NCBI RefSeq assembly: GCF_004364345.1
Contig: NZ_SOCA01000001.1
Coordinates: 310,001 to 374,000 of the forward strand
Direction of reading: 5' to 3'
Length of the DNA: 64,000 bases
From: Prosthecobacter fusiformis
GTDB lineage: Bacteria; Verrucomicrobiota; Verrucomicrobiia; Verrucomicrobiales; Verrucomicrobiaceae
The translations under genes were made by a program, and so were the position numbers. The notes beneath the pieces are model-generated. The model saw only the letters and a program-made list of their open reading frames with translations, did not search any database and was not told the origin of the DNA. Positions 1-64,000 of the stretch are shown here, in pieces (position 1 is the stretch's first letter; each line of letters begins with the position of its first letter).

Positions 1-1557
1 CTTCAGCTTTGCAGCGAGCTGGCGGCCACGCGCCTCAGCTTTGCCACGGTGCACGATGCAGGAGAAGGCGTCCACAGGTTCACCTGCGATGAGCATGTCC
101 ATCTTCACCAGGTCATCGGCCTTATAACCAGCATGTTCATAGTCCATGCTGCCGTAACCACGGGTGAGGGACTTGAGCTTGTCATTGAAGTCCACGAGGA
201 TTTCATTCAGCGGGATGACGGTGTGCAGCAGCACGCGACGATCATCCAGGGTTTCGGTGTTGTTCACCTGACCGCGCTTATCCATCACCAACTGCATGAT
301 ATCGCCGATGTATTCATTCGGGATCATGATAAAAACCTTCACGATGGGCTCACGGATTTCATCAATCTCGTTGGCCGACGGCAGGAAGCTGGGGTTATCC
401 ACAAGGATCTCGGTGCCGTCCGTTTTACGAAGTTCATAAATAACGGATGGATACGTGGAAATGACATCCATGTTGAACTCACGACGCAGACGCTCCTGGA
501 CGATTTCCATGTGCAAAAGCCCCAGGAAACCGCAGCGGAAACCAAAGCCCAGCGCGGCGGAGCTTTCCGCCATGAAGGTGAAGGCGGCATCGTTGATCTG
601 AAGCTTGCCCACGGCGAGCTTCAGGGCTTCAAAGTCATCAGTGCTGATGGGATAGATGCCACTGAAGACCAGGGGGTGGATTTCCTTAAAACCAGGAAGC
701 GGCTCAGGAGCCGGCTTGCGGGATTCCGTCAGCGTATCGCCAATTTTCACATCCGCTGTGGTTTTCACGTTAGCGATGATGTAACCCACATCGCCAGCTT
801 CCAGCTTGTCACAGGCCACCATCTTCGGGCGGAAAGTACCGACTTCCTTGATTTCGGAGTCGTTTCCGGAAGCCATAAGACGGACTTTTTGACCGCGCAC
901 AATGGAGCCGGACATCACGCGGATGTAACTGATGACGCCACGATAGGGATCGAAAATGGAATCAAAAACGGAGGCGCGAAGGTAGCCATCACCCGGTTCT
1001 TTTGGAGCAGGAACGAAAGCGACGATGGCCTCCAGGATGTCAATGATGCCAATGCCCATCTTGGCACTGGCGGAGACAGCTTCATCCGCAGGAAGTTGAA
1101 GGATTTCCTCAAGCTGCTTCTTCACCTTATCCACATCCGCATTCGGCAGGTCGATCTTGTTGATGACGGGGATGACATGCAGGTTTTGCTGCAAGGCCAG
1201 ATTCAGGTTGGCCACGGTCTGGGCTTCCACACCCTGGCTGGCATCCACCAGCAAAAGAGCGCCTTCACAAGCGGCAAGGGAGCGGCTGACTTCGTAGCTG
1301 AAATCCACGTGGCCAGGGGTGTCCAGCAGGTTCAGCTTATAAATCAGGCCGTCTTTGGCCTTGTAGTTCATGCACACCGGGTGGGCCTTGATGGTGATGC
1401 CACGCTCACGTTCCAGGTCCATGCTGTCGAGCAACTGGTCCTGCTGCTGACGTTGGGTGATGGTCTGCGTGGCCTCCAGCAGCCGGTCAGACAGCGTGGT
1501 CTTACCGTGGTCAATGTGGGCAATGATGGAGAAATTGCGGGTACGTTCGATGGACAT
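1..1557 (-). CDS. lepA: Elongation factor 4 (LepA), C-terminus cut by window edge
   Basis: This is the translational GTPase EF-4/LepA, which acts on the ribosome in the cytoplasm and promotes back-translocation or late initiation steps. The minus-strand frame opens at ATG 1557 with MSIERTRNFSIIAHIDHGKT; the G1 P-loop (AHIDHGKT) is at residues 13-20, followed by the switch region RGITIKA, the G3 motif DTPGHVDF and the G4 motif NKID. Further on come the domain II and EF-G-like domain motifs, with GFRCGFLGLLHMEIVQERL characteristic of LepA. 519 codons are visible and the frame is still open at base 1, ending in GRQLAAKLK. The family is about 600 residues, so about 80 C-terminal residues, including the LepA-specific domain, lie outside. 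The gene diverges from the DUF4407 gene across a palindrome-rich region. Confidence 0.97.
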   Translation of the reverse strand, partial: MSIERTRNFSIIAHIDHGKTTLSDRLLEATQTITQRQQQDQLLDSMDLERERGITIKAHPVCMNYKAKDGLIYKLNLLDTPGHVDFSYEVSRSLAACEGALLLVDASQGVEAQTVANLNLALQQNLHVIPVINKIDLPNADVDKVKKQLEEILQLPADEAVSASAKMGIGIIDILEAIVAFVPAPKEPGDGYLRASVFDSIFDPYRGVISYIRVMSGSIVRGQKVRLMASGNDSEIKEVGTFRPKMVACDKLEAGDVGYIIANVKTTADVKIGDTLTESRKPAPEPLPGFKEIHPLVFSGIYPISTDDFEALKLAVGKLQINDAAFTFMAESSAALGFGFRCGFLGLLHMEIVQERLRREFNMDVISTYPSVIYELRKTDGTEILVDNPSFLPSANEIDEIREPIVKVFIMIPNEYIGDIMQLVMDKRGQVNNTETLDDRRVLLHTVIPLNEILVDFNDKLKSLTRGYGSMDYEHAGYKADDLVKMDMLIAGEPVDAFSCIVHRGKAEARGRQLAAKLK

Positions 1558-1639
1558 CAGGGGATGGTCGGCTGGCGAACCGATACCCTAGCCCCGAGTG
1601 GTGAAAGGGTCAAGGTCGGTGCGCGGCTACCGTAGCGGT

Positions 1640-1754
1640 GGGGGATGGGGAAAGCTGCGAATTTTTCCCCATTTGGGGATGATTGAACTCAATTCGTTGA
1701 AAATCAACGAACTGCCATGGGGATAATTGTCCCCATGGAATCCCCATGCGGGGA
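1640..1754. repeat. Cluster of TCCCCA/TGGGGA palindromes
   Basis: Four related elements are visible: a GGGGATGGGGA run at 1641-1651, TCCCCATTTGGGGA at 1666-1679 (two 6-bp arms, 2-nt spacer), a 24-bp palindrome at 1715-1738 with arms CCATGGGGA and TCCCCATGG around TAATTG, and TCCCCATGCGGGGA at 1741-1754. The same arm sequence recurs in the divergent region near 43.7 kb. They may be operator sites for an unknown regulator or a structured repeat family; no binding protein can be named. Confidence 0.7.
1693..1711. promoter_or_regulatory. Perfect 8-bp inverted repeat with 3-nt loop
   Basis: TTCGTTGA and TCAACGAA flank AAA. The element sits between two of the TCCCCA palindromes, in the region shared by the divergent lepA and DUF4407 promoters. 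No T tract follows, so an operator is more likely than a terminator; this is inference. Confidence 0.4.
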
Positions 1755-2052
1755 ACGGAGGGGGAAATAAAACCGGGAAGCCTTCATGGAAGGAGATGAT
1801 TTAAAGAGGTCAAACGGGGCCTGGAGTGAGCACTCCCTAATGGAAAACCCATATGCTGGGATTATCGCTCAGAATGGGCGGTGGCGCAAGGGGACGACCC
1901 GCCGGATCCGGCAAAGGTAAAAATTTCCTGATCCTGCGAATAGTGGGCGAGGAGCCTCCGTCTGAAAACTCATCCCAGCGATGTCTGCGAGCTCGTTTGA
2001 CTTCGCGCACATTGCCCGCACCTTTACCATCGGGCATACCGCCCATTATCCC

Positions 2053-3771
2053 ATGTCTTTTATTGACCGTCTGGAACGCGTCTTCTTCTGGCTCTCTGGA
2101 GCCTCTGCCGACAACCTCGAAAGCTGCCCAGCCTGGGAACGGCGGAAGTATGTGGCCTTTGGCGCGACGGTGCTGGTGCCCTGCACGTTTGCCATGATCG
2201 CCTGTGCGTATGCGATTTCGACACTGACGAACAATTGGTTCATCATTACGACGATATCGCTGGTGTGGGCCTTCATCATCCTGACGGTGGACCGGGCGCT
2301 GCTGGCGACCTACCGGGCCTATCAAAATATTTTTCGCAAGCTAGCCCAGTTCAGCCTGCGCATCGTGGTGGCGGCGCTGATGGGGATCACCATTTCACAT
2401 CCGCTGACGCTGCTGCTCTTTAAAGATACGATCATCTCCGTGGTGGAAAAGGAACGGCAGCAAGAGATCGAAACGGCACGCAAGCTGGCTGCAGATCAAA
2501 AAGCGCTGGTGGAGGCGCGGGTCAAACCGTTGGAAGATCAAATCGCCCAGCAAAGGCAGGCGTGGTCGGGCAGCTTCGAGGCGAAGTTCCTGGATGGCGA
2601 TGGCAAGCCGATGGAAAAACCCCTGACGGCAGATGAACAAGCGGCCAAGGCGGAACGGGATGCAAGAATCACATCTGCGGTGGCCCCTGGCAAAGAACGC
2701 CTGGAGGCCCATGATGCAGAAATGGCCAAGCAGAGTGCGGAGTATCAAAAAATAGCGGGTGAGCTGAACCATTGGCAGACGGAATTCGAGCGGGAGGTGA
2801 ATGGCCAGCGCAGCGGCATCACCGGACTGGGGCCACGGGCCAAAAGCATCCAGGAAGATCAACTGACGTGGAGGCGGGCTGAATCCGCAAGGCTCAGCGG
2901 CGTGATGGAGACAATGACCAAAGATCGCGGAGTATTGCTGGCTGAGATCAAGGCGGCAGAGGACGGTGTGAATGCTGCCCTGGCTGCCAGGGATGCTGAA
3001 TATGCGGCCAAGGTGAAGGCGGAGGAAACCCGTGTAGCCGCGCTGAAACAGCAGGTGCAGCAGGAGCAGGCGGACCAGTTTGTGGGGCAGCAAAATGCCA
3101 TCCGTGAGACGCTGAAGATCCAAATTGATGCGCTTTTGGTCCAGCTCAACAGCCTGCATACGGAAATCGCGAGTCTAGCGGAGGATGAGAAGACACGGAT
3201 CGACGGACTGCGTGCTGAACCGCGCCGGGACATCTTGACACAGACTCTGGCCCTGCATGACCTGTTTGAAAACGGGGCTGAGGGGGGGCGCTTTGCCCTG
3301 ACGGCTTATTTGGTGCTATCCGCCCTGTTCATGCTGGTGGATACCATCCCCCTGGTGGTGAAGTTTTTCTCCAAGCCGGGACCGTATGACTCCCTGGTGG
3401 ACTGCGATGAGGTGAAGTATGACCAGCAGCGCATGGCATTCCTGAAGAGCATCGACCGCTATACCAAGCAGCTGGTGGACAGCCCCTTCCTGCACATCAC
3501 ACAGAACCGGCCGCTGGAGCGTGCGCTCATCGAAGGCGTGGACCGCAGCCGGGCCGCGAAGGCCTTTTTGGAACATTTGATGGATCTGGAGCAGGCTTTC
3601 CAGGACAAGGTGCGGCTGGAACGCGAGCGGCTGGCCACCACGGGTGGAGTGAGCGGCGCGGCAGACATGCTGGAAGAAATGGCGAGCGCTTTTTACGCAG
3701 ACCTGCGCCTACGTATGGAATCCTTCTTCAAGGATGACAGTCATGCCGCGCCGGGTACGGCGCGGGCGTAA
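2053..3771 (+). CDS. DUF4407-type membrane protein with long coiled coil
   Basis: Integral membrane protein of the DUF4407 type; function not established. From ATG 2053 (572 residues) it shows a short soluble N-terminus, two membrane segments at about 35-57 and 61-79, the family-typical TVDRALLATYRAY stretch, a third segment near 97-120, a long charged, Gln/Glu/Lys/Ala-rich coiled coil at roughly 125-400, and a final segment (about 425-450) before a soluble tail. The frame is open from 1981, but the extra 24 residues are not membrane- or signal-like, so the start at MSFIDRLERVFF is preferred. No ribosome-binding site is obvious at either start. The last codons contain an 8-bp GC hairpin (3746-3765) that might attenuate transcription. 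Confidence 0.8.
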   Translation: MSFIDRLERVFFWLSGASADNLESCPAWERRKYVAFGATVLVPCTFAMIACAYAISTLTNNWFIITTISLVWAFIILTVDRALLATYRAYQNIFRKLAQFSLRIVVAALMGITISHPLTLLLFKDTIISVVEKERQQEIETARKLAADQKALVEARVKPLEDQIAQQRQAWSGSFEAKFLDGDGKPMEKPLTADEQAAKAERDARITSAVAPGKERLEAHDAEMAKQSAEYQKIAGELNHWQTEFEREVNGQRSGITGLGPRAKSIQEDQLTWRRAESARLSGVMETMTKDRGVLLAEIKAAEDGVNAALAARDAEYAAKVKAEETRVAALKQQVQQEQADQFVGQQNAIRETLKIQIDALLVQLNSLHTEIASLAEDEKTRIDGLRAEPRRDILTQTLALHDLFENGAEGGRFALTAYLVLSALFMLVDTIPLVVKFFSKPGPYDSLVDCDEVKYDQQRMAFLKSIDRYTKQLVDSPFLHITQNRPLERALIEGVDRSRAAKAFLEHLMDLEQAFQDKVRLERERLATTGGVSGAADMLEEMASAFYADLRLRMESFFKDDSHAAPGTARA

Positions 3772-3846
3772 GGAGAGGCCATGAGTCCCTTTACGAAAGC
3801 AGAAAGTAGCGCACGATAACCGCCCCCAATGCAGACAAATTCGTAA

Positions 3847-5865
3847 ATGAGCCTTTTGGAAAGAACTAAAATCCCTTACATTGCACCCCTCGACGGAATT
3901 CGGGCAGTGGCCATCTTGGCAGTTCTTGTATTTCATGTTTCACCAGAATTTTTGACTGGTGGCTTTGTCGGAGTGGACATTTTTTTCGCTCTTTCAGGCT
4001 ATTTAATCACATCCGTGCTTATGTCCGACCTGGACAATGGCCGCTTGTCATTAATAAAATTCTATCAAAGAAGAATACAAAGGCTCCTGCCCAGCATTAT
4101 TGTCATGCTTTTGGCAGTCTTGCTTCTATGGGTGCAATTTATGCCTCAAAGCGATGCGCGTGCCACGGGCGTCCACGCCTTATGGTCACTCTGCAACCTG
4201 TCTAATGTGTACGTATGGAAAGACTTGGGCAATTACTGGGCACCCTCTGCTGTGTGGGCACCGTTGACCCATACATGGTCCCTTGGGATTGAAGAGCAGT
4301 TTTACCTCTTCTTCCCATTTTTAATGACAGTGCTCGTCAGATACCAGCGCCACAGGTTGAGTCTATGGCTAGCAACTTTTACTTTAGCAAGTTTTGCAGC
4401 GTCCTGGTATGGGAGCAATCATCACCCGGCAGCGGCATTTTATCTTTTGCCAACACGCTGCTGGGAGTTTTTTCTGGGTTCACTGTTGAGCATCAATCAA
4501 AACCGTTTCGTTGCGACCCTCCAAAGCTTTAAAACCGGCACACAGACTCTGGCTCATGAATTTCTCAGTGCTCTTGGGCTTGGCATGGTCATTTTGAGCT
4601 TCTACATCATCAATGAAAAAACACCGTTTCCTGGCTGGATCAGCTTGGTGCCTGTTTCAGGAACGATCTTGATTATCGCCTCTGCCTTAGCGGGCCGATC
4701 TAAAATATCGCGCTTCCTTGCCTGCCCTCCAATGGTTGCGACAGGACGGCTTTCATACTCATTTTATTTGTGGCACTGGCCGTTCATTATTCTTGGGAAA
4801 GCCTTAGCAGATAAAAATGAGCTTCCACAGTTAGCTGGTGCCTTTGCTGGATGCATACTGGGATTGATTCTAGCATGGGTAGCACACATCGTTGTTGAGC
4901 AACCCCTGCGGCACCGTTCTACTGGTAACAAATGGCGAATTTCGTTAACTGCTGCAGGCTTTAGTGCTGCTGCGTTGTGTGCTTGTCTGATAGCCCTAGC
5001 ACAACGAACAACTGAGCCAAGAAGTCTTTTCGATATCTCTACTTTTAGCATCAAGCTCTATGATACTGGCCGTGATCCTGAGGCAGGCTTAGCAACTAGC
5101 GATCTATTATATGACCTTCATTTTCCAGATGTACCTCAACCAGACCAGGACCTATGGAGAAATGGAGGGATTCAACATTTGCATGGAGACACTCCACCAA
5201 AGGTTGTGGTCCTTGGCAGTTCACATGCACTCATGTATTCCAAGGTAATCGATGCCATTTGCCACGATCATCGCGTCTCCGTTGGATTCTTGGGCGCTGG
5301 GCTTGGATCCCCCGCCTTTTTTGAAACTCCCGTTAATGGTCATTTTGCTACGTTGGATATAGCGCGGGAATTCGATCGGGCGCGCAGAAAGTGGATTAGT
5401 CTCTGGAAGCCTACAACCATTATCGCGATAGACCGCTGGGATACCCGAGCCAAGACCCCTCAAATATTCGAATCAAAATTGAGGCAGTTTCTTCAGGAGT
5501 TATGCCCTCTTGCTAATGTGATTATCGTTGCTCAAGTTCCTGTATTGGATGTCGGCCACCACCGGAATTTGCGTGAATTCATCCATTGGCATACAGACGG
5601 TTATAAAAAATTCCCTTTGCTTTCGGCTGACATTCATGATGAAACCCGACGAAAGTACATTAAATTAGCGGAATCAGCCAAAGATGATTTTGACAGTCTT
5701 TCAATCTTAAGAGCAGACCTACCCTTTTATCATAACGACGGAAGTATCAAGTACTACTCAGGCAGAACGTTTTTTTATGCTGATGACAATCATCTGACAG
5801 ACGAAGGCAGTGAATCTATTCGATATCTGTTTGAAAAGGCGATTCTTGAAAGCCTTACACAGTAA
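3847..5865 (+). CDS. Acyltransferase-3 family protein with C-terminal SGNH domain
   Basis: Membrane O-acyltransferase of the OafA/YrhL kind, expected to transfer acetyl or other acyl groups to a cell-surface glycan or lipid. The 672-residue protein has the N-terminal signature of acyltransferase 3 (YIAPLDGIRAVAILAVLVFH, then GGFVGVDIFFALSGYLIT), about ten hydrophobic segments to residue 390, and a C-terminal SGNH-hydrolase-like domain. In that domain GSSHA at about 456 replaces block I, and DDNHLTDEGS near 644-653 supplies the Asp and His of block V. The gene is visibly richer in A+T than both neighbours, with many A/T-ending codons, which suggests acquisition by transfer. It stands alone, without other surface-polysaccharide genes beside it, so its acceptor cannot be deduced. 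Confidence 0.92.
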   Translation: MSLLERTKIPYIAPLDGIRAVAILAVLVFHVSPEFLTGGFVGVDIFFALSGYLITSVLMSDLDNGRLSLIKFYQRRIQRLLPSIIVMLLAVLLLWVQFMPQSDARATGVHALWSLCNLSNVYVWKDLGNYWAPSAVWAPLTHTWSLGIEEQFYLFFPFLMTVLVRYQRHRLSLWLATFTLASFAASWYGSNHHPAAAFYLLPTRCWEFFLGSLLSINQNRFVATLQSFKTGTQTLAHEFLSALGLGMVILSFYIINEKTPFPGWISLVPVSGTILIIASALAGRSKISRFLACPPMVATGRLSYSFYLWHWPFIILGKALADKNELPQLAGAFAGCILGLILAWVAHIVVEQPLRHRSTGNKWRISLTAAGFSAAALCACLIALAQRTTEPRSLFDISTFSIKLYDTGRDPEAGLATSDLLYDLHFPDVPQPDQDLWRNGGIQHLHGDTPPKVVVLGSSHALMYSKVIDAICHDHRVSVGFLGAGLGSPAFFETPVNGHFATLDIAREFDRARRKWISLWKPTTIIAIDRWDTRAKTPQIFESKLRQFLQELCPLANVIIVAQVPVLDVGHHRNLREFIHWHTDGYKKFPLLSADIHDETRRKYIKLAESAKDDFDSLSILRADLPFYHNDGSIKYYSGRTFFYADDNHLTDEGSESIRYLFEKAILESLTQ

Positions 5866-5999
5866 CCTAAAAACTTTACAGTCCACGAATAGGCGCACAC
5901 CTCCTGGAAGGACAAATTCCACAACAAAAGGAAGGTAGTCAGGGAAGCCCTGCGTTTTTCCCGATGGCATAATGCTCATCTCCAAGCGATAAAGAGGGT

Positions 6000-6857
6000 A
6001 TGCGCTCCGACTTTCATCGCAAGCCTACGGGCTCCCGCACACCGCCACGTCCCGGCCCCCGCCCGCCGCAGGGTAAGGGCGCACCGGCGGGACCGCGCCC
6101 GGACCGTAGCCAGGGTGGGACTTCCTGGGAGAAATCTGCCGACTGGTATGACAGGATCCTTGGAGAGCGCGGGTCTGAGCTTTATCAGGCGGTGGTGATC
6201 CCGCAATCCCTGGCGCTGCTACAGCCGCAGAAGGGGGAGCACATCCTGGACCTGGGCTGTGGACAGGGTGTCTTTTCCCGAGCACTGGCAGACAAAGGGG
6301 CAAAGGTGACGGGTGTGGATGCTGCGCCGACACTCATCGCCAAGGCACGCACTTACCAGAGCCGCACGCCCATCCGCTATTATGACCGCGATGCAGCAGA
6401 ACTGACCGGGCTGGGTGAATTCGATGCGGCCTCGGCCATTCTTTGCCTGCAAAACATGGAGCACCTGGATACGGTCATCGCCGCGACGGCCACGGTTTTA
6501 AAACCGGGTGGGAGAATGCTGTGGGTGCTGAATCACCCGGCCTTCCGCATCCCGCGCCAGTCCTCCTGGGGCAATGAGGAGGAGAGGAAGATCCAGTACC
6601 GGCGGGTGGATGCCTATAGCAGCACGCTGGGTATCCCCATCCTGATGCATCCTGGCAAGGCGGATAGCGAAAGCACCGTGAGCTTTCACCGCAGCTTTGA
6701 GACACTGACATCCTCCGGCTTCAAGGCGGGGCTGTCCATGGTGGGGCTAGGGGAATGGTATTCGCACAAAGAAAGCCAGCCAGGGCCGCGCGCCCGGGCG
6801 GAAAACCGTGCTAGAAAAGAGTTTCCACTTTTCCTGGCCATGTTGTGGAAAAAGTAG
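6000..6857 (+). CDS. Class I SAM-dependent methyltransferase
   Basis: A Rossmann-fold methyltransferase using S-adenosylmethionine; the substrate is unknown. The protein has 285 residues. An unusual Arg/Pro/Gly-rich basic N-terminus (residues 1-40) precedes the domain. SAM motif I is HILDLGCGQGVF (81-92), the acidic end of strand 2 is VTGVDAAP, motif II follows as FDAASAILCLQNMEH, and motif III is LKPGGRMLWVLNHPAF. This layout fits the UbiE/small-molecule methyltransferase superfamily. The stop lies 38 bases before the likely start of the next gene, so the two may be co-transcribed. The disordered N-terminus might instead be an upstream extension, but no good internal start is obvious before the SWEKSADWYD segment. 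Confidence 0.85.
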   Translation: MRSDFHRKPTGSRTPPRPGPRPPQGKGAPAGPRPDRSQGGTSWEKSADWYDRILGERGSELYQAVVIPQSLALLQPQKGEHILDLGCGQGVFSRALADKGAKVTGVDAAPTLIAKARTYQSRTPIRYYDRDAAELTGLGEFDAASAILCLQNMEHLDTVIAATATVLKPGGRMLWVLNHPAFRIPRQSSWGNEEERKIQYRRVDAYSSTLGIPILMHPGKADSESTVSFHRSFETLTSSGFKAGLSMVGLGEWYSHKESQPGPRARAENRARKEFPLFLAMLWKK

Positions 6858-6895
6858 GCGTCACATCTGCATCCAATCCGGCTAGAATCCTCCCG

Positions 6896-7336
6896 ATGAA
6901 ATACTTTGCTCCCGTTTGTGCCCTGGGTCTGATCCTGGCCGCCTGTGCCAGCAAGCCTGCACCTGAAAAGCCCGTCGAGGCACTGGCGGGCCGTGATTAC
7001 TTCGTGATGTATGTGAAGCCGATCCTGGAGACGCAGTGTCTGCGCTGCCATCAGGGGGCGAATCCGCCGGCGGGACTCTCGCTGGTACAACGAAGCGGAG
7101 CCTATGCACCGCGCAAGCGTGACCGGGCCTTCATCGTGCCGGGAGATCCAGATGCGAGCCTGCTGCTGAGGGCGGTGAGCCGGGAGGGGACACACCCGCT
7201 GACCATGCCACGGCTAGACATCACCCTAACCGATGATGATATCGGCGCGCTGCATGAATGGATCGAGGACGGAGCCTACTGGCCGGACAATCCAGACGGG
7301 TTTTTACAGCCCCGATACAACATCGAAAATCCCTGA
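6896..7336 (+). CDS. Lipoprotein with planctomycete-type cytochrome c domain
   Basis: Small secreted haem-binding protein of 146 residues. The ATG at 6896 gives a lipoprotein signal (hydrophobic core ending LAAC, Cys17), so the earlier in-frame start at 6845 is rejected. The haem site C-L-R-C-H is at residues 48-52, embedded in the pattern KPILETQCLRCHQG that is typical of the planctomycete cytochrome C (PSCyt1-like) domain, followed by the usual GDPDAS-L and LHEWIEDGA segments. Such domains are thought to carry electrons in the periplasm or to serve as anchors for larger enzymes. Its redox partner is not visible; the aminotransferase downstream is separated by 172 bases. Confidence 0.87.
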   Translation: MKYFAPVCALGLILAACASKPAPEKPVEALAGRDYFVMYVKPILETQCLRCHQGANPPAGLSLVQRSGAYAPRKRDRAFIVPGDPDASLLLRAVSREGTHPLTMPRLDITLTDDDIGALHEWIEDGAYWPDNPDGFLQPRYNIENP

Positions 7337-7508
7337 TTTTACAAGGGATCCAGCACAGTGTAGCCGGACTGATACATTTCTGACCTGGACTGTGATGCCT
7401 TACCTTTTTGAGGGGCTGTCACAAAAATACCCACATGAGAGAGTTTGCGCGTAGCAGGGCCACTGGATGCTAGACATGGTGACATTGTCCTAACCAACCA
7501 AATTTCCC

Positions 7509-8936
7509 ATGGGCAAAGAATACGACACTACTCCGACAACCGTCCCGCACGTGGCGACCCAATATCGCACCATCTGCACACCGGTCCCCCACCCTGATTC
7601 CATCCAGCACATCGAGCGGAGCCGCAAGTATGAACCTCTGTCCATGCGCGGCATGCCGCCCATCGTGTGGGACCGGGCGGAAGACATCTTCGTTTATGAC
7701 AAGTACGGCAACCGGTGGCTGGACTGGAGCAGCGGTGTGCTAGTGACGAACTGCGGGCATGGCGTGCCCGAAGTGCGCCAGGCCATCATCGACCAAGTGA
7801 ACAGCGGGCTGATCCACAACTACGTCTTCCCAAGTGAGGAAAGGCCGGAGCTGTGCGAACTGATCGCCAGTGTCTCGCCCGAGCCTTTAAAGAAAGTCTT
7901 CCTGCTGAGCACGGGCAGCGAAGCTACAGAATGCGCCATCAAACTGAGCCGGGCGCATGGCATCGCGGTAGGTGGACGGGAAAAGATCGGCATCATTGGC
8001 TTTGAACGTGGGTATCATGGCCGCACACTGGCCTCCCAGCAGGCTGGGGGCATGGCAGGCCAGAAGACCTGGATCGTGAACATGGACCCGGCCATTATCA
8101 ATGTGCCATTCCCGGACGGATACTGGGACGAAAACAGCAGCTTTGACGGCTTCCTTGAGGCGGTGGAAGAAAGCGGCATGAAGCCGAGCCAAATCGCGGG
8201 CGTGATCATGGAAAGCTATCAGGGTGTGGGGCCTGACTTCGCGCCGGTGGAGTATATCGAAAAACTGCGCGCCTGGTGCACGGAGCATGATGTGGTGCTG
8301 ACCTTTGACGAAGTGCAGTCCGGCTTTGGCCGCACGGGCAAGTTTTGGGCCTTCGAGCATTACGGTGTGGTGCCGGATCTGATCTGCTGCGGCAAGGGCA
8401 TTTCATCATCCCTGCCACTGGCGGCAGTGATCGGCAGACAGGACATCATGGACCAGTTTCCACCAGGATCGATGACCAGCACGCACTCGGGCAACCCGGT
8501 GTGCTGCGCAGCGGCGCTGGCGAACATCCGCAAGCTGCTGGATGAAGACCTAACAGGCAATGCGGCAAGGCTGGGACCGGTGCTGCTGAAGGCTTGCCAG
8601 GAAATCCAGGCGAAGCATCCTGAAGTGATCGGCAATGTGACCGGCGCGGGGTTAGTGGCCGGTTTGCAAACGGTGAAACGTGGAACGAAGCAGCCGGACC
8701 ATGATCTGGCGCATCGTGTCATCGAGCTGTGCTACCAGAAGGGGCTGCTGTTCTTCGCACCCGTGGGTGCATGGGGGCAGACGGTGAAAATTTGCCCGCC
8801 TCTGACCATTCCGCTGGAGGCGCTGCAAGAAGGCATCGCCGTGCTGGAGGAAGCCTTCGACGAGGCGGTGGCTGAAATGTACGAGGAAGCAGAGGTGGAA
8901 ACCTTTGACGAAAATCTGGCGGAGCTGGTGGCGTAA
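7509..8936 (+). CDS. Class III PLP-dependent aminotransferase (GabT-like)
   Basis: Transaminase of the class III (omega) family, converting an amine or omega-amino acid with an oxo-acid acceptor; 4-aminobutyrate or ornithine-type substrates are typical, but the exact one cannot be read from sequence. Of 475 residues, the cofactor-phosphate contact STGSEA lies at 134-139, the Gly-Tyr-His of GFERGYHG at 168-170, the PLP-ring aspartate in TFDEVQSGFGRTG at 267, and the Schiff-base lysine in CCGKGIS at 296. The acidic C-terminal tail (about 450-475) is longer than usual. It runs towards the kinase gene and ends just before a bidirectional terminator. Confidence 0.9.
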   Translation: MGKEYDTTPTTVPHVATQYRTICTPVPHPDSIQHIERSRKYEPLSMRGMPPIVWDRAEDIFVYDKYGNRWLDWSSGVLVTNCGHGVPEVRQAIIDQVNSGLIHNYVFPSEERPELCELIASVSPEPLKKVFLLSTGSEATECAIKLSRAHGIAVGGREKIGIIGFERGYHGRTLASQQAGGMAGQKTWIVNMDPAIINVPFPDGYWDENSSFDGFLEAVEESGMKPSQIAGVIMESYQGVGPDFAPVEYIEKLRAWCTEHDVVLTFDEVQSGFGRTGKFWAFEHYGVVPDLICCGKGISSSLPLAAVIGRQDIMDQFPPGSMTSTHSGNPVCCAAALANIRKLLDEDLTGNAARLGPVLLKACQEIQAKHPEVIGNVTGAGLVAGLQTVKRGTKQPDHDLAHRVIELCYQKGLLFFAPVGAWGQTVKICPPLTIPLEALQEGIAVLEEAFDEAVAEMYEEAEVETFDENLAELVA

Positions 8937-8955
8937 GCAGCCGGTTTTGTCTCTG

Positions 8956-8993
8956 AAAAAAGCTCCATGGCCTCGCGGTCGTGGGGCTTTTTT
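8956..8993. terminator. Bidirectional intrinsic terminator
   Basis: AAAAAAGC and GCTTTTTT flank a GC stem around the loop near TCGC (8971-8974). The element lies between the convergent aminotransferase and kinase genes and has a T run on either strand, so it can end both transcripts. Confidence 0.85.
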
Positions 8994-9001
8994 ATGGGGG
9001 G

Positions 9002-11542
9002 CTATTTGCTCCGCTCCAGGACGATGCGGAAGCTGATGGTCGGCCGACGTGTATCGATGGCGATAGGAATGCGGACGGAGGAGAGGAGCTCATCCGGATT
9101 GAAGGTCTGCCAGTTGCCACCGCGAACCGTGCCAAGGAGCTTTTTGCTCTTGGGGACCGATTTGGCACCGGGTTCATAATCGGTATCCACCCATTCGGAG
9201 GCATTGCCGCCGAGACCGGAGATGCCGCGTTCGTTGGGGAGGAAGGCTCCCACGGCACCTAATTGAGGGAAGCGGTCTTCATAACCTGGGATGAAACCTT
9301 CGATGCTGGTCCTGCGCCCGGCATTCGTATCCGCCAAGTTTTCGCTATTGGGTGGAGGTGGCCAGTCGAAGCCCCAGGGGTAAATGCCACGGATACGGCC
9401 ATTGCGCTCCGCCGGGGTGGCTCCGCGTTCCAGGGGCAGGCCGACGGCGCGGCTCCATTCTTCATCCGTGGGCAGACGATAACGGTCCTTGGGGCCAATG
9501 AGCCCGGCATTGCGTTCGCGCTCTGTCAGCCAGGCGCAGAAGGCGCGAGCCTCTTCACGATCTATACCGACGATGGGCTGGGTGCCGCCACGGCCATCAT
9601 TATCTATATTCCCCGGACGGCGGGCGTTGGTGGCTTTGACATACTCCAGGTAATCACGTCGGCGGGTTTCTACGGAGGCGATCATCACATCCCCCAAAGG
9701 CACGAGGCGCAGGCCGAGGCCGTTGGCTTTCCATTCACGACCAAAGGTGACGGCCTGGCGAGTTTGCATGTCCGAAAAGAGCTCCAGCAGAGCACCGGAT
9801 TTTACCTCGCCCTCCAGGACGACATCAGAAAAGCCTTCTTCCCGGAGTTCAAACTCCACGGACCCACTGCGCACGCGGGGGAGTTCCAGGGGGGTATAGC
9901 CGAGGAATTCGTCATGCTGAAAGACGCGGACTTTTTCTGGAGTGGTGCGAATGACGACGCTGCCATAGGTCTGGCGCTCCACCCGGAGATGGAAGGCCTG
10001 CCAGTCTTTTTCATCATTGCCAGCCGTGGCTTCACTGTCGCGATCCTCCGGCATGTCTTCACTGCCTGTATTGCCGCTTTCCACGTAATAGAAAGGTTCC
10101 ACCTCATAATGATGCTCCTGGCTGAGGGCACCTGCGGCACGGTCCGCATCGGTCATCCAAAAGCGGAAGGCCTCCGCATCGCCGACGGGCACGACCACGA
10201 AATAAGAGGCGTCTTTGCCATTATCGGCAAGGGAAGCGCGGACGACTTTTCCTTCGAAAGAACGGCCGGTGGCCTCCAGGAAGCGCTTGAAGAATTTGAT
10301 CTCCACGGGCTGCTCGCTGAGGTGTCCGCTCTGGGCAGGTTTAAAGGCGATGCCAAGGCTATTGGTCCAGCGCTCTCCAGGCTGGGGCAGGCGGGTGGCC
10401 TCCATTTTCAAATCGTATTCCGCAGGACGGCTGCGGCTGGCGCTGTGCTCAATCTCCAACTGCTTATGACCGGGCAGGCGAAGCTGATAAATGACAGGAA
10501 CGCCTTCTTCAGGATTCAGTGCCAATGGGGTGACGCCCACCTTGTCCTCACCTGAAAAAACATCGGCTCCCGCGGGCACCGTTTTAATGGTGAGCATAGG
10601 CAGACTTTTTTGCACTTCCAGGACCGGGGCGGCATTGCGCTGGGCGAGCCACATGCCAAAACCAACGGCCAGGCTGAGGGTGACGGCTCCTGCTGCGGCC
10701 CAGTACCAAACGAGGCGACGGGAGGGTAAGGGCTGGCCGCGAAGAGCCAGCGACATTTCATGGGCACTGGTGTAGCGATCCTTCGCCTTCGGGGCACAGG
10801 CTGTGCATATGACGCGGTGCAGGCGCTGCCAGACATCCAGCTTATCTCCGCTTTCTGAACAGGAAGGAATGTCTGGAAAATCCAGGCGGTCTTTGCCTGT
10901 GCTGGCTTCATAAAGCACCATGCCGAGAGAAAAGATGTCTGATTCCGGTGAGCCGGGACCCTCAGGTGCCACAAAACCCTCCGTGCCCACAAAGCTGCGT
11001 TGCCCGAGCAGGGCGACGAGGCCGATATCGGCGAGGCGGCAGTTGCCATCAATGAAGATGAGATTCGAGGGTTTTACATCCCGGTGGATGAGCTTGTTTT
11101 CATGAAGGAAGTGCAGCCCCTCGGCCACATTTGAGCCGATCTGCAGACAACGCTCTGCCATGATGCGTTTTTCCCGGCGCATCTGCAAACCCAGGGTGTG
11201 GGATTTATACGTCGATGGCTGGATGTCGCGGCCGTGCTCCAAGTCATCCGCCAACTCCATGACATAATAATAGAAGCCCTGGGCATCACTGCGGCCGACC
11301 TGGAGGATGGGGACGAGACCGACGTGACGGCGGGAGATGGGCTCGTAACGTTTGATGGCCTCGAACTCACGCTCAAAGGAATCCGCCTGGTCATAATCCT
11401 CCCGCCAGACGACTTTGACAGCGCGGAGAGCACCCGTCACGGAACGGGCCATCCAGACTTCCCCATAGGCCCCCCGACCAATGAGACGCAGCGTCTCGTG
11501 GTCACGGATCTCAGGCGCGGTGCGGATGGGAGCTGCGGTCAT
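9002..11542 (-). CDS. Membrane Ser/Thr protein kinase with PEGA repeats and SUMF1-like domain
   Basis: Transmembrane Hanks-type kinase of 846 residues. Cytoplasmic kinase domain at about 15-270: glycine loop GRGAYGEVW (22-30), catalytic Lys43 in AVKVV, HRDVKPSN with Asp155, a D-I-G motif (172-174) in place of DFG, and VAPEG as the APE element. A single membrane segment lies near 279-300. The exported part carries two PEGA-type segments (TIKTVPAGADVFSG near 320 and TTPEKVRVFQHDEFLGYTPL near 560) and a C-terminal formylglycine-generating-enzyme-like (SUMF1) domain with RLPTDEEW, GLGGNASEW and RGGNW. That domain has no Cys pair in its last segment, so it is probably a binding or sensing module and not a catalytic FGE. 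Substrate proteins are unknown. Confidence 0.93.
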   Translation of the reverse strand: MTAAPIRTAPEIRDHETLRLIGRGAYGEVWMARSVTGALRAVKVVWREDYDQADSFEREFEAIKRYEPISRRHVGLVPILQVGRSDAQGFYYYVMELADDLEHGRDIQPSTYKSHTLGLQMRREKRIMAERCLQIGSNVAEGLHFLHENKLIHRDVKPSNLIFIDGNCRLADIGLVALLGQRSFVGTEGFVAPEGPGSPESDIFSLGMVLYEASTGKDRLDFPDIPSCSESGDKLDVWQRLHRVICTACAPKAKDRYTSAHEMSLALRGQPLPSRRLVWYWAAAGAVTLSLAVGFGMWLAQRNAAPVLEVQKSLPMLTIKTVPAGADVFSGEDKVGVTPLALNPEEGVPVIYQLRLPGHKQLEIEHSASRSRPAEYDLKMEATRLPQPGERWTNSLGIAFKPAQSGHLSEQPVEIKFFKRFLEATGRSFEGKVVRASLADNGKDASYFVVVPVGDAEAFRFWMTDADRAAGALSQEHHYEVEPFYYVESGNTGSEDMPEDRDSEATAGNDEKDWQAFHLRVERQTYGSVVIRTTPEKVRVFQHDEFLGYTPLELPRVRSGSVEFELREEGFSDVVLEGEVKSGALLELFSDMQTRQAVTFGREWKANGLGLRLVPLGDVMIASVETRRRDYLEYVKATNARRPGNIDNDGRGGTQPIVGIDREEARAFCAWLTERERNAGLIGPKDRYRLPTDEEWSRAVGLPLERGATPAERNGRIRGIYPWGFDWPPPPNSENLADTNAGRRTSIEGFIPGYEDRFPQLGAVGAFLPNERGISGLGGNASEWVDTDYEPGAKSVPKSKKLLGTVRGGNWQTFNPDELLSSVRIPIAIDTRRPTISFRIVLERSK

Positions 11543-11619
11543 CAGGGCAATTGGACAGGATTCGGCGGCGAGTATTCAGCATTTCGCACTCGAAGGTCAA
11601 GACTTGCCGCTAGAAACTG

Positions 11620-11666
11620 CCAGGTATACCCCTGGGAAGCAGTGTATCCGCGCCGGATACACTGCT
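11620..11666. repeat. Two adjacent hairpins, one with a 13-bp perfect stem
   Basis: The arm AGCAGTGTATCCG (11638-11650) pairs perfectly with 11654-11666 around a CGC loop. Next to it CCAGG and CCTGG (11620-11635) flank TATACC. They lie between the stop of the DUF1552 gene and the start of the kinase, both on the minus strand. No T tract follows on the minus strand, so the pair could be a Rho-type/attenuator structure or an operator for the kinase promoter. Confidence 0.5.
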
Positions 11667-11697
11667 GGTTGGGGTGAATACAAGACGCCCTGCTGTT

Positions 11698-12966
11698 TTA
11701 TACGGACTCCAGCCCCGTCATGGTGGAGGTGCTGGTGGCAAATTTATCTTCCTCCAGACCCAGGCGCTGAAGAGTGCTGAGGTAGAGATTTGGCAGCGGG
11801 TAGTTATTCTTCTGGTCGAAGGCGAGATGCTGCCCGTGACGGAACCCACCGCCCGCGAGCATGACTGGCATGTTCTTGTTGTCGTGAGAAGAAGCATTGC
11901 CCAGGTTGGAGGTCATCAGCACCATGGTTTCATCCAGCAAACTGTCCGTCTTCAGCTTGCGCAGGAACTGGCCCCATTCACCGATGAGAGCCTCCTCCAC
12001 GCGGGAGAGCTGGGCGAGTTTTTCCTCGTCCATGCCATGGTGGCTGAGGCCGTGATAACTCTCATCCACACCTTCGATGCCGGAGACATTGTTCCCGGTG
12101 ACATGCAGAGTGACAAAACGGGTGGAGTCGGTGGCCAGAGCCAGATGAATGATGTCCAGGAAAATACGCTCCACAGCGGCTTCGTTGTCGCGTGGGATCT
12201 GAGTGGGTGGTTTCATGGAGACGGCAGGTTTGGGCAGACGGATCCACTCTTCATTGGCCACGAGGCGCTGCTCCAGCTCACGCACGCTGGTGAACCAGGC
12301 GTCCAGCTTGTCTCTGTCTCCGGCACCGACTTCACGCTGAAGGGCGCGGGCCTCAGCACCGACGACATCCATGACGCTGTGCCCACGGCGGATCAGCTCG
12401 GCTTGGCGGTCCTGCTCTGCCGGTGTGTCGTTAACAAAAAGTTTAGTGAAGAGACGGACGGCATTGTTTTCCGCCGGAATCATAGAGCCGTTCTCAGTGT
12501 AGGAAGGGCTGGTCTGGTTAGCCGTACTGAGGACCATGGAGGGAAAGCGCGTCTCGTGACCGAGGTGCTTGGCCATGAGCTGGTCCAGTGAAATGGTGTT
12601 GCGGGAGGTGGCGCCGCGCAGGTTTGGACAACCGGAAAAGATGCTGCCTTCAGCCGTGTGGCCACCGGTCACGCCCGGATGCGAAGAGCCGGAGACGATG
12701 GTGAAATCATTGCGCAAATCGCTGAGCTGCTTCAGATAACGTGAAGGGGTGTAATTCCGGCCCTGACCTTCTGGAACAAGGTTCGGATTATGCAGGCCCA
12801 GGGCCAGGCTGATGCCGACAAAGCGCTTGGCATTTTTAGTATCCGCCGCCGCTGAAAAAGCGGGGGTCATGGCATCCAGAAACGGCAGACCGAGTGACAC
12901 ACCCGCACCGCGCAGCAATGCGCGCCGAGAGAGCCGGGCACCGAAGTTAAAGTTCACGTTTTTCAT
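11698..12966 (-). CDS. DUF1552 secreted protein (Tat-type signal)
   Basis: Member of the DUF1552 family, common in Planctomycetota and Verrucomicrobiota, with no established activity. 422 residues. The N-terminus holds a twin-arginine-like signal (LSRRALLRGAGVSLGLPFLD, residues 12-31) and an Ala-rich cleavage region, so a folded protein is probably exported, perhaps with a metal or cofactor. The body shows the family features: a sulfatase/alkaline phosphatase-like core with GGHTAEG, HGLSHHGMD and NLGNASSHDN, rich in His and Asp and consistent with metal binding. The gene starts 11 bases after the stop of the DUF1592-type cytochrome gene, so the two form an operon, the usual arrangement in these phyla. 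Function as a redox/hydrolase complex is inference. Confidence 0.9.
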   Translation of the reverse strand: MKNVNFNFGARLSRRALLRGAGVSLGLPFLDAMTPAFSAAADTKNAKRFVGISLALGLHNPNLVPEGQGRNYTPSRYLKQLSDLRNDFTIVSGSSHPGVTGGHTAEGSIFSGCPNLRGATSRNTISLDQLMAKHLGHETRFPSMVLSTANQTSPSYTENGSMIPAENNAVRLFTKLFVNDTPAEQDRQAELIRRGHSVMDVVGAEARALQREVGAGDRDKLDAWFTSVRELEQRLVANEEWIRLPKPAVSMKPPTQIPRDNEAAVERIFLDIIHLALATDSTRFVTLHVTGNNVSGIEGVDESYHGLSHHGMDEEKLAQLSRVEEALIGEWGQFLRKLKTDSLLDETMVLMTSNLGNASSHDNKNMPVMLAGGGFRHGQHLAFDQKNNYPLPNLYLSTLQRLGLEEDKFATSTSTMTGLESV

Positions 12967-12977
12967 ATCGGGGGGGA

Positions 12978-15338
12978 TTATTTGTGCAGAAACACCGGAC
13001 TAGTGACAACCGCACTTATAATAGAACGAAGGCCGTGGCCGGATTTTCCAGCCTGGGTGACGATTTCATCCACGGTATCCTTTTCGCTAAAACGAACGCT
13101 GGCACCGGTGGAATAGGTGATGAACTGGCGGGCAAACCCGGCGGCGAGCTCGTCACTGCGGCGGGTATAAATCTGCTTCCAAGCCTGGAGATCCGCAAAA
13201 GCATCTCCATCTGGCGTGACGCCGGAAGGATTCACCGGTGCTCCCTTGCCGCTCTTTCCATACCCTTTCCGCCAGATGCCCACAGGATCATAGTTCTCCA
13301 AGGCGAAGCCGGGGGGATCAATGGTCATGTGGCAAGAAGCGCAGGAGGAATTGCTCCGATGTTTTTCCAACTGGTCGCGGATGGAAGTGGCTCCGCGAAT
13401 GTCCGGCTCAATGGCGGGAATACCCGGTGGTGGAGGCGGGATGTGAGTACCCAAAATGCGCTCATTGATGAAGACTCCGCGCACAACGGGAGAGGTATGG
13501 GTACCATCGGCCGTGACTTTGAGGATGGACCCCTGAGTGACGAGGCCGCCGCGTCCCTTCAGGTCCGACTGACTGAGCATGACCTTTTGCAGGCCCTGGC
13601 CGGGAGGAAGTGGCTCTTTACTGCCATAATGACGGGCAAGACGGCCGTTCAGCATGGCGAAGTCGGAGTCCACTAAATGGGTGATACTGAGATCATTGGA
13701 AACTACTTCACGGAAATAAGCCCGTGTCTCCTGGACCATGGATTCCTGGACGACGGGGTCAAAGGTGGAAAACTGACGGGTATCTGGAGAGGTGAAATCA
13801 ATCTCCTTAAGCTTCAGCCACTGGTCGGTGAAACTGCGGATGAAGCGGCCAGATTTCGGATCATTCAGGAGGCGGTCAACCTGCTGGGCAATGACTTCGG
13901 GCTTTTTCATTTCACCGGCTGCGGCCAGTTTCATGAGCTGGGAATCCGGCATGGAAACCCACAGGGCATAACTGAGGCGGGAAGCGATGGCGTAATCATC
14001 CAGCGCACCGGGAGCCTCAATGAGAGTCAGAAAGCGTGGGGAGCAAAGAATGGCCCGGTAACTGGCCCGTAGCCCCTCTGTAAGAGAAGCTCCTTCGGCG
14101 AGCATCTGGTGGCCGATGTTGCTGTAAGCGGCCAGTTGCGAGGCTTTCAACGGGCGGCGGAAGGCCCTGCGGGCAAACTGGGCCACGAGACGGTCCAACG
14201 ATGCCGTTTTATCCGCCTCCAATTTTTTGAAGTCTCCCTGTCCTAGCAGATGTCGGCGCACCGTGGCCCGATCCGCCGTGGGATAAATTCGCTCCATGTG
14301 AATACCGCGATGGGCGATGCCAGAGAAACCGTCTTTCACCAGATCTCGGCCTTTATACGAAACATTGCCACCTTTTCCGCCAGGGGCGACGCGGCGCAGG
14401 GTGGCATCATTCGGCTTGAGTTCGAGCATGTTGCCTTCATACATCCAGGCTTCAAAGACGAGGTCACGAGGCTGCTTTGTCGCCTCCACAAGACCAATCA
14501 TGTAAAGCATGGGAATGGAAGAGATGCAGCGGCCCGAGCGAAGGGTGCCCCAAACACTGCCGACAGGACCCGCATTCAGCGCGCGGACATCCTTCAAGGT
14601 GATGCGGTACCAGCCGTCCGCCGGGGCGGCTGTGACAGGCATCCGCCCAACGAACTGCAAGGTCATGGGCCAGGACACGCTCTCCCCTTTCCTCAGTTCA
14701 GGTCCGCGAAAATTGCCCCGGTCATTGATGGGAAGTTCTTCAGGAGGACAAAATTTCTTGAAAACGGTGTCGCCATCGAGGGCCCGCTTGAATGCTTCCG
14801 TCAGGGCCAGATCGGCCACATCCAGGTAACGTGCCAGTTGATGCTGGGAAAGCTGCTGGGCCTCCGCGACGGTCTCGAATCCATGAGCTCCGCGCTCCGC
14901 AGGCAGAAGGTCTTTGAGCGGCAGGTCAATGCCGAGGAGATCGTGCAGGGTATGCTCGTATTCTGTGCGGGTCAGGCGGCGGCTGCGGACGCGCCCATTG
15001 CTGGCGATGTCCTGTTCATCTGCCTGGATGAGCGGTTTCCCAAGACTGGCCAGGAAAAGCTCAGCCTCTGTTTTGGTAGGCTGGGTGTTTTTGGCCGGAG
15101 GCATTTCGCCAGTATGCACCCGCTCAAAGATGCGCTGCCACTTCAGAGCGGCATCCGCATCGGCCAGATCAAATTTGAGGTCTGTGAGATCAAGACCCGC
15201 TTTTTTCACATCTGAATCATGGCATTCAGTGCAGTGCTGGTCGAGAAACGCTGCGACTGGCTGCGGAACTGCGGCCAAGGCGGGACTGGTTGCCAGCGAG
15301 GCTAAAAGGAGAGACAGGCTAAGGGGGGGGAATTTCAT
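12978..15338 (-). CDS. Planctomycete-type cytochrome c protein (DUF1587/1592/1588/1585/1595)
   Basis: Large secreted haem protein of 786 residues, partner of the downstream DUF1552 gene. A signal peptide (1-22) precedes a cytochrome c site C-T-E-C-H at 36-40. The remaining parts match the multi-DUF architecture of this family: RRLTRTEYEHTLHDLLG (DUF1587), the central FARRAFRRPL segment (DUF1595), IASRLSYALWVSMPD (DUF1592), TSPVVRGVFINERILG (DUF1588) and a C-terminal segment with CASCHMTIDPPGFALEN (a second C-x-x-C-H) plus the DUF1585-type end. The family is believed to be periplasmic and redox active, but no substrate has been proved. Start chosen at ATG 15338, giving a clean signal peptide. 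Confidence 0.92.
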   Translation of the reverse strand: MKFPPLSLSLLLASLATSPALAAVPQPVAAFLDQHCTECHDSDVKKAGLDLTDLKFDLADADAALKWQRIFERVHTGEMPPAKNTQPTKTEAELFLASLGKPLIQADEQDIASNGRVRSRRLTRTEYEHTLHDLLGIDLPLKDLLPAERGAHGFETVAEAQQLSQHQLARYLDVADLALTEAFKRALDGDTVFKKFCPPEELPINDRGNFRGPELRKGESVSWPMTLQFVGRMPVTAAPADGWYRITLKDVRALNAGPVGSVWGTLRSGRCISSIPMLYMIGLVEATKQPRDLVFEAWMYEGNMLELKPNDATLRRVAPGGKGGNVSYKGRDLVKDGFSGIAHRGIHMERIYPTADRATVRRHLLGQGDFKKLEADKTASLDRLVAQFARRAFRRPLKASQLAAYSNIGHQMLAEGASLTEGLRASYRAILCSPRFLTLIEAPGALDDYAIASRLSYALWVSMPDSQLMKLAAAGEMKKPEVIAQQVDRLLNDPKSGRFIRSFTDQWLKLKEIDFTSPDTRQFSTFDPVVQESMVQETRAYFREVVSNDLSITHLVDSDFAMLNGRLARHYGSKEPLPPGQGLQKVMLSQSDLKGRGGLVTQGSILKVTADGTHTSPVVRGVFINERILGTHIPPPPPGIPAIEPDIRGATSIRDQLEKHRSNSSCASCHMTIDPPGFALENYDPVGIWRKGYGKSGKGAPVNPSGVTPDGDAFADLQAWKQIYTRRSDELAAGFARQFITYSTGASVRFSEKDTVDEIVTQAGKSGHGLRSIISAVVTSPVFLHK

Positions 15339-15499
15339 ACATTACAGACCAGCCCCAAGCGGGAGGCCTTGTTTTTCTTCATCGGCAAAGGATTAGAACG
15401 CGAAATAACGGCCTAACTTACGGTTAAAACAATGGTGAAGACGGTAAAAGCTGTCCTCAGCAGCAAAGTCGATGCCACCATTCAGGCCCATACGGACCG

Positions 15500-16627
15500 T
15501 CATTTTTGATAAATGGGCAGAAAGTGGTGGTACACACTCAGGCTCAGCAGCGCCAGCGAGGTGGCGTAAACAGGACCCGCACTTTTTTCGTTGCCATTCT
15601 TGGGGTGCCAGGAGCCTTCGGCACTCTGGGCACCGACGAGCATCTGCTCGGTCTTCTGGCGGGCCGTGGCTGCGTGGTCGCCGCCCCGCTGATACATGCC
15701 CTGGGCGTAATAATAGCACCCGTAGTAAAACCAGGGTTCATTGACCTCCGGCGGGAATTTCAGCAACCAGTTGGAGGAGCCTAGCACCTCTGGAGCATCA
15801 TACTGACCGGCAACCTGAAGGGACAGCAGACCGGCTGAGGTGGTTGAGAAAGTCTGGCGTCCCCCGTAAGGCTCGTAACTGAAGGCTGCCTCGAGTTGCT
15901 TCAGGTTGCCGTTGCTGTCCCGCTCCCCCCGATAGCTGCGTTTGATATAGGCGATGCCATTATCAATGGCCTCCTTGGGCACCTCGATGCCGCTGTTCTT
16001 CGCCGCACGCAGGGACATGAGCTGCCAGACGCTGACGCTGATGTCACTGTCACTGCTGGCTGGTTCATAACGCCAGCCGCCCCGATTGGCTTCACTTTTA
16101 GGCACCTGCTGGGCACGAATGATCAGCTTGATGGCCTTTTCAGTCATGGAGCGCACTTTTTTATCCGTCTCTTCATCCGGGGACATGCCGAGCATTTCGG
16201 TCAGCATGAGGGTCATGATGCCGTGCCCGTACATGCGGCTGCGGTCACTGCGCCCCAGGTAGCCGTTTTCATCGGGCTGCACATTGTCCACGATGTAACG
16301 GAGCGCTTTCTGTGCAGCCTGCCCTTCAGGAGTGGGGTCCCCAGGGAGATGGCCGACGGAGGCCAGCCCCATGATGGCCAGGGCGGTCATGGCACCGCTG
16401 TGGCTGGGCATGTCCCCCCGCTGAGGTTTTTTATCGGTCTTTTGCTCAGAAAAATAACCGGAAGGCTGCTGCTGCTTCAGCAGCCAGGTGAGTCCCTTGT
16501 CCACGGCGGACTTCACCTGAGGGGAGATGATTTCCGGCCGGGGAGCCTGACCCTGCAATCCTGCCGCGTGAAAACTTGCGGTGAGAACCAGTAAAAAACT
16601 GGCTTTTTGGGCAGAAAAAAGGGGCAT
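15500..16627 (-). CDS. Secreted prenyltransferase/squalene-cyclase-like repeat protein
   Basis: A 375-residue exported protein with an N-terminal signal (1-28) and an alpha-alpha toroid-type body like that of prenyltransferase beta subunits and squalene cyclases. Repeats are visible as VDKGLTWLLKQQQPSGYF, MTALAIMGLASVG, AIKLIIRAQQ...GGWRYEP, VSVWQLMSLRAAKNSG and a final EGSWHP...YATSLALLSLSVYHH. No cyclase DxDD motif is evident, so it is unlikely to be a triterpene cyclase; secreted versions in Planctomycetota and Verrucomicrobiota are of unknown role. It is the first gene of a minus-strand run that continues, after 161 bases, with the cytochrome/DUF1552 operon, so a joint role is possible. 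Confidence 0.82.
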   Translation of the reverse strand: MPLFSAQKASFLLVLTASFHAAGLQGQAPRPEIISPQVKSAVDKGLTWLLKQQQPSGYFSEQKTDKKPQRGDMPSHSGAMTALAIMGLASVGHLPGDPTPEGQAAQKALRYIVDNVQPDENGYLGRSDRSRMYGHGIMTLMLTEMLGMSPDEETDKKVRSMTEKAIKLIIRAQQVPKSEANRGGWRYEPASSDSDISVSVWQLMSLRAAKNSGIEVPKEAIDNGIAYIKRSYRGERDSNGNLKQLEAAFSYEPYGGRQTFSTTSAGLLSLQVAGQYDAPEVLGSSNWLLKFPPEVNEPWFYYGCYYYAQGMYQRGGDHAATARQKTEQMLVGAQSAEGSWHPKNGNEKSAGPVYATSLALLSLSVYHHFLPIYQK

Positions 16628-16802
16628 AGGACGAAAATGAGACGGGACACCGCCAGGATGAACGCAGACTGAGCTTAACGCATTTGGAGCGAAAACCTCA
16701 CTGATTCACCCAGATTTTTGTGCTTCTGCCGCCTCCGTTCCTTGGTAAAATACCCCTAATCAGGGGGATTGACTTATCCGGCGGCGTCTGCGAAAAAGGT
16801 AA

Positions 16803-17084
16803 ATGGCTAAAACCGAACCTACCAAAACACCTCGCAAACCGAATCCAGCCCTGATGAAACCCGTCCAGCCGGATGAGGTTCTGGCGGCTGTCGTCGGGTC
16901 CACACCCCTCTCCCGTGGTGAGCTCACCAAGAAGGTGTGGGATTACATCAAGGCCAAGGGCCTGCAGGACGAAAAGAAGAAGACGCTGATCAACGCTGAC
17001 GAAGCGCTGAAGAAGGTCTTCGGTGGCAAAGCCCAGGTGACCATGTTTGAGATGACGAAGCTCATCTCCGGTCACGTGAAGTAA
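16803..17084 (+). CDS. Free-standing SWIB/MDM2-domain protein
   Basis: Small basic protein of 93 residues consisting of a SWIB (BAF60b/MDM2) domain. After a Lys/Pro-rich tail (1-18), the fold is marked by LMKPVQPDEVLAAVVG, LSRGELTKKVWDYIKAKGLQ, the polar stretch KKKTLINADEALKKVFGG and VTMFEMTKLISGHVK. In eukaryotes SWIB domains belong to chromatin remodellers; in bacteria small SWIB proteins are known in Chlamydiae and relatives, where a DNA-topology or nucleoid role is suspected. An AAGG ribosome-binding site sits four bases before the ATG. It is monocistronic, closed by a strong terminator. Confidence 0.93.
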   Translation: MAKTEPTKTPRKPNPALMKPVQPDEVLAAVVGSTPLSRGELTKKVWDYIKAKGLQDEKKKTLINADEALKKVFGGKAQVTMFEMTKLISGHVK

Positions 17085-17105
17085 GCTGGCTCCCAACACT
17101 GCTTT

Positions 17106-17399
17106 TTAGGATGGCTGGAGGTTCGCCTCCAGCCATTTTTCTTTTTGCACACGGCCGAGCGCTTTGAAGACCCGCTCCGCCTTCAGCGCCGCAGACATGT
17201 CTGCATGGCACCAGGAGCCGAGCAGCCACAGCGGCCCCCGGCCTCGTGTGTATTTGGCCCCCTTCCCTTCCCGGTGCATCTCCAGCCGCCGGTACAGGTC
17301 ATTGGTGATCCCACAATACAGACTGCCGTCCCGACAGCGCAGCACATAGAGGCACCAGGGCTTGGCTGGGGCTTCGACAGACGTGGACGGATCGGGCAT
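17106..17399 (-). CDS. GIY-YIG nuclease-superfamily protein (YhbQ/UPF0213-like)
   Basis: Single-domain GIY-YIG protein of 97 residues. The start at ATG 17399 gives MPDPSTSVEA and then the core: WCLYVLRCRDGSLYCGITND (the GIY...YIG strands appear as LYVL and LYCGIT), RRLEMHREGKGAKYTRGRGP with the conserved Arg and His, and an ERVFKALGRVQKEKWLE end that supplies the Glu/Lys helix. Stand-alone versions resemble E. coli YhbQ, whose DNA-nicking role is poorly defined. Earlier in-frame starts up to 17507 lie in low-quality sequence and are rejected. Its 3' end overlaps the SWIB terminator hairpin. Confidence 0.88.
   Translation of the reverse strand: MPDPSTSVEAPAKPWCLYVLRCRDGSLYCGITNDLYRRLEMHREGKGAKYTRGRGPLWLLGSWCHADMSAALKAERVFKALGRVQKEKWLEANLQPS
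17111..17147 (+). terminator. Intrinsic terminator of the SWIB gene
   Basis: An 11-bp perfect stem (ATGGCTGGAGG at 17111-17121 with its complement at 17126-17136) closes a TTCG tetraloop and is followed by TTTTTCTTTTT. The hairpin doubles as the last codons of the convergent GIY-YIG gene. Confidence 0.93.
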
Positions 17400-17457
17400 G
17401 AAGGATGCGAACGTTATAGCATGGAGCTGGAAAAAGTCTGGCGGTCTGTGGGATAAA

Positions 17458-17483
17458 GTAGCCTGCACAGTCCTCTGTGCAGA
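17458..17483 (-). repeat. REP palindrome, copy A
   Basis: GTAGCCTGCACAG, a TCCT loop and CTGTGCAG: an 8-bp stem with the GTAGC flank on the left. This is the reverse orientation of copy B 90 bases further on, with one change in the loop, so A and B form a head-to-head pair upstream of the transposase gene. Confidence 0.85.
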
Positions 17484-17571
17484 GAGCGGGGCGGAGGCAA
17501 AAAGCATAGGTCTGGGTGGGATAAGACAGGCTACGTGGGATTGGAGGAGCTTGGGGGCTTCGCGGTGCTGT

Positions 17572-17601
17572 CTGCACAGGGGACTGTGCAGGCTACTTTT
17601 T
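17572..17601 (+). repeat. REP palindrome, copy B
   Basis: CTGCACAG, a GGGA loop, CTGTGCAG, then GGCTAC-type flank and a T run. It pairs with inverted copy A, giving a BIME-like arrangement that precedes the RAYT gene. Confidence 0.88.
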
Positions 17602-17656
17602 GTGGGCAGATCAAGACTTGCCCTCGCATGGAGTTTGGGTAAGTCGGCGCTGTTGC

Positions 17657-18628
17657 ATGAGTTTTCAATTCTTCAGCCCGCTCGCCAAGGTGTCCGTTAC
17701 GCAGGGTAATCTGCCACACTGGGACCAGGAAGGGGCCACGTATTTTATCACTTGGCGAATGGCTGATTCCATACCCGCCGCCGTTTGGCAGCGCTGGTGT
17801 GCAGAGCGTGATGACTGGTTGTTGCAGCACAGCATTGATCCCAGTTTTCCTGATTGGCGGGTACGAATGGAAGATCTGCCGACCACCGTCCGCCAGGAGT
17901 TCAAACGCTTCACACGCAGCCTGGAACATGAACTTGATGCTGGTCATGGCAGTTGTGTTCTTCGCCGCCCGGAAGTTGCCGGGATTGTAGCGAGCTCCTT
18001 GATGCATTTCGATTCATCCCGTTATACTTTGGGAGACTTTGTGATCATGCCTAACCATGTGCATGTCATCGTTGGAGGAATTGCCAGGGCGACCATGTTG
18101 CAGCAGGTGAAGTCATGGAAAAAGTGGACGGCGCTCAAGATCAATGAGTGCATCGGCCTGTCTGGACGGTTTTGGCAAAATGAAAGCTTTGATCATTTGG
18201 TCAGAAATGAAGCCTCTTTTCAAAAACTGCGGCAGTATATCGCTGAAAACCCTGGGAAAGCAGGGTTGAAGCCTGGAGAATACCTGCTGTGGCAACGTGA
18301 AGGTGGGAGCGAAGGGATAACCGAAAGCTCATCTCCGAAAAGTAGCCTGCACAGGGGACTGTGCAGGCTACTTTTCTCAGATGGCGGCGGCCTCCGCATT
18401 CACTGGCATTGGCTGCGGCTTACGTCCCAGGAGGCGGTTGAGCAGCTTGCCCAAATCATCCACGGCCAGATAACACAGTGGCACGAGGAAAAGGGTGATG
18501 ACGGTGGCGAACAAACTGCCGTAGCCCATGGAAACCGAGACCGGAGTAAGGAACTGGGCGCTGGTGGCCTGGGCAGCACGGTTGTCACCAAAGATCCACA
18601 CCAGCATGTGGCTGATGCCAGGAGGTGA
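17657..18628 (+). CDS. REP-associated tyrosine transposase (RAYT), 3' end reads through a REP
   Basis: Y1-type transposase of the IS200/IS605-related RAYT group, which mobilises or maintains REP palindromes as single-stranded DNA. From ATG 17657 the domain begins as GATYFITWRMADSIP (26-40), carries the metal-binding HUH-type motif MPNHVHVIVGG (His134, His136) and the catalytic tyrosine in LRQYIAENPGKAGL (Tyr194), then the family ending KPGEYLLW (205-212). REP copies lie upstream (A, B) and downstream (C). Oddly, the frame does not stop at the domain end: it runs through REP C (about residues 228-239) and 250 bases into antisense of the RND gene. The original stop was probably lost, so the last 90 or so residues are likely non-native. 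Confidence 0.9.
   Translation: MSFQFFSPLAKVSVTQGNLPHWDQEGATYFITWRMADSIPAAVWQRWCAERDDWLLQHSIDPSFPDWRVRMEDLPTTVRQEFKRFTRSLEHELDAGHGSCVLRRPEVAGIVASSLMHFDSSRYTLGDFVIMPNHVHVIVGGIARATMLQQVKSWKKWTALKINECIGLSGRFWQNESFDHLVRNEASFQKLRQYIAENPGKAGLKPGEYLLWQREGGSEGITESSSPKSSLHRGLCRLLFSDGGGLRIHWHWLRLTSQEAVEQLAQIIHGQITQWHEEKGDDGGEQTAVAHGNRDRSKELGAGGLGSTVVTKDPHQHVADARR
18338..18375. repeat. REP palindrome, copy C, 17-bp stem; also a terminator
   Basis: The 17-base arm 18338-18354 (AAAAGTAGCCTGCACAG) pairs perfectly with 18359-18375 around a GGGA loop. It holds both the core and the GTAGCC flank found in copies A and B. With T runs on both strands between the convergent RAYT and RND genes it should also act as a bidirectional terminator. 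Confidence 0.92.
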
Positions 18629-21619
18629 ATTCTCAATCAGGCTGCCGAACTCAAACATCAGCGGCATGAGGCCGACAAAGGTGGTGATCTGGGTGAGGAA
18701 GATGGCGCGGAAGCGGCTGCGGCCACCTTCCTGCACGGCGTATTTGAGGTCCCCTGTTTCTTCCCGGAGCTGGTTGATGCGGTCCACGAGCACCAGGGTA
18801 TCATTCACGATCACCCCGGTCACCGCCAGCATGCCGCAGACGCTCATGCTGCTGACCGGCATGTCATGGAACAGATGGCCAAGCACGGCCCCAACGATGC
18901 CGAAGGGCACCACAAGCATGACGATGAAGGGCTGGGTGTAGCTCTTGAAAGGAATGGCCATCATCGCATACATGCCTAACAAAATGATCGCCAAGGCCCA
19001 CTTACCCGCATCTGCCCCTTCACGCTGGGCCCGCGCCTCCCCCTCAAAGCTCCACTGGATATGCGGATGGGTGGCCATCAACTGGCGGACAAAGACCTCC
19101 GCATCGGCACGAACCTTGGCAGGGTCTGTCGTGGATTTGTTCACATCGGCGGTGATGTTCATCGCCCGGCGGCGGTCCACACGTTTGATGTTGGTGAAGC
19201 TTTTCCCAACCTTGGCCTCCGCCACACGTGAGAAAGGGATCTCCAGGCCAGACGCGGTCCGCACCCGCATGGTCTCCAGGGTGGCCAGGCTTTTACGATC
19301 CTCTTTAGGATAACGCAGCATCACCTTCACCTCATTGCGCCCACGCTGGATACGCTGGACTTCATCGCCATAAAAGGCCTGGCGCACTTGCCGGGCGAGA
19401 TCGCTGACGGTCACGCCGAAGGACTGTGCCTCGGGTTTCAAACGAAGCTGGATTTCATTGCGCCCGCTGTCCAGGGAATCGGTGATGTCAAAGACGCCTG
19501 AGTAAGTGGCCAGATGCGCTTTGATCTGGTCGGAGATGTCCAGAAGTTCATCGGGATCCGTGCCGGTCAACTGGATGTCCACAGGGTCACCACTGCGGAT
19601 GATCTCCGCGCGAAAGTTCAGTTCCTCAGCCCCAACGATGGTGCCGATGCGCTCCCGCCAGTCGGCCGCCATGTCCACGGTATTGACCTTCAGACTGCGC
19701 TCCTCGGGGCCATAAGTTTCCATGTTGATCTCCCCCACATGAGAGCTGCCGGTGCTGCCGCCGCTGCCCCAGGTCAGACGAGTGGTGCCCGTGGTGGCCA
19801 GAATGGCGCGGATGACGGGCTTGCCATCCGGGCCGACGTATTCTTTGCGCATCTGCTCGGCGATTTCATACATGCGCTGGATGTGAGCATCCGTGACCTC
19901 AAAGGGCGTGCCGTCCAGCATGGTCAGCTTGGCCTCGATGCGCTCACTCTGCACACGGGGAAAAAAGATCCAGAGAATGCGCCCACTGAAAAAGAAGCCG
20001 CAAAGGACGATCAATCCACCGAAGCAGCCCGCCAAGGCCGTATAGCGATGATACACACACCAACGCAGGGCGGGACGGTACACATAGTCCACAAACTTGC
20101 GCAGGTTCCGCTCCGAAAAACGGTGTACAGGCCCCAGGATATCCGATGCACCGCTAAGCCCTGGAACAGGATGCGCCAGATGCGAGGGCAGGACAATTTT
20201 AGTCTCCACCAGAGCGATGAGCATCACCAGGATGAAAACAATGGCGATGGGCTTGAACATCATCAGGAAGTCGCTCGCGCCAAAGGCCATGGGCAGGAAC
20301 GCGATGACGGTGGTGAGCACCCCGAAAGTGATGGGAATGGCCATTTCCTTGGTGCCCTGTATGGCGGCATCCAGGGGGGACATGCCGCGCTGCCGCAAAG
20401 TATCCACATGCTCGGATATCACGATGGCATCATCCACGACAATCCCCAGAACGAGGATGAATCCAAAGAGGGAAGATAGATTGATAGCGATATCAAAAAA
20501 CGGCATCAAAGCAATGGCTCCGAGGAAGCTGGCCACCATACCCACCGCGACCCAAAACACAGCATCCAGGCGGAGGAAAAGGCCCACACAAATGAATACC
20601 AGGATGAGGCTGCTCTGCGCATTTTGAATCAACAAACTGATGCGGCCTTTGACGATTTTGGAGCGGTCATTCCAAAATTCGATCTGCACACCGTCAGGCA
20701 TTCGTTGTTGCGCCGTAGCGATGTATTCTTTGACCGATTCAGCAATGCGGATGGCGTTTTGGCCTCCCTCACGCATCACATTGACCACCACACAGCGTTT
20801 GCCATTCAGCCGGGCCAAGAGCGGATTTTCGTTAAAGCCGTCCTGGATCATGGCAATCTCCCCCAGCGTCAGCTTGGTGCCGTCAGGCCGGGTAAGGATG
20901 ACCACATTGGCATAGTCCTCGCCGGTATAAGCACGACCGCGTGTGCGAATGGAAACATCTCCCGCCTCCGTCTGAACCACGCCTGCTGGCAGGTCCAGTG
21001 CACTGCTGCGAATGGCCTGGCTGACGCGCTCCAGATTCAGGCCGTATTTGCGCAAGGTGGATTCTGGGATCTCGATGCCGATCTCATAAGGCCGCACGCC
21101 AGAAAGGCCTGCATGGGTGATGCCCGGTAGGGCCGAGATTTCATCCCGGATTTGCTCACCTAACCTGCGTAAATCTGCCTCAGCCATGTCTGCGGCGACG
21201 GCCACGGTGATCACGGAGTGAAAGTTATCATCGAGCTGGATGGTCGGTTTTTCCGCCAGTTCAGGCAGGTTAGGAATGGCATCGACACGGATTTTGATGT
21301 CATCCAACACCTCCCGGGGATCTTTGCCTTCCTCCACTTCAATGACGACGGTGCCGCCGCTGGAGGAGGCCGTGGAATTGATGTGCTTGATGCTGCCCAC
21401 CTGCTGGATGGCCTCCTCAATCTTCAGCACGATGCTTTCCTCCACCTCTTCCGGTGCTGAGGCCGGGTAGGGCACCGTGACTGAGATCATCCGGGAGGGC
21501 ATGTCTGGAAAGACTTCCAGTGGGATGCGGTCAGAAAGGAGAGTCCACACGCCAGCAATCATCGCCCCGATCATGAGGAGATTGGCGGCGACGTGGTTGC
21601 GGGCAAACCAGGAGATCAT
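18377..21619 (-). CDS. RND-family efflux permease (AcrB/MdtB type)
   Basis: Proton-driven inner-membrane pump of the resistance-nodulation-division superfamily. 1080 residues, usual length. TM1 is at 9-29 (NLLMIGAMIAGVWTLL), a periplasmic porter domain runs to about 330, then come TM2-6 with the proton-relay pair in VLGIVVDDAIVISEHVDTLR (Asp396, Asp397), a second periplasmic domain, and TM8-12 including GVIVNDTLVLVDRINQLRE, where the second half has N-D in the equivalent place. The closing segment GYGSLFATVITLFLVPLCY is family typical. No membrane-fusion protein or outer-membrane channel gene is adjacent, so substrate and partners are unknown. The 3' end abuts REP C. Confidence 0.93.
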   Translation of the reverse strand: MISWFARNHVAANLLMIGAMIAGVWTLLSDRIPLEVFPDMPSRMISVTVPYPASAPEEVEESIVLKIEEAIQQVGSIKHINSTASSSGGTVVIEVEEGKDPREVLDDIKIRVDAIPNLPELAEKPTIQLDDNFHSVITVAVAADMAEADLRRLGEQIRDEISALPGITHAGLSGVRPYEIGIEIPESTLRKYGLNLERVSQAIRSSALDLPAGVVQTEAGDVSIRTRGRAYTGEDYANVVILTRPDGTKLTLGEIAMIQDGFNENPLLARLNGKRCVVVNVMREGGQNAIRIAESVKEYIATAQQRMPDGVQIEFWNDRSKIVKGRISLLIQNAQSSLILVFICVGLFLRLDAVFWVAVGMVASFLGAIALMPFFDIAINLSSLFGFILVLGIVVDDAIVISEHVDTLRQRGMSPLDAAIQGTKEMAIPITFGVLTTVIAFLPMAFGASDFLMMFKPIAIVFILVMLIALVETKIVLPSHLAHPVPGLSGASDILGPVHRFSERNLRKFVDYVYRPALRWCVYHRYTALAGCFGGLIVLCGFFFSGRILWIFFPRVQSERIEAKLTMLDGTPFEVTDAHIQRMYEIAEQMRKEYVGPDGKPVIRAILATTGTTRLTWGSGGSTGSSHVGEINMETYGPEERSLKVNTVDMAADWRERIGTIVGAEELNFRAEIIRSGDPVDIQLTGTDPDELLDISDQIKAHLATYSGVFDITDSLDSGRNEIQLRLKPEAQSFGVTVSDLARQVRQAFYGDEVQRIQRGRNEVKVMLRYPKEDRKSLATLETMRVRTASGLEIPFSRVAEAKVGKSFTNIKRVDRRRAMNITADVNKSTTDPAKVRADAEVFVRQLMATHPHIQWSFEGEARAQREGADAGKWALAIILLGMYAMMAIPFKSYTQPFIVMLVVPFGIVGAVLGHLFHDMPVSSMSVCGMLAVTGVIVNDTLVLVDRINQLREETGDLKYAVQEGGRSRFRAIFLTQITTFVGLMPLMFEFGSLIENSPPGISHMLVWIFGDNRAAQATSAQFLTPVSVSMGYGSLFATVITLFLVPLCYLAVDDLGKLLNRLLGRKPQPMPVNAEAAAI

Positions 21620-21782
21620 GTGGAAAAAGAGACGGCATTAAACGAACGAAGCCGCCGGGTGCAAGGTTGCCTGGACAGAAACGCGGGACCAAGAATAAAG
21701 AAAGCACTCAGTGTGGGATTCTCCGTGTGAGAGCGTGGCCCTCGGCTGAAAGAGAGGTCTGCTGCCCCCGTTTCACACGCGC

Positions 21783-24383
21783 ATGCCATCCCCCACCCTC
21801 TCCCGCAGAAAACTGCTCGCTGACTCCGCCATCCTCACCGCCGGGGCATTGCTGGCACCTCATTTAAAAGGTCAGCAGGCCACTGCTGCGTCGGCCTTCA
21901 TCAGCCGTTGGGAAGAGGACCTGGATCGTGTGTGGCTGGGAGCGGATTTTTGGGTGAATCCCATGCAGGACTGGCAGGTGAAAGATGGCCGCGCCGAATG
22001 CATCGCCGCCAAGCCCAACCGCAATGTCCATGTCCTCACCCGTGAGCTAGGCGATCATAGCGGCGACCTGCACATGAGCGTCCGCATTGGCCGCGTCGGT
22101 GGGGGTTCCCTGGCAGGCAATGGCAAAGGCAGCGCCGGATTCAAAATCGGCATTCTGGGTACTCTTCGCGATCACCCGGAGCTGCGCGATTACCGCAACA
22201 ACCTGGCTTTCAGCAGCGGATGGGATGTGGGTTTCACTGCGGCAGGCGGACTCTTCTTTGGTGATTCGCGCCAGGCGGAGAAAGATGCCGTCACCCTAGG
22301 TGCAGTGGAAGCGGTGGACCTGGATCTGAAAGTGGAACCAGCGGGGTCCAGCTACGCACTCACACTGACCGTGAAAGATGCCGCAGGCGGTCAAACATTG
22401 GGCGAGCTCAAACGTACGGATATCCGTCCTCTCCAGCTCATCGGTAATCTGGCCATCGGCTGCAACTTCGGTCCTGAAGCCGGTCCGCGCGCTGCCGCCA
22501 AGAAAAAGGCACGCCCCGAAGGTCCAGGTCTCGGCGAGTTTTGGTTCAGCCACTGGTCCATTCAGGGCAGCAAAGTCATCGCGAATGAGGCGCACCGTTT
22601 TGGGCCGATCCTGTTTAATCATTACACACTCAGCAATCGCGTGATGAAAATGAGCGTGCAGATGCCGCCGCTGGGCATGGCAGATATCCAGGAAGTCAAC
22701 ATGGAGGTCAAAGCCAATGGATCGGACTGGAAAGCGGTGGCGAAAGCTCCCATCCATCCGCAGGCTCGCACGGCCACTTTTGAAATGCCCGGCTGGCAAG
22801 ATGACCAGGACATCCCTTACCGCCTTGCTTATACCCTCAAATCCAAAAGCAGCGAGGCCGTCCACCATTACGAAGGCACCGTGCGTGCCAATCCGAGCGC
22901 CCAAGTGGAATTCAGCGTGGCGGACATCTCTTGCAACATTCACACCTGTTTTCCGAATGCGCCGTATGTGGCCAGTGTGGCAAAGCTCAATCCAGATCTC
23001 ATGGCTTTTGTGGGTGACCAGTTTTATGAAAGCACTGCCAGTTATGGCGTGCAGCGTGATCCTCTGGAGCCAGCCATTCTCGACTACCTGCGGAAGTGGT
23101 ATTTTCACGGCTGGACCTGGCGAGAGCTGACCAAGGACCGTCCCAGCATCTCCCTGCCGGATGACCATGATGTCTATCAAGGTAATCTCTGGGGCATGAA
23201 TGGTGCGCCGCAAGGTCAGAGTCAGGAGGCAGGGGGCTATCAGATGAATCCAGAGTGGGTGAATGTCGTGCATCGCACGCAGACCTCCCACCATCCCGCT
23301 GCATACGATCCCGAGCCGAGCGAGCAGGGCATCAGCAATTATTACGGTGCCATGACCTATGGCGGCATCAGCTTCGCCATCCTGGCCGACCGCCAGTTTA
23401 AATCCGCACCGGAAAACAATGTGCCCGCCACCGACAGCCGCGCGGACCACGTCATCAATCCCGACTTCGATCCCAAGACTGCTGACATCGCCGGGCTGGA
23501 ACTGCTGGGGGCTAAGCAGCTTCAGTTCCTGGAGGAATGGGCGCGGGACTGGAAGGACGCAGAGATGAAAGCGGTGCTGTCACAGACCATCTTCACCGGC
23601 ATGGCTACCACCCATGGTACCGAACGTGAGGTGCTGCGCATCGACTATGACCAGAACGGCTGGCCCCAGGCCGCCCGCAATGCCGCCTTGAAGGCCATCC
23701 GTAAATCCTTCGCCTTCCATGTGGCGGGAGACCAGCACCTGCCTGCCCTGGTCCATTACGGCATTGATGAGCATCGTGATGCAGGAGTCGGCTTCGCCGG
23801 ACCCGCCGTCAACGTGGGCTACCAGCGCTGGTGGGAACCCACTGAAAAGATCCACAAACTCAAGCCCGGCCAGGGACTGACGGGTGACTTTACCGACCAC
23901 TTCGGGCATCCAATGACGGTGCTGGCGGTGAAGAACGGCATCCTCGAACCGCGCAAGGACGCCATGGGCATCAGCATCGACAAAGCCTCCGGTTTTGGGA
24001 TGGTCCGGTTTAACAAAAAGGATCGTACTATCACCTGCGAATGCTGGCCTTTTGGCACTGATTTTGGCCAGCCCGGTGCGCCCCAGTTTGATACCTGGCC
24101 CGTTGTCACCAGCCAGCTTGACCAGTATGCCCGTAAGGCCCTGGTGCATCTACCGAAGCTGAGCATCAATGGCACGGCCAAGCCCCTGGTGGAAGTCATG
24201 GATGCCGCTGGCGAGCTCGTTTACGCCCTACGCCTCGCCTCCGCCGACTTTCAGCCTCACGTCTTCACGGAAGGCCCATACAGCCTGCGCATCAGCGATC
24301 CAGAAACCGGCAAATTCAAGATGCTGGAAGGCCTCAGCGCGGTGAAAGACAACAGCGAGACGCTTGAGGTAGCGCTGGGATGA
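21783..24383 (+). CDS. PhoD-like metallophosphatase, Tat-exported
   Basis: Large exported phosphatase-like enzyme of 866 residues. A twin-arginine signal (LSRRKLLADSAILTAGALL, 5-23) is followed by an N-terminal beta-rich region (about 40-270), a fibronectin-like segment and a PhoD-type metallophosphatase domain. Its metal-site motifs are SVADISCNIHTCFPNAP, DLMAFVGDQFYE, LPDDHDVYQGN, AILADRQFK and HVAGDQHLPALVHYG. PhoD enzymes hydrolyse phosphodiesters or monoesters outside the cytoplasm with Fe and Ca, and Tat export fits cofactor loading before transport. The protein is much longer than Bacillus PhoD (about 550 residues), the extra part being the N-terminal region. No regulatory Pho box was recognised. 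Confidence 0.88.
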   Translation: MPSPTLSRRKLLADSAILTAGALLAPHLKGQQATAASAFISRWEEDLDRVWLGADFWVNPMQDWQVKDGRAECIAAKPNRNVHVLTRELGDHSGDLHMSVRIGRVGGGSLAGNGKGSAGFKIGILGTLRDHPELRDYRNNLAFSSGWDVGFTAAGGLFFGDSRQAEKDAVTLGAVEAVDLDLKVEPAGSSYALTLTVKDAAGGQTLGELKRTDIRPLQLIGNLAIGCNFGPEAGPRAAAKKKARPEGPGLGEFWFSHWSIQGSKVIANEAHRFGPILFNHYTLSNRVMKMSVQMPPLGMADIQEVNMEVKANGSDWKAVAKAPIHPQARTATFEMPGWQDDQDIPYRLAYTLKSKSSEAVHHYEGTVRANPSAQVEFSVADISCNIHTCFPNAPYVASVAKLNPDLMAFVGDQFYESTASYGVQRDPLEPAILDYLRKWYFHGWTWRELTKDRPSISLPDDHDVYQGNLWGMNGAPQGQSQEAGGYQMNPEWVNVVHRTQTSHHPAAYDPEPSEQGISNYYGAMTYGGISFAILADRQFKSAPENNVPATDSRADHVINPDFDPKTADIAGLELLGAKQLQFLEEWARDWKDAEMKAVLSQTIFTGMATTHGTEREVLRIDYDQNGWPQAARNAALKAIRKSFAFHVAGDQHLPALVHYGIDEHRDAGVGFAGPAVNVGYQRWWEPTEKIHKLKPGQGLTGDFTDHFGHPMTVLAVKNGILEPRKDAMGISIDKASGFGMVRFNKKDRTITCECWPFGTDFGQPGAPQFDTWPVVTSQLDQYARKALVHLPKLSINGTAKPLVEVMDAAGELVYALRLASADFQPHVFTEGPYSLRISDPETGKFKMLEGLSAVKDNSETLEVALG

Positions 24384-24405
24384 GGGATTTCTAAAAGTCT
24401 GCCGC

Positions 24406-24444
24406 AGCTTCATTCCTCAATGCCGCCTTCCCAGGAATGAAGCT
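24406..24444. terminator. 12-bp perfect hairpin between convergent genes
   Basis: AGCTTCATTCCT (24406-24417) and AGGAATGAAGCT (24433-24444) flank a 15-nt loop between the PhoD-like gene and the nucleotidyltransferase pair. No long T tract follows, so its role as a terminator is uncertain. Confidence 0.45.
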
Positions 24445-24469
24445 CATAGACGAACCGACTTGATAAAAC

Positions 24470-24724
24470 TCAAGTAGCCGCAAGCTGCTCAAGTTTTTGC
24501 AGGTTCAGTGCACCGCCACCACGGAGAAAAAAGCGGGTAACTTGCTCACGCAATGTGCGATAAAGAGCGGGATCTGTCACGGCGAGTTCTTTCGGCACGT
24601 CGCGCTGGGCATACCGCACAAGGGCAGCAACCTCTGCCCAGCGTTTCTCCTTGAGCCTGATTCCCAGAAGCTCTGGATGCTCCAGCATTTCGCGGGCGAT
24701 AAGTTCTTCTTCTCTAGCGCTCAT
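24470..24724 (-). CDS. Small helical protein, partner of nucleotidyltransferase
   Basis: Unrecognised protein of 84 residues. It is predicted helical and charged, with MSAREEELIAREMLEHPELL at the start, a central RWAEVAALVRYAQRD stretch and a C-terminal basic/hydrophobic segment (TLREQVTRFFLRGGG). Its ATG overlaps the stop of the upstream nucleotidyltransferase gene by four bases (ATGA), so translation is probably coupled and the two proteins may work together. A toxin-antitoxin or accessory-subunit relation is possible from the arrangement only; no antitoxin DNA-binding motif is visible. Confidence 0.65.
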   Translation of the reverse strand: MSAREEELIAREMLEHPELLGIRLKEKRWAEVAALVRYAQRDVPKELAVTDPALYRTLREQVTRFFLRGGGALNLQKLEQLAAT

Positions 24725-25263
24725 GGCTGAATGATATCCAGATAGACGAGGTTTTCCAGTGCCTGTTGCTTGGCGGGCTGTGAAAACGTTTCGACTACGT
24801 CTCGGATAGTTTCTATTTCCGGCTGATGTTTGCCTGCCAAAAATACCACGTCTTCGATGTCGCGCGCGTCCCCGCGAACCAATTTTGAAGCAATCAGATG
24901 TTCAATGGGCGGGCGGTAGATTTCCAGTCTTCCCATGCGCTCCATCAATACAGGTTCAAATTCACCCACTTGGGTAGGACCAGGATCTACAATTTGTAAA
25001 TAAGGCCGCCCTGGCTCCAAACTGGATTTCGGATCAAATAACATGCCAGCCGCCTCGACAGCCCTGCGTAATTCCAATCTATCGTAGTCACTGGCGGGTC
25101 TCCATACATCCAGATCTCTGGATGTTCTGCCCATCATCCCACCAAAGACACAGGCAACGGATCCAATCAAACAAAGCCGGATAGGCGCACCATCTTTTTC
25201 CAGCGCTCCAGCGATGCGTTCGAGCAGATCCATCCACTCTTCATGGTTTAATTTTCCCAGCAC
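24721..25263 (-). CDS. Minimal nucleotidyltransferase-fold protein
   Basis: A 180-residue protein with a polymerase-beta-type nucleotidyltransferase core. The motif LIGSVACVFGG (Gly34-Ser35) is followed by TSRDLDVW with Asp50 and Asp52 as metal ligands, then a C-terminal helical region with PPIEHLIASKLVRGDARDIEDVVFLA, which is typical of uncharacterised families related to DUF6036 and AbiEii-like enzymes. Some such proteins act as toxins that modify tRNA or proteins, others as antibiotic adenylyltransferases; neither is shown here. The start is GTG 25263. Slightly lower G+C than neighbours and overlap with the small downstream gene fit a mobile accessory pair. Confidence 0.75.
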   Translation of the reverse strand: MLGKLNHEEWMDLLERIAGALEKDGAPIRLCLIGSVACVFGGMMGRTSRDLDVWRPASDYDRLELRRAVEAAGMLFDPKSSLEPGRPYLQIVDPGPTQVGEFEPVLMERMGRLEIYRPPIEHLIASKLVRGDARDIEDVVFLAGKHQPEIETIRDVVETFSQPAKQQALENLVYLDIIQP

Positions 25264-25395
25264 AAGGCATGACCTAACCGAGAACTGCCGGGGTCACAAG
25301 CATTCTCAACATCGGCATGAGGACACCAGTTCTTTTGATCCCCACACCCCGCACTTGCAGTCTCCGTCAACCCGGCGGAGCATCGTGGACATTTT

Positions 25396-26235
25396 ATGAG
25401 TCAACCTTCTTCCATCGGCATCCTCGGCCTGGGCATCATCGGCAGCCGGGTGGCTGAAAATTTGCGTCAAGCAGGTCACAGCGTTCACGTCTGGAGCCAT
25501 ACCGCCCGTGACGTCCCCGGTGCCCAGCCGTCCCCACGTGCTGTGGCCGGGGCGGCAAAGGTCATTCAGATCTTTGTCCGCGATAGCGAGGCCCTGCTGA
25601 AGACCATCCGTGACATGCAGCCTGCGCTGACTCCAGATCACGTCATCATCAATCATGCCACCGTCAGCAAAGCCGCCACGCTGGAGGCTGCCGCGCTCTG
25701 TACAGAAAGCGGTGCTGGTTTCCTGGATGCACCCTTTACCGGCAGCAAGATGGCCGCACAAAACGCCAAACTGGTCTATTACATCGGTGGGTCTTCTGAA
25801 GTCCTGGAACGTGTGCGCCCCATCCTGGAAGTCTCATCCACCAAGATCCTGCCACTGGGTGAAATCGGCGATGCGATGGTGCTGAAAATTGTTACCAACC
25901 TCGTCACCGCCATCACGGTGAAAGCCTTGGCTGAAGCCGCTGCCATCACCCAAAGCCAGGGCATTCCCCTCCCCCATCTGCTGACTGCCCTAGAGAACAA
26001 TGCGAACTACTCCGGCCTCATCGGCATGAAGCTGCCCAGCATCATCAAGGACGATTTCGAAGCGCACTTCTCCCTGCGCAACATGTTGAAGGACGCGGAC
26101 TTCGCACGCGCCCTGGCAGCCGAGGGCGGACTCCCTACCCCTGCCCTGGATTGCACCGCCGAGGCCATGCGCACAGGCGTATCCCATGGCCAGGGCGATC
26201 TCGATTTCTCCGTGATCGGCAAAATCGCTTCCTAA
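25396..26235 (+). CDS. NAD(P)-dependent beta-hydroxyacid dehydrogenase family oxidoreductase
   Basis: Rossmann-fold dehydrogenase of the 3-hydroxyisobutyrate/6-phosphogluconate-like family, 279 residues. The nucleotide-binding loop is IGILGLGIIGSRVAENL (7-23). The substrate loop shows GFLDAPFTGSKMAAQNAKL and the catalytic lysine region is LKIVTNLVTAITVKALAEA, the usual place for the active-site Lys in KxxxN. The C-terminal helical domain is present, with FSLRNMLKDADFA. The substrate could be a short beta-hydroxy acid or a semialdehyde; it cannot be fixed by sequence. It ends four bases before ygfZ, so the two are likely co-transcribed. Confidence 0.88.
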   Translation: MSQPSSIGILGLGIIGSRVAENLRQAGHSVHVWSHTARDVPGAQPSPRAVAGAAKVIQIFVRDSEALLKTIRDMQPALTPDHVIINHATVSKAATLEAAALCTESGAGFLDAPFTGSKMAAQNAKLVYYIGGSSEVLERVRPILEVSSTKILPLGEIGDAMVLKIVTNLVTAITVKALAEAAAITQSQGIPLPHLLTALENNANYSGLIGMKLPSIIKDDFEAHFSLRNMLKDADFARALAAEGGLPTPALDCTAEAMRTGVSHGQGDLDFSVIGKIAS

Positions 26236-26239
26236 ATTC

Positions 26240-27097
26240 ATGACTGCCGAACTCTATAAAACCGTCACCTCACTCGGCATCTGTGTGGACCTCTCCACCC
26301 GCGCCAAGTGGCGTCTGTCCGGCGCGGATCGCGTGCGGTACCTGAATGGTCAGGTGACCAATGACGTGCGCACTGCAAAATCCACCACGGCCCTCTATGC
26401 ATGCGTGACCAACCTCAAGGGAAAGATCGAGGCGGATGTCTTCATCCACGCTACGCCGGATGGTGAAAGCCTGCTGATCGATGCAGATGCCAGCCTGCGT
26501 GAAAGCCTGGGCATGCGCCTGGAGCGTTACATCATTGCGGATGATGCCATCCTCGAAGACATCAGCGATGAATGGCGTCTCTGGCACATCCTAGGCAGCC
26601 AGCAACTGCCCGAAGGTGGCCATTCCCTGGCCAATGATTTACGCTTTGGCCTCGCTGGGACGGACGTCTGGCTACCTGCCAGTGCAGAGTTTCCCAGCCT
26701 TTCCACCCTGCCGCAGACGGAGGTGGAGACGCTACGCATCCTGCAAAAAATCCCGGCCTATCCGAATGAGCTGAATGCAGAGGCTTTCCCCCAGGAGGCT
26801 GGCTTGGAGAACTCCTCCATGAGTTTCACCAAAGGCTGCTACCTCGGTCAGGAGATCCTTTCGCGCATCAAGACCACCGGCAAGATGCCACGCCAGCTCA
26901 TTGCGTGGACCAGCGAATCCGCCATTACTGCCGGTGAATCCATCGTGAATGAAGAGGGCAAGGAAATCGGTCGTGTCACCAGCGCCGCCTGGCATCCGGT
27001 GAAACAAACATTTATAGGCCTGGCTTATGTCAGGCAGGCTTCAGCCACTGAAGGCACATGGAAGACAGCGGCCGGACAATCCCTCGCCAGCGCCTAA
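26240..27097 (+). CDS. ygfZ: YgfZ-type folate-binding Fe-S cluster protein
   Basis: Tetrahydrofolate-binding protein of the YgfZ/GcvT-like family that supports iron-sulfur cluster assembly or repair in enzymes such as MiaB. 285 residues, close to the family norm. The diagnostic motif K-G-C-Y-L-G-Q-E is at 198-205 within SFTKGCYLGQEILSRI. The N-terminal GcvT-like half includes WRLSGADRVRYLNGQVTNDV and LKGKIEADVFIH. Located directly after the dehydrogenase gene and convergent with the exosortase gene. A glycine-cleavage T protein is unlikely because of the short length and the KGC motif. Confidence 0.92.
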   Translation: MTAELYKTVTSLGICVDLSTRAKWRLSGADRVRYLNGQVTNDVRTAKSTTALYACVTNLKGKIEADVFIHATPDGESLLIDADASLRESLGMRLERYIIADDAILEDISDEWRLWHILGSQQLPEGGHSLANDLRFGLAGTDVWLPASAEFPSLSTLPQTEVETLRILQKIPAYPNELNAEAFPQEAGLENSSMSFTKGCYLGQEILSRIKTTGKMPRQLIAWTSESAITAGESIVNEEGKEIGRVTSAAWHPVKQTFIGLAYVRQASATEGTWKTAAGQSLASA

Positions 27098-27104
27098 CCA
27101 TCTT

Positions 27105-28814
<1,710 letters not shown>

Positions 28815-28904
28815 TCAGGCAGAACACATGCCTGCCACATCGTCTGACACCTGTCCACGTTCATAGGCTGGAATTTATTTGAGATTGCGCTTAATTCTTT
28901 TCAC

Positions 28905-29978
28905 ATGGCCGATCATCCCCCCTCCACCCCGGCGCGGAAGCCCCTTCTTCAAGACGCATCACCCGCCCCTGAAACTGTCGCCACGCATTCCCGCGTACTC
29001 GTCACTGGTGGCCGCACCATCAAGCCGGAGGCCAGCCGCCCCGTCGGCACGTCATGGGCACCCATCATTGTCCTGGCGTTTTTTCAGCTCGGCCTCCTAG
29101 CGGCAGCCCTGGCATGGGGCACCACGTATGTGAGCAGGCAGGTGACCAACGCAAAAATCGGACGTTCTGAATCCGGCACGGGTGAAAACACCGGCGCGTT
29201 AAAAAATTCACTGGAACGCGCCAATGCCCAGATCGCCGCTCTTCAGCGTCAACTGGATGCTCAGGATGAAGAACGCGCCCGCACCCAAAATCGCCTCCAG
29301 GAAATGGCCGACCGCATGGCCCTGGTCATCCAGCAGTCCTCCTATGCCCCCACAGGGGATGCTCCACGCATCTCCAATGCCGATGCATCCCAGATCGCCG
29401 CCATGCTGCCCAGTGTCACCCCGGCTACAGGAGAGCTGATCCTCATCAAGGAACGCAACCGCCTGACTTCCTATGCGGACAAGGCCATCGCCACAGGCAG
29501 CCGGGAATCCCTCCAGGCCCTCGTGGATGCCATGATGGACCCTGCAATGAAACACCTCATTCACGCCGCCCAGGCCGAATTTAAGCGTGTTCAAGCCTAT
29601 TACGACATGGGCATCGGCATTGATCCTGGCTATACCCTGCCAGTGCGAGAACTCTTCAAGGATACCCCCGTCACCCGTGAGGCAGACCTCACCCCCGGTC
29701 AGCTTCATGGCTTGTTGCAGGATCAAAAACAACCGTGGGAAACCCGCCTCCGCGCCGCCTATCTCCTGCGCTCCAGCACCGAGGCCGAGACCAACAGCCT
29801 CCTTCTCAAAACCCTCAAAGACGATCCCACCCTGGACGTGGCCAAACAGGCCCAGATCACTTTTGAAAATCGCGTTGGTCGTAAGTTCCGCCTCTTCGAC
29901 ATCCCCGCCATTGAGGCCTGGTGGCAGGCCCAAGGCGGCGACAAACCCGTGCTAAAAATGATCGAGCCCGGCAAGTAA
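28905..29978 (+). CDS. Unrecognised single-pass membrane protein with coiled coil
   Basis: I do not recognise this family. 357 residues: a Pro-rich cytoplasmic-type N-terminus (1-50), one membrane segment (APIIVLAFFQLGLLAAALAW, about 52-71), a coiled coil (about 98-145, ENTGALKNSLERANAQIAAL onward) and a helical C-terminal part with HEAT-like periodicity (DLTPGQLHGLLQ, TRLRAAYLLRSS, DVAKQAQITFENRVG) ending in EAWWQAQGG. It diverges from the exosortase gene with a 102-base gap, so a shared promoter region is likely. An envelope scaffold role is a guess. Confidence 0.75.
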   Translation: MADHPPSTPARKPLLQDASPAPETVATHSRVLVTGGRTIKPEASRPVGTSWAPIIVLAFFQLGLLAAALAWGTTYVSRQVTNAKIGRSESGTGENTGALKNSLERANAQIAALQRQLDAQDEERARTQNRLQEMADRMALVIQQSSYAPTGDAPRISNADASQIAAMLPSVTPATGELILIKERNRLTSYADKAIATGSRESLQALVDAMMDPAMKHLIHAAQAEFKRVQAYYDMGIGIDPGYTLPVRELFKDTPVTREADLTPGQLHGLLQDQKQPWETRLRAAYLLRSSTEAETNSLLLKTLKDDPTLDVAKQAQITFENRVGRKFRLFDIPAIEAWWQAQGGDKPVLKMIEPGK

Positions 29979-30009
29979 ACCCAACAGTCTTATCTGACTT
30001 GTGCCTAGC

Positions 30010-30699
30010 TCAAGAGATCGCTGGCAGATCCGGCGGTCTCACTGCTGGCGGCGGTGTGGGTGCTTCTTTGGAAGCCCGGCGGATCATAAAAAGTCCCAAT
30101 AAAAGGCCCATTGCGAGTGAAAACACGCTACCACCCAGCTTTGGCTGCTCGCCATCGCTGATGATAATAAAATCATCGGCAAGGGAAAGGTCTAGGTTTG
30201 TCAGCTTCTCCCGTTCTTTGCTGGTCGCATCAATGCCGAATTTCACCAATCCCTTCACTTCTCGCTCAGGAAATAGGGAGTTCATCAATTCAGGTGTCAT
30301 CTCAGCCGGAGACTTGAGTGCATTCAATTGAGCTGCGTTGCTGGTCATTAAATCAATCAGCGCTTTATCTTTCGAAGCCAGGAGAACAAATGCTGGTTTT
30401 TCACCTCGGTCACCAACGGCCTCAACCGCGATGTAAACCTCTTTGGTCTCGTCATTAAACCGGGAAGTGACATAGGCACTATTGACCAAGTTTAACTGAG
30501 CCTTCGAGAGGCTCACCCACTCAGCGGAAGGCCGTTTTTCCGCGTATTCCTTGAAGGTCATCTTCAACGGCTCACGATTTTTCAGTGCGACGTAAATGCC
30601 TTGGACACCTCCCCATAGCAAAGCAATGCAAAGGATCATGCCCAAACATCCAAAATTGATAAAGCCGCTGCTTTTCGAAGGTGATCCGGTAAATTTCAT
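30010..30699 (-). CDS. Unrecognised protein with two terminal membrane segments
   Basis: No family recognised. 229 residues with an N-terminal membrane segment (FINFGCLGMILCIALLWGGV, 13-32), an extracytoplasmic domain of about 150 residues containing MTFKEYAEKRPSAEWVSL, YIAVEAVGDRGEKPAFVLLA and SLADDFIIISDGEQP, and a C-terminal membrane segment (SVFSLAMGLLLGLFMIRR, about 195-212) followed by a Pro-rich tail. The codon use is more A/T-rich than in neighbouring genes. It is divergent from the 30779 membrane protein gene, 80 bases apart. Confidence 0.7.
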   Translation of the reverse strand: MKFTGSPSKSSGFINFGCLGMILCIALLWGGVQGIYVALKNREPLKMTFKEYAEKRPSAEWVSLSKAQLNLVNSAYVTSRFNDETKEVYIAVEAVGDRGEKPAFVLLASKDKALIDLMTSNAAQLNALKSPAEMTPELMNSLFPEREVKGLVKFGIDATSKEREKLTNLDLSLADDFIIISDGEQPKLGGSVFSLAMGLLLGLFMIRRASKEAPTPPPAVRPPDLPAIS

Positions 30700-30778
30700 A
30701 GGACAACGAACTGAATGACATTTCCTCGTTTACAAGCAATAATATTCTACCCATATCTAGTTAATATTCTAGCAAGGC

Positions 30779-31327
30779 ATGCAATCCACATCTCAACCAC
30801 CCGAGCTACCTGCCCAAGTGAAATGGACCCAGGAAGAACTCAATGCCTACCTTGATCGACCCCTCCAAACTGGAGGGAAAATATTCCCTGGCACAGAAGG
30901 CATGATGCTGCGTGACATCGAGCAGGACATCATGAAGGGAGGCCGTTTTATCGTGCATCATTGGTGCTTCTCCATCATCATCCTGTCATTCAGCCGCACC
31001 ACTTCCACACGTTATTTTAGATCGTGGAAATCTGGAATCGGCCGTGCAAGTTTTTACAGTCTTGTGTCCATGACTTTCGGCTGGTGGGGCTTCCCTTTCG
31101 GTCTTCTTTACACTCCCCTTTGCCTCTGGAAAAATGCCCGTGGCGGCACAGATGTTACCTCCGATCTCCTATCTCAAATCATCGGCCCGGCGCGTGCGCA
31201 CAGTGTGCTGAGCAAGGCCGCTCCGCGCAAAGCCGATTTCCTCCACGGTCTTTTACTCTTCGTCAGTTTCGCTCTGCCGGTAGGTCTATTTTTCGCACTC
31301 GTCGTCACTGTGGCATTGAGAAGATGA
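30779..31327 (+). CDS. Unrecognised membrane protein
   Basis: 182 residues with a soluble N-terminus (VKWTQEELNAYLDRP) and hydrophobic segments near 57-70 (HHWCFSIIILSFSR), 92-110 (YSLVSMTFGWWGFPFGLLYT) and 157-178 (LLLFVSFALPVGLFFALVVTVA). The stretch GWWGFPFGLLYTPLCLWKN followed by GGTDVT resembles a recurring pattern in small uncharacterised bacterial membrane proteins. It is convergent with the ATPase gene at 31349, with a 6-bp hairpin across the junction. Confidence 0.7.
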   Translation: MQSTSQPPELPAQVKWTQEELNAYLDRPLQTGGKIFPGTEGMMLRDIEQDIMKGGRFIVHHWCFSIIILSFSRTTSTRYFRSWKSGIGRASFYSLVSMTFGWWGFPFGLLYTPLCLWKNARGGTDVTSDLLSQIIGPARAHSVLSKAAPRKADFLHGLLLFVSFALPVGLFFALVVTVALRR

Positions 31328-31348
31328 GCTATTCCGACCCTGCCCGCA

Positions 31349-33610
31349 TCACGCCCTCGTGATCCGTTTCCAGAAGAAATCCAGCTCCCGCGCCAGCACC
31401 GTCATCACCTGAGTCGGCTCAGCCTGGACGGCTCCGGTTTCAGCGTCTTTGATGATCCGCTGCATGGCATAGAGAGCGGCCACGCTGTGGGTATCCAGGT
31501 GCACGGCATCCAGATGTGGCTTCAGTGGATCAGGCATGGTGTCACCTGAATAAAGCGCCTGCCAGGCGGCGTGTTCACGATCAGCTTTAAAAGTGACCAC
31601 TTTCAGCTTCACTGGAGGCGTGTCATCACGCTCAGCCTCAGACGCCAGATCCACCAGACGTCCGGCAGCAAAACCTGCCAGAACACGCCAGTAAGCCGTG
31701 TCAGTAAAGGGTGCCAGTCCAAAGAGCAATTCCACCCCCTGGATGGACCATACCATCGTCTGCCTACCCGTCATGCCCAACAATTCATGTTCCCCCAGAC
31801 GCACCAGGGGGAAACGGCGGCCTGCTAACCGGATCAGCTCACCCAGCTTGGCATAATCCAGAGGTTGATTCTCAGCCTCGGCCTTCATTTGCAAGCGCAA
31901 CGTCTCAAACCGCCCCAGCAATGCATCCCCTGGGCGACTCACCGGAATGGGGGATGTCTTAGGTTTAGCAGGAGCGGCGGCAGGCGGTGCGGCTGGGGTG
32001 GAGGGGATATTCAGACGCTCTGCAGGAATGTCCGCCGCATCATCTGCCATCTGGTTACGCGCTCCAGGCTGCCTCAAGTGATGCAGCATTTCACGCAGTT
32101 TCACAAACGCATCGGAGGATGGGGACACCGGGGGCACCGGCGTCCCGGCACCGGCCTCAGCCGTCGTTGCCCGCCAATCGCTCGCCGCTGGCGGAGGCGG
32201 GGGATCATTCTGGGGAAGGGCTGCCTGAGGCTCAGCCAGGCTTTCAGCCATTTGCTGGACTTCGGCGGAGGTCGTCTCATCAAAGATGGGCGGTACTTCG
32301 TCGGCGGATTCCAGAGGCAAAGTCTCCGTCATCAGCGGAATGGTCGAGCTAGGCTCCACCGGCAAGGGAGGAAAACTAATGCCAGCACTGGGCACTTCAG
32401 CCTGCTCCCCAGGAACCGAAAGCGGCACCGAGTTTTGAAAAATCTCCCACTGCCGGGCACAATGCCGCAGAAAAACACGGGCCGAAACCGACCCGATGGG
32501 ACGGCCCAGGAAATATTGCTTCACATCCACAAACGCCTCAAACTCCACCAGATCCTCCTTCGATATCTTGGCTCGATCCATCCGCAGCCGCATCAAAGCC
32601 GCAGCATCGGTCTCACGCAGCCCTCTTAAAAGCACCTGCGTGGCCGTCAGACGATCTTCCAGCGCACTCGGCAGATGATGCCCGAAGGTGGCCTGCCACA
32701 CATCCTGGTTCAGGCTCAGCAGCACGTGCAGTCCCTGGCTATCCACCATATCCATGAGCAGAGAAGCAATCGTCACCCCGGCATCCGGGTTTCGATAATA
32801 CCCGTCCAGATGATCCACCAGGAGCACCACGGGACGCCATAGAGACAGCATTCGCAGCCACGTCGGCGTACCGGTCTCACGGTCTGCTGCAGCCAGATCC
32901 TGCATCACCGCCACACCTTCGGCTCCCCCTTCAAAAGCTTGGCCCAGCATGGCGTCCAGCCAGGCATCTGCCACATCCGCCCGCACAGGCACCTGCCGGG
33001 CCACACGCCGCGCCAGGATGGGGCGCAGACCGCCCGCATGCTTGCGCAGCCAGTCGCCGATCATGTGCGCGGCACCATCCTTGTTAAAAACATCCGTCAC
33101 CGGGCCTGTGAGCACGCGCAGCGCCTGCTCAGGATTGGCACTGGGGACCAAGCCTTCTTTGATCAGCTCATGCAAAAGATGCGCCACCAGCCCAGCACAC
33201 GCCTCCCGCAGCCGGGACCAGTCCTCCGTATCCCCCGCTGCCAGACTTAAAGCCTCCAGTCCGCGACGAGTCACCGTCGTCAAATTTAGTACATCGCCGG
33301 TGCGAAAAGCCAGAGGCACCATCACCACTCCAGAGCCTGCGGCTGCCACCACACGGCCCAAAAGATGTGTTTTTCCGTAACCCGCACGTGGGGCCGTCAG
33401 CAGCATCAACGGAGCCCCAGATCGTGTCTCCACGGATTCTAGCAATTGATCCAGCACATCCTCATTCAATCCGCCCACGGAAGCCCCTTCGCCAACAGCC
33501 AACGGACTCGGGCAGACATCCGCAGCAAAAGGATTGCCACGGACCGGGGCAGGTCGTGTTTCAGCAGTTGAGGGGGGGATGGACGTTTCAGAGATTCCCA
33601 CAGGAGTCAC
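31349..33610 (-). CDS. Large P-loop ATPase with Pro-rich linker, family unknown
   Basis: A 753-residue protein, start GTG 33610. An AAA/STAND-like ATP-binding domain occupies about 45-400: Walker A LLTAPRAGYGKTHLLGRV (70-87), Walker B VVLLVDHLDG (261-270) and a following LHVLLSLNQDVW strand that could be a sensor. Residues about 410-560 are low-complexity, rich in Pro, Ala, Glu and Ser and probably disordered. The C-terminal region (about 575-753) has GDALLGRFETLRLQMK, YAKLGELIRLAGRRFPLVRLGEH and VLARELDFFWKRI. No catalytic effector domain is recognised. ATP-dependent switching or tethering is inference. Neighbours are unrelated unknowns. Confidence 0.78.
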   Translation of the reverse strand: MTPVGISETSIPPSTAETRPAPVRGNPFAADVCPSPLAVGEGASVGGLNEDVLDQLLESVETRSGAPLMLLTAPRAGYGKTHLLGRVVAAAGSGVVMVPLAFRTGDVLNLTTVTRRGLEALSLAAGDTEDWSRLREACAGLVAHLLHELIKEGLVPSANPEQALRVLTGPVTDVFNKDGAAHMIGDWLRKHAGGLRPILARRVARQVPVRADVADAWLDAMLGQAFEGGAEGVAVMQDLAAADRETGTPTWLRMLSLWRPVVLLVDHLDGYYRNPDAGVTIASLLMDMVDSQGLHVLLSLNQDVWQATFGHHLPSALEDRLTATQVLLRGLRETDAAALMRLRMDRAKISKEDLVEFEAFVDVKQYFLGRPIGSVSARVFLRHCARQWEIFQNSVPLSVPGEQAEVPSAGISFPPLPVEPSSTIPLMTETLPLESADEVPPIFDETTSAEVQQMAESLAEPQAALPQNDPPPPPAASDWRATTAEAGAGTPVPPVSPSSDAFVKLREMLHHLRQPGARNQMADDAADIPAERLNIPSTPAAPPAAAPAKPKTSPIPVSRPGDALLGRFETLRLQMKAEAENQPLDYAKLGELIRLAGRRFPLVRLGEHELLGMTGRQTMVWSIQGVELLFGLAPFTDTAYWRVLAGFAAGRLVDLASEAERDDTPPVKLKVVTFKADREHAAWQALYSGDTMPDPLKPHLDAVHLDTHSVAALYAMQRIIKDAETGAVQAEPTQVMTVLARELDFFWKRITRA

Positions 33611-33918
33611 CAGGTCAAATTTTTCTGCTATCCAGTATTATCTATTGAAACTATTCTCCAGCACAAAAAATTAAAGTGGAGAGTTCGTTTATTTGCGAAC
33701 TTTTGCAGTTTCGTGTGATTCGCACTCTCAATTATGATAAATTCCGTCAGTTATACACAGGCGCTGTTCAGTTGTTCTCACTGACTGCCCTCGTATAAAA
33801 CGTGCGCCCCACCCTTCCCAAGCTGGGTTATATGGCAAAATTTTGCGTTAAATGTAAAAACCCGTTGCATGCCCTCCCACCCTTTGCCACTATCGCGGCC
33901 CGCCAGACCGGCGGGAAT
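33611..33918. other. AT-rich intergenic region before tRNA-Phe
   Basis: About 308 bases between the ATPase start and the tRNA. It holds a hairpin near 33683-33700 (GTTCG/CGAAC), a possible sigma-70-like promoter on the plus strand (TTGTTC at 33772-33777, 16-base spacer, TATAAA at 33794-33799) that could drive the tRNA, and a 6-bp hairpin (CCCGCC/GGCGGG, 33899-33915) three bases upstream of the mature tRNA 5' end. No gene is seen. Confidence 0.5.
33772..33799 (+). promoter_or_regulatory. Possible promoter for tRNA-Phe
   Basis: TTGTTC and TATAAA are separated by 16 bases, an approximate -35/-10 pair. The distance to the tRNA is about 115 bases, leaving a leader that contains the 33899-33915 hairpin. 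Weak match; prediction only. Confidence 0.25.
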
Positions 33919-33994
33919 GGCTCAGTAGCTCAGTCGGTAGAGCAGGGGATTGAAAATCCCCGTGTCGGCGGTTCGATTCCGTCCTGAGCCACCA
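33919..33994 (+). tRNA. tRNA-Phe (anticodon GAA)
   Basis: A complete cloverleaf: acceptor arm GGCTCAG with CTGAGCC (7 bp perfect), D-arm GCTC...GAGC, anticodon stem GGGGA/TCCCC around TTGAAAA with anticodon GAA at 33952-33954, T-arm with GTTCGATTC, discriminator A at 33991 and an encoded CCA at 33992-33994. It is a single tRNA with no neighbours in a tRNA cluster. Confidence 0.98.
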
Positions 33995-34025
33995 CCTCTT
34001 TTAAGGTGTTGGCTTTTAACGGATT

Positions 34026-34048
34026 AAGAGATAAGTTTCTCTTTTTTT
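34026..34048 (+). terminator. Weak intrinsic terminator after tRNA-Phe
   Basis: AAGAGA and TCTCTT form a 6-bp stem with a 6-nt loop, directly followed by a T run to 34048, about 30 bases after the tRNA. The stem is short and A/T-rich, so efficiency may be low. Confidence 0.5.
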
Positions 34049-34178
34049 GGAGTCCTGATTGCATGCTTTTGCACCAATCCAGCGCCTAAGAGACTTGGCC
34101 TATCCGAAGTCGCGGTAAACTGTTTTACCCCAATTACCCTGAGAGACATCTCCGGCTCTCGCCGTTACCCTGTCACTC

Positions 34179-35990
34179 ATGCCCGTTATCACTTCCGCCC
34201 AGGCCCAGGATTCCTACGACGTCATCATCGTTGGCTCAGGAGCGGGCGGTGGCCAGACGGCCTATACCCTCACCATGGAAGGCGTCAAAGTCCTCATGCT
34301 GGAGGCGGGCCGTTCGTTTGATCCATTGACGGAGGTGGCCATGTTTCAGCTCCCCAGCCAAGCCCCTTTACGTGGCGAGAAAACCCCGGACAAGCAGTAT
34401 GGCTTTCACGACTGCTCCATCAACAGCGGCTGGGACATCCCTGGCGAGCCCTATGCCAACGCGGGCAAGAAGCCCGAGGACCAGTTTCGCTGGTGGCGGC
34501 AGCGCATGATGGGCGGGCGCACCAACCACTGGGGCCGCATCACCCTGCGCAACGGCCCGTATGACTTCAAGCCCTACACTCAATATGGGGCAGGCTTTGA
34601 CTGGCCCATCTCGTACGACGACGTCGCCCCGTATTATGACAAGGTGGAGATGCTCATCGGTGTTTTTGGCAGCAACGAGGGGTTGGAAAATTCACCCGAT
34701 TCCTCCCCTGGTGTCCTGATGCCTGCGCCGAAACTGCGCGTGGGGGAACTCTATGCCCAAAAGCACGCGCCCAAAGCCGACATGAAGGTCGTGTCTATCC
34801 ATCGTGCCGTGATGAGCGTGCCGCAGGATGCTGAAAAACTACCCGCCAAGCTTCATCCCGGCAATCCCAAAGCCCAAAGCATCCTGGCCGATTCCATGCG
34901 CTCCAGGTCACCCTGTTTTTGGGCCACCGACTGCCACCGCGGCTGCTCCATCCGCGCCAATTACGATTCCCAAACCGTGCACCTTCGGCCAGCCCTGGCG
35001 ACAGGAAACCTCGACATTCTGCCCAATGCCATGGCCCGGGAGGTGACCGTTAACAAGGAAGGCAAAGCCACCGGTATAACCTACATTGATAAAACCACCG
35101 GCAAGGAAGGCCACGTCAGCGGACGCGCCGTCGTCCTAGCCGCCAGCTCCCAGGAATCCGTCCGCCTCCTGTTGAATTCCAAGTCCTCCCTTTTCCCTCA
35201 GGGCCTGGCCAATTCCAGCGGCAAGGTGGGCAAATACATCACGGATTCCGTCTCCAGCAGCTTCAGCGCCCACATGCCCGCCTTCGAAGGCATGCCCCTG
35301 CACAATGAAGACGGCGCAGGTGGCCCGCATGCCTATGTACCCTGGACCCAGCATGAACAAAACCGCAAAGGCGCGCTCGGCTTCCCCGGCGGCTATCACT
35401 TGGAATTTACCAGCGGACGGCAGATGCCCTCCATGACTGTCGCCAACGGGTTTGACAACCTCGCGGGCCGCAGCGGCGTCACCTATGGTCGCCAGCTCAA
35501 GGAAGATGCCCGCCGTTATTATGGCTGCCGTCTCGGCTTCGGTGCCCAGGGCACCATGCTGCCCAACGAAGGCACCTTTTGCGAAATCGACCCCGACCTC
35601 AAAGACCAGTGGGGCATCCCTGCGCTACGCTTCCATTGGAAGTGGACGGATCATGAACTCAACCAGGTACGCCATCAGCAGAAGCGCATTGGCGAACTCC
35701 TCACCGCCCTGGGTGGGAAATTCACCAAACCACCGGAGACCGATCCCCTCAAAGCCATCCGGTCCGGCGGCTCCGTCATTCATGAAGTCGGCGGAGCCAT
35801 CATGGGGGATGATCCATCCCGCTCAGTGACCAATCAATGGAGCCAGACGTGGGATGTTAAAAACCTCTTCATGGCCGATGGCGCACCCTTCGCCAGTACC
35901 GCAGATAAAAATCCCACGCTGACGATCATGGCCCTCGCCTGGCGCATGGCAGATCACCTCATGGAAGAGCTGAAGAAAGGAAACATCTGA
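34179..35990 (+). CDS. GMC-family FAD-dependent oxidoreductase (gluconate 2-dehydrogenase large-subunit-like)
   Basis: Flavin-dependent dehydrogenase of 603 residues that oxidises sugars, sugar acids or polyols. The FAD-binding dinucleotide fold is VIIVGSGAGGGQTAYTL (15-31) with LMLEAGRSF as strand 2; GGRTNHWGRITLRNGP marks the FAD-linked loop, and HEVGGAIMGDDPSRSVTNQW plus FMADGAPFASTADKNPTLTI form the C-terminal GMC_oxred_C segment with its active-site His. No own signal peptide is seen. The next gene begins two bases later and encodes a Tat-signal small subunit, so export is probably by piggy-back as in gluconate/fructose dehydrogenases. A cytochrome subunit is not adjacent. This pair heads the sulfatase-rich region. 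Confidence 0.92.
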   Translation: MPVITSAQAQDSYDVIIVGSGAGGGQTAYTLTMEGVKVLMLEAGRSFDPLTEVAMFQLPSQAPLRGEKTPDKQYGFHDCSINSGWDIPGEPYANAGKKPEDQFRWWRQRMMGGRTNHWGRITLRNGPYDFKPYTQYGAGFDWPISYDDVAPYYDKVEMLIGVFGSNEGLENSPDSSPGVLMPAPKLRVGELYAQKHAPKADMKVVSIHRAVMSVPQDAEKLPAKLHPGNPKAQSILADSMRSRSPCFWATDCHRGCSIRANYDSQTVHLRPALATGNLDILPNAMAREVTVNKEGKATGITYIDKTTGKEGHVSGRAVVLAASSQESVRLLLNSKSSLFPQGLANSSGKVGKYITDSVSSSFSAHMPAFEGMPLHNEDGAGGPHAYVPWTQHEQNRKGALGFPGGYHLEFTSGRQMPSMTVANGFDNLAGRSGVTYGRQLKEDARRYYGCRLGFGAQGTMLPNEGTFCEIDPDLKDQWGIPALRFHWKWTDHELNQVRHQQKRIGELLTALGGKFTKPPETDPLKAIRSGGSVIHEVGGAIMGDDPSRSVTNQWSQTWDVKNLFMADGAPFASTADKNPTLTIMALAWRMADHLMEELKKGNI

Positions 35991-35991
35991 T

Positions 35992-36654
35992 ATGATCCCC
36001 CCCACCCCTTCCCCGCTCCTGGACCGCCGCACTGCCATCCAGTGGATGCTCACGGCAGCAGCCACACTGACTGTTCGTGATCACTCCGCCCTCGCTGCGG
36101 AGACACCCGGAGCCACCGCCTCCGCGCGTCTCCCGGCCAAAGGTTACGGTCCCGATCCCAGCATGGTGAAATTTTACCTGCCGGGTGATGTCTGGCCCCT
36201 CACCTTTACCGAATCCCAGCGCCGCACCGCCACCGCTCTTTGCGATGTCATCATGCCTGCGGATGAAACATCCCCAGCGGCCTCCACCGTCGGCGTGCCC
36301 GCCTTCATGGATGAATGGGTCAGCTCCCCATACCCTGGCCAGAAAGCAGATCGCGCACTTATTCTTGAAGGTCTGGACTGGATCGAAGCAGAAGCCCAAA
36401 AACGCTTCAAGACCAGCTTTGCCGATCTTCAAGCCGCCCAGCACATCGCCATCTGCGATGACATCAGCCAGGCTCAACCGAAGCCCGAATTTAAAAAAGC
36501 CGCCTCCTTTTTCAAACGTTACCGCGATCTCACCGCCGGCGGTTATTACACCACCCCGGAAGGCATGAAGGACATCGGTTATCGCGGCAACATCCCTCAG
36601 GCCACCTTCGATGGCCCGCCCATCGAGGCCCTGCGCCACGTCGGCCTCGCTTGA
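35992..36654 (+). CDS. Gluconate 2-dehydrogenase subunit 3 family protein, Tat signal
   Basis: Small subunit partner of the GMC oxidoreductase, 220 residues. The N-terminus LLDRRTAIQWMLTAAATLTV (9-28) is a twin-arginine signal; together with the signal-less large subunit it suggests co-export of the assembled complex. The body shows the DUF-type subunit-3 pattern: FTESQRRTATALCDVIMPADETSPAAS, VPAFMDEWVSSPYP, a helical middle and the closing YYTTPEGMKDIGYRGN. It starts one base after the preceding stop (TGA then ATG). Electron acceptors are not identifiable here. Confidence 0.9.
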   Translation: MIPPTPSPLLDRRTAIQWMLTAAATLTVRDHSALAAETPGATASARLPAKGYGPDPSMVKFYLPGDVWPLTFTESQRRTATALCDVIMPADETSPAASTVGVPAFMDEWVSSPYPGQKADRALILEGLDWIEAEAQKRFKTSFADLQAAQHIAICDDISQAQPKPEFKKAASFFKRYRDLTAGGYYTTPEGMKDIGYRGNIPQATFDGPPIEALRHVGLA

Positions 36655-36718
36655 TCCTCCTCCATCGCCCTGCTGCTGGTTCCCGTCCTTGGCACCTAAC
36701 CGATCAACTTCCTACATC

Positions 36719-38218
36719 ATGAAACATTATCTCGTTTCACTCCTCTTCACCATCCTTGGTTTTTCACTCACCACAGCATCCGCCGCACAGCCAAACATCA
36801 TCCTCCTCATGGGCGATGATCACGGGTGGGAGGAAACCGGGTATAACGGTCATCCTCACGTCAAAACACCGGTGCTCGATGAGATGGCCGCCACGGGTCT
36901 GCGCATGGACCGCTTCTATGCCGCGCATCCCAGCTGCTCACCCACACGGGCCAGTTTCCTCACCGGCCGTCATCCCAACCGCATGGGCACCTTTGCCCCA
37001 GGCTGGTCATTGAGGCCTCAAGAGATCACCGTCGCTCAGGTCCTCAGCAAAGCAGGTTACCGCTGCGGCCACTTTGGCAAATGGCATGTCGGCGCAGTGA
37101 AAGCGGAGTCCCCCACTAGCCCCGGTGCCATGGGCTTCCACGAATGGGTTTCGCACGACAACTTCTTCGAGCTCAATCCTTCTCTCTCCCGCAACGGTGG
37201 CCCGCCCGAAGTCATCCAAGGTGAAAGCTCCGAAGTCGTCATCCATGAAGCCATCCGCTTTATCGACCGCAGTAGAAAAGCCGACAAACCCTTCTTCACA
37301 GTTGTCTGGTTCGGCTCCCCCCATGAGCCCTACAGCGGCCTGCCTGCGGACCTCGCCCTTTACGATGACCTGCCCGCGAAGTACAAGAAAAAAGTCCGCC
37401 TCACCTCCAACGAAACCGGCGGCCCGGTCCAGCGTCCCCAGGGAGAAGTCCTGCGTGAAAGGTATGCTGAAATCACCGCCATGGACCGTGCCATCGGCCA
37501 GTTGCGCCAGCATCTCGCTGACCAGGGCCTGCGCCAGGACACGCTGATCTTTTACTGTGGCGACAACGGCACCTCCGCCGATGGCGCTCTCGGCTTTCCT
37601 CATCGTGGCGTGAAGGGCCAGGTGTATGAAGGCGGCACGCTAGTCCCCGGCCTCATCGAATGGCCTGCCCGCATTCCCCAGCCCCGCACCACCGCCGTCC
37701 GCGCCACCACCAGCGACCTGCTCCCCACCCTCTGCGCGGTGGTCGGCCAGCCCCTTCCAGACCGCCCGCTGGATGGCATTGACCTCACACCCCTGCTAGA
37801 CGGAAAAATGACCGTCCGCCCTACCCCTCTCTACTTTTGGGACTATCCCTCCGCACGTCTCAAAGGTCTGGATCTCAAACCCTGGATAGACCCCGCTCTT
37901 CAAGAAGGCACCACTCCCCTCGCGAAAAAATCCGGCGGCAAAGCCACCCGTGACTTCACCAACTTCCATCACCCCGCCCTCAGCGATGCCGATTACCTCG
38001 GCGCACGCGCCATCATTGACGGCCACTACAAGCTGGTCCTCCAGGATAAAAAGAAAGGTGCCTCATCCCAGGAGCTCTTCGATCTCCAGGCCGATCCCGC
38101 CGAGAAGAATAACCTCCTCAGTGAGAAACCCGACGTCGCCAAAAAACTTCAAGGCCAGCTCCGCCAATGGCAGCAAAGCGTGCTCAACAGCCTCAGCGGA
38201 GCAGATTACCAAAAGTGA
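36719..38218 (+). CDS. Secreted sulfatase (Cys-type, C-S-P-T-R)
   Basis: Type I sulfatase of 499 residues that hydrolyses a sulfate ester after conversion of the active-site Cys to formylglycine. Start ATG 36719 gives a signal peptide (1-22), so the earlier in-frame start at 36611 is rejected. Asp33-Asp34 of MGDDHGWEETG are calcium ligands, and Cys73 in PSCSPTRASFLTGR is the formylglycine site. Further family motifs are GHFGKWHVGA and FYCGDNGTSADG, and the C-terminal block LFDLQADPAEKNNLL ends the fold. No basic tail. It lies 65 bases after the G2DH subunit gene and 44 before the esterase, consistent with one transcript. Confidence 0.93.
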   Translation: MKHYLVSLLFTILGFSLTTASAAQPNIILLMGDDHGWEETGYNGHPHVKTPVLDEMAATGLRMDRFYAAHPSCSPTRASFLTGRHPNRMGTFAPGWSLRPQEITVAQVLSKAGYRCGHFGKWHVGAVKAESPTSPGAMGFHEWVSHDNFFELNPSLSRNGGPPEVIQGESSEVVIHEAIRFIDRSRKADKPFFTVVWFGSPHEPYSGLPADLALYDDLPAKYKKKVRLTSNETGGPVQRPQGEVLRERYAEITAMDRAIGQLRQHLADQGLRQDTLIFYCGDNGTSADGALGFPHRGVKGQVYEGGTLVPGLIEWPARIPQPRTTAVRATTSDLLPTLCAVVGQPLPDRPLDGIDLTPLLDGKMTVRPTPLYFWDYPSARLKGLDLKPWIDPALQEGTTPLAKKSGGKATRDFTNFHHPALSDADYLGARAIIDGHYKLVLQDKKKGASSQELFDLQADPAEKNNLLSEKPDVAKKLQGQLRQWQQSVLNSLSGADYQK

Positions 38219-38261
38219 TTTCTCAACCACCTAGCGCCTAACATAAAGTATTTCTTCACCC

Positions 38262-39212
38262 ATGAAGCGCCTCCTCACCTCTCTGCTCGCTCTCATCACC
38301 TGTGCATGCCTGCAAGCGGCTGACACAACCGCTGAGCCGAAAGCCAAGACCAAAGCTGCCAAATCCAAAAAGGAAAAACCCAAAAACTCTAAACCTCCAG
38401 GGGCAGAGGCAGCATCAGGAAAACCCTACATCTACAAGACCTCCGCTGGTGAGCCTCGTCAGATGGAAATCTTTTTCCCTCCCGATCATGATCCCGCTAA
38501 AGCCAAAGTGCCTGGCTTGATCCTCTTTCATGGAGGTGGTTGGGGCGGCGGCACACTCGCTCAATTTCGCATGGCCTGCGCATACTTCGCCAGTCGCGGC
38601 CTCGTCTGCGCCACCTCAGAATACCAGCGCTCCAGCAAGGCCAATTCCGCCGGGCTTCCTCCAGATGAATCTCGCAAGCGCGTCTGCATCGTCGATGCCA
38701 AGAGCGCTATTCGCTGGTTCAAGCAAAAGGCTCCAGAGCTCGGCATTGATCCGCAGCGCATCATCACCGGCGGCGGCTCCGCAGGCGGCCACATCTCCGC
38801 CCTGGCCACGCTAAATCCCGGCCTCAATGACCCCGCCGACCCCAAAGAATTCGATACCAGCGTCGTCGCGTATCTGTGGTTCAATCCCGCCTTTTCGGAA
38901 GAAGACAACGCCGACAATGAAGTCAATGTGCTCAAGCACCTGAAACCCTCCCTCGCGCCTGCCATCGTCTTTTTCGGTACCCAAGACGGTTGGAAAAAAG
39001 GCTGGGATGCCGCCCATGAAAAACTCAAATCCCTCGGCAACACCACCACGGAACTCTGGCTCGCAGAAGGTGAAGGCCACAGCTTCTTCAACACCGCACC
39101 CTGGCAAAACATCACACTTATCGCCGCCGACCGCTTCCTCGTCCAGCAAGGCCTCCTCACGGGCGAGCCTACCCTCCCCGCACCGGTCACCGGTGAAAAA
39201 TTAGTGAGGTGA
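38262..39212 (+). CDS. Secreted alpha/beta-hydrolase (esterase) with lysine-rich linker
   Basis: Carboxylesterase-like enzyme of 316 residues, expected to remove acyl groups such as acetate from polysaccharides or act on other esters. A signal peptide (1-20) is followed by a Lys/Ala/Pro-rich linker (about 24-50, KAKTKAAKSKKEKPKNSK). The fold begins with MEIFFPP; the oxyanion signature is FHGGGWGGGT (90-98), the nucleophile elbow GGGSAGGH has Ser173, and the probable acid and base are the Asp in GTQDGWKKGW and the His in GEGHSFF. Related BD-FAE/feruloyl-esterase-like families occur in polysaccharide loci. It sits between two sulfatases. Confidence 0.88.
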   Translation: MKRLLTSLLALITCACLQAADTTAEPKAKTKAAKSKKEKPKNSKPPGAEAASGKPYIYKTSAGEPRQMEIFFPPDHDPAKAKVPGLILFHGGGWGGGTLAQFRMACAYFASRGLVCATSEYQRSSKANSAGLPPDESRKRVCIVDAKSAIRWFKQKAPELGIDPQRIITGGGSAGGHISALATLNPGLNDPADPKEFDTSVVAYLWFNPAFSEEDNADNEVNVLKHLKPSLAPAIVFFGTQDGWKKGWDAAHEKLKSLGNTTTELWLAEGEGHSFFNTAPWQNITLIAADRFLVQQGLLTGEPTLPAPVTGEKLVR

Positions 39213-39286
39213 GTCCGCACTGGCAGGCAGTCATTCGCACCCATAGCAAGACCCGCCCCTCCGCCGCGTTACACATGCATCCAACC

Positions 39287-41185
39287 ATGAAGCACCTGCT
39301 CCTCGCCATTGTTCTGACCATCCTATGCCAGCCAATTTTCGGCGCAGACAAGCCTAACATCCTCTGGCTCACCAGTGAGGATCACGGACCCGAGATGGGC
39401 TGCTATGGGGACAAGGTGGCCCGCACGCCCAATGTGGATGCACTTGCCGCCAAAGGAATGATTTTCAAAAAAGCCTGGTCCGTCGCCCCCGTCTGCGCGC
39501 CTGCTCGCACCGCCATCATTACCGGCATGTATCCCTCCAGCACCGGCGGGCTGCACATGCGCTCCATGGTCTCCATGCCTGAGGGCACTCAGATGTATCC
39601 CAAGTTCTTGCAGAAAGTCGGCTACTACTGCTCCAACAACAGCAAGACCGACTACAACGTACGCGATTCAGGCCAGATCTGGGATGAATCCTCCGGCCAG
39701 GCTCATTGGAAAAAACGCGCTGAGGGACAGCCCTTCTTTGCCGTCTTCAATTCCACCAAAAGCCACGAAAGCCAGATCCGCACCCGTCCCCACAGTCAGA
39801 TCACCCAGCCCGCAGACATCCGCATCCCCGCGTACCACCCGGATACCCCAGAGGTCCGCGAAGACTGGGCCCAGTACTATGACAAAGTCAGCGCAGCCGA
39901 TGCCGATGCAGGCAAGCACCTCAAGGACCTGGCCGATGCAGGCTTGACCGAAGACACCATCATCTTCTATTATGGCGACCACGGCAGCGGCATGCCACGC
40001 AGCAAACGCTGGCCTTCCAATTCCGGCCTGCATGTCCCCATGGTCGTCTATTTCCCTGCGAAATGGCAGCACCTCGCGCCGAAGGAATACAGCGCTGGTG
40101 GCAGTTCGGACCGCATGGTCAGCTTTGTCGATCTCGCCCCCACCCTCCTCAGCATCGTCGGCATTCAGCCTCCGGCCTGTATGCAGGGCCATGCCTTCGC
40201 CGGCCCCTATCAGACAGAGCCTCAGCCCTACCTGTATGGCGAGCGTGGCCGGATGGATGAACGCATGGACCTCGTCCGCAGCATCACCGATGGCCGCTAT
40301 GTTTACCTGCGCAATTATTACCCTCACGTCTCCCAAGCCCAGCGGGTGGATTTCCAGTTCCAGACTCCCACCACCCGCATCTGGAACCAGCTCTTTACTG
40401 AGGGCAAGACCACCCCTCCCCAGTCCATCTTCTGGACCGTGCCAAAAGAACCCGAGGAGCTTTACGACCTCCAGTCTGACCGCGACGAAGTCAAAAACCT
40501 CGCCCACTCACCCGAACATCGTCCCATCCTGGAAAAACTCCGCGCCGCTCAACGCGCGCACCTCGCCAAAGTCCGCGATGTCTGCTTCCTGCCTGAAAGT
40601 GAAGTGCACAGCCGCGCCGAAGGCAGCACACCTTACGACATCGCTCATGATGACACCAAGTATCCCTTTGAGCGCATCCTCGCCGCAGCGGATCTCGCCT
40701 CTGGCCTGGATTCCACCGCCGTTCCTCAGCTCACCAAGCTGATGACCGATGCCGATAGCGCCATCCGTTTTTGGGGCACCCTGGGCATCCTCATGCGCGG
40801 TGAAGACGCCACCCGGCAGACGGCCTCAGCTCTAGACAAAGCTCTCTCCGATGATTCCGTCAATGTCCGCATCGCCGCCGCCCAGGCTCTTGGCACCTTT
40901 GGAGATGAAGCCGCCCTCAATAAAGCTCTGGCCACGCTCAGCACTCTTGCCACCCCAGAGGCCAATGGCGTCCTCACCTCCATGGCCGCCCTCGCCGCCA
41001 TTGAGGCCCTCGGCCCCAAAGCCGCATCTCTCCATCCCGCCATCGCCAGCATGAAAGCAGATGGCCCGTCCCCGGACGGCCGCTACGGCAGCTACGTCCC
41101 CCGCCTCATTCAAAACATCGCTCCAGATGCAAAACCCGCCGCAGGCAAGGCCAAGCGTAAAGGCAAAAAGAAGACTGAAGAATAG
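39287..41185 (+). CDS. Secreted sulfatase with C-terminal HEAT repeats and lysine-rich tail
   Basis: Type I sulfatase of 632 residues. Start ATG 39287 gives signal MKHLLLAIVLTILCQPIFGA; the longer frame from 39209 overlaps the esterase end and is rejected. Metal motif SEDHGPEMGCYG has Glu-Asp where others have Asp-Asp, and Cys70 sits in VCAPARTAIITGMYPSS, an uncommon C-A-P-A-R version of C-x-P-S/T-R. The arrangement is like sulfamidase-type (heparan N-sulfatase) relatives. The C-terminal 180 or so residues form HEAT-like helical repeats (AVPQLTKLMTDADSAIRFWG, DDSVNVRIAAAQALGTFGDE), ending in a basic tail KAKRKGKKKTEE. The HEAT region may mediate binding to a partner or carbohydrate (inference). 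Confidence 0.9.
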   Translation: MKHLLLAIVLTILCQPIFGADKPNILWLTSEDHGPEMGCYGDKVARTPNVDALAAKGMIFKKAWSVAPVCAPARTAIITGMYPSSTGGLHMRSMVSMPEGTQMYPKFLQKVGYYCSNNSKTDYNVRDSGQIWDESSGQAHWKKRAEGQPFFAVFNSTKSHESQIRTRPHSQITQPADIRIPAYHPDTPEVREDWAQYYDKVSAADADAGKHLKDLADAGLTEDTIIFYYGDHGSGMPRSKRWPSNSGLHVPMVVYFPAKWQHLAPKEYSAGGSSDRMVSFVDLAPTLLSIVGIQPPACMQGHAFAGPYQTEPQPYLYGERGRMDERMDLVRSITDGRYVYLRNYYPHVSQAQRVDFQFQTPTTRIWNQLFTEGKTTPPQSIFWTVPKEPEELYDLQSDRDEVKNLAHSPEHRPILEKLRAAQRAHLAKVRDVCFLPESEVHSRAEGSTPYDIAHDDTKYPFERILAAADLASGLDSTAVPQLTKLMTDADSAIRFWGTLGILMRGEDATRQTASALDKALSDDSVNVRIAAAQALGTFGDEAALNKALATLSTLATPEANGVLTSMAALAAIEALGPKAASLHPAIASMKADGPSPDGRYGSYVPRLIQNIAPDAKPAAGKAKRKGKKKTEE

Positions 41186-41267
41186 ACCTTCATTCCATCA
41201 CTCATACCCTTACCATTCTTTTAGTTAGGCCTTTTCAGTCACCTGCTCCACGCCGTAACCCTTCCCA

Positions 41268-41948
41268 ATGAAATTCCTCCCCCTTCTCTGCCTCGCCTTT
41301 CCCCTCTTTTCTGCTGCGGCGGACATCCCTACGACCCCTCTCGCAGAAAAAGGTGATTCACTTTTCAATGACGACTTCGAGCGCAGCATTCTCGGTGAAT
41401 GGAAGTCCATCATTCCCACCTTCACCGTCGAAGGCGGAGTCCTCAAAGGCGTTCAGACCCGTGACGACCACGGTGCCGTCGGCCGCGTTTACCGCCCGAT
41501 GAAAGATGTCATCATCGAGTTCAAATTCCAGCTCGCAGGGTCTGCCACCTTCAATGCCGTCTTTGATGATCAAAAGCATAAAGGCTCCCACGCCGGCCAC
41601 ATCACTCGCATCACATTCACCCCCAAACTCATCCGTCTCGGCGATGACAAAGAAGGCCTTATGCGCAATGACATCTACCTCATGCGCAAGGACCCGGCTC
41701 AAAAGCCTGCATCGGAAAAGCTTCTCGTTGGCCGCGGTTCATCCTCTCCCGTCGTGATCGAGCAGAAGAAGTGGTACCACGTCACCATCGAAAACGTCGG
41801 CGATAAACTGCGCATCCTCCTCGATGGCAAGCCCACCGCCTTCCTTCAGTCCTCCGGCCTCGCTCACGAAACCAAAAGCAGCTTCCACTTCACCGTCACC
41901 GGTCCCGGCGTTCTTTTCGATGACGTCCGCATCTGGAACGCCAAGTAA
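41268..41948 (+). CDS. Secreted ConA-like / DUF1080-type protein
   Basis: A 226-residue exported protein with a signal peptide (1-18) and a beta-sandwich pattern like that of DUF1080 (3-keto-disaccharide hydrolase) or laminin-G/GH16-like domains: LFNDDFERSILGEWKS, FTVEGGVLKGVQTRDDHGAV, VIIEFKFQLAGSATFNAVFDD, WYHVTIENVGDKLRILLDGK and the closing VLFDDVRIWNAK. Such proteins in these phyla accompany sulfatase and glycan loci, as sugar-binding or hydrolase modules; catalytic residues cannot be assigned. It follows the HEAT-sulfatase by 82 bases and is convergent with the next sulfatase. A paralogue is at 44030. Confidence 0.72.
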   Translation: MKFLPLLCLAFPLFSAAADIPTTPLAEKGDSLFNDDFERSILGEWKSIIPTFTVEGGVLKGVQTRDDHGAVGRVYRPMKDVIIEFKFQLAGSATFNAVFDDQKHKGSHAGHITRITFTPKLIRLGDDKEGLMRNDIYLMRKDPAQKPASEKLLVGRGSSSPVVIEQKKWYHVTIENVGDKLRILLDGKPTAFLQSSGLAHETKSSFHFTVTGPGVLFDDVRIWNAK

Positions 41949-41966
41949 AACACGTGGGGATCTTCA

Positions 41967-43493
41967 TCACCGCGTACGCTCCGCACTCAGGATCGCATCC
42001 ATCCGCTCAATAAACTGCTGCGTCTTCTCCGGATGCTGAGCACTGAGGTCCTTGGATTCAGAGGGATCATCCGGGAGATGATAGAGAGCATGCACCGGTG
42101 CATTCTCAGGCCGGGACTTGCGGGTGACCACCGCCTGCGTCTTGCCTTTCTTCTTCATGCGGACCAGCTTCCAATCACCCATGCGCAGGCCAAAGTTGCC
42201 ACTCACACCGTTGTCCTGCTGCAGCAGATGGTCCCGCCCCTTCGCTCCAGCTTCACCCAGTATAGCCGGGAGAATGTTCAGACTGTCCAGGCAACCTGTC
42301 TCCGGCAGTGCGATGTCATTGAGAGCCGCGAGGCTGGCGGCAAGGTCCACCGTGCAGACCACTTCATCCGAAACGCCCGGCTGAATACGGCCCCGCCAGC
42401 GGGTGATGAAGGGTGTGCGCGTTCCACCTTCCAACACGCTATACTTGCCACCGCTGAAGGGACCTGCAGGCTGGTGGTCGCCCAGCTTTTCCACCGCGCC
42501 ATCCTTATACCCGTCATCCAGCACAGGACCATTGTCGGAACAAAAAATGATCAGGGTATTCTCCGTCAGTTTCAGGCGATCCAGCGTCTTCATCAGTTCC
42601 CCCACACACCAGTCGAGCTGGACGATGCTGTCACCGCGCAGCCCCAGGCTCGTCTTACCCTGGAAACGTTCATGCGGGATACGCGGCACATGAATGTCAT
42701 GACTGGCGAAGTAGAGGAAAAAAGGAGACTCACGATTAGCCTCCATCCATGCATCGGACGCCTTCACCCAGCGGTCAGCCAGGTCTTCATCACGGAAGCG
42801 GGCCGCGCTGGCACCGGTATAAAAACCGATCCGGCTAATACCATTGTGAATAGTCTGGTTATGCCCGTGGCTCCAGTCCATCTTCAAAGTATCCCGATGC
42901 GTGATTCCCGTAGGATGATCTTCAGAAGGTGCCTGATTGCCCACCCACAACGGGTCTTTCGGGTCCAGGTTCAGCACCCGATGATCTTCCACATACACCT
43001 GCGGCACACGGTCATTCGTCGTCGGCAGCAGCAGGCAATGGTCAAAGCCGATCTCAAGCGGCCCCGGCTTCAGTTCCCCATTCCAGTCTGGCTCAGGATC
43101 GCCCAGGCCCAGGTGCCATTTGCCGATCACCGCCGTCTTATACCCGCCTTTCTTTAAAAGGGCTGGCAGCGTCACCGTCCCTGGCTGGATGATCGCCGGA
43201 GCCGCTGGCGGAGCGATACCCGTGCCCTTTTGCCGAAAAGCATACGTCCCGGTGAGCAGAGAAAAGCGCGTAGGCGTGCAGGTGGAGGCAGAGCAATAGC
43301 CACTAGTGAAACGCACCCCCTCCTTGGCTAGGCGATCAATGTTCGGCGTCTGCACTGCGGTGGCCCCATAACAGCCCACATCACCATACCCCAGGTCATC
43401 CGCCATGATGACAATGATGTTAGGCTTGTCCGCAGCGAAAGCAGCAGACAGACACAGCGAGGCAGCAATAAAAAAGGTGCGGATCGATAGCAT
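41967..43493 (-). CDS. Secreted arylsulfatase (Cys-type, C-T-P-T-R)
   Basis: Type I sulfatase of 508 residues. Signal peptide 1-20; IIVIMADDLGYGDVGCYG carries the two calcium-binding Asp; Cys72 in STCTPTRFSLLTG is the formylglycine site, with TAVIGKWHLGLG next. FFLYFASHDIHVPRIPH, IIFCSDNGPVLDDG and YSVLEGGTRTPFITRW are further family motifs. It closes with LYHLPDDPSESKDLS. The best general match is the arylsulfatase A/GALNS group. It runs against the surrounding plus-strand genes, on its own promoter in the 43.5-44 kb palindrome region, and has no lysine-rich tail. Confidence 0.93.
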   Translation of the reverse strand: MLSIRTFFIAASLCLSAAFAADKPNIIVIMADDLGYGDVGCYGATAVQTPNIDRLAKEGVRFTSGYCSASTCTPTRFSLLTGTYAFRQKGTGIAPPAAPAIIQPGTVTLPALLKKGGYKTAVIGKWHLGLGDPEPDWNGELKPGPLEIGFDHCLLLPTTNDRVPQVYVEDHRVLNLDPKDPLWVGNQAPSEDHPTGITHRDTLKMDWSHGHNQTIHNGISRIGFYTGASAARFRDEDLADRWVKASDAWMEANRESPFFLYFASHDIHVPRIPHERFQGKTSLGLRGDSIVQLDWCVGELMKTLDRLKLTENTLIIFCSDNGPVLDDGYKDGAVEKLGDHQPAGPFSGGKYSVLEGGTRTPFITRWRGRIQPGVSDEVVCTVDLAASLAALNDIALPETGCLDSLNILPAILGEAGAKGRDHLLQQDNGVSGNFGLRMGDWKLVRMKKKGKTQAVVTRKSRPENAPVHALYHLPDDPSESKDLSAQHPEKTQQFIERMDAILSAERTR

Positions 43494-44029
43494 GGTAAAA
43501 CCTGGAAACGCGATTCAGGGTCATCTCATTGCGAAGAAAGGCCCGCTATTTTTATTCCCCCAGTCCGGGACACCTCTGCCCAGCATGATCCGCTTGCCAC
43601 CCACCACATAAGAACGATATTAAATATTATTTAGTCATTACTTATGAATTTCCCGCCCTCACACAAAACCACGCGCTCTCCAAAATGTCACCTCAGCACA
43701 CATTTCCCCCATCTCTCCCCATGGGGACTTCTGGGGATTCAATGGGGAAACAAAATCCCCATCGCAAAACATTGAGCAACAACCCCTTGCCGCTCCAAAT
43801 CCCCAGATGGGGAAAAAACGAAAATCATCCCCATTTCCCCCGCGCCCCTTCCTCAGCTTCACACGAAGCCTCATCCGCAACACAGAAAATGTGGAACCCG
43901 GATAGCCACTGGTGGCATTGGGCGGAAAGTTTGGGGCATTGCCCACGTCTGCCATTCAATGCCACGCGCAGTCAGCCCCTGGCGCACACTTCGTCTCTCC
44001 TGATTTAAACTGGCCCCTGCTTTTCCCTT
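43494..44029. other. Divergent intergenic region with TCCCCA palindromes
   Basis: 536 bases between a minus-strand sulfatase and a plus-strand DUF1080-type gene. Besides the palindrome cluster (43703-43835) it has an AT-rich stretch at 43620-43650 (ATTAAATATTATTTAG) where promoter elements are likely. No gene with recognisable features is seen; short open frames here have no support. Confidence 0.6.
43703..43835. repeat. Second cluster of TCCCCA/TGGGGA palindromes
   Basis: Visible elements: TTTCCCCCAT at 43703-43712, TCCCCATGGGGA at 43716-43727, TGGGGA at 43732-43737, ATGGGGA at 43742-43748, TCCCCAT at 43756-43762, TCCCCAGATGGGGA at 43800-43813 and TCCCCAT at 43829-43835. The form TCCCCA-NN-TGGGGA is the same as at 1666-1679. 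As at 1.6 kb, the cluster lies in a divergent promoter region. Confidence 0.72.
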
Positions 44030-44698
44030 ATGAAAAAAATCCTCTTTCTGGTCTGCATCTCCGCCATCTTTGCATCCGCGCAGACGCCCCCCGTGACCGC
44101 CATCGGCTCCACCGCAGCACTCATTGTCACCACCCCTTTTGACCAGCCCGCTCCGCCCACACGCAAAGGCCTCATCAATGGCTGGCAGGCCTCCATTGGC
44201 GAATGGTCGGTCAAAGACGCTTCCCTGCACGGTGATGAAGTCCCGGCAGATCACCACCCCTCCTCTTGCATCTATCGGGTCGAGGCCACAGACCTCATCA
44301 TCACCGCTCAGTTCAGGCTCGGCACGTCGGAGCATGTCGCCTTTGGCTGCCGTGACAGCATTGCGCCCAACCATCACCTGGGCCGCACCTTCATCAGCCG
44401 TGACAGCATCTGGATTCAAAAGATGTCTGGCATCGCCAAGACCACAAAGGTTGAAAAGCTCGCTGAAATCAAGACCCCCATGGATCCTGAGGCTTGGCAC
44501 GAACTGACCATCGAAATCATTGGCGACCACTACCGCGCCCGTATTGGCCAGCACATCCTGGAAGCGCACCATGAGCGGTTCAAAGACGCCAAAGGCCTCA
44601 TCGCCCTCATTGTCAAAGGCCAGGGAGCACAGTTCAAAAATGTCAGCATCTGGCATGCACGCCCCCTATCTGTCTCTTCTGAAAAGGCAAAACCGTAA
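44030..44698 (+). CDS. Secreted ConA-like / DUF1080-type protein, paralogue
   Basis: 222 residues with a short signal (1-17, ending SAQ) and a beta-sandwich pattern similar to the protein at 41268: ASIGEWSVKDASLHGDEVP, CIYRVEATDLIITAQFRLG, AFGCRDSIAPNHHLGRTFIS, EAWHELTIEIIGDHYRARIG and a terminal AQFKNVSIWHA. Role probably carbohydrate-related from location only. It is the first gene of a plus-strand run that continues with two sulfatases (gaps 46 and 14 bases), so transcription may start in the palindrome-rich region upstream. Confidence 0.72.
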   Translation: MKKILFLVCISAIFASAQTPPVTAIGSTAALIVTTPFDQPAPPTRKGLINGWQASIGEWSVKDASLHGDEVPADHHPSSCIYRVEATDLIITAQFRLGTSEHVAFGCRDSIAPNHHLGRTFISRDSIWIQKMSGIAKTTKVEKLAEIKTPMDPEAWHELTIEIIGDHYRARIGQHILEAHHERFKDAKGLIALIVKGQGAQFKNVSIWHARPLSVSSEKAKP

Positions 44699-44744
44699 AG
44701 CCCCCCGGCCCCTGCAATCCCTGCCTTCAACCGCCTAACAGCTT

Positions 44745-46337
44745 ATGAAACCAGCCTCTGTCCTGCTGTCACTTCTGCTCTCACTCCAGCCTTCTTTTGC
44801 TGCACCGCAGCAGCCTAACATCGTCGTCATCCTGGTGGATGACATGGGCTTTTCTGATCTCGGCTGTTATGGCTCTGAGATTCCCACGCCGAACCTGGAT
44901 GCGCTCGGAGCCGGAGGCGTCAAGTTCACCCAGTTTTACAATACCGGGCGCTGCTGCCCTACCCGGGCCTCACTTCTCACCGGCCTCTACCCGCATCAGG
45001 CAGGCGTCGGTCACATGACAGAGGACAAAGGCGTCCCCGGGTACCAGGGACGGCTCAATGACTCCTGTGTGACCATTGCTGAAGTTTTGAAACCCGCCGG
45101 TTACTTCACCGCCATGTCCGGTAAATGGCATGTCGGCCAGAACCTGGGCGTGACCCCCTGGGGCCGTGGATTTGACCGCAGTCTCAATGCGGCAGCAGGC
45201 GGCTTTTACTTTCCCGAATCTCCCAAAGCGAAGCTTTTTCTCAATGGCGAAGAGATCGCCAATGAAGATGCCCGCCTGCCAAAGAACTGGTACAGTACCG
45301 ACCTCTGGACCACCTTCGGCCTGAAGTTCATTGATGAGGCCCTGGCGGAAAAGAAACCTTTCTACCTTCACCTCTGCCACAATGCACCGCATTTTCCCCT
45401 CCAGGTTCCGGCGGAGGAAATCGCCAAATTTCGCGGCCGTTATAAAACCGGCTGGGGAGCAGTCCGCGATGCCCGTTATGCCAGGCAGCAGAAAATGGGT
45501 TTGATTGACCAGAACTGGCCCAAAGCCCCCCGCCCCAAAGAGGTGCAACCCTGGGTCAACGTATCCGCCGAAGAAAAGGACCGCTTTGATCACCTCATGG
45601 CCACTTATGCAGCAACCGTCCATCGCATGGACAAGGCCGTCGGCGATCTGGTTTCCGGCCTGAAAGATCGCGGTGTCTTCGAAAATACGCTCATCCTTTT
45701 CATGAGCGACAATGGCGGCAATGCCGAAGCCGGCCCCATGGGGAAAACCGATGGAGATCCCTCCACCGCCGGTTCCTCCTGGTTCTGTGGCATGAGCTGG
45801 GCCTTTGCCGAAAATACCCCTTTCCGTCTCTTCAAACACTATAACCACGAAGGCGGCATCGCCACCCCGCTCATCGCCCATTGGCCCCAGGGCATCACCG
45901 CCAAAGGCGAATGGCGCACTCAACCAGGGCATCTGGTGGACATCATGGCCACCTGTGTGGAAGTCGGCCAGGCTTCCTATCCTGCTGCCTTCAAAGGCAA
46001 GCCGGTCACCCCGATGGAAGGGAAAAGCCTCATCCCAGCCTTTGCCAACCATCCTATCGAACGTAGCGCACTCTACTGGGAGCATGAAGGCAATGCCGCA
46101 GTGAGAGTCGGCGATCTGAAGCTCGTACGCCAGGGTCGTGAAAGTGCGTGGGAGCTTTACGATCTCAAGACAGACCGCACAGAGCAGCAGAATCTGGCCG
46201 CCGCCCAGCCGGAAAAAGTCGCTGAACTGGCAGCCAACTGGGATGCCTGGGCCGTGCGCGCAGAGGTCAAACCTTACCCGGCCAGGGAAGGCAAAAAGAA
46301 AGGCCGGGGCAAGAAGAAGGCTGCTGCGAAAAATTGA
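44745..46337 (+). CDS. Secreted arylsulfatase (Cys-type, C-C-P-T-R) with lysine-rich tail
   Basis: Type I sulfatase of 530 residues. Signal peptide 1-20; VILVDDMGFSDLGCYG binds metal; Cys70 of GRCCPTRASLLTGLYPHQAG is the formylglycine precursor (Cys71 is the variable position); MSGKWHVGQN and FMSDNGGNAEAGPMG follow. The NHEGGIATPLIAHWP stretch and the LYDLKTDRTEQQNLA end are typical of atsA/BetC-like arylsulfatases. The last 15 or so residues are strongly basic (KKKGRGKKKAAAKN), outside the fold. Stop is 14 bases before the next sulfatase start, so the two are translationally close. Confidence 0.93.
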   Translation: MKPASVLLSLLLSLQPSFAAPQQPNIVVILVDDMGFSDLGCYGSEIPTPNLDALGAGGVKFTQFYNTGRCCPTRASLLTGLYPHQAGVGHMTEDKGVPGYQGRLNDSCVTIAEVLKPAGYFTAMSGKWHVGQNLGVTPWGRGFDRSLNAAAGGFYFPESPKAKLFLNGEEIANEDARLPKNWYSTDLWTTFGLKFIDEALAEKKPFYLHLCHNAPHFPLQVPAEEIAKFRGRYKTGWGAVRDARYARQQKMGLIDQNWPKAPRPKEVQPWVNVSAEEKDRFDHLMATYAATVHRMDKAVGDLVSGLKDRGVFENTLILFMSDNGGNAEAGPMGKTDGDPSTAGSSWFCGMSWAFAENTPFRLFKHYNHEGGIATPLIAHWPQGITAKGEWRTQPGHLVDIMATCVEVGQASYPAAFKGKPVTPMEGKSLIPAFANHPIERSALYWEHEGNAAVRVGDLKLVRQGRESAWELYDLKTDRTEQQNLAAAQPEKVAELAANWDAWAVRAEVKPYPAREGKKKGRGKKKAAAKN

Positions 46338-46351
46338 GACACGGCATCGCC

Positions 46352-47809
46352 ATGAAACACCTTTGGTTATTCCTCATCCTTTCCTCCCTCCTCCTCGGCA
46401 CCCCGTCTTCTGCCGCTGAGCGTCCAAACATCGTCATGATTTTCATTGATGACATGGGCTGGGGAGACTTCTCCTGCTTTGGCAATCCGGATGCGCAAAC
46501 CCCGAACGTGGATCGCCTCGCCTCCGAGGGCATACGCTTCTCCCAGTTTTATGTCAACTCGCCCATCTGTTCCCCCTCACGCTGCGCCCTCACCACCGGT
46601 CAGTATCCACAGCGCTGGCGCATCACCTCATTCCTGAACAATCGCGCGGACAATGAACGGCGCGGCGTCGCCCAGTGGCTGGATCCAAAGGCCCCCACAC
46701 TGGCCCGCGCCCTCCAGCAGCACGGTTATGCCACCGGCCATTTTGGCAAATGGCATCTCGGTGGTCAGCGGGATGTGGATGATGCCCCACCCATCACCGC
46801 CTACGGCTTTGATGAAAGCCTAACCAACTTCGAAGGCATGGGCCCAAAACTCCTGCCCCTCACCATGAAACCCGGTGATACGGAACCCGGCAAGATTTGG
46901 GCCGATGCCGAACGTCTGGGCCAGCCCGTAACGTGGATGCAGCGTTCAGAGATCACCACGGGATTCATCACTGCCGCCATCCCTTTCATGGACAAGGCCG
47001 CCAGGCAGAAAAAGCCCTTTTATATCAACCTATGGCCAGATGATGTACACGGCCCCTGGTGCCCCCCCGTGGACCAATGGGCGGATGGAAAGCGCGGCTT
47101 ATACCTCTCCGTCCTTCAGTCCATGGACCGTCAGTTCGGCCTCTTGTTTGATCATATCCGTCGCGATCCAGACCTTCGTGAAAACACCCTCATCCTGATC
47201 TGCTCCGATAACGGACCCGAGATCGGCGTCGGCAGTGCAGGCCCCTTTCGCGGTTTTAAAACCACCCTTTATGAAGGCGGCACACGTTCTCCGCTCATCG
47301 TCTGGAGCCCTGGCCTCATCGCCAAAGACAAAGCTGGAACTCATAACACAACCTCCGTCTTCGCCGCCTTTGACCTCGTTCCCTCCTTGCTGAAAATCGC
47401 AGGCACCTCACCACTTGCCGATGTCACGCTGGATGGAGAAGACCTATCCGCCACCTTGCTTGGAAAAGGCACAGCCTCCCGCTCCGCACCGCTCTTCTGG
47501 CGGCGGCCCCCGGACCGTAAAACCGTCAACCCCACCCTCAAAGAACGCCTGCCAGACCTCGCCATGCGCGAGGGAGACTGGAAACTCCTCTGTGAATACG
47601 ACGGCACCCTGCCCCAGCTCTATGATCTGGCCAAAGATCCTGGCGAAACCACCAACCTCGCCAGCCAGCATCCAGACGTGGTCAAACGCCTGACCCTGTC
47701 CCTCCTCTCCTGGCACCGGTCCATGCCTCCTGACAACGGTCCCCAGTTAGCAACGGCTAAGCCAGCTAAAAAATCCCCGTCATCGCCTGCAAACCGTCAG
47801 CAGAAATAG
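46352..47809 (+). CDS. Secreted sulfatase (Cys-type, C-S-P-S-R)
   Basis: Type I sulfatase of 485 residues from ATG 46352 (an in-frame TTG at 46334 overlaps the previous stop and would spoil the signal peptide). Signal 1-21; MIFIDDMGWGDFSCFG; Cys73 in PICSPSRCALTTGQYPQRW; HFGKWHLGGQ; NLWPDDVHGPW; LICSDNGPEIGVG. The C-terminal tail (about 460-485) is Lys/Pro/Ser-rich but less basic than those of its neighbours. It ends 14 bases before the stop of the convergent sulfatase at 47823. Confidence 0.93.
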   Translation: MKHLWLFLILSSLLLGTPSSAAERPNIVMIFIDDMGWGDFSCFGNPDAQTPNVDRLASEGIRFSQFYVNSPICSPSRCALTTGQYPQRWRITSFLNNRADNERRGVAQWLDPKAPTLARALQQHGYATGHFGKWHLGGQRDVDDAPPITAYGFDESLTNFEGMGPKLLPLTMKPGDTEPGKIWADAERLGQPVTWMQRSEITTGFITAAIPFMDKAARQKKPFYINLWPDDVHGPWCPPVDQWADGKRGLYLSVLQSMDRQFGLLFDHIRRDPDLRENTLILICSDNGPEIGVGSAGPFRGFKTTLYEGGTRSPLIVWSPGLIAKDKAGTHNTTSVFAAFDLVPSLLKIAGTSPLADVTLDGEDLSATLLGKGTASRSAPLFWRRPPDRKTVNPTLKERLPDLAMREGDWKLLCEYDGTLPQLYDLAKDPGETTNLASQHPDVVKRLTLSLLSWHRSMPPDNGPQLATAKPAKKSPSSPANRQQK

Positions 47810-47822
47810 ATTCAGCATGCCT

Positions 47823-49358
47823 TCACTTCTTCGCCTTCTTCCCCTTCCCCTTTTTGGCGGCAGGCGCTGGGGGTGGCGGCAGTCCATCATCCGGCTGGTT
47901 GGAGAAGCGCCAGGGGTCATGCAGGCGGCGCATCTCACTCAGCAGCAGCGCTTCCATCTCGGCCAGCTTGTTCGCATGAGCGGGATCTTTGGCCAGATTA
48001 GTCTGCGCCGGAGTCGGCTTCACACCGCTCAGCGCGGTTACTTTGGGATCATGATGCTCGGCGATGAGTTCATCGGGATTATCCTTCAGATTGAAAAGCT
48101 GGGTCTCATTCACAGAGCCATCAGCCGCTTCATACTTCGTCAGTTTCCAGTCACCCTGCTTCACACATCTCATGCCCGGTTTGCCGCCGCCACTGTAAGC
48201 TCCGTAAAGGACATCTCGGACAGTCGTCTTTTCACCCGCAAGCACAGGCTTAAAGCTGATGCCTTCATTGGTTTCCGGTGCAGGGATATTGGCCAGATCA
48301 CAAAGAGTGGCCAGGATGTCCATCAAGTAGATGTTTCCATCCACACGCGAGCCAGCCTTGATGCCTGGCCCCTTAACAATGAATGGAACACGCCAGGTAT
48401 GCTGGTAGAGGTTTTGTTTCCCCATCAGTCCATGCCGACCGATGGAGATGCCGTGGTCTGCCGTATAGATGATGTAGGTATTGTCCAGCTCGCCCATTTC
48501 CTCCAGCTTCTTCAGCACCCGGCCGATCTGGATGTCGATGTTCTCACTGCACGCATACTCCCGGCCGATTTCATTGCGGATGCTCGCCTCGTCCCGGTGA
48601 CGCCACACGCCGCTCACATCCACTTCATCCCGCACATCCAGGTGCGTGTTGTCAAAGGGATGTCCCGGCAGGTAGTTCGCAGGCAGCTTCGGCTGCTTCG
48701 CATGCAAAGAGGGCTGGGTATTGGGATCGGTATGGTTTGTGGCACCGTATTTGGCCAGCAGCTCAGGCCTACCGTCCCGGGTGTCATGCGGATGAGAGAA
48801 CCCATAGTAAATGAGGAAGGGCTGCGTATCCTTCGCGGCCTCGCGGTCCACCAGATACTTCAGCACCTGCTGCGCATGCCACCCACTGCCACTTTCTTCA
48901 TCACCACCCCGCTTCACGGCATCATGGCGCACGGTGAAAAGCTTGTTAGCAGCCTCATAGCTGTTGCCCATTTTGCAGGTGCGCATGGTGGCATAACCGG
49001 CACGGTTGAAGACCGCCGGGATGGTCTGCTGCTCCAGCGCCGGCGGGCAGCGCTCCGCAGCCCAAGGCGCAATCGGCAGATGCCATACCGTGCGTCCACT
49101 CATGATCATGTGGCGGGAGGGAGTGCAGACCGCCCCGCTAAAAGAACCCATGTGATACGCCCCGGTGAAGACCATCCCTTCAGCCGCCAGACGATCCAGA
49201 TTCGGAGTCTCCAGTGGCGAAGTGGGATCGTAGGTCTTCAGGTCAAAAGGCGACTGGTCATCGGCCAGGATGAACAGAATGTTTGGCATCCGGTTGTCCA
49301 TCGCAAAAGTCGGAGACCCGATGAACAGGGCGGTGAGAAGAAACAAAAAGGCTTTCAT
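47823..49358 (-). CDS. Secreted sulfatase (Cys-type, C-T-P-S-R) with lysine-rich tail
   Basis: Type I sulfatase of 511 residues; ATG 49358 gives a signal peptide (1-19), while the longer frame to 49403 has no signal. Metal motif FILADDQSPFDL, formylglycine site Cys78 in AVCTPSRHMIMSGR. Other motifs: FLIYYGFSHPHDTRDG, IIYTADHGISIGRHGL and GKQNLYQHTWRVPFIVKGPG, of the choline-sulfatase/iduronate-sulfatase-like branch. The last ten residues, KKGKGKKAKK, form a basic tail. It ends the catabolic region and is divergent from asnS. Confidence 0.93.
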   Translation of the reverse strand: MKAFLFLLTALFIGSPTFAMDNRMPNILFILADDQSPFDLKTYDPTSPLETPNLDRLAAEGMVFTGAYHMGSFSGAVCTPSRHMIMSGRTVWHLPIAPWAAERCPPALEQQTIPAVFNRAGYATMRTCKMGNSYEAANKLFTVRHDAVKRGGDEESGSGWHAQQVLKYLVDREAAKDTQPFLIYYGFSHPHDTRDGRPELLAKYGATNHTDPNTQPSLHAKQPKLPANYLPGHPFDNTHLDVRDEVDVSGVWRHRDEASIRNEIGREYACSENIDIQIGRVLKKLEEMGELDNTYIIYTADHGISIGRHGLMGKQNLYQHTWRVPFIVKGPGIKAGSRVDGNIYLMDILATLCDLANIPAPETNEGISFKPVLAGEKTTVRDVLYGAYSGGGKPGMRCVKQGDWKLTKYEAADGSVNETQLFNLKDNPDELIAEHHDPKVTALSGVKPTPAQTNLAKDPAHANKLAEMEALLLSEMRRLHDPWRFSNQPDDGLPPPPAPAAKKGKGKKAKK

Positions 49359-49517
49359 AAACGAGGCTGGAAACATCACCCACGCAGCAGCAGTGGGCGG
49401 CACAAGGAAACGATTAGAAAAGGTCCAGCTTTCAGATTTGTGGTTCTTGAACGGTCAGGGGCAAACCAGTCGTCTCCGCCCCTTGCCCGCCGCGTTTCCC
49501 GCATCCATAAATGCACC

Positions 49518-50879
49518 ATGCCAGAAACGTTGCGCCACATCCTTGCCTCTGAATCCCCCCGTAGCTCCATCACTGTCCGTGGCTGGGTGCGGACCAAGCG
49601 GGAGTCCAAATCCTGCGCTTTCCTGGAGATCACGGACGGCTCCTGCTTCCGGGGATTGCAGGTGGTGGTGGATGCCGCCCTGCCTTCCGCTTCGTTGCTC
49701 TCCAGCGTATTGACGGGGGCTTCCGTTGAGGTCATTGGGGATCTCATTGCTTCCCCTGCCGCAGGACAAAAATGGGAGCTCCAAGCCACGGAACTCAAAT
49801 TGCTTGGTGAAGCCGATGCGACTTACCCTCTGCAAAAAAAAGGCCACACGCCTGAGTTCCTGCGCACCATCGCCCATCTGCGTCCGCGCACGAACCTCTT
49901 TGGCAATGTCTTCCGCGTGCGCAGCCGCATGGCCTTTGCCGTGCACCGTTTCTTCCAGGAGCGCGGTTTCTTTTACGTCCACACGCCCATCATCACCTCC
50001 AGTGACTGTGAGGGTGCAGGCGAGCTTTTCCGTGTAACGACTCTCAAGCAAGGTGCACCGGCCAAACCTGAAGACGACTTCTTTGGCCGCCCCACTTACC
50101 TGACCGTCAGCGGTCAGCTCCAGGGGGAAACCTTCGCCTGTGCACTGGGAAACATCTATACTTTTGGCCCCACCTTCCGTGCGGAAAACAGCAACACCGC
50201 ACGCCATGCGGCGGAGTTTTGGATGATCGAGCCTGAGATGGCCTTTTATGATCTCTTTGCCGACATGACCCTGGCTGAGGAGCATGTGAAGTACTTGGTG
50301 GATGCCATGCTGACCGAATGCCCTGAGGAGCTGGAATTCTTCAACAAATTCGTGGACAAAGAATTGGTTAACCGCCTTCAGCAGACCTTGGAAAAGCCTT
50401 TTGAACGCATCAGCTATACGGAGGCCGTAGATCTGCTGTTAAAATCCGGCCGCAGCTTTGAGCATCCCGTTGTCTGGGGCGAGGGCCTGCAAACAGAGCA
50501 TGAGCGCTACATCGCCGAGCAGCATGTGCGCGGTCCGGTGACGATCTACAACTACCCGAAATCCATCAAGCCCTTTTACATGCGTCAGAATGAGGATGGG
50601 AAAACGGTGGCCGCCATGGACCTGCTCGTACCCGGCATTGGTGAAATCATTGGCGGCAGCCAGCGTGAGGAGCGCCTGGATGTCCTGCGCGCCGCCATGA
50701 AGGACCACAATCTGAGCGAGGAAGACTATCAATGGTATGTGGACCTGCGCCGGTATGGCAGCGTGCCGCATGCAGGATTCGGTCTCGGGTTTGAGCGCCT
50801 GCTGATGTTTGTCACCGGGGTGAGCAATATCCGTGATGTGATTCCCTTTGCACGGACGCCTGGCCATGCGGCGTATTAG
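49518..50879 (+). CDS. asnS: Asparaginyl-tRNA synthetase
   Basis: Cytoplasmic class IIb aminoacyl-tRNA synthetase that charges tRNA-Asn. 453 residues from ATG 49518; the frame is open far upstream (to 47817) but that part is antisense to the sulfatase. N-terminal OB-fold anticodon domain: [20 protein letters not shown] and ITDGSC. Catalytic motifs: motif 1 region [21 protein letters not shown], motif 2 [20 protein letters not shown] and motif 3 [17 protein letters not shown]. The AsnRS-specific pattern (not AspRS) is supported by overall length and the lack of the bacterial AspRS GAD insertion. Followed closely by the DsbD N-domain gene, 7 bases after the stop. Confidence 0.95.
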
Positions 50880-50886
50880 AAAAAGA

Positions 50887-51825
50887 ATGTTTATGACCGA
50901 TCCGGGAAAAGTGTGCAGTGTTCAGGGCTCGGTCCTCAATTTACCAGGACTGTGGACCATCATCATCCTGCTGCTTGCCTCGCTGGATACGGCAACGGCA
51001 CAGACGGGACTCACCCTTCAACTGGTGCCTGAGACGAGCGCGATTGTGCCCGGCCAGCCCTTCCGGGTGGGGCTTTTCATTCAGCATGATCCCGGCTGGC
51101 ATACCTACTGGCGGCAGCCTGGCATTGTTGGGGTGCCCACCAGCATCGCCTGGGATCTGCCAGCAGGGTTTAAAGCCGGTGAACTGGAATTTCCCGAGCC
51201 TGAAAGTGTGCTCATGTTCCGCATCAAGGCACAGGGCTATGAGCGGGACGTGCTGCTACAGACCGTGATCACCGCACCCACCGATGTGCCGCCCGGAAAG
51301 ATCATTTCGCTCAAAGGCAAAGCCACCTGGATGTGCTGCGGGAATACCTGTCATCCGGGTCATCAGGAGATATCGCTCACCATGCCGGTAGCCACTGAGG
51401 CTCAGCCGGATACACAATGGCAGCCTCTTTTTGAAAAGGAACGGTCCGTCTATGCCCGGCCCAGCACCGCATGGACTGCCAGTGCGGAGGAAGAGGGGCT
51501 GAAGGTGACACTCATCCTCACCCCTGGACCCGGAGCACGTCCCTTCACCCCGGATGAAAAAGTGATCTTTTTTACGGATGACGGCTGGATCAACAGTGAT
51601 GAACCGCAGCCGCAAAAACTGTCCTCGGAGGGTAGCTTAACCCTATCTTTAACTAGGGCGGACGTATTCTTGGGAAAGGTCGTCCCTGAGAAGTTGAACG
51701 GTATCGTCCAGCGAGACGGAGGCTGGAATGAAAAGGAACACTGGCGAAGCCTGATCGTCACTCCAAAATTAAAACGTCACTTAGTCAAGAATCTAGACAG
51801 CCAACAACCAGACGAGAAACGATGA
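50887..51825 (+). CDS. Exported DsbD N-terminal-domain-like protein (stand-alone)
   Basis: 312 residues from ATG 50887 (or 50893); a start at 50848 would overlap asnS and is less likely. A signal/anchor (LPGLWTIIILLLASLDTATA) precedes a domain like the periplasmic N-domain of thiol:disulfide reductase DsbD: GWHTYWRQPGIVGVPTSIAW, FPEPESVLMFRIKAQGY and the cysteine motif WMCCGNTCHPGHQEI with three Cys. The transmembrane and thioredoxin parts of full DsbD are absent, so this is a single exported module whose electron donor is elsewhere. The C-terminal part (about 180-312) may be a second immunoglobulin-like domain. Confidence 0.82.
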   Translation: MFMTDPGKVCSVQGSVLNLPGLWTIIILLLASLDTATAQTGLTLQLVPETSAIVPGQPFRVGLFIQHDPGWHTYWRQPGIVGVPTSIAWDLPAGFKAGELEFPEPESVLMFRIKAQGYERDVLLQTVITAPTDVPPGKIISLKGKATWMCCGNTCHPGHQEISLTMPVATEAQPDTQWQPLFEKERSVYARPSTAWTASAEEEGLKVTLILTPGPGARPFTPDEKVIFFTDDGWINSDEPQPQKLSSEGSLTLSLTRADVFLGKVVPEKLNGIVQRDGGWNEKEHWRSLIVTPKLKRHLVKNLDSQQPDEKR

Positions 51826-51925
51826 TCTCGAGACCATTCTAAATACTTGCCTTGCTTAGGAATATCATTTCACATTTTAAGAAAAAAAGTTTGTCCCGAT
51901 AAGAATCCACATTGTTAAATCCGGC

Positions 51926-53893
51926 ATGGCTGAGGGAATGCATTCATTTTCAAGCAACTATCGCAAATACCGCTATGTGATTCCTTATGGCGTGGCGGGA
52001 GTATTGTTATGCACCGTAGCAACCGCCCAGGAGGTTGAAGACTTCCGACCTTCAACCCTTAAAAACCTTTCACTGGATCAACTGGTGGATGTGGAAATCA
52101 CCTCTGTCTCCCGCCGCCCAGAACCTTTATTGAAGGCTTCAAGCGCCATTGACGTGCTAACTTCGGAAGAGATTCGCCGTTCGGGTGCCACCAACCTGCC
52201 AGATGCGTTGAGGCTGGCCACAGGCCTGCATGTCGCCCAGTTTGACGGGCATAGCTGGGCCATATCCGCCCGTGGATTCAATTCTACCACGGCCAATAAG
52301 TTGCAGGTTCTCATGGATGGTCGCAGCCTCTATACTCCCCTGTATGCAGGGGTATTCTGGGATGTACAGCATACCTTTCTTCCTGACATTGAGCAGATCG
52401 AGGTTATACGCGGACCCGGAGCCACCCTCTGGGGAGCAAACGCCGTGAATGGTGTGATTAATATCCGAACTAAAACGGCGCAGGAAACCCAGGGCTGGAT
52501 GATGCAGGGAGGCCGTGGCACTGAGGAAAATGGCTTCGGCGGCATTCGGTATGGAGGCAAGATCGGCGACAGCACTTATTACCGGGCATATGTCACCACA
52601 CTAAACCGTGACAGTCTCTCACTGGAGCTGAATGGTGACGATTCCCTGGACGAATACGCCCTGACCAAGGGCGGATTCCGGATGGACTCCGAACTGACTT
52701 CAACTGACACCCTGACACTCCAGGGCGATCTCTATACTGGCCGCTTTGGCCAGGTCGTCGGAGATGACATCGAAGTAGGCGGCGGCAATATGATCATTCG
52801 CTGGAACCATGAAATCTCCAACGACGAGAGTTTCTGGCTCCAGGCCTATTATGACCGGACTTACCGGTTGGTGCCCGGCTCAGCGGAGGAGACCCGCAAC
52901 AGCTATGACATCGAGATGCAGCATAGCAAGAAGCTGACGCCAAGGCAGCATCTCATTTGGGGCCTGAATGCACGTGCCTCGGAGGATCAGATCGGTGAGC
53001 AAGCCGCGGGGGCGGCATTCCTCCCGGCCAATGAAACTCTCTACCTTTTCAGCGGCTACTTGCAGGATGATATTCAGGTATTGCCTGACCTGCTGATGGT
53101 CACACTCGGCTCCAAGTTTGAATACAACAGTTTCAGCGGTTTTGAATACCAGCCCAGCCTGCGCTTTGCCCTGACTCCAACCGAACGGCAGACCTTTTGG
53201 GGCTCAGTCGCCAGAGCCGTGCGCACCCCTTCACGGATTGACCAGGATGTCTATATTCCCAACCCGCAGATTTCCCCGGCTATACTGCGCAATAACCGGG
53301 ATTTTGATTCTGAAGTCCTGATCGCTTATGAACTGGGCCACAGGGCCAAATGGAGCCGCAGTGTAACGACTGACCTCGCCCTCTTTTATAACGACTATGA
53401 CAAAGTCCGCAGCATAGAGACCGTCGGTTCCCCACCGACTCACTATGTCTTCGCAAACGGTGTTGCAGGGGAAACATACGGGGCTGAACTGGATGTGAAA
53501 TGGCAGCCTACCCGCTGGTGGCAGCTCGGCCTGGGTTATACCATCATGCAGACAAATCTGCGCACCGAGCCCGGCAGCACGGATCCCACCGAAGGCAGCG
53601 GCGAGTTCAATGACCCGAACCATATTCTGGTTATTCGTTCCTCCATGGACCTGCCAGGAAACGTGGAACTGGATGCCACCTTCAGGCATGTTGACGAACT
53701 GCAGCAGACAGCTCTCTCAAACACTCCCGCTTATTCCACCGTGGACATTCGTCTGGCCTGGCGGCCAACCAATGACCTGGAACTGGCCATCGTTGGCCGC
53801 AACCTGCTGGATGCCAGCCATACAGAATTTCGGCGCAATGCCACCCGTGAGATTGGGCGCAGTGTTTATTTCATGGCCACATGGAGTTTCTAA
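51926..53893 (+). CDS. TonB-dependent receptor
   Basis: Outer-membrane beta-barrel receptor of 655 residues that takes up a bulky ligand with energy from TonB. Signal peptide about 1-33 (IPYGVAGVLLCTVATAQ). The plug domain starts with LKNLSLDQLVDVEITSVSRR, then RRSGATNLPDALRLATGLHV, ARGFNSTTANKLQVLMDGRS and IEQIEVIRGPGATLWGANAV. The barrel ends with the typical aromatic terminus VYFMATWSF. Its stop overlaps the YfiR start by 13 bases, so the receptor, YfiR and the histidine kinase form one operon. The ligand is unknown; this kind of short receptor is often linked to signalling. Confidence 0.94.
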   Translation: MAEGMHSFSSNYRKYRYVIPYGVAGVLLCTVATAQEVEDFRPSTLKNLSLDQLVDVEITSVSRRPEPLLKASSAIDVLTSEEIRRSGATNLPDALRLATGLHVAQFDGHSWAISARGFNSTTANKLQVLMDGRSLYTPLYAGVFWDVQHTFLPDIEQIEVIRGPGATLWGANAVNGVINIRTKTAQETQGWMMQGGRGTEENGFGGIRYGGKIGDSTYYRAYVTTLNRDSLSLELNGDDSLDEYALTKGGFRMDSELTSTDTLTLQGDLYTGRFGQVVGDDIEVGGGNMIIRWNHEISNDESFWLQAYYDRTYRLVPGSAEETRNSYDIEMQHSKKLTPRQHLIWGLNARASEDQIGEQAAGAAFLPANETLYLFSGYLQDDIQVLPDLLMVTLGSKFEYNSFSGFEYQPSLRFALTPTERQTFWGSVARAVRTPSRIDQDVYIPNPQISPAILRNNRDFDSEVLIAYELGHRAKWSRSVTTDLALFYNDYDKVRSIETVGSPPTHYVFANGVAGETYGAELDVKWQPTRWWQLGLGYTIMQTNLRTEPGSTDPTEGSGEFNDPNHILVIRSSMDLPGNVELDATFRHVDELQQTALSNTPAYSTVDIRLAWRPTNDLELAIVGRNLLDASHTEFRRNATREIGRSVYFMATWSF

Positions 53894-54447
53894 AACCATC
53901 AGCCGTCAAAAGCGGATTGAAAAGGACGGTGCTTGCACTGCTCCTTTTGGTAAATATTCCTAGTGGGTCATTACAGGCAGAAGAAGAGGGTCGCGAGTAT
54001 GCCGTAAAAGCTGTTTTTTTGTATAACTTCTGCCAGTTTATCGAGTGGCCCCGGCAGCAGTTCCCCTCTGCGAATACCCCTTTTGTCATCGGTATTCTGG
54101 GCAGCAATCCCTTTGGATCCCTCCTGAGCGAAACGGTACAAGGAGAAGTGGTGCGGGGCCGCAGTATCCGGCTGGAGTATTATCAACGACCAGCGGACGC
54201 CCATAACTGTCACATCCTGTTTGTCAGTGATGAGGAACTGGCCCGGAATCCGAATGTTTGTGCAGTGCTGCGTGGGCAAAGCGTGGTGACCGTGGGTGAG
54301 AGCGATGCCTTTCTGGAAAGGGGGGGCATGATTGCTCTGGCATCCGAGCAAAACCGCATTCGGGTTAGGATCTATCTGGAGGCTGTGGGCGCTTCAAAGA
54401 TAGAAATAAGCTCCAAACTACTGCGCATAGCCGATATCAAACGCTAA
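53881..54447 (+). CDS. YfiR-family (DUF4154) periplasmic protein
   Basis: 188-residue exported protein of the YfiR/DUF4154 group. Signal region about 13-32 (LKRTVLALLLLVNIPSGSLQ). Diagnostic patterns are EYAVKAVFLYNFCQFIEWP near the mature N-terminus, PFVIGILGSNPFGSLL, the Cys pair in HNCHILFVSDEELARNPNVC and GMIALASEQNRIRVRIYLEA. In Pseudomonas, YfiR is a periplasmic repressor of a membrane sensor and responds to the redox state of its Cys. Here the sensor next door is a histidine kinase, not a diguanylate cyclase. It overlaps the receptor stop and ends two bases before the kinase gene. Confidence 0.9.
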   Translation: MEFLKPSAVKSGLKRTVLALLLLVNIPSGSLQAEEEGREYAVKAVFLYNFCQFIEWPRQQFPSANTPFVIGILGSNPFGSLLSETVQGEVVRGRSIRLEYYQRPADAHNCHILFVSDEELARNPNVCAVLRGQSVVTVGESDAFLERGGMIALASEQNRIRVRIYLEAVGASKIEISSKLLRIADIKR

Positions 54448-54449
54448 CC

Positions 54450-56708
54450 ATGATCCCCCTCCGCGATGCACCCATCAAGCACAAGCTGATGGTGGTCCTT
54501 CTTTTGACCACCAGTCTGGCGCTTGTACTCATGGGCGCAGCCGTCATGACGTACGAGGTCATTACCTTCAGTGCATCGATCAAGACCAATACCAGCGTAC
54601 TGGCAAAGGTCATCGGCTCCATCAGCACCAGTTCACTGGCATTCGAAAACCGGGATGATGCCAAAGAAGTGTTGAGTGTCTTATCCGCAGAACCGCAGAT
54701 CACCCTCGCAGTTATCTATGACAAGGAAGGCAGAATCTTTGCCCATTTCCCGCAGGAAATGGCGGTAGACAGCCTGCCACCCTTGGCTGGAAAAGACGGC
54801 AGTCACTTCAGCTCATCCACTCTGCACATGCATCAGCCCATCTTGGAAAAAGGTAACAGGCTGGGCACCATTTATCTAAGGGCCGACCTGAGTGAAATGT
54901 ATTCCCGACTGCTCACTTATGGAGGCCTGCTACTGCTCGCCTGCGTAGGCGCAGTCATTGGTTCCCTGACGGTCTCCACCTCTTTGCAACGGCGGATTTC
55001 GCGTCCGATTGTGCAATTGGCGGAGACTGCACGGGCTGTCTCTGAAAGGCAGGACTATACGGTAAGGGCCACCCAGCATGGGCGGGATGAGATCGGCGAC
55101 CTGACGGAGGCATTTAACCAAATGCTCACCCATATCGATGAAGCACGCTCAGCTCTGGCAGGCAGTGAAGAACGGCTGAGGTTGGCACTGGAAGGATCCG
55201 AAACGGGAACCTGGGACTGGAATCTGGTGACCAACCAGGTGACCTGGGATGACTACATGTTTCCGCTCTATGGCATTGAAAAGGCGGCATGGGGCGGGAC
55301 TCCCGACAGCTTTTTTTCCCTGGTCCATCCCGATGACCGCAAGGAGATCGAGCGGGCGATGAAAGCCGCTATCGAAACACGCCGGGAAGTCGATATCGCC
55401 TTCCGTATTTGCGGTCCGAATGGGCAAATTAGGCACATGGCGAACCGTGGCCGTGTATTCCTGGATACCCATGGTAACGCGATACGGATGAGCGGGGTGA
55501 GCCTGGATGTGACGCAGTCCAAACTAACGGAGAAAGCTCTACAGGATGCCAAAAATACGGCTGAAGCGGCCAACCGGGCCAAGGATGAATTCCTGGCGAT
55601 TTTGAGTCACGAACTGCGCACGCCACTGTCCCCGGTACTGGCCACCCTGGCGATGATTGAAGAAGACCCAGCCACCCCCGCGGCCATCCAACCGGACTTG
55701 GAGATGATCCGCCGCAATGTGGAGGTGGAGGCACGAATCATTGATGACCTGCTGGATGTGACACGCATTGCCAGGGGCAAACTAGAACTCCACTCCCACA
55801 TCGTGGATTTGAAGCCCATCCTCAATCATGCGGTGGATAATTATCTGCGAGACCAGGCCGCTCAGAAAAATGTGACTGTGAAACTGGACAATGATCCTGC
55901 TGTCCCCTGGATCTATGCCGATGCGGCCCGCATCACCCAGGTGCTATGGAATCTGCTGCAAAACGCCTGCAAATTCACTCCAGAAAATGGCAGCATTTCT
56001 ATTCGGGCCTTCAATGAACCAATTCAGAGCCACGGCAGGGAGCAAAACGAGCTAGTCATCGAAATCACCGATACAGGCATCGGCATCACCCCCGACATCC
56101 TGCCGCGCATCTTTGACGCCTTTGAACAAGGCGAGCGCTCACGCACTCGGCGCTTTGGCGGCCTGGGACTGGGACTGGCGATCAGCCGGGCCATCATCGG
56201 TATGCATGGTGGCACATTGACAGCCAGCAGTCCGGGCAAGGAACAGGGAGCCACCTTTACCGTCCGGCTGCCCATTCTGGCCATGCCCGCCCAGGAACAG
56301 TCCAGCCCTGCGGACCAAACACCGAAGACAGTCGCCGCCCAAAATTCCACGCGCATCCTCCTGGTGGAAGATCATGCTGACAGTGCCCAGCAACTCTCAA
56401 GGCTGCTGAAACGGGCTGGTCACCAGGTGACCTGTGCCACGACCGTGGCCGAAGGCCGAGATCTGGGTTTGCGCGAAGAATTCGACCTGCTGATCAGCGA
56501 CCTCGGCCTGCCGGATGGCAGCGGCCATGATCTGATGCGTGAACTGAGTGAATTGCATCCCTTGCCTGCGATCGCCCTGAGTGGCTATGGAATGGAAGAA
56601 GACATCAAAGAAAGTCTGGCAGCCGGTTTTTCCCGACACCTGACCAAACCGGTGAACTGGGCCGAGCTGAAAGTGGCCATCCAGCACCTGACCCAAAAGG
56701 ACGTATAG
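54450..56708 (+). CDS. Hybrid sensor histidine kinase with CHASE8-like, HAMP, PAS and receiver domains
   Basis: Membrane hybrid kinase of 752 residues. TM1 (13-35), a periplasmic sensor like CHASE8 (about 40-150: VLAKVIGSISTSSLAFENRD, then AVIYDKEGRIFAHFP), TM2 (156-178), HAMP (180-235), PAS/PAC (240-358, with GTWDWNLVTNQVTWDDYMF), HisKA with the phospho-acceptor His387 in FLAILSHELRTPLSP, HATPase_c with NLLQNACKFTPENG, DTGIGI and GGLGLGLAIS, and a C-terminal receiver (about 644-752) with Glu640/Asp641, phospho-acceptor Asp684 in ISDLGLPDG and Lys in LTKPVNW. No separate output regulator is adjacent, so phosphotransfer goes to a protein elsewhere. The periplasmic YfiR-type partner may gate the sensor. 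Confidence 0.93.
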   Translation: MIPLRDAPIKHKLMVVLLLTTSLALVLMGAAVMTYEVITFSASIKTNTSVLAKVIGSISTSSLAFENRDDAKEVLSVLSAEPQITLAVIYDKEGRIFAHFPQEMAVDSLPPLAGKDGSHFSSSTLHMHQPILEKGNRLGTIYLRADLSEMYSRLLTYGGLLLLACVGAVIGSLTVSTSLQRRISRPIVQLAETARAVSERQDYTVRATQHGRDEIGDLTEAFNQMLTHIDEARSALAGSEERLRLALEGSETGTWDWNLVTNQVTWDDYMFPLYGIEKAAWGGTPDSFFSLVHPDDRKEIERAMKAAIETRREVDIAFRICGPNGQIRHMANRGRVFLDTHGNAIRMSGVSLDVTQSKLTEKALQDAKNTAEAANRAKDEFLAILSHELRTPLSPVLATLAMIEEDPATPAAIQPDLEMIRRNVEVEARIIDDLLDVTRIARGKLELHSHIVDLKPILNHAVDNYLRDQAAQKNVTVKLDNDPAVPWIYADAARITQVLWNLLQNACKFTPENGSISIRAFNEPIQSHGREQNELVIEITDTGIGITPDILPRIFDAFEQGERSRTRRFGGLGLGLAISRAIIGMHGGTLTASSPGKEQGATFTVRLPILAMPAQEQSSPADQTPKTVAAQNSTRILLVEDHADSAQQLSRLLKRAGHQVTCATTVAEGRDLGLREEFDLLISDLGLPDGSGHDLMRELSELHPLPAIALSGYGMEEDIKESLAAGFSRHLTKPVNWAELKVAIQHLTQKDV

Positions 56709-56907
56709 GCCGGTGCGAGGGGCTCTGATTCGGAAATCTATTTCATGATTCGCTATATGAGTGGATTTTTTGCCCGGCCCGTGGAACATCCTCCCCAAGA
56801 TTAAGCGCCGATCCCCGTATTATAGAATGCAGGGTGTCTATACCCGCCTCTCCGCGCCTAAAGCCCGCCCTTGAGTTTTCCCCGAAGTTCAATCATCATC
56901 TCCCGTC

Positions 56908-57843
56908 ATGAAAGGCATCCTCGTTCTCATCCTCGCCGCCGCCGTTGGTTATGTAGCCTATCAATATGTGTATCCGATCATTGCGGATTCGATGAAGTTT
57001 GAGAAACACAAACCCCAGGAAGTCGTGGTTGCACCGAAGCCGGTGCCTAAAAAGGAAGTGGCGGTGGTCGCTCCACCCAAGCCTGTGGTGGAAGCACCCG
57101 CACCGGTGATGGATGCGCCGAAGCCTGCCCCAGCGCCGATGGTGCCCAAGTTTGAAGCGCCGAAGCCTAAGGAAGGTGAATTTGTCGCCCCTGATTTTCC
57201 ACCGATTGAGGTGGCTGTGAAAAACTGGACTGTGATCCCGAAGAGCGCCTTTCCCCGTCAGGTGAAAATGAAGAAGGATTTGAACCTGCAAATGAAGATC
57301 GGCAGTTCATCCGCCTCCACGCAGGTGAAAGCTGGCGGCGCAATGTATGCCGTGGGCCAGGAAGGAACGGAAATCCTTGTCTCCCCAACACAGACCTCCC
57401 CGATGCGTGGCAAGGTGGGCCTGGATGACACCGACCTGAAGGAGATCCTGACGGACATTTACGAACGCTGGAAAGTGGCCCGCACGGAGACTCTGCGCCG
57501 TGCCCATGAATTCAAACTGGCTGCTGCGGAGCGCTCTAAAAATGCACCTCCTCCAACCCAGGGGGCCATGGCCAGCGCCAGCAACGACAAACCTGCCCGC
57601 GATGCGGACGGCACCTACCCGCTGCTGGTTTCCAGCATGAAATCCGGCCAGGTCACGGAGATCAAAATGGACAACATCAAGGAATGGGGTGAGCCCCAGA
57701 TGACCGATGGTGTGTGGACTGTGATCGTGAAATACGAGACCCAGACCATGTTCGGCAAATTCGATACGGAAGCCCAGGCCCAGATCAAGAATGGCAAGGT
57801 GGAGAAGTGGATCTATACGGGATCCGGTGAAGAGGTGCCGTAA
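56908..57843 (+). CDS. Unrecognised membrane-anchored protein with Pro/Lys-rich linker
   Basis: 311 residues; no family recognised. N-terminal membrane anchor (GILVLILAAAVGYVAYQYVY, 3-22), then a Pro/Lys/Val/Ala-rich linker (about 30-95) made of units like PKPVPKK, APAPVMDAPKPAPAP and PKPKEG, and a globular C-terminal part (about 100-311) with WTVIPKSAFPRQVKMKKDLN, MYAVGQEGTEILVS, LKEILTDIYERW and a domain near the end (TVIVKYETQTMFGKFDTEAQ) that looks like a small alpha/beta fold. The linker resembles that of envelope-spanning proteins. It ends before a strong terminator. Confidence 0.78.
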   Translation: MKGILVLILAAAVGYVAYQYVYPIIADSMKFEKHKPQEVVVAPKPVPKKEVAVVAPPKPVVEAPAPVMDAPKPAPAPMVPKFEAPKPKEGEFVAPDFPPIEVAVKNWTVIPKSAFPRQVKMKKDLNLQMKIGSSSASTQVKAGGAMYAVGQEGTEILVSPTQTSPMRGKVGLDDTDLKEILTDIYERWKVARTETLRRAHEFKLAAAERSKNAPPPTQGAMASASNDKPARDADGTYPLLVSSMKSGQVTEIKMDNIKEWGEPQMTDGVWTVIVKYETQTMFGKFDTEAQAQIKNGKVEKWIYTGSGEEVP

Positions 57844-57871
57844 AGGAGCCTCGATATTGAGTTTTAAGAGG

Positions 57872-57901
57872 AAGCTCGTCCTGAAAGGGGCGAGCTTTTT
57901 T
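57872..57901 (+). terminator. Intrinsic terminator
   Basis: AAGCTCGTCC (57872-57881) pairs with GGGCGAGCTT (57888-57897), a 10-bp stem with one G-T pair and a 6-nt loop, followed by T residues to 57901. It ends the gene at 56908 and precedes the 87-bp repeat array. Confidence 0.9.
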
Positions 57902-57902
57902 G

Positions 57903-58303
57903 TGGCCTCGACGCTTTCCAAACCCCCACGCCCTGGCGGGCGCAGCTACGTGTGGCTGCTCGCGCCAGCGAGTGGGTGAGCTATCTTCCTGGCTTCGACA
58001 CCTCCCAAACCTCCACGCCCTGGCGGGCGCAGCTACGTGTGGCTGCTCGCACCAGCGAGTGGGCGAGCTTTCTTCCTGGCTTCGATGCCTCCCAAACCTC
58101 CACGCCCTGGCGGGCGCAGCTACGTGTGGCTGCTCGCGCCAGCGAGTGGGCGAGCTTTCTTCCTGGCTTCGATGCCTCCTAAACCCCCACGCCCTGGCGG
58201 GCGCAGCTACGTGTGGCTGCTCGCGGCAGCGAGTGGGTGGGAGGGTCATATCACTTCGACACTTCCCAAACCCCACGCCCTGGCGGGCGCAGCTACCTGC
58301 TGA
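57903..58303. repeat. Tandem array of 87-bp units, about 4.6 copies
   Basis: The conserved landmark CCCTGGCGGGCGCAGCTAC starts at 57931, 58018, 58105, 58192 and 58278, so the period is 87 (last step 86). Each unit carries TGTGGCTGCTCG followed by a small hairpin CTCGC-GCCA-GCGAG, and a flank TTCCTGGCTTCGA. Copies differ by single bases and the last one decays. 87 is a multiple of three and stop-free in several frames, which creates spurious open frames with 29-residue repeats. It lies between two convergent genes, after a terminator, so it is probably a non-coding minisatellite-like array. Confidence 0.92.
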
Positions 58304-58313
58304 AACTCTGGTC

Positions 58314-59354
58314 TTAGGGGGTGATGCGGGCACCGGAGGATTTGAGTTCTTCGACGAGTTTCTTGGAGGGCTCGTCGATGGGATTTCCTTCGATGAAGAT
58401 CTGGCAGTAGGGGGCCCATTCACGGGCACCTTCGTTGTCCTTTTTCCACATGCGATGTAGGGGAGCCAGGTCGGTGATCTGATTGTTTTCCAGGAAGAGG
58501 AATTGCAGGTCAGTGAGGGGTTCTAAGGGAGTGAGATCGGTGATTCTATTGCCCTTGAGGGAAAGCATGGAGAGCCATTTCAAGGAGCCAATACCGGTGA
58601 GATCACTGACTTGGTTGCCCTCCAGATAAAGAGTCCAGACCTTGGGCAATTGAAACAGAGGTTTGATGTCCTGGATCTGGTTGCCAGCGAGGTAGAGGGA
58701 GGTCAGGGCGGTGATACTGCCAAGGGGCGAGACGTCCACGACTTTGTTGTTGGTCAGCTCGACATACTGAAGGGCTTTGCAGGTGGCCAGGGGGGCGAGG
58801 CTGGGGATTTGGTTGTTACCGACGTCCAGGAACTGCAGGCGCTCGAGGCCTGAGATGGGAGAGAGGTCGGTGATCTGGTTATCCGGCAGGGTCAGGGAGG
58901 CCAGGGCGAGGCATTTTTCCAGGCCGGTAAGGTCGGTGATGCCCAGATTTTTACCCTCAATGATGGAGACCGTGGCGACGTCCTCTTCGGTGATCGGCTC
59001 GTTGTTATTCCGCTTGGCGAAGACCTGCTTGCGCACAGCGGCCTCCAAAGCTTTGTCTTTAAAGATGGCCACCGGCTTGGGTGCTGGTTTGGCTTCGGGC
59101 TTGGCCTCAGGCTTCTTTTCGGCAGCGGGTTTATCTTCGGGCTTTTTCGGCGTTTCGGCTTTTGGGGCGTCGGCGGGTTTGGGTTCAGCCTTGGGGGCCG
59201 GTTTTGGCTCAGGCTTTGCGTCCGCCTTCGGAGGTGCAGGGTTCGCGGTTTCCACCTTGGGTTCTTCCTTTTTAGGGGCTTCGGCGGGTGGGGTATCCTG
59301 CGAGAAGACGGGGAGGGCGGCCAGCAGGAGAATCAGGGGGGTGGTGAGCTTCAT
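58314..59354 (-). CDS. Secreted leucine-rich repeat protein (SDS22/internalin-like)
   Basis: 346 residues from ATG 59354, which gives a signal peptide (1-18); the longer frame to 59390 has no signal. A Pro/Lys/Ala/Glu-rich low-complexity linker (about 20-95) follows, then a Lys-rich segment and at least seven short LRRs of about 22 residues with consensus L-x-x-L-x-L-x-x-N-x-I-x-D-L, for example LASLTLPDNQITDLSPISGL, LTSLYLAGNQIQDIKPL and LSMLSLKGNRITDLTPLEPL. These form a curved binding surface for a protein or glycan ligand; the ligand is unknown. The linker suggests a spacer reaching through the envelope. Its 3' end borders the 87-bp array. Confidence 0.92.
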   Translation of the reverse strand: MKLTTPLILLLAALPVFSQDTPPAEAPKKEEPKVETANPAPPKADAKPEPKPAPKAEPKPADAPKAETPKKPEDKPAAEKKPEAKPEAKPAPKPVAIFKDKALEAAVRKQVFAKRNNNEPITEEDVATVSIIEGKNLGITDLTGLEKCLALASLTLPDNQITDLSPISGLERLQFLDVGNNQIPSLAPLATCKALQYVELTNNKVVDVSPLGSITALTSLYLAGNQIQDIKPLFQLPKVWTLYLEGNQVSDLTGIGSLKWLSMLSLKGNRITDLTPLEPLTDLQFLFLENNQITDLAPLHRMWKKDNEGAREWAPYCQIFIEGNPIDEPSKKLVEELKSSGARITP

Positions 59355-59434
59355 GCGTGGTGGTAGTGGATTCGCCCGTTTATACGGCATCGCGAGGTTG
59401 CTTGTTAGCGTAAAATAGGCTCTCTCATTTGTTT

Positions 59435-59722
59435 ATGGTCAATGTTATCGTCATTCTCGAGATCGATCCCGCCCGTGTGGATGAATTCCTGGAAGTTATT
59501 ACTTATAACGCTGCGGAATCGCTGAAGGAACCTGGATGCCTGCGTTTTGAGGTCAGCCGTCAGTTTGACAAGCCCAATCTGTTCGCCCTAAGCGAAAGCT
59601 ATGTGGACAAAGATGCTATGGATGCCCATTATCTGACTCCTCATTTTGCCGTTTGGAAGGAAAAATCATCCACGGGTTTTGTGGCTAACCGTTGGTCAGT
59701 CAAGGGTCCCGTGCTGGAATAA
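59435..59722 (+). CDS. Antibiotic biosynthesis monooxygenase (ABM)-domain protein
   Basis: Small ferredoxin-like-fold protein of 95 residues, similar to putative quinol monooxygenases such as YgiN. The start at ATG 59435 gives MVNVIVILEIDPARVDEFLE; KEPGCLRFEVSRQFDKPNLF and the following ESYVDKDAMDAHYLTPHF are the core strand and helix patterns with the conserved His. Such proteins oxidise small aromatic or quinol compounds without a cofactor, or serve as stress proteins. Its stop is five bases before the moaA start, so they are co-transcribed, although no functional link is known. Confidence 0.85.
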   Translation: MVNVIVILEIDPARVDEFLEVITYNAAESLKEPGCLRFEVSRQFDKPNLFALSESYVDKDAMDAHYLTPHFAVWKEKSSTGFVANRWSVKGPVLE

Positions 59723-59727
59723 ACACT

Positions 59728-60726
59728 GTGGAAGACGCTTTCGGACATCGCATTTCTTACCTGCGGGTCTCCATCACGGATCGCTGCAATGAGCGATGCC
59801 GGTACTGTATGCCGGAGGAGGAACAGGCGTGGTTTCCGAAGGATGAAGTGCTGAGCTATGAGGAGATGCTGAGGGTGATCCGCGTGGGTGCCGGACTGGG
59901 CATCCGCAAGGTGCGCGTGACCGGTGGGGAACCGCTGACGCGGCCTGGAGTGGCGGACTTTTGTGCTAGCATTAACGAGATTGCGGGCATCGAAGAGATC
60001 GGCATTTCCACGAATGGGACGCTGCTTTCCAAGCAGGAGAACGGTGTGAGCATGGCAGCGCGGCTGGTGAAAGCGGGAGTGCGCAGCGCAAATGTGTCTC
60101 TAGATTCCCTGGACGGCGGCACGTATCAACGCAGCACGGGCCGCGACCTGCTGCCGAAGGTGATGGAGGGCATCGATGCGGCAATCGACGCGGGGTTTCG
60201 CAGCATCCGGCTAAACTGCGTGCTGATGAAAAACCAGACAGAACGGGAATTCGTGCCGCTGATGAACTATGCCTGGGAAAAGGGGCTTCTGCTGCGGTTC
60301 ATCGAGCTGATGCCGGTCAGCACCCAGGAGGTGCTGAAGGAGGACCATTTCCTGGCCACAGGGCTGGCCAGACAATTGATCGAGCAGCATACGGGTCCGC
60401 TGGTTCCGCTGCCAAACTTTAAGACCAACGGGCCTGCGATGTATTATGCGGTGCCGGGCACGGAACAAAAAATCGGCTTCATCGGGGCGATGACGAACCT
60501 GCATTTTTGTGAGAGCTGCAACAAGCTGCGGCTGACGAGTGACGGTAAGCTGCGGCCCTGCCTGGGGAGCTGGCTGGAATTTGACCTGCGCAGTGTCCTG
60601 CGGTCAGGCTGCACGGATGCGGAGCTGGCGGACTTCATCCACCACGTGGTGGCCCGCAAGCCGAAGGAGCATGACTTTCGCGATAACTATCAGCCGAACC
60701 GGCGAATGATCGCCATCGGTGGATAA
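59728..60726 (+). CDS. moaA: GTP 3',8-cyclase MoaA
   Basis: Radical SAM enzyme catalysing the first step of molybdenum cofactor synthesis, turning GTP into 3',8-cyclo-7,8-dihydro-GTP. 332 residues with a GTG start at 59728 (a longer frame from 59692 overlaps the previous gene). The N-terminal 4Fe-4S cluster motif is C-N-E-R-C-R-Y-C (Cys20, 24, 27), with the GGEPL SAM-binding motif. The second cluster is ligated by FCESCNKLRLTSDGKLRPC, and the C-terminal Gly-Gly pair required for catalysis is present (AIGG). No other moa gene is adjacent, so the rest of the Moco pathway lies elsewhere. Confidence 0.95.
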   Translation: MEDAFGHRISYLRVSITDRCNERCRYCMPEEEQAWFPKDEVLSYEEMLRVIRVGAGLGIRKVRVTGGEPLTRPGVADFCASINEIAGIEEIGISTNGTLLSKQENGVSMAARLVKAGVRSANVSLDSLDGGTYQRSTGRDLLPKVMEGIDAAIDAGFRSIRLNCVLMKNQTEREFVPLMNYAWEKGLLLRFIELMPVSTQEVLKEDHFLATGLARQLIEQHTGPLVPLPNFKTNGPAMYYAVPGTEQKIGFIGAMTNLHFCESCNKLRLTSDGKLRPCLGSWLEFDLRSVLRSGCTDAELADFIHHVVARKPKEHDFRDNYQPNRRMIAIGG

Positions 60727-60732
60727 AGAGGA

Positions 60733-61503
60733 TCAAGGTTTCTCCGGCGGTGGAGCACCTTCGGCAGCACGTCTTTCCCGGGCGGCCTGAAATTCTTTAC
60801 CGACGGCTTCACGATAAGCTTCACGCAGTTTTTGGACCGCCTGGATGCGTTCCTCACCCGTGGTACCGACTACGCGGCTGACGGCCTCCGCCACCTGAGG
60901 CTGGGCCATGACGCGATCGTGCAGCTGGCGGGTTTCCTCACGGCGCTCAGGACGGGAAAAGCTGAGCAATTCCATGCCCATGCGCTTGACCATCATCTGA
61001 GGAAATTCCGGGGAATCTGAAGGAGGCAGCTTGGGCAGATCCCGTGGGTCAAAGTGGTCCTTCGGCTCGATGCGGGCGAGGATAGCGGCGGCATCGGGGT
61101 CGATCTTGGCCAGGGATTCGCGAATGGTATCGCGCATTTCTTCATTGGCGCGCATGGCCTTGTCTTTGGCCGCGATCACTTCCGGACGGCTCCAGACCTT
61201 GTCCAGGGCCTCTCGGACGCGCTTTTTCTCCTCTTCCGGGAGCTTGTCAAAGCCGTCATGGCGCATGGGCGGACGGCCGCCGTAGCCGGACATGCCACCA
61301 CGCCAGTCGCCACCGCGATCCCCACCCCGGTCACGGTCCCCGCGCTCTCCGCCACGGTCGCCACCTTTGGGCGGGCCATAGCCGGGAGGTCTGTCTCCAC
61401 GCTCGCCTTTAGGCGGGGGCGGAGGCTCGGCATGGGCGACCAAAGCCAGCGCCATGAGAAGGCCAGGGAGTGCCAGGAATCGTGTCATCACGTTAATTTT
61501 CAT
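60733..61503 (-). CDS. Secreted Gly/Arg/Asp-rich protein of unknown function
   Basis: 256 residues; family not recognised. Signal peptide (about 1-25), then a Pro/Gly/Arg/Asp low-complexity stretch (about 26-85) with repeats such as GGDRGGERGDRDRGGDRGG, and a helical C-terminal part: KLPEEEKKRVREALDKVW, ANEEMRDTIRESLAKIDPDA and RREETRQLHDRVMAQPQVAE. The helical part recalls small periplasmic stress-response proteins of the Spy/CpxP/ZraP type, but no LTxxQ motif is seen. It is convergent with moaA and has a palindrome just upstream of its start. Confidence 0.72.
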   Translation of the reverse strand: MKINVMTRFLALPGLLMALALVAHAEPPPPPKGERGDRPPGYGPPKGGDRGGERGDRDRGGDRGGDWRGGMSGYGGRPPMRHDGFDKLPEEEKKRVREALDKVWSRPEVIAAKDKAMRANEEMRDTIRESLAKIDPDAAAILARIEPKDHFDPRDLPKLPPSDSPEFPQMMVKRMGMELLSFSRPERREETRQLHDRVMAQPQVAEAVSRVVGTTGEERIQAVQKLREAYREAVGKEFQAARERRAAEGAPPPEKP

Positions 61504-61511
61504 CGGATCAA

Positions 61512-61525
61512 AGGTTGCGCAACCT
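61512..61525. promoter_or_regulatory. 14-bp perfect palindrome upstream of the Gly/Arg-rich gene
   Basis: AGGTTGCGCAACCT, 9 bases upstream of the ATG at 61503 on the minus strand, in a position to overlap the 5' leader of that gene. Could be an operator or part of a ribosome-binding structure; prediction only. Confidence 0.3.
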
Positions 61526-61683
61526 CAGAACCTTTCGGCACGGAGATCCCGACGATAAACACGCCTGTGAGGGATGAGTTGCGGTGAAGGTGGGAATATC
61601 CAACCTGAGTTTAAAAACTGGTGACATATCATCCAAGGCGAGGCTTGACTCGCCACCCCTTCCCTGACCTCTTGAGAACCCCC

Positions 61684-64000
61684 ATGTCTGCGCCAGCCCT
61701 GCCCATCTTTGAGATCCGTGATGCCGTTGTTTCGTGCCTTCACGATCCCAAGGTGCCGAACATGCTGATCAAGGCACCGACGGGGTCCGGCAAGTCCACT
61801 CAGGTGCCGCAGTTCGTCCTGGATGCGGGGATTCTCAAGGAGGGGCAGCGCTGCATCGTCCTGCAACCGCGGCGGATTGCCGCCCGCATGCTGGCTCAAA
61901 GAGTGGCCAAAGAACGGGGAGCCAGGCTAGGAGGAGAGGTGGGCTACCAGGTGCGGTTTGACAACGTGACCTCCCGCGATACCCGACTGATTTATGTGAC
62001 AGAAGGGGTGATGCTGCGCCTGCTGATGGAAGACCCGGAGCTGGCCAAAATAGGCTGCATTGTCATTGATGAATTTCATGAGCGGCATCTGGATGGTGAT
62101 CTGGTGCTGGCCTGGGCCATCGCCCTGCAACGGGCACGGCGGCCGGATTTAAAAATCATCGTCATGTCCGCGACGCTGACGCCAGGACCGCTGACGGAAT
62201 TCATGCAGCCGGTGGAACTGCTGGAATCCAAAGGCCGCACCTACCCCGTGCAGGTGCGCTATCAGACACCTAACAAAAACGTGCGTACGAATGAGCTGGA
62301 GCCTGTGTGGGAGCAGGCAGCGCGGGCCTGCGAAGCGCTGGCCGGGGAGCTGGGCAGCAGCGGGGACATCCTGGTCTTCATGCCGGGGGCGTTCGAGATC
62401 CGCAAGACGATGATGGCGCTGCAAGGCCGCAGTTTTGCCAAAGGCAGGCGCATCGTCGCCCTGCATGGAGAGCTATCTCCGCAGGATCAGGATGCTGCTG
62501 TGACTCCAGGGGAGCAGCCGAAGATCATCGTCAGCACGAACGTGGCCGAAACATCCCTGACCATCGAAGGCGTGCGGGCGGTGGTGGATGCTGGGCTGGC
62601 GCGCATCGCCAGCTATGATCCGCGCCGTGGCATCAATACGCTGACGATCCAGAAGATCAGCCGGGCAAGTGCGGAGCAGCGGGCTGGACGCGCAGGGCGC
62701 CTGGGGCCGGGCATCGCCCTGCGGCTGTGGGCTGAGCGTGAGCACATCCACCGTGCTGAAAGTGAAGCGCCGGAAATTCAACGCCTGGAGTTAGGCGAGG
62801 CGCTTCTGGCTCTGCATGTGGCCTCTGGTAAGGCAAAGCTGGACATCGAGTGGTTCGAGAAACCAGCGGAGGCGGCTTTGGCGCGGGCTGAGGGCCTGCT
62901 GCACGATCTGGGAGCCATCGCCGGAGGACGGCTGACGCAGACGGGGCTGAAGATGTCCGCCTTTCCCACACATCCCCGTTTTTCACGCATGTTGTTAGCC
63001 GCCTCTGAGAACGGCTGCGTACGGGAGGCCGCGCTGTGTGCTGCCATCGCCCAAGGGCGGGACATCCTCATGGTGGGGAAGAACAATGCCTCGCACAAAA
63101 ACGAGGACTTCTGGGAGCCAGGGGACCTCACTGAATTTCAGGCTCTGCTGCGTGCCTTTATCCGGGCGGAGGCGATGAACTTTGATCCCCAAGCCTGCAT
63201 TCCACTGAATGTTCATGCGATGGCATCGCGCGAAGCGGCCCGCAGTTACGACCAGTTCCTGCGTCTGGCCCAGCGTGCCGGGCTGGTCATCAATGATGAA
63301 GTGGCCCCGGCGGAATCTTTGGCGAAAACTTTGTTAGCCGCCTTCAGCGACCACCTGGGAGTTGAGACCAGCAGCGGCAGCCGTATCTATCGTGTGGCCG
63401 GGGGTTACAGTGGAAACTTGGCCAAGGATGCGCACATCAAGCCGCCGCGCCTGCTGGTGGCGGCGGAGATCACGGAGGTGCAGGGAAAGGCCCTGACGGT
63501 GCAGCTCAATCTGGTGACCAAAGTGGAGGAGGAATGGCTGAGGGAGATGTTCCCAGACGACTTCGTGACGGGCAAGCGGGCGCAATACGATGCCATCAAC
63601 CGCCGAGTGATGAACCTGGAGGTGGTACGCTTCCGCAGCCTGGTGCTGAGCAGCCGGGAAAAGGGGGAGCCTGATCACAACACGGCGGCCACTTTGCTGG
63701 CGGATGAGGTCATCGCCGGGAGGCTGACGCTGACGCTCTGGAACGAGCGCGTGGAGCAGTGGATCACCCGTGTGAACTGCCTGGCCAAATGGATGCCTGA
63801 TCTGGAAATCGCCCCCATTACGGAAGAGGACCGGCGTATCATCATCGAGCAGGTCTGCCATGGAGCCACAGCTTACCGGCAGCTCAAGGACAAGGATGTT
63901 TTCCCTGCCCTGCATCAATGGCTGAGCCATGCCCAGCGAGATCTTTTGGACCGTTACGCGCCGGAGAGGCTGAACCTGAAGAACGGTAAGACGGCCCGCA
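61684..64000 (+). CDS. hrpB: ATP-dependent DEAH-type helicase HrpB, C-terminus cut by window edge
   Basis: Cytoplasmic superfamily 2 helicase of the HrpB group; role in RNA metabolism in bacteria is poorly defined. From ATG 61684 the visible 772 codons contain Walker A APTGSGKST (31-39), Walker B as DEFH (129-132, in IVIDEFHERHLDGD), motif III SAT (162-164), the RecA2 motifs TNVAETSLTIEGV and QRAGRAGR, the winged-helix/ratchet region and the HrpB-specific C-terminal domain (RYAPERLNL close to the edge). HrpB proteins are about 820-850 residues, so roughly 50-70 are missing. The frame is open at base 64000. Confidence 0.95.
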   Translation, partial: MSAPALPIFEIRDAVVSCLHDPKVPNMLIKAPTGSGKSTQVPQFVLDAGILKEGQRCIVLQPRRIAARMLAQRVAKERGARLGGEVGYQVRFDNVTSRDTRLIYVTEGVMLRLLMEDPELAKIGCIVIDEFHERHLDGDLVLAWAIALQRARRPDLKIIVMSATLTPGPLTEFMQPVELLESKGRTYPVQVRYQTPNKNVRTNELEPVWEQAARACEALAGELGSSGDILVFMPGAFEIRKTMMALQGRSFAKGRRIVALHGELSPQDQDAAVTPGEQPKIIVSTNVAETSLTIEGVRAVVDAGLARIASYDPRRGINTLTIQKISRASAEQRAGRAGRLGPGIALRLWAEREHIHRAESEAPEIQRLELGEALLALHVASGKAKLDIEWFEKPAEAALARAEGLLHDLGAIAGGRLTQTGLKMSAFPTHPRFSRMLLAASENGCVREAALCAAIAQGRDILMVGKNNASHKNEDFWEPGDLTEFQALLRAFIRAEAMNFDPQACIPLNVHAMASREAARSYDQFLRLAQRAGLVINDEVAPAESLAKTLLAAFSDHLGVETSSGSRIYRVAGGYSGNLAKDAHIKPPRLLVAAEITEVQGKALTVQLNLVTKVEEEWLREMFPDDFVTGKRAQYDAINRRVMNLEVVRFRSLVLSSREKGEPDHNTAATLLADEVIAGRLTLTLWNERVEQWITRVNCLAKWMPDLEIAPITEEDRRIIIEQVCHGATAYRQLKDKDVFPALHQWLSHAQRDLLDRYAPERLNLKNGKTAR

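Follow-up and report, generated by a model that had tools for sequence, protein, structure and literature searches.

The locus lies in a 64,000-nucleotide stretch of the Prosthecobacter fusiformis genome, the whole of which we call the window, and consists of a RAYT gene (a TnpAREP-like HUH/Y1 transposase; 17657..18628, plus strand) and three REP palindromes, set between two genes on the minus strand. The left neighbour encodes a GIY-YIG domain (17106..17399) and has its start codon 59 nt from the first palindrome; the right neighbour encodes an RND-type transporter (18377..21619) and is convergent with the RAYT gene. REP A (17458..17482, plus strand) reads GTAG-C-CTGCACAG-TCCT-CTGTGCAG and forms the left, outward-facing end of the cassette. 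REP B (17572..17596, minus strand) reads GTAG-C-CTGCACAG-TCCC-CTGTGCAG, is inverted with respect to REP A and is followed by a 3' tail (17553..17571, minus strand; ACAGCACCGCGAAGCCCC). The two can pair with each other across about 50 nt, and between them, at 17520-17545, is a partial reverse REP (ACAGGCTAC), possibly the remnant of another copy. No consensus promoter was found upstream of the RAYT gene. REP C (18338..18375) is a 'double-foot' palindrome, AAAAGTAGCCTGCACAG-GGGA-CTGTGCAGGCTACTTTT, which forms the right end and stands 1 nt ahead of the stop codon of the RND gene. The cassette in the window is best taken as running from REP A to REP C (17458-18371, about 0.9 kb), and the tags of its outermost REPs face outward, as do those of the cassette in genome G034 described below. 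The initial annotation had REP A as reverse and REP B as forward; read by the GTAG tag, A is forward and B reverse, which is a matter of convention. It had also placed REP C outside the RAYT gene. The open reading frame in fact runs from the ATG at 17657 through REP C to a stop codon at 18626-18628 (323 codons); its conserved part comprises residues 1-216 (about 17657-18304) and the rest is read-through of REP C and of some 250 nt of RND antisense, a run-on of 97 codons past the conserved end.

The protein matches the Pfam model Y1_Tnp (PF01797) above its cut-off (E about 4e-5). It matches the NCBIfam model REP_Tyr_transpos with E=4e-15, and the 55.9 bits fall below the curated cut-off of 80, which marks an annotation threshold and not a biological trait that defines the group; the model has 146 aa, and the window protein has extra blocks. 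A profile built from 31 homologues finds TnpAREP (4ER8) as its best match in the PDB (E=3e-6). The AlphaFold model (pLDDT 89) likewise has 4ER8, in which TnpAREP is bound to a REP hairpin, as its best PDB fold (E=2e-5); the TM-scores, 0.42-0.55, are modest. The HUH motif, NHVH (residues 133-136; 18053..18064), supplies H134 and H136, is invariant in the 31 homologues and is preceded by an extra N-terminal block (LPHW...). The predicted catalytic residue, Tyr194 (18236..18238), sits in YIAENP, the class-2 signature Y---NP; these three residues had been assigned correctly from the start. The WQNESFDHLVR patch (18173..18205) contains W173, Q174, D179, H180 and R183, and in Escherichia coli TnpAREP the W, Q, D/E, H and R positions read the GTAG tag (PMC6006769). 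In the 31-sequence alignment 20 columns are invariant, and the window protein matches all of them; no stop or frameshift was found within the conserved part. Judged from its sequence and predicted fold, the gene is a RAYT, with intact HUH and Tyr motifs. RAYT homologues are present in 249 of the 384 Verrucomicrobiota genomes sampled.

The HUH/Y1 fold and the palindromic ends are also what an ordinary IS200/IS605 insertion sequence would show. We consider this very improbable, since such an element does not account for the Y---NP signature, the GTAG-tagged REPs and the absence of tnpB. Nor does the gene have near-identical copies in its own genome, where the closest paralogue is 50% identical, and three IS200-type TnpA proteins of the same genome score E about 1e-23 against the Pfam model, a far stronger match than that of the window protein. 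Those three high-scoring genes (L012, L013 and L014) have frames of 160-165 aa, two of them near contig ends, and probably represent genuine insertion sequences, separate from the RAYTs.

The three matching palindromes that had been proposed beside the RAYT gene are present. The pattern GTAGCCTGCACAGN4CTGTGCAG, with at most three mismatches, is matched five times in the window against 0.01 expected from shuffles, and the folding z-scores are -3.1 for REP A, -4.2 for REP B and -11.8 for REP C; a scan for hairpins with stems of 9 or more missed REP A and REP B. Rfam gave no match. The GTAGCC flank, described before as common to all three, does occur in each, on one side in REP A and REP B and on both sides in REP C. 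The 17-bp stem reported for REP C was confirmed; it is perfect, with a GTAG at each end. REP C and REP B are identical over 29 nt, the left part of REP C equals the left part of REP A, and joining A to B over their common CTGCACAG yields exactly REP C. At the equivalent place in G034 are a separate forward and a separate reverse REP, 176 bp apart. REP C is most simply read, from these sequences, as a collapsed inverted REP pair that would have lost its spacer; 'double foot' REPs have been described, with the same explanation, in PMC6006769.

Of 23 RAYTs that have a GTAG REP in sense orientation no more than 60 nt away, 14 use the TAG of the REP tag as their stop codon; among relatives at least 46% identical to the query that have a GTAG REP close downstream, 13 of 15 do so. 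Both counts come from related sequences and are not independent. It has been noted elsewhere that the GTAG tag of REPs often gives a TAG stop to neighbouring open reading frames (PMC3733652). In the window the tag of REP C is out of frame; the RAYT frame therefore runs on and has no stop of the kind that the tag gives to its relatives.

The initial annotation held that palindromes confined to this locus would speak against a mobile REP family. The exact core is indeed found at the window locus only in a genome-wide search (reversed controls, 0), a count which by itself misleads; degenerate patterns that allow compensated stems are needed, and these reveal a family of 49 genomic copies (39 have a loop of 4 nt, 10 a loop of 3 nt), again with no match to the reversed-pattern controls. 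Most copies read GTAGC-CCGCTCAG-TCC(C)-CTGAGCGG, those on contig C11 are intermediate, and the dispersed copies share with REP B a 3' tail of roughly AAAGCCACCTCGAAGCCCC. Both sides of the stem change at positions 2, 5 and 8, and Watson-Crick pairs make up 239 of the 256 in 32 distinct variants; because the MAFFT alignment misplaced the loop gap, a script counted the pairs, starting from each end. In the genome stretches read, of which 71% is called as coding, every well-matched copy other than those of the window is intergenic; 'intergenic' here rests on a simple home-made hexamer gene caller, which is conservative and missed the window RAYT itself. The RAYT-REP reading stands; two other parts of the first description are not supported. 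The REPs are not a self-contained unit, as they belong to a genome-wide family, and the inverted pair is not its genomic arrangement. The dispersed copies occur singly or as direct tandems, and inversion is limited to A/B and to the fused REP C; they do not alternate in orientation and are not BIMEs in the strict sense. In the genome of the window (G000) they cluster on contigs C12, C17 and C18 and at C1:213000-274000, and several clusters consist of copies repeated directly in tandem, the period being about 50, 85, 100, 109 or 130 bp.

RAYT and REP go together. The other RAYTs of the same genome each carry their own, different REP. Across 62 RAYTs with a close REP, RAYT distance correlates with REP distance (Mantel r=0.64; the maximum of 2000 permutations was 0.11), a correlation that comes mostly from this genus and measures linked descent rather than independent events. 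The median number of family copies is 29 in genomes whose RAYT is at least 60% identical to that of the window, and 3 in the rest (p=0.002). Exceptions run both ways: G023 has 50 copies with no close RAYT, and G018 has 0, because its REP has changed the top pair (CCGCACAC-TCC-GTGTGCGG). Intergenic DNA often contains hairpins with T runs, and one might suppose that A, B and C are chance palindromes or unrelated terminators beside a transposase-like gene. The number of matches expected in the window, the empty reversed controls genome-wide, the compensatory stem changes and the co-divergence with the RAYT already refute this, and we give it practically no weight.

The comparison with relatives shows the cassette as a unit that is present or absent. 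In G018 and G019 the SWIB, GIY-YIG and RND genes are adjacent, with neither RAYT nor REP between them, and their RND proteins match the C-terminal query at 92-94% identity. The spacers of both genomes have diverged, so that the insertion point in the window is not resolved to a single base. The nearest RAYT homologue, that of G034, is 70% identical and occupies another site, between an MFS gene and lutA. Its cassette is bounded by REPs and is missing in G019 (the MFS and lutA proteins being 98% identical), where homology resumes about 4 nt past the right-hand REP. At its MFS-lutA site G019 (L270) has about 0.7 kb of other sequence, in which there are no matching REPs. Of course, absence of the window cassette from two sister species could reflect loss there rather than gain in the window genome.

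These comparisons bear on the proposal, made in the initial annotation, that the RAYT and its REPs are retained by the cell as a host-domesticated unit, for example for transcription termination or genome structure. The perfect stem of REP C, its flanking A and T runs and its position between convergent genes make a role as terminator plausible; the region has more terminator-like sites than expected (8 against 2.8), B and A among them, and the RAYT gene has not multiplied in the manner of an insertion sequence. Against domestication, the cassette is not conserved at its site in the sister species, RAYT homologues (the nearest included) occupy other sites, and REP C is not among the sites listed by the terminator scan. 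For this copy domestication lacks support, and we consider it improbable.

We are confident that the locus is a REPtron, in which a RAYT gene has GTAG-tagged REPs of its own at either end, REP C being probably a fused pair. Most likely the unit arrived between the GIY-YIG gene and the RND pump gene, and the RAYT would recognise single-stranded hairpins of its family by stem, loop and GTAG tag. Tyr194 would then cut beside the hairpins through a 5'-phosphotyrosine intermediate and the strands be rejoined. Small REP units, each a hairpin with its tail, would thereby have been moved to intergenic sites, giving the roughly 50 copies now in the genome. At the right end a forward and a reverse REP may have lost their spacer by recombination across the shared CTGCACAG, leaving the perfect double-tagged palindrome. 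Some observations sit awkwardly with the REPtron explanation: the exact stem of A, B and C is a minority form among the dispersed copies, and some genomes have many copies and no close RAYT, as G023 does. The window RAYT may not recognise every dispersed copy, and a RAYT since lost could have made them.

A related possibility is that the REPtron is stranded and decaying: the RAYT would once have been active and made the family, and would by now be losing function, having lost its stop codon and with REPs that have merged into a perfect palindrome that the enzyme may be unable to process any more. The run-on beyond the conserved end, through REP C and into RND antisense, could mark a copy starting to decay, and the restriction of the exact stem to this locus is consistent with it; in E. 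coli TnpAREP removal of the stem bulge abolishes activity (PMC8266576), and altered REPs can thus be inert. The invariant columns are, however, all kept, the conserved part is free of stops and frameshifts, and group-3 enzymes use perfect stems (PMC8266576). We regard decay as a less likely reading and treat the locus as an ordinary, well-preserved REPtron with two quirks, the fused REP C and the lost stop.

Very long open frames in several homologues proved to be RAYTs lying in frame within host proteins. We verified 23 cases in which the RAYT is in frame with host sequence on both sides (host domains by Pfam, or by alignment in G077), the HUH and Tyr motifs are intact and there is no stop. 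REP hairpins flank nearly all of them; in the CarB of G065 no hairpin passed the scan. In four bearers (G065, G068, G077 and a Chthoniobacterales MAG; L273, L274, L293 and L074) the RAYT lies within the oligomerisation domain of CarB, the large chain of carbamoyl-phosphate synthase, which measures 1356-1427 aa in three bearers against 1090-1171 aa in six relatives. In two (G073 and G068; L279 and L282) it lies in the editing domain of leucyl-tRNA synthetase, LeuRS, of 1058 and 1119 aa compared to 857-917 aa in relatives. In G019 (L276 2153-5494, minus strand) the cassette is in the linker ahead of the second AAA domain of ClpB, which has 1114 aa, compared to 885 aa in G034 and G000, which have no cassette; DNA homology breaks at the REPs and the variable linker is replaced. 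A second intact orthologue was found neither for CarB in G065, G068 and G077, nor for LeuRS in G073 and G068, nor for ClpB in G019. Further hosts are PriA, HsdR and Eco57I-type enzymes, in three cases each (L072, L336, L343, L329, L333, L345, L344, L272 and L281), a family-4 glycosyltransferase in four, a dehydrogenase pair in two and a TPR protein in one. One of the four glycosyltransferases, the others being in G042, G027 and G011, is from the genome of the window (L289 1707-3743; G000:C11:28706-30742), and the REPs of its RAYT are GGAG-tagged. We note that DNA-metabolism hosts recur (PriA, HsdR and the Eco57I-type enzymes).

Cases without host domains on both sides were left out of the 23. 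These are G062 (L275), where the RAYT lies ahead of a secreted protein and not inside a host domain, and L080, L082, L096, L331 and L340, where Pfam covers the host on one side only. L080 (a Competibacteraceae MAG) and L082 (a Kuenenia MAG), from two other phyla, have an in-frame RAYT in the same Eco57I-type methylase. In Verrucomicrobiaceae bacterium E54 (L079 1642-3600) a protein that looks CinA-like by eye runs in frame into a C-terminal RAYT; as a terminal fusion it was also excluded. By hand count, the frame has at least 450 codons in 53 of the best 150 matches listed for the phylum sample, an upper bound on the share of such insertions, of which only part is verified. Many bearers are draft or metagenome assemblies; the same genes are hit at the same place across genera, which speaks against assembly error.

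In our judgement it is likely that RAYT cassettes of this group settle stably in the reading frames of host genes. A REP-bounded unit would sit in frame in an essential or DNA-metabolism protein, with an apparently intact HUH nuclease as an internal domain and REP hairpins that encode linkers. Disruption of the host gene would be avoided because the frame stays open, and loss of the cassette would carry a cost, since excision would in most cases destroy an essential gene; selection would presumably maintain the arrangement. The window RAYT, which is intergenic, stopless and open through its REP, would be such a cassette in uncoupled form. The arrangement recalls inteins and homing elements, which share a DNA-cutting domain in frame, essential and often DNA-metabolism hosts, and recurrent sites. 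Unlike inteins, the in-frame RAYTs have no splicing domain by Pfam, their ends are REP hairpins translated as linkers, and the ClpB site is a variable linker. Keyword searches of the open-licence literature returned no report of in-frame RAYT cassettes, which is weak evidence of absence, and a published survey discarded unexpectedly long proteins as fusions or annotation errors (PMC6006769). Di Nocera 2013 (PMC3733652) describes REPs inside genes, not whole in-frame RAYT cassettes. The in-frame habitat appears to be undescribed; what is new is where a known element lives, not the enzyme itself.

REPtrons and the GTAG repeats of Verrucomicrobia are already published, and to these the locus adds one more member. 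With the known RAYT systems (Nunvar 2010, PMC2817692; TnpAREP, PMC8266576; TnpAY1 class 2, PMC6006769) it shares the HUH and Tyr residues, the Y---NP signature, the W-Q-D-H-R patch, flanking inverted GTAG-headed REPs, dispersed cognate REPs, co-divergence and a REP directly at the end of the RAYT gene. It differs from them in its longer protein, with the LPHW N-terminal block, in the lost stop codon, in the fusion of the right-hand REP into a double foot and in dispersed copies that occur singly or in direct tandem and have a long tail in common. Members of TnpAY1 subclass 2.4 (Bertels group 4) also have NHVH, WQ, double-foot REPs and REP sequence within the RAYT frame, whereas the window protein has YIAENP in place of YIxNNP and the gene has its REP C at the 3' end rather than between HUH and Tyr. 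In a comparison of motifs, three of the four features of that subclass (NH[IFV]H, WQ, YIxNNP and double-foot REPs) fit, and the window RAYT is a candidate member. The GTAG repeat families of Di Nocera 2013 (PMC3733652) share the tag, the short stem and the intergenic setting and include repeats in Opitutus terrae; the occurrence of such a system in Verrucomicrobiota is accordingly not the novelty it had been taken for. The present family is in another genus and has another stem, and there are several RAYT-REP pairs per genome.

The locus nevertheless offers a clean Verrucomicrobiota REPtron, with empty sites, a palindrome fusion that can still be read and about 50 dispersed relatives. As each Prosthecobacter genome holds several RAYT-REP pairs, the specificity of RAYT for REP could be tested in one cell background. 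If it is true that RAYT cassettes persist inside essential proteins, this would bear on why RAYTs stay single-copy for so long without spreading as insertion sequences do.
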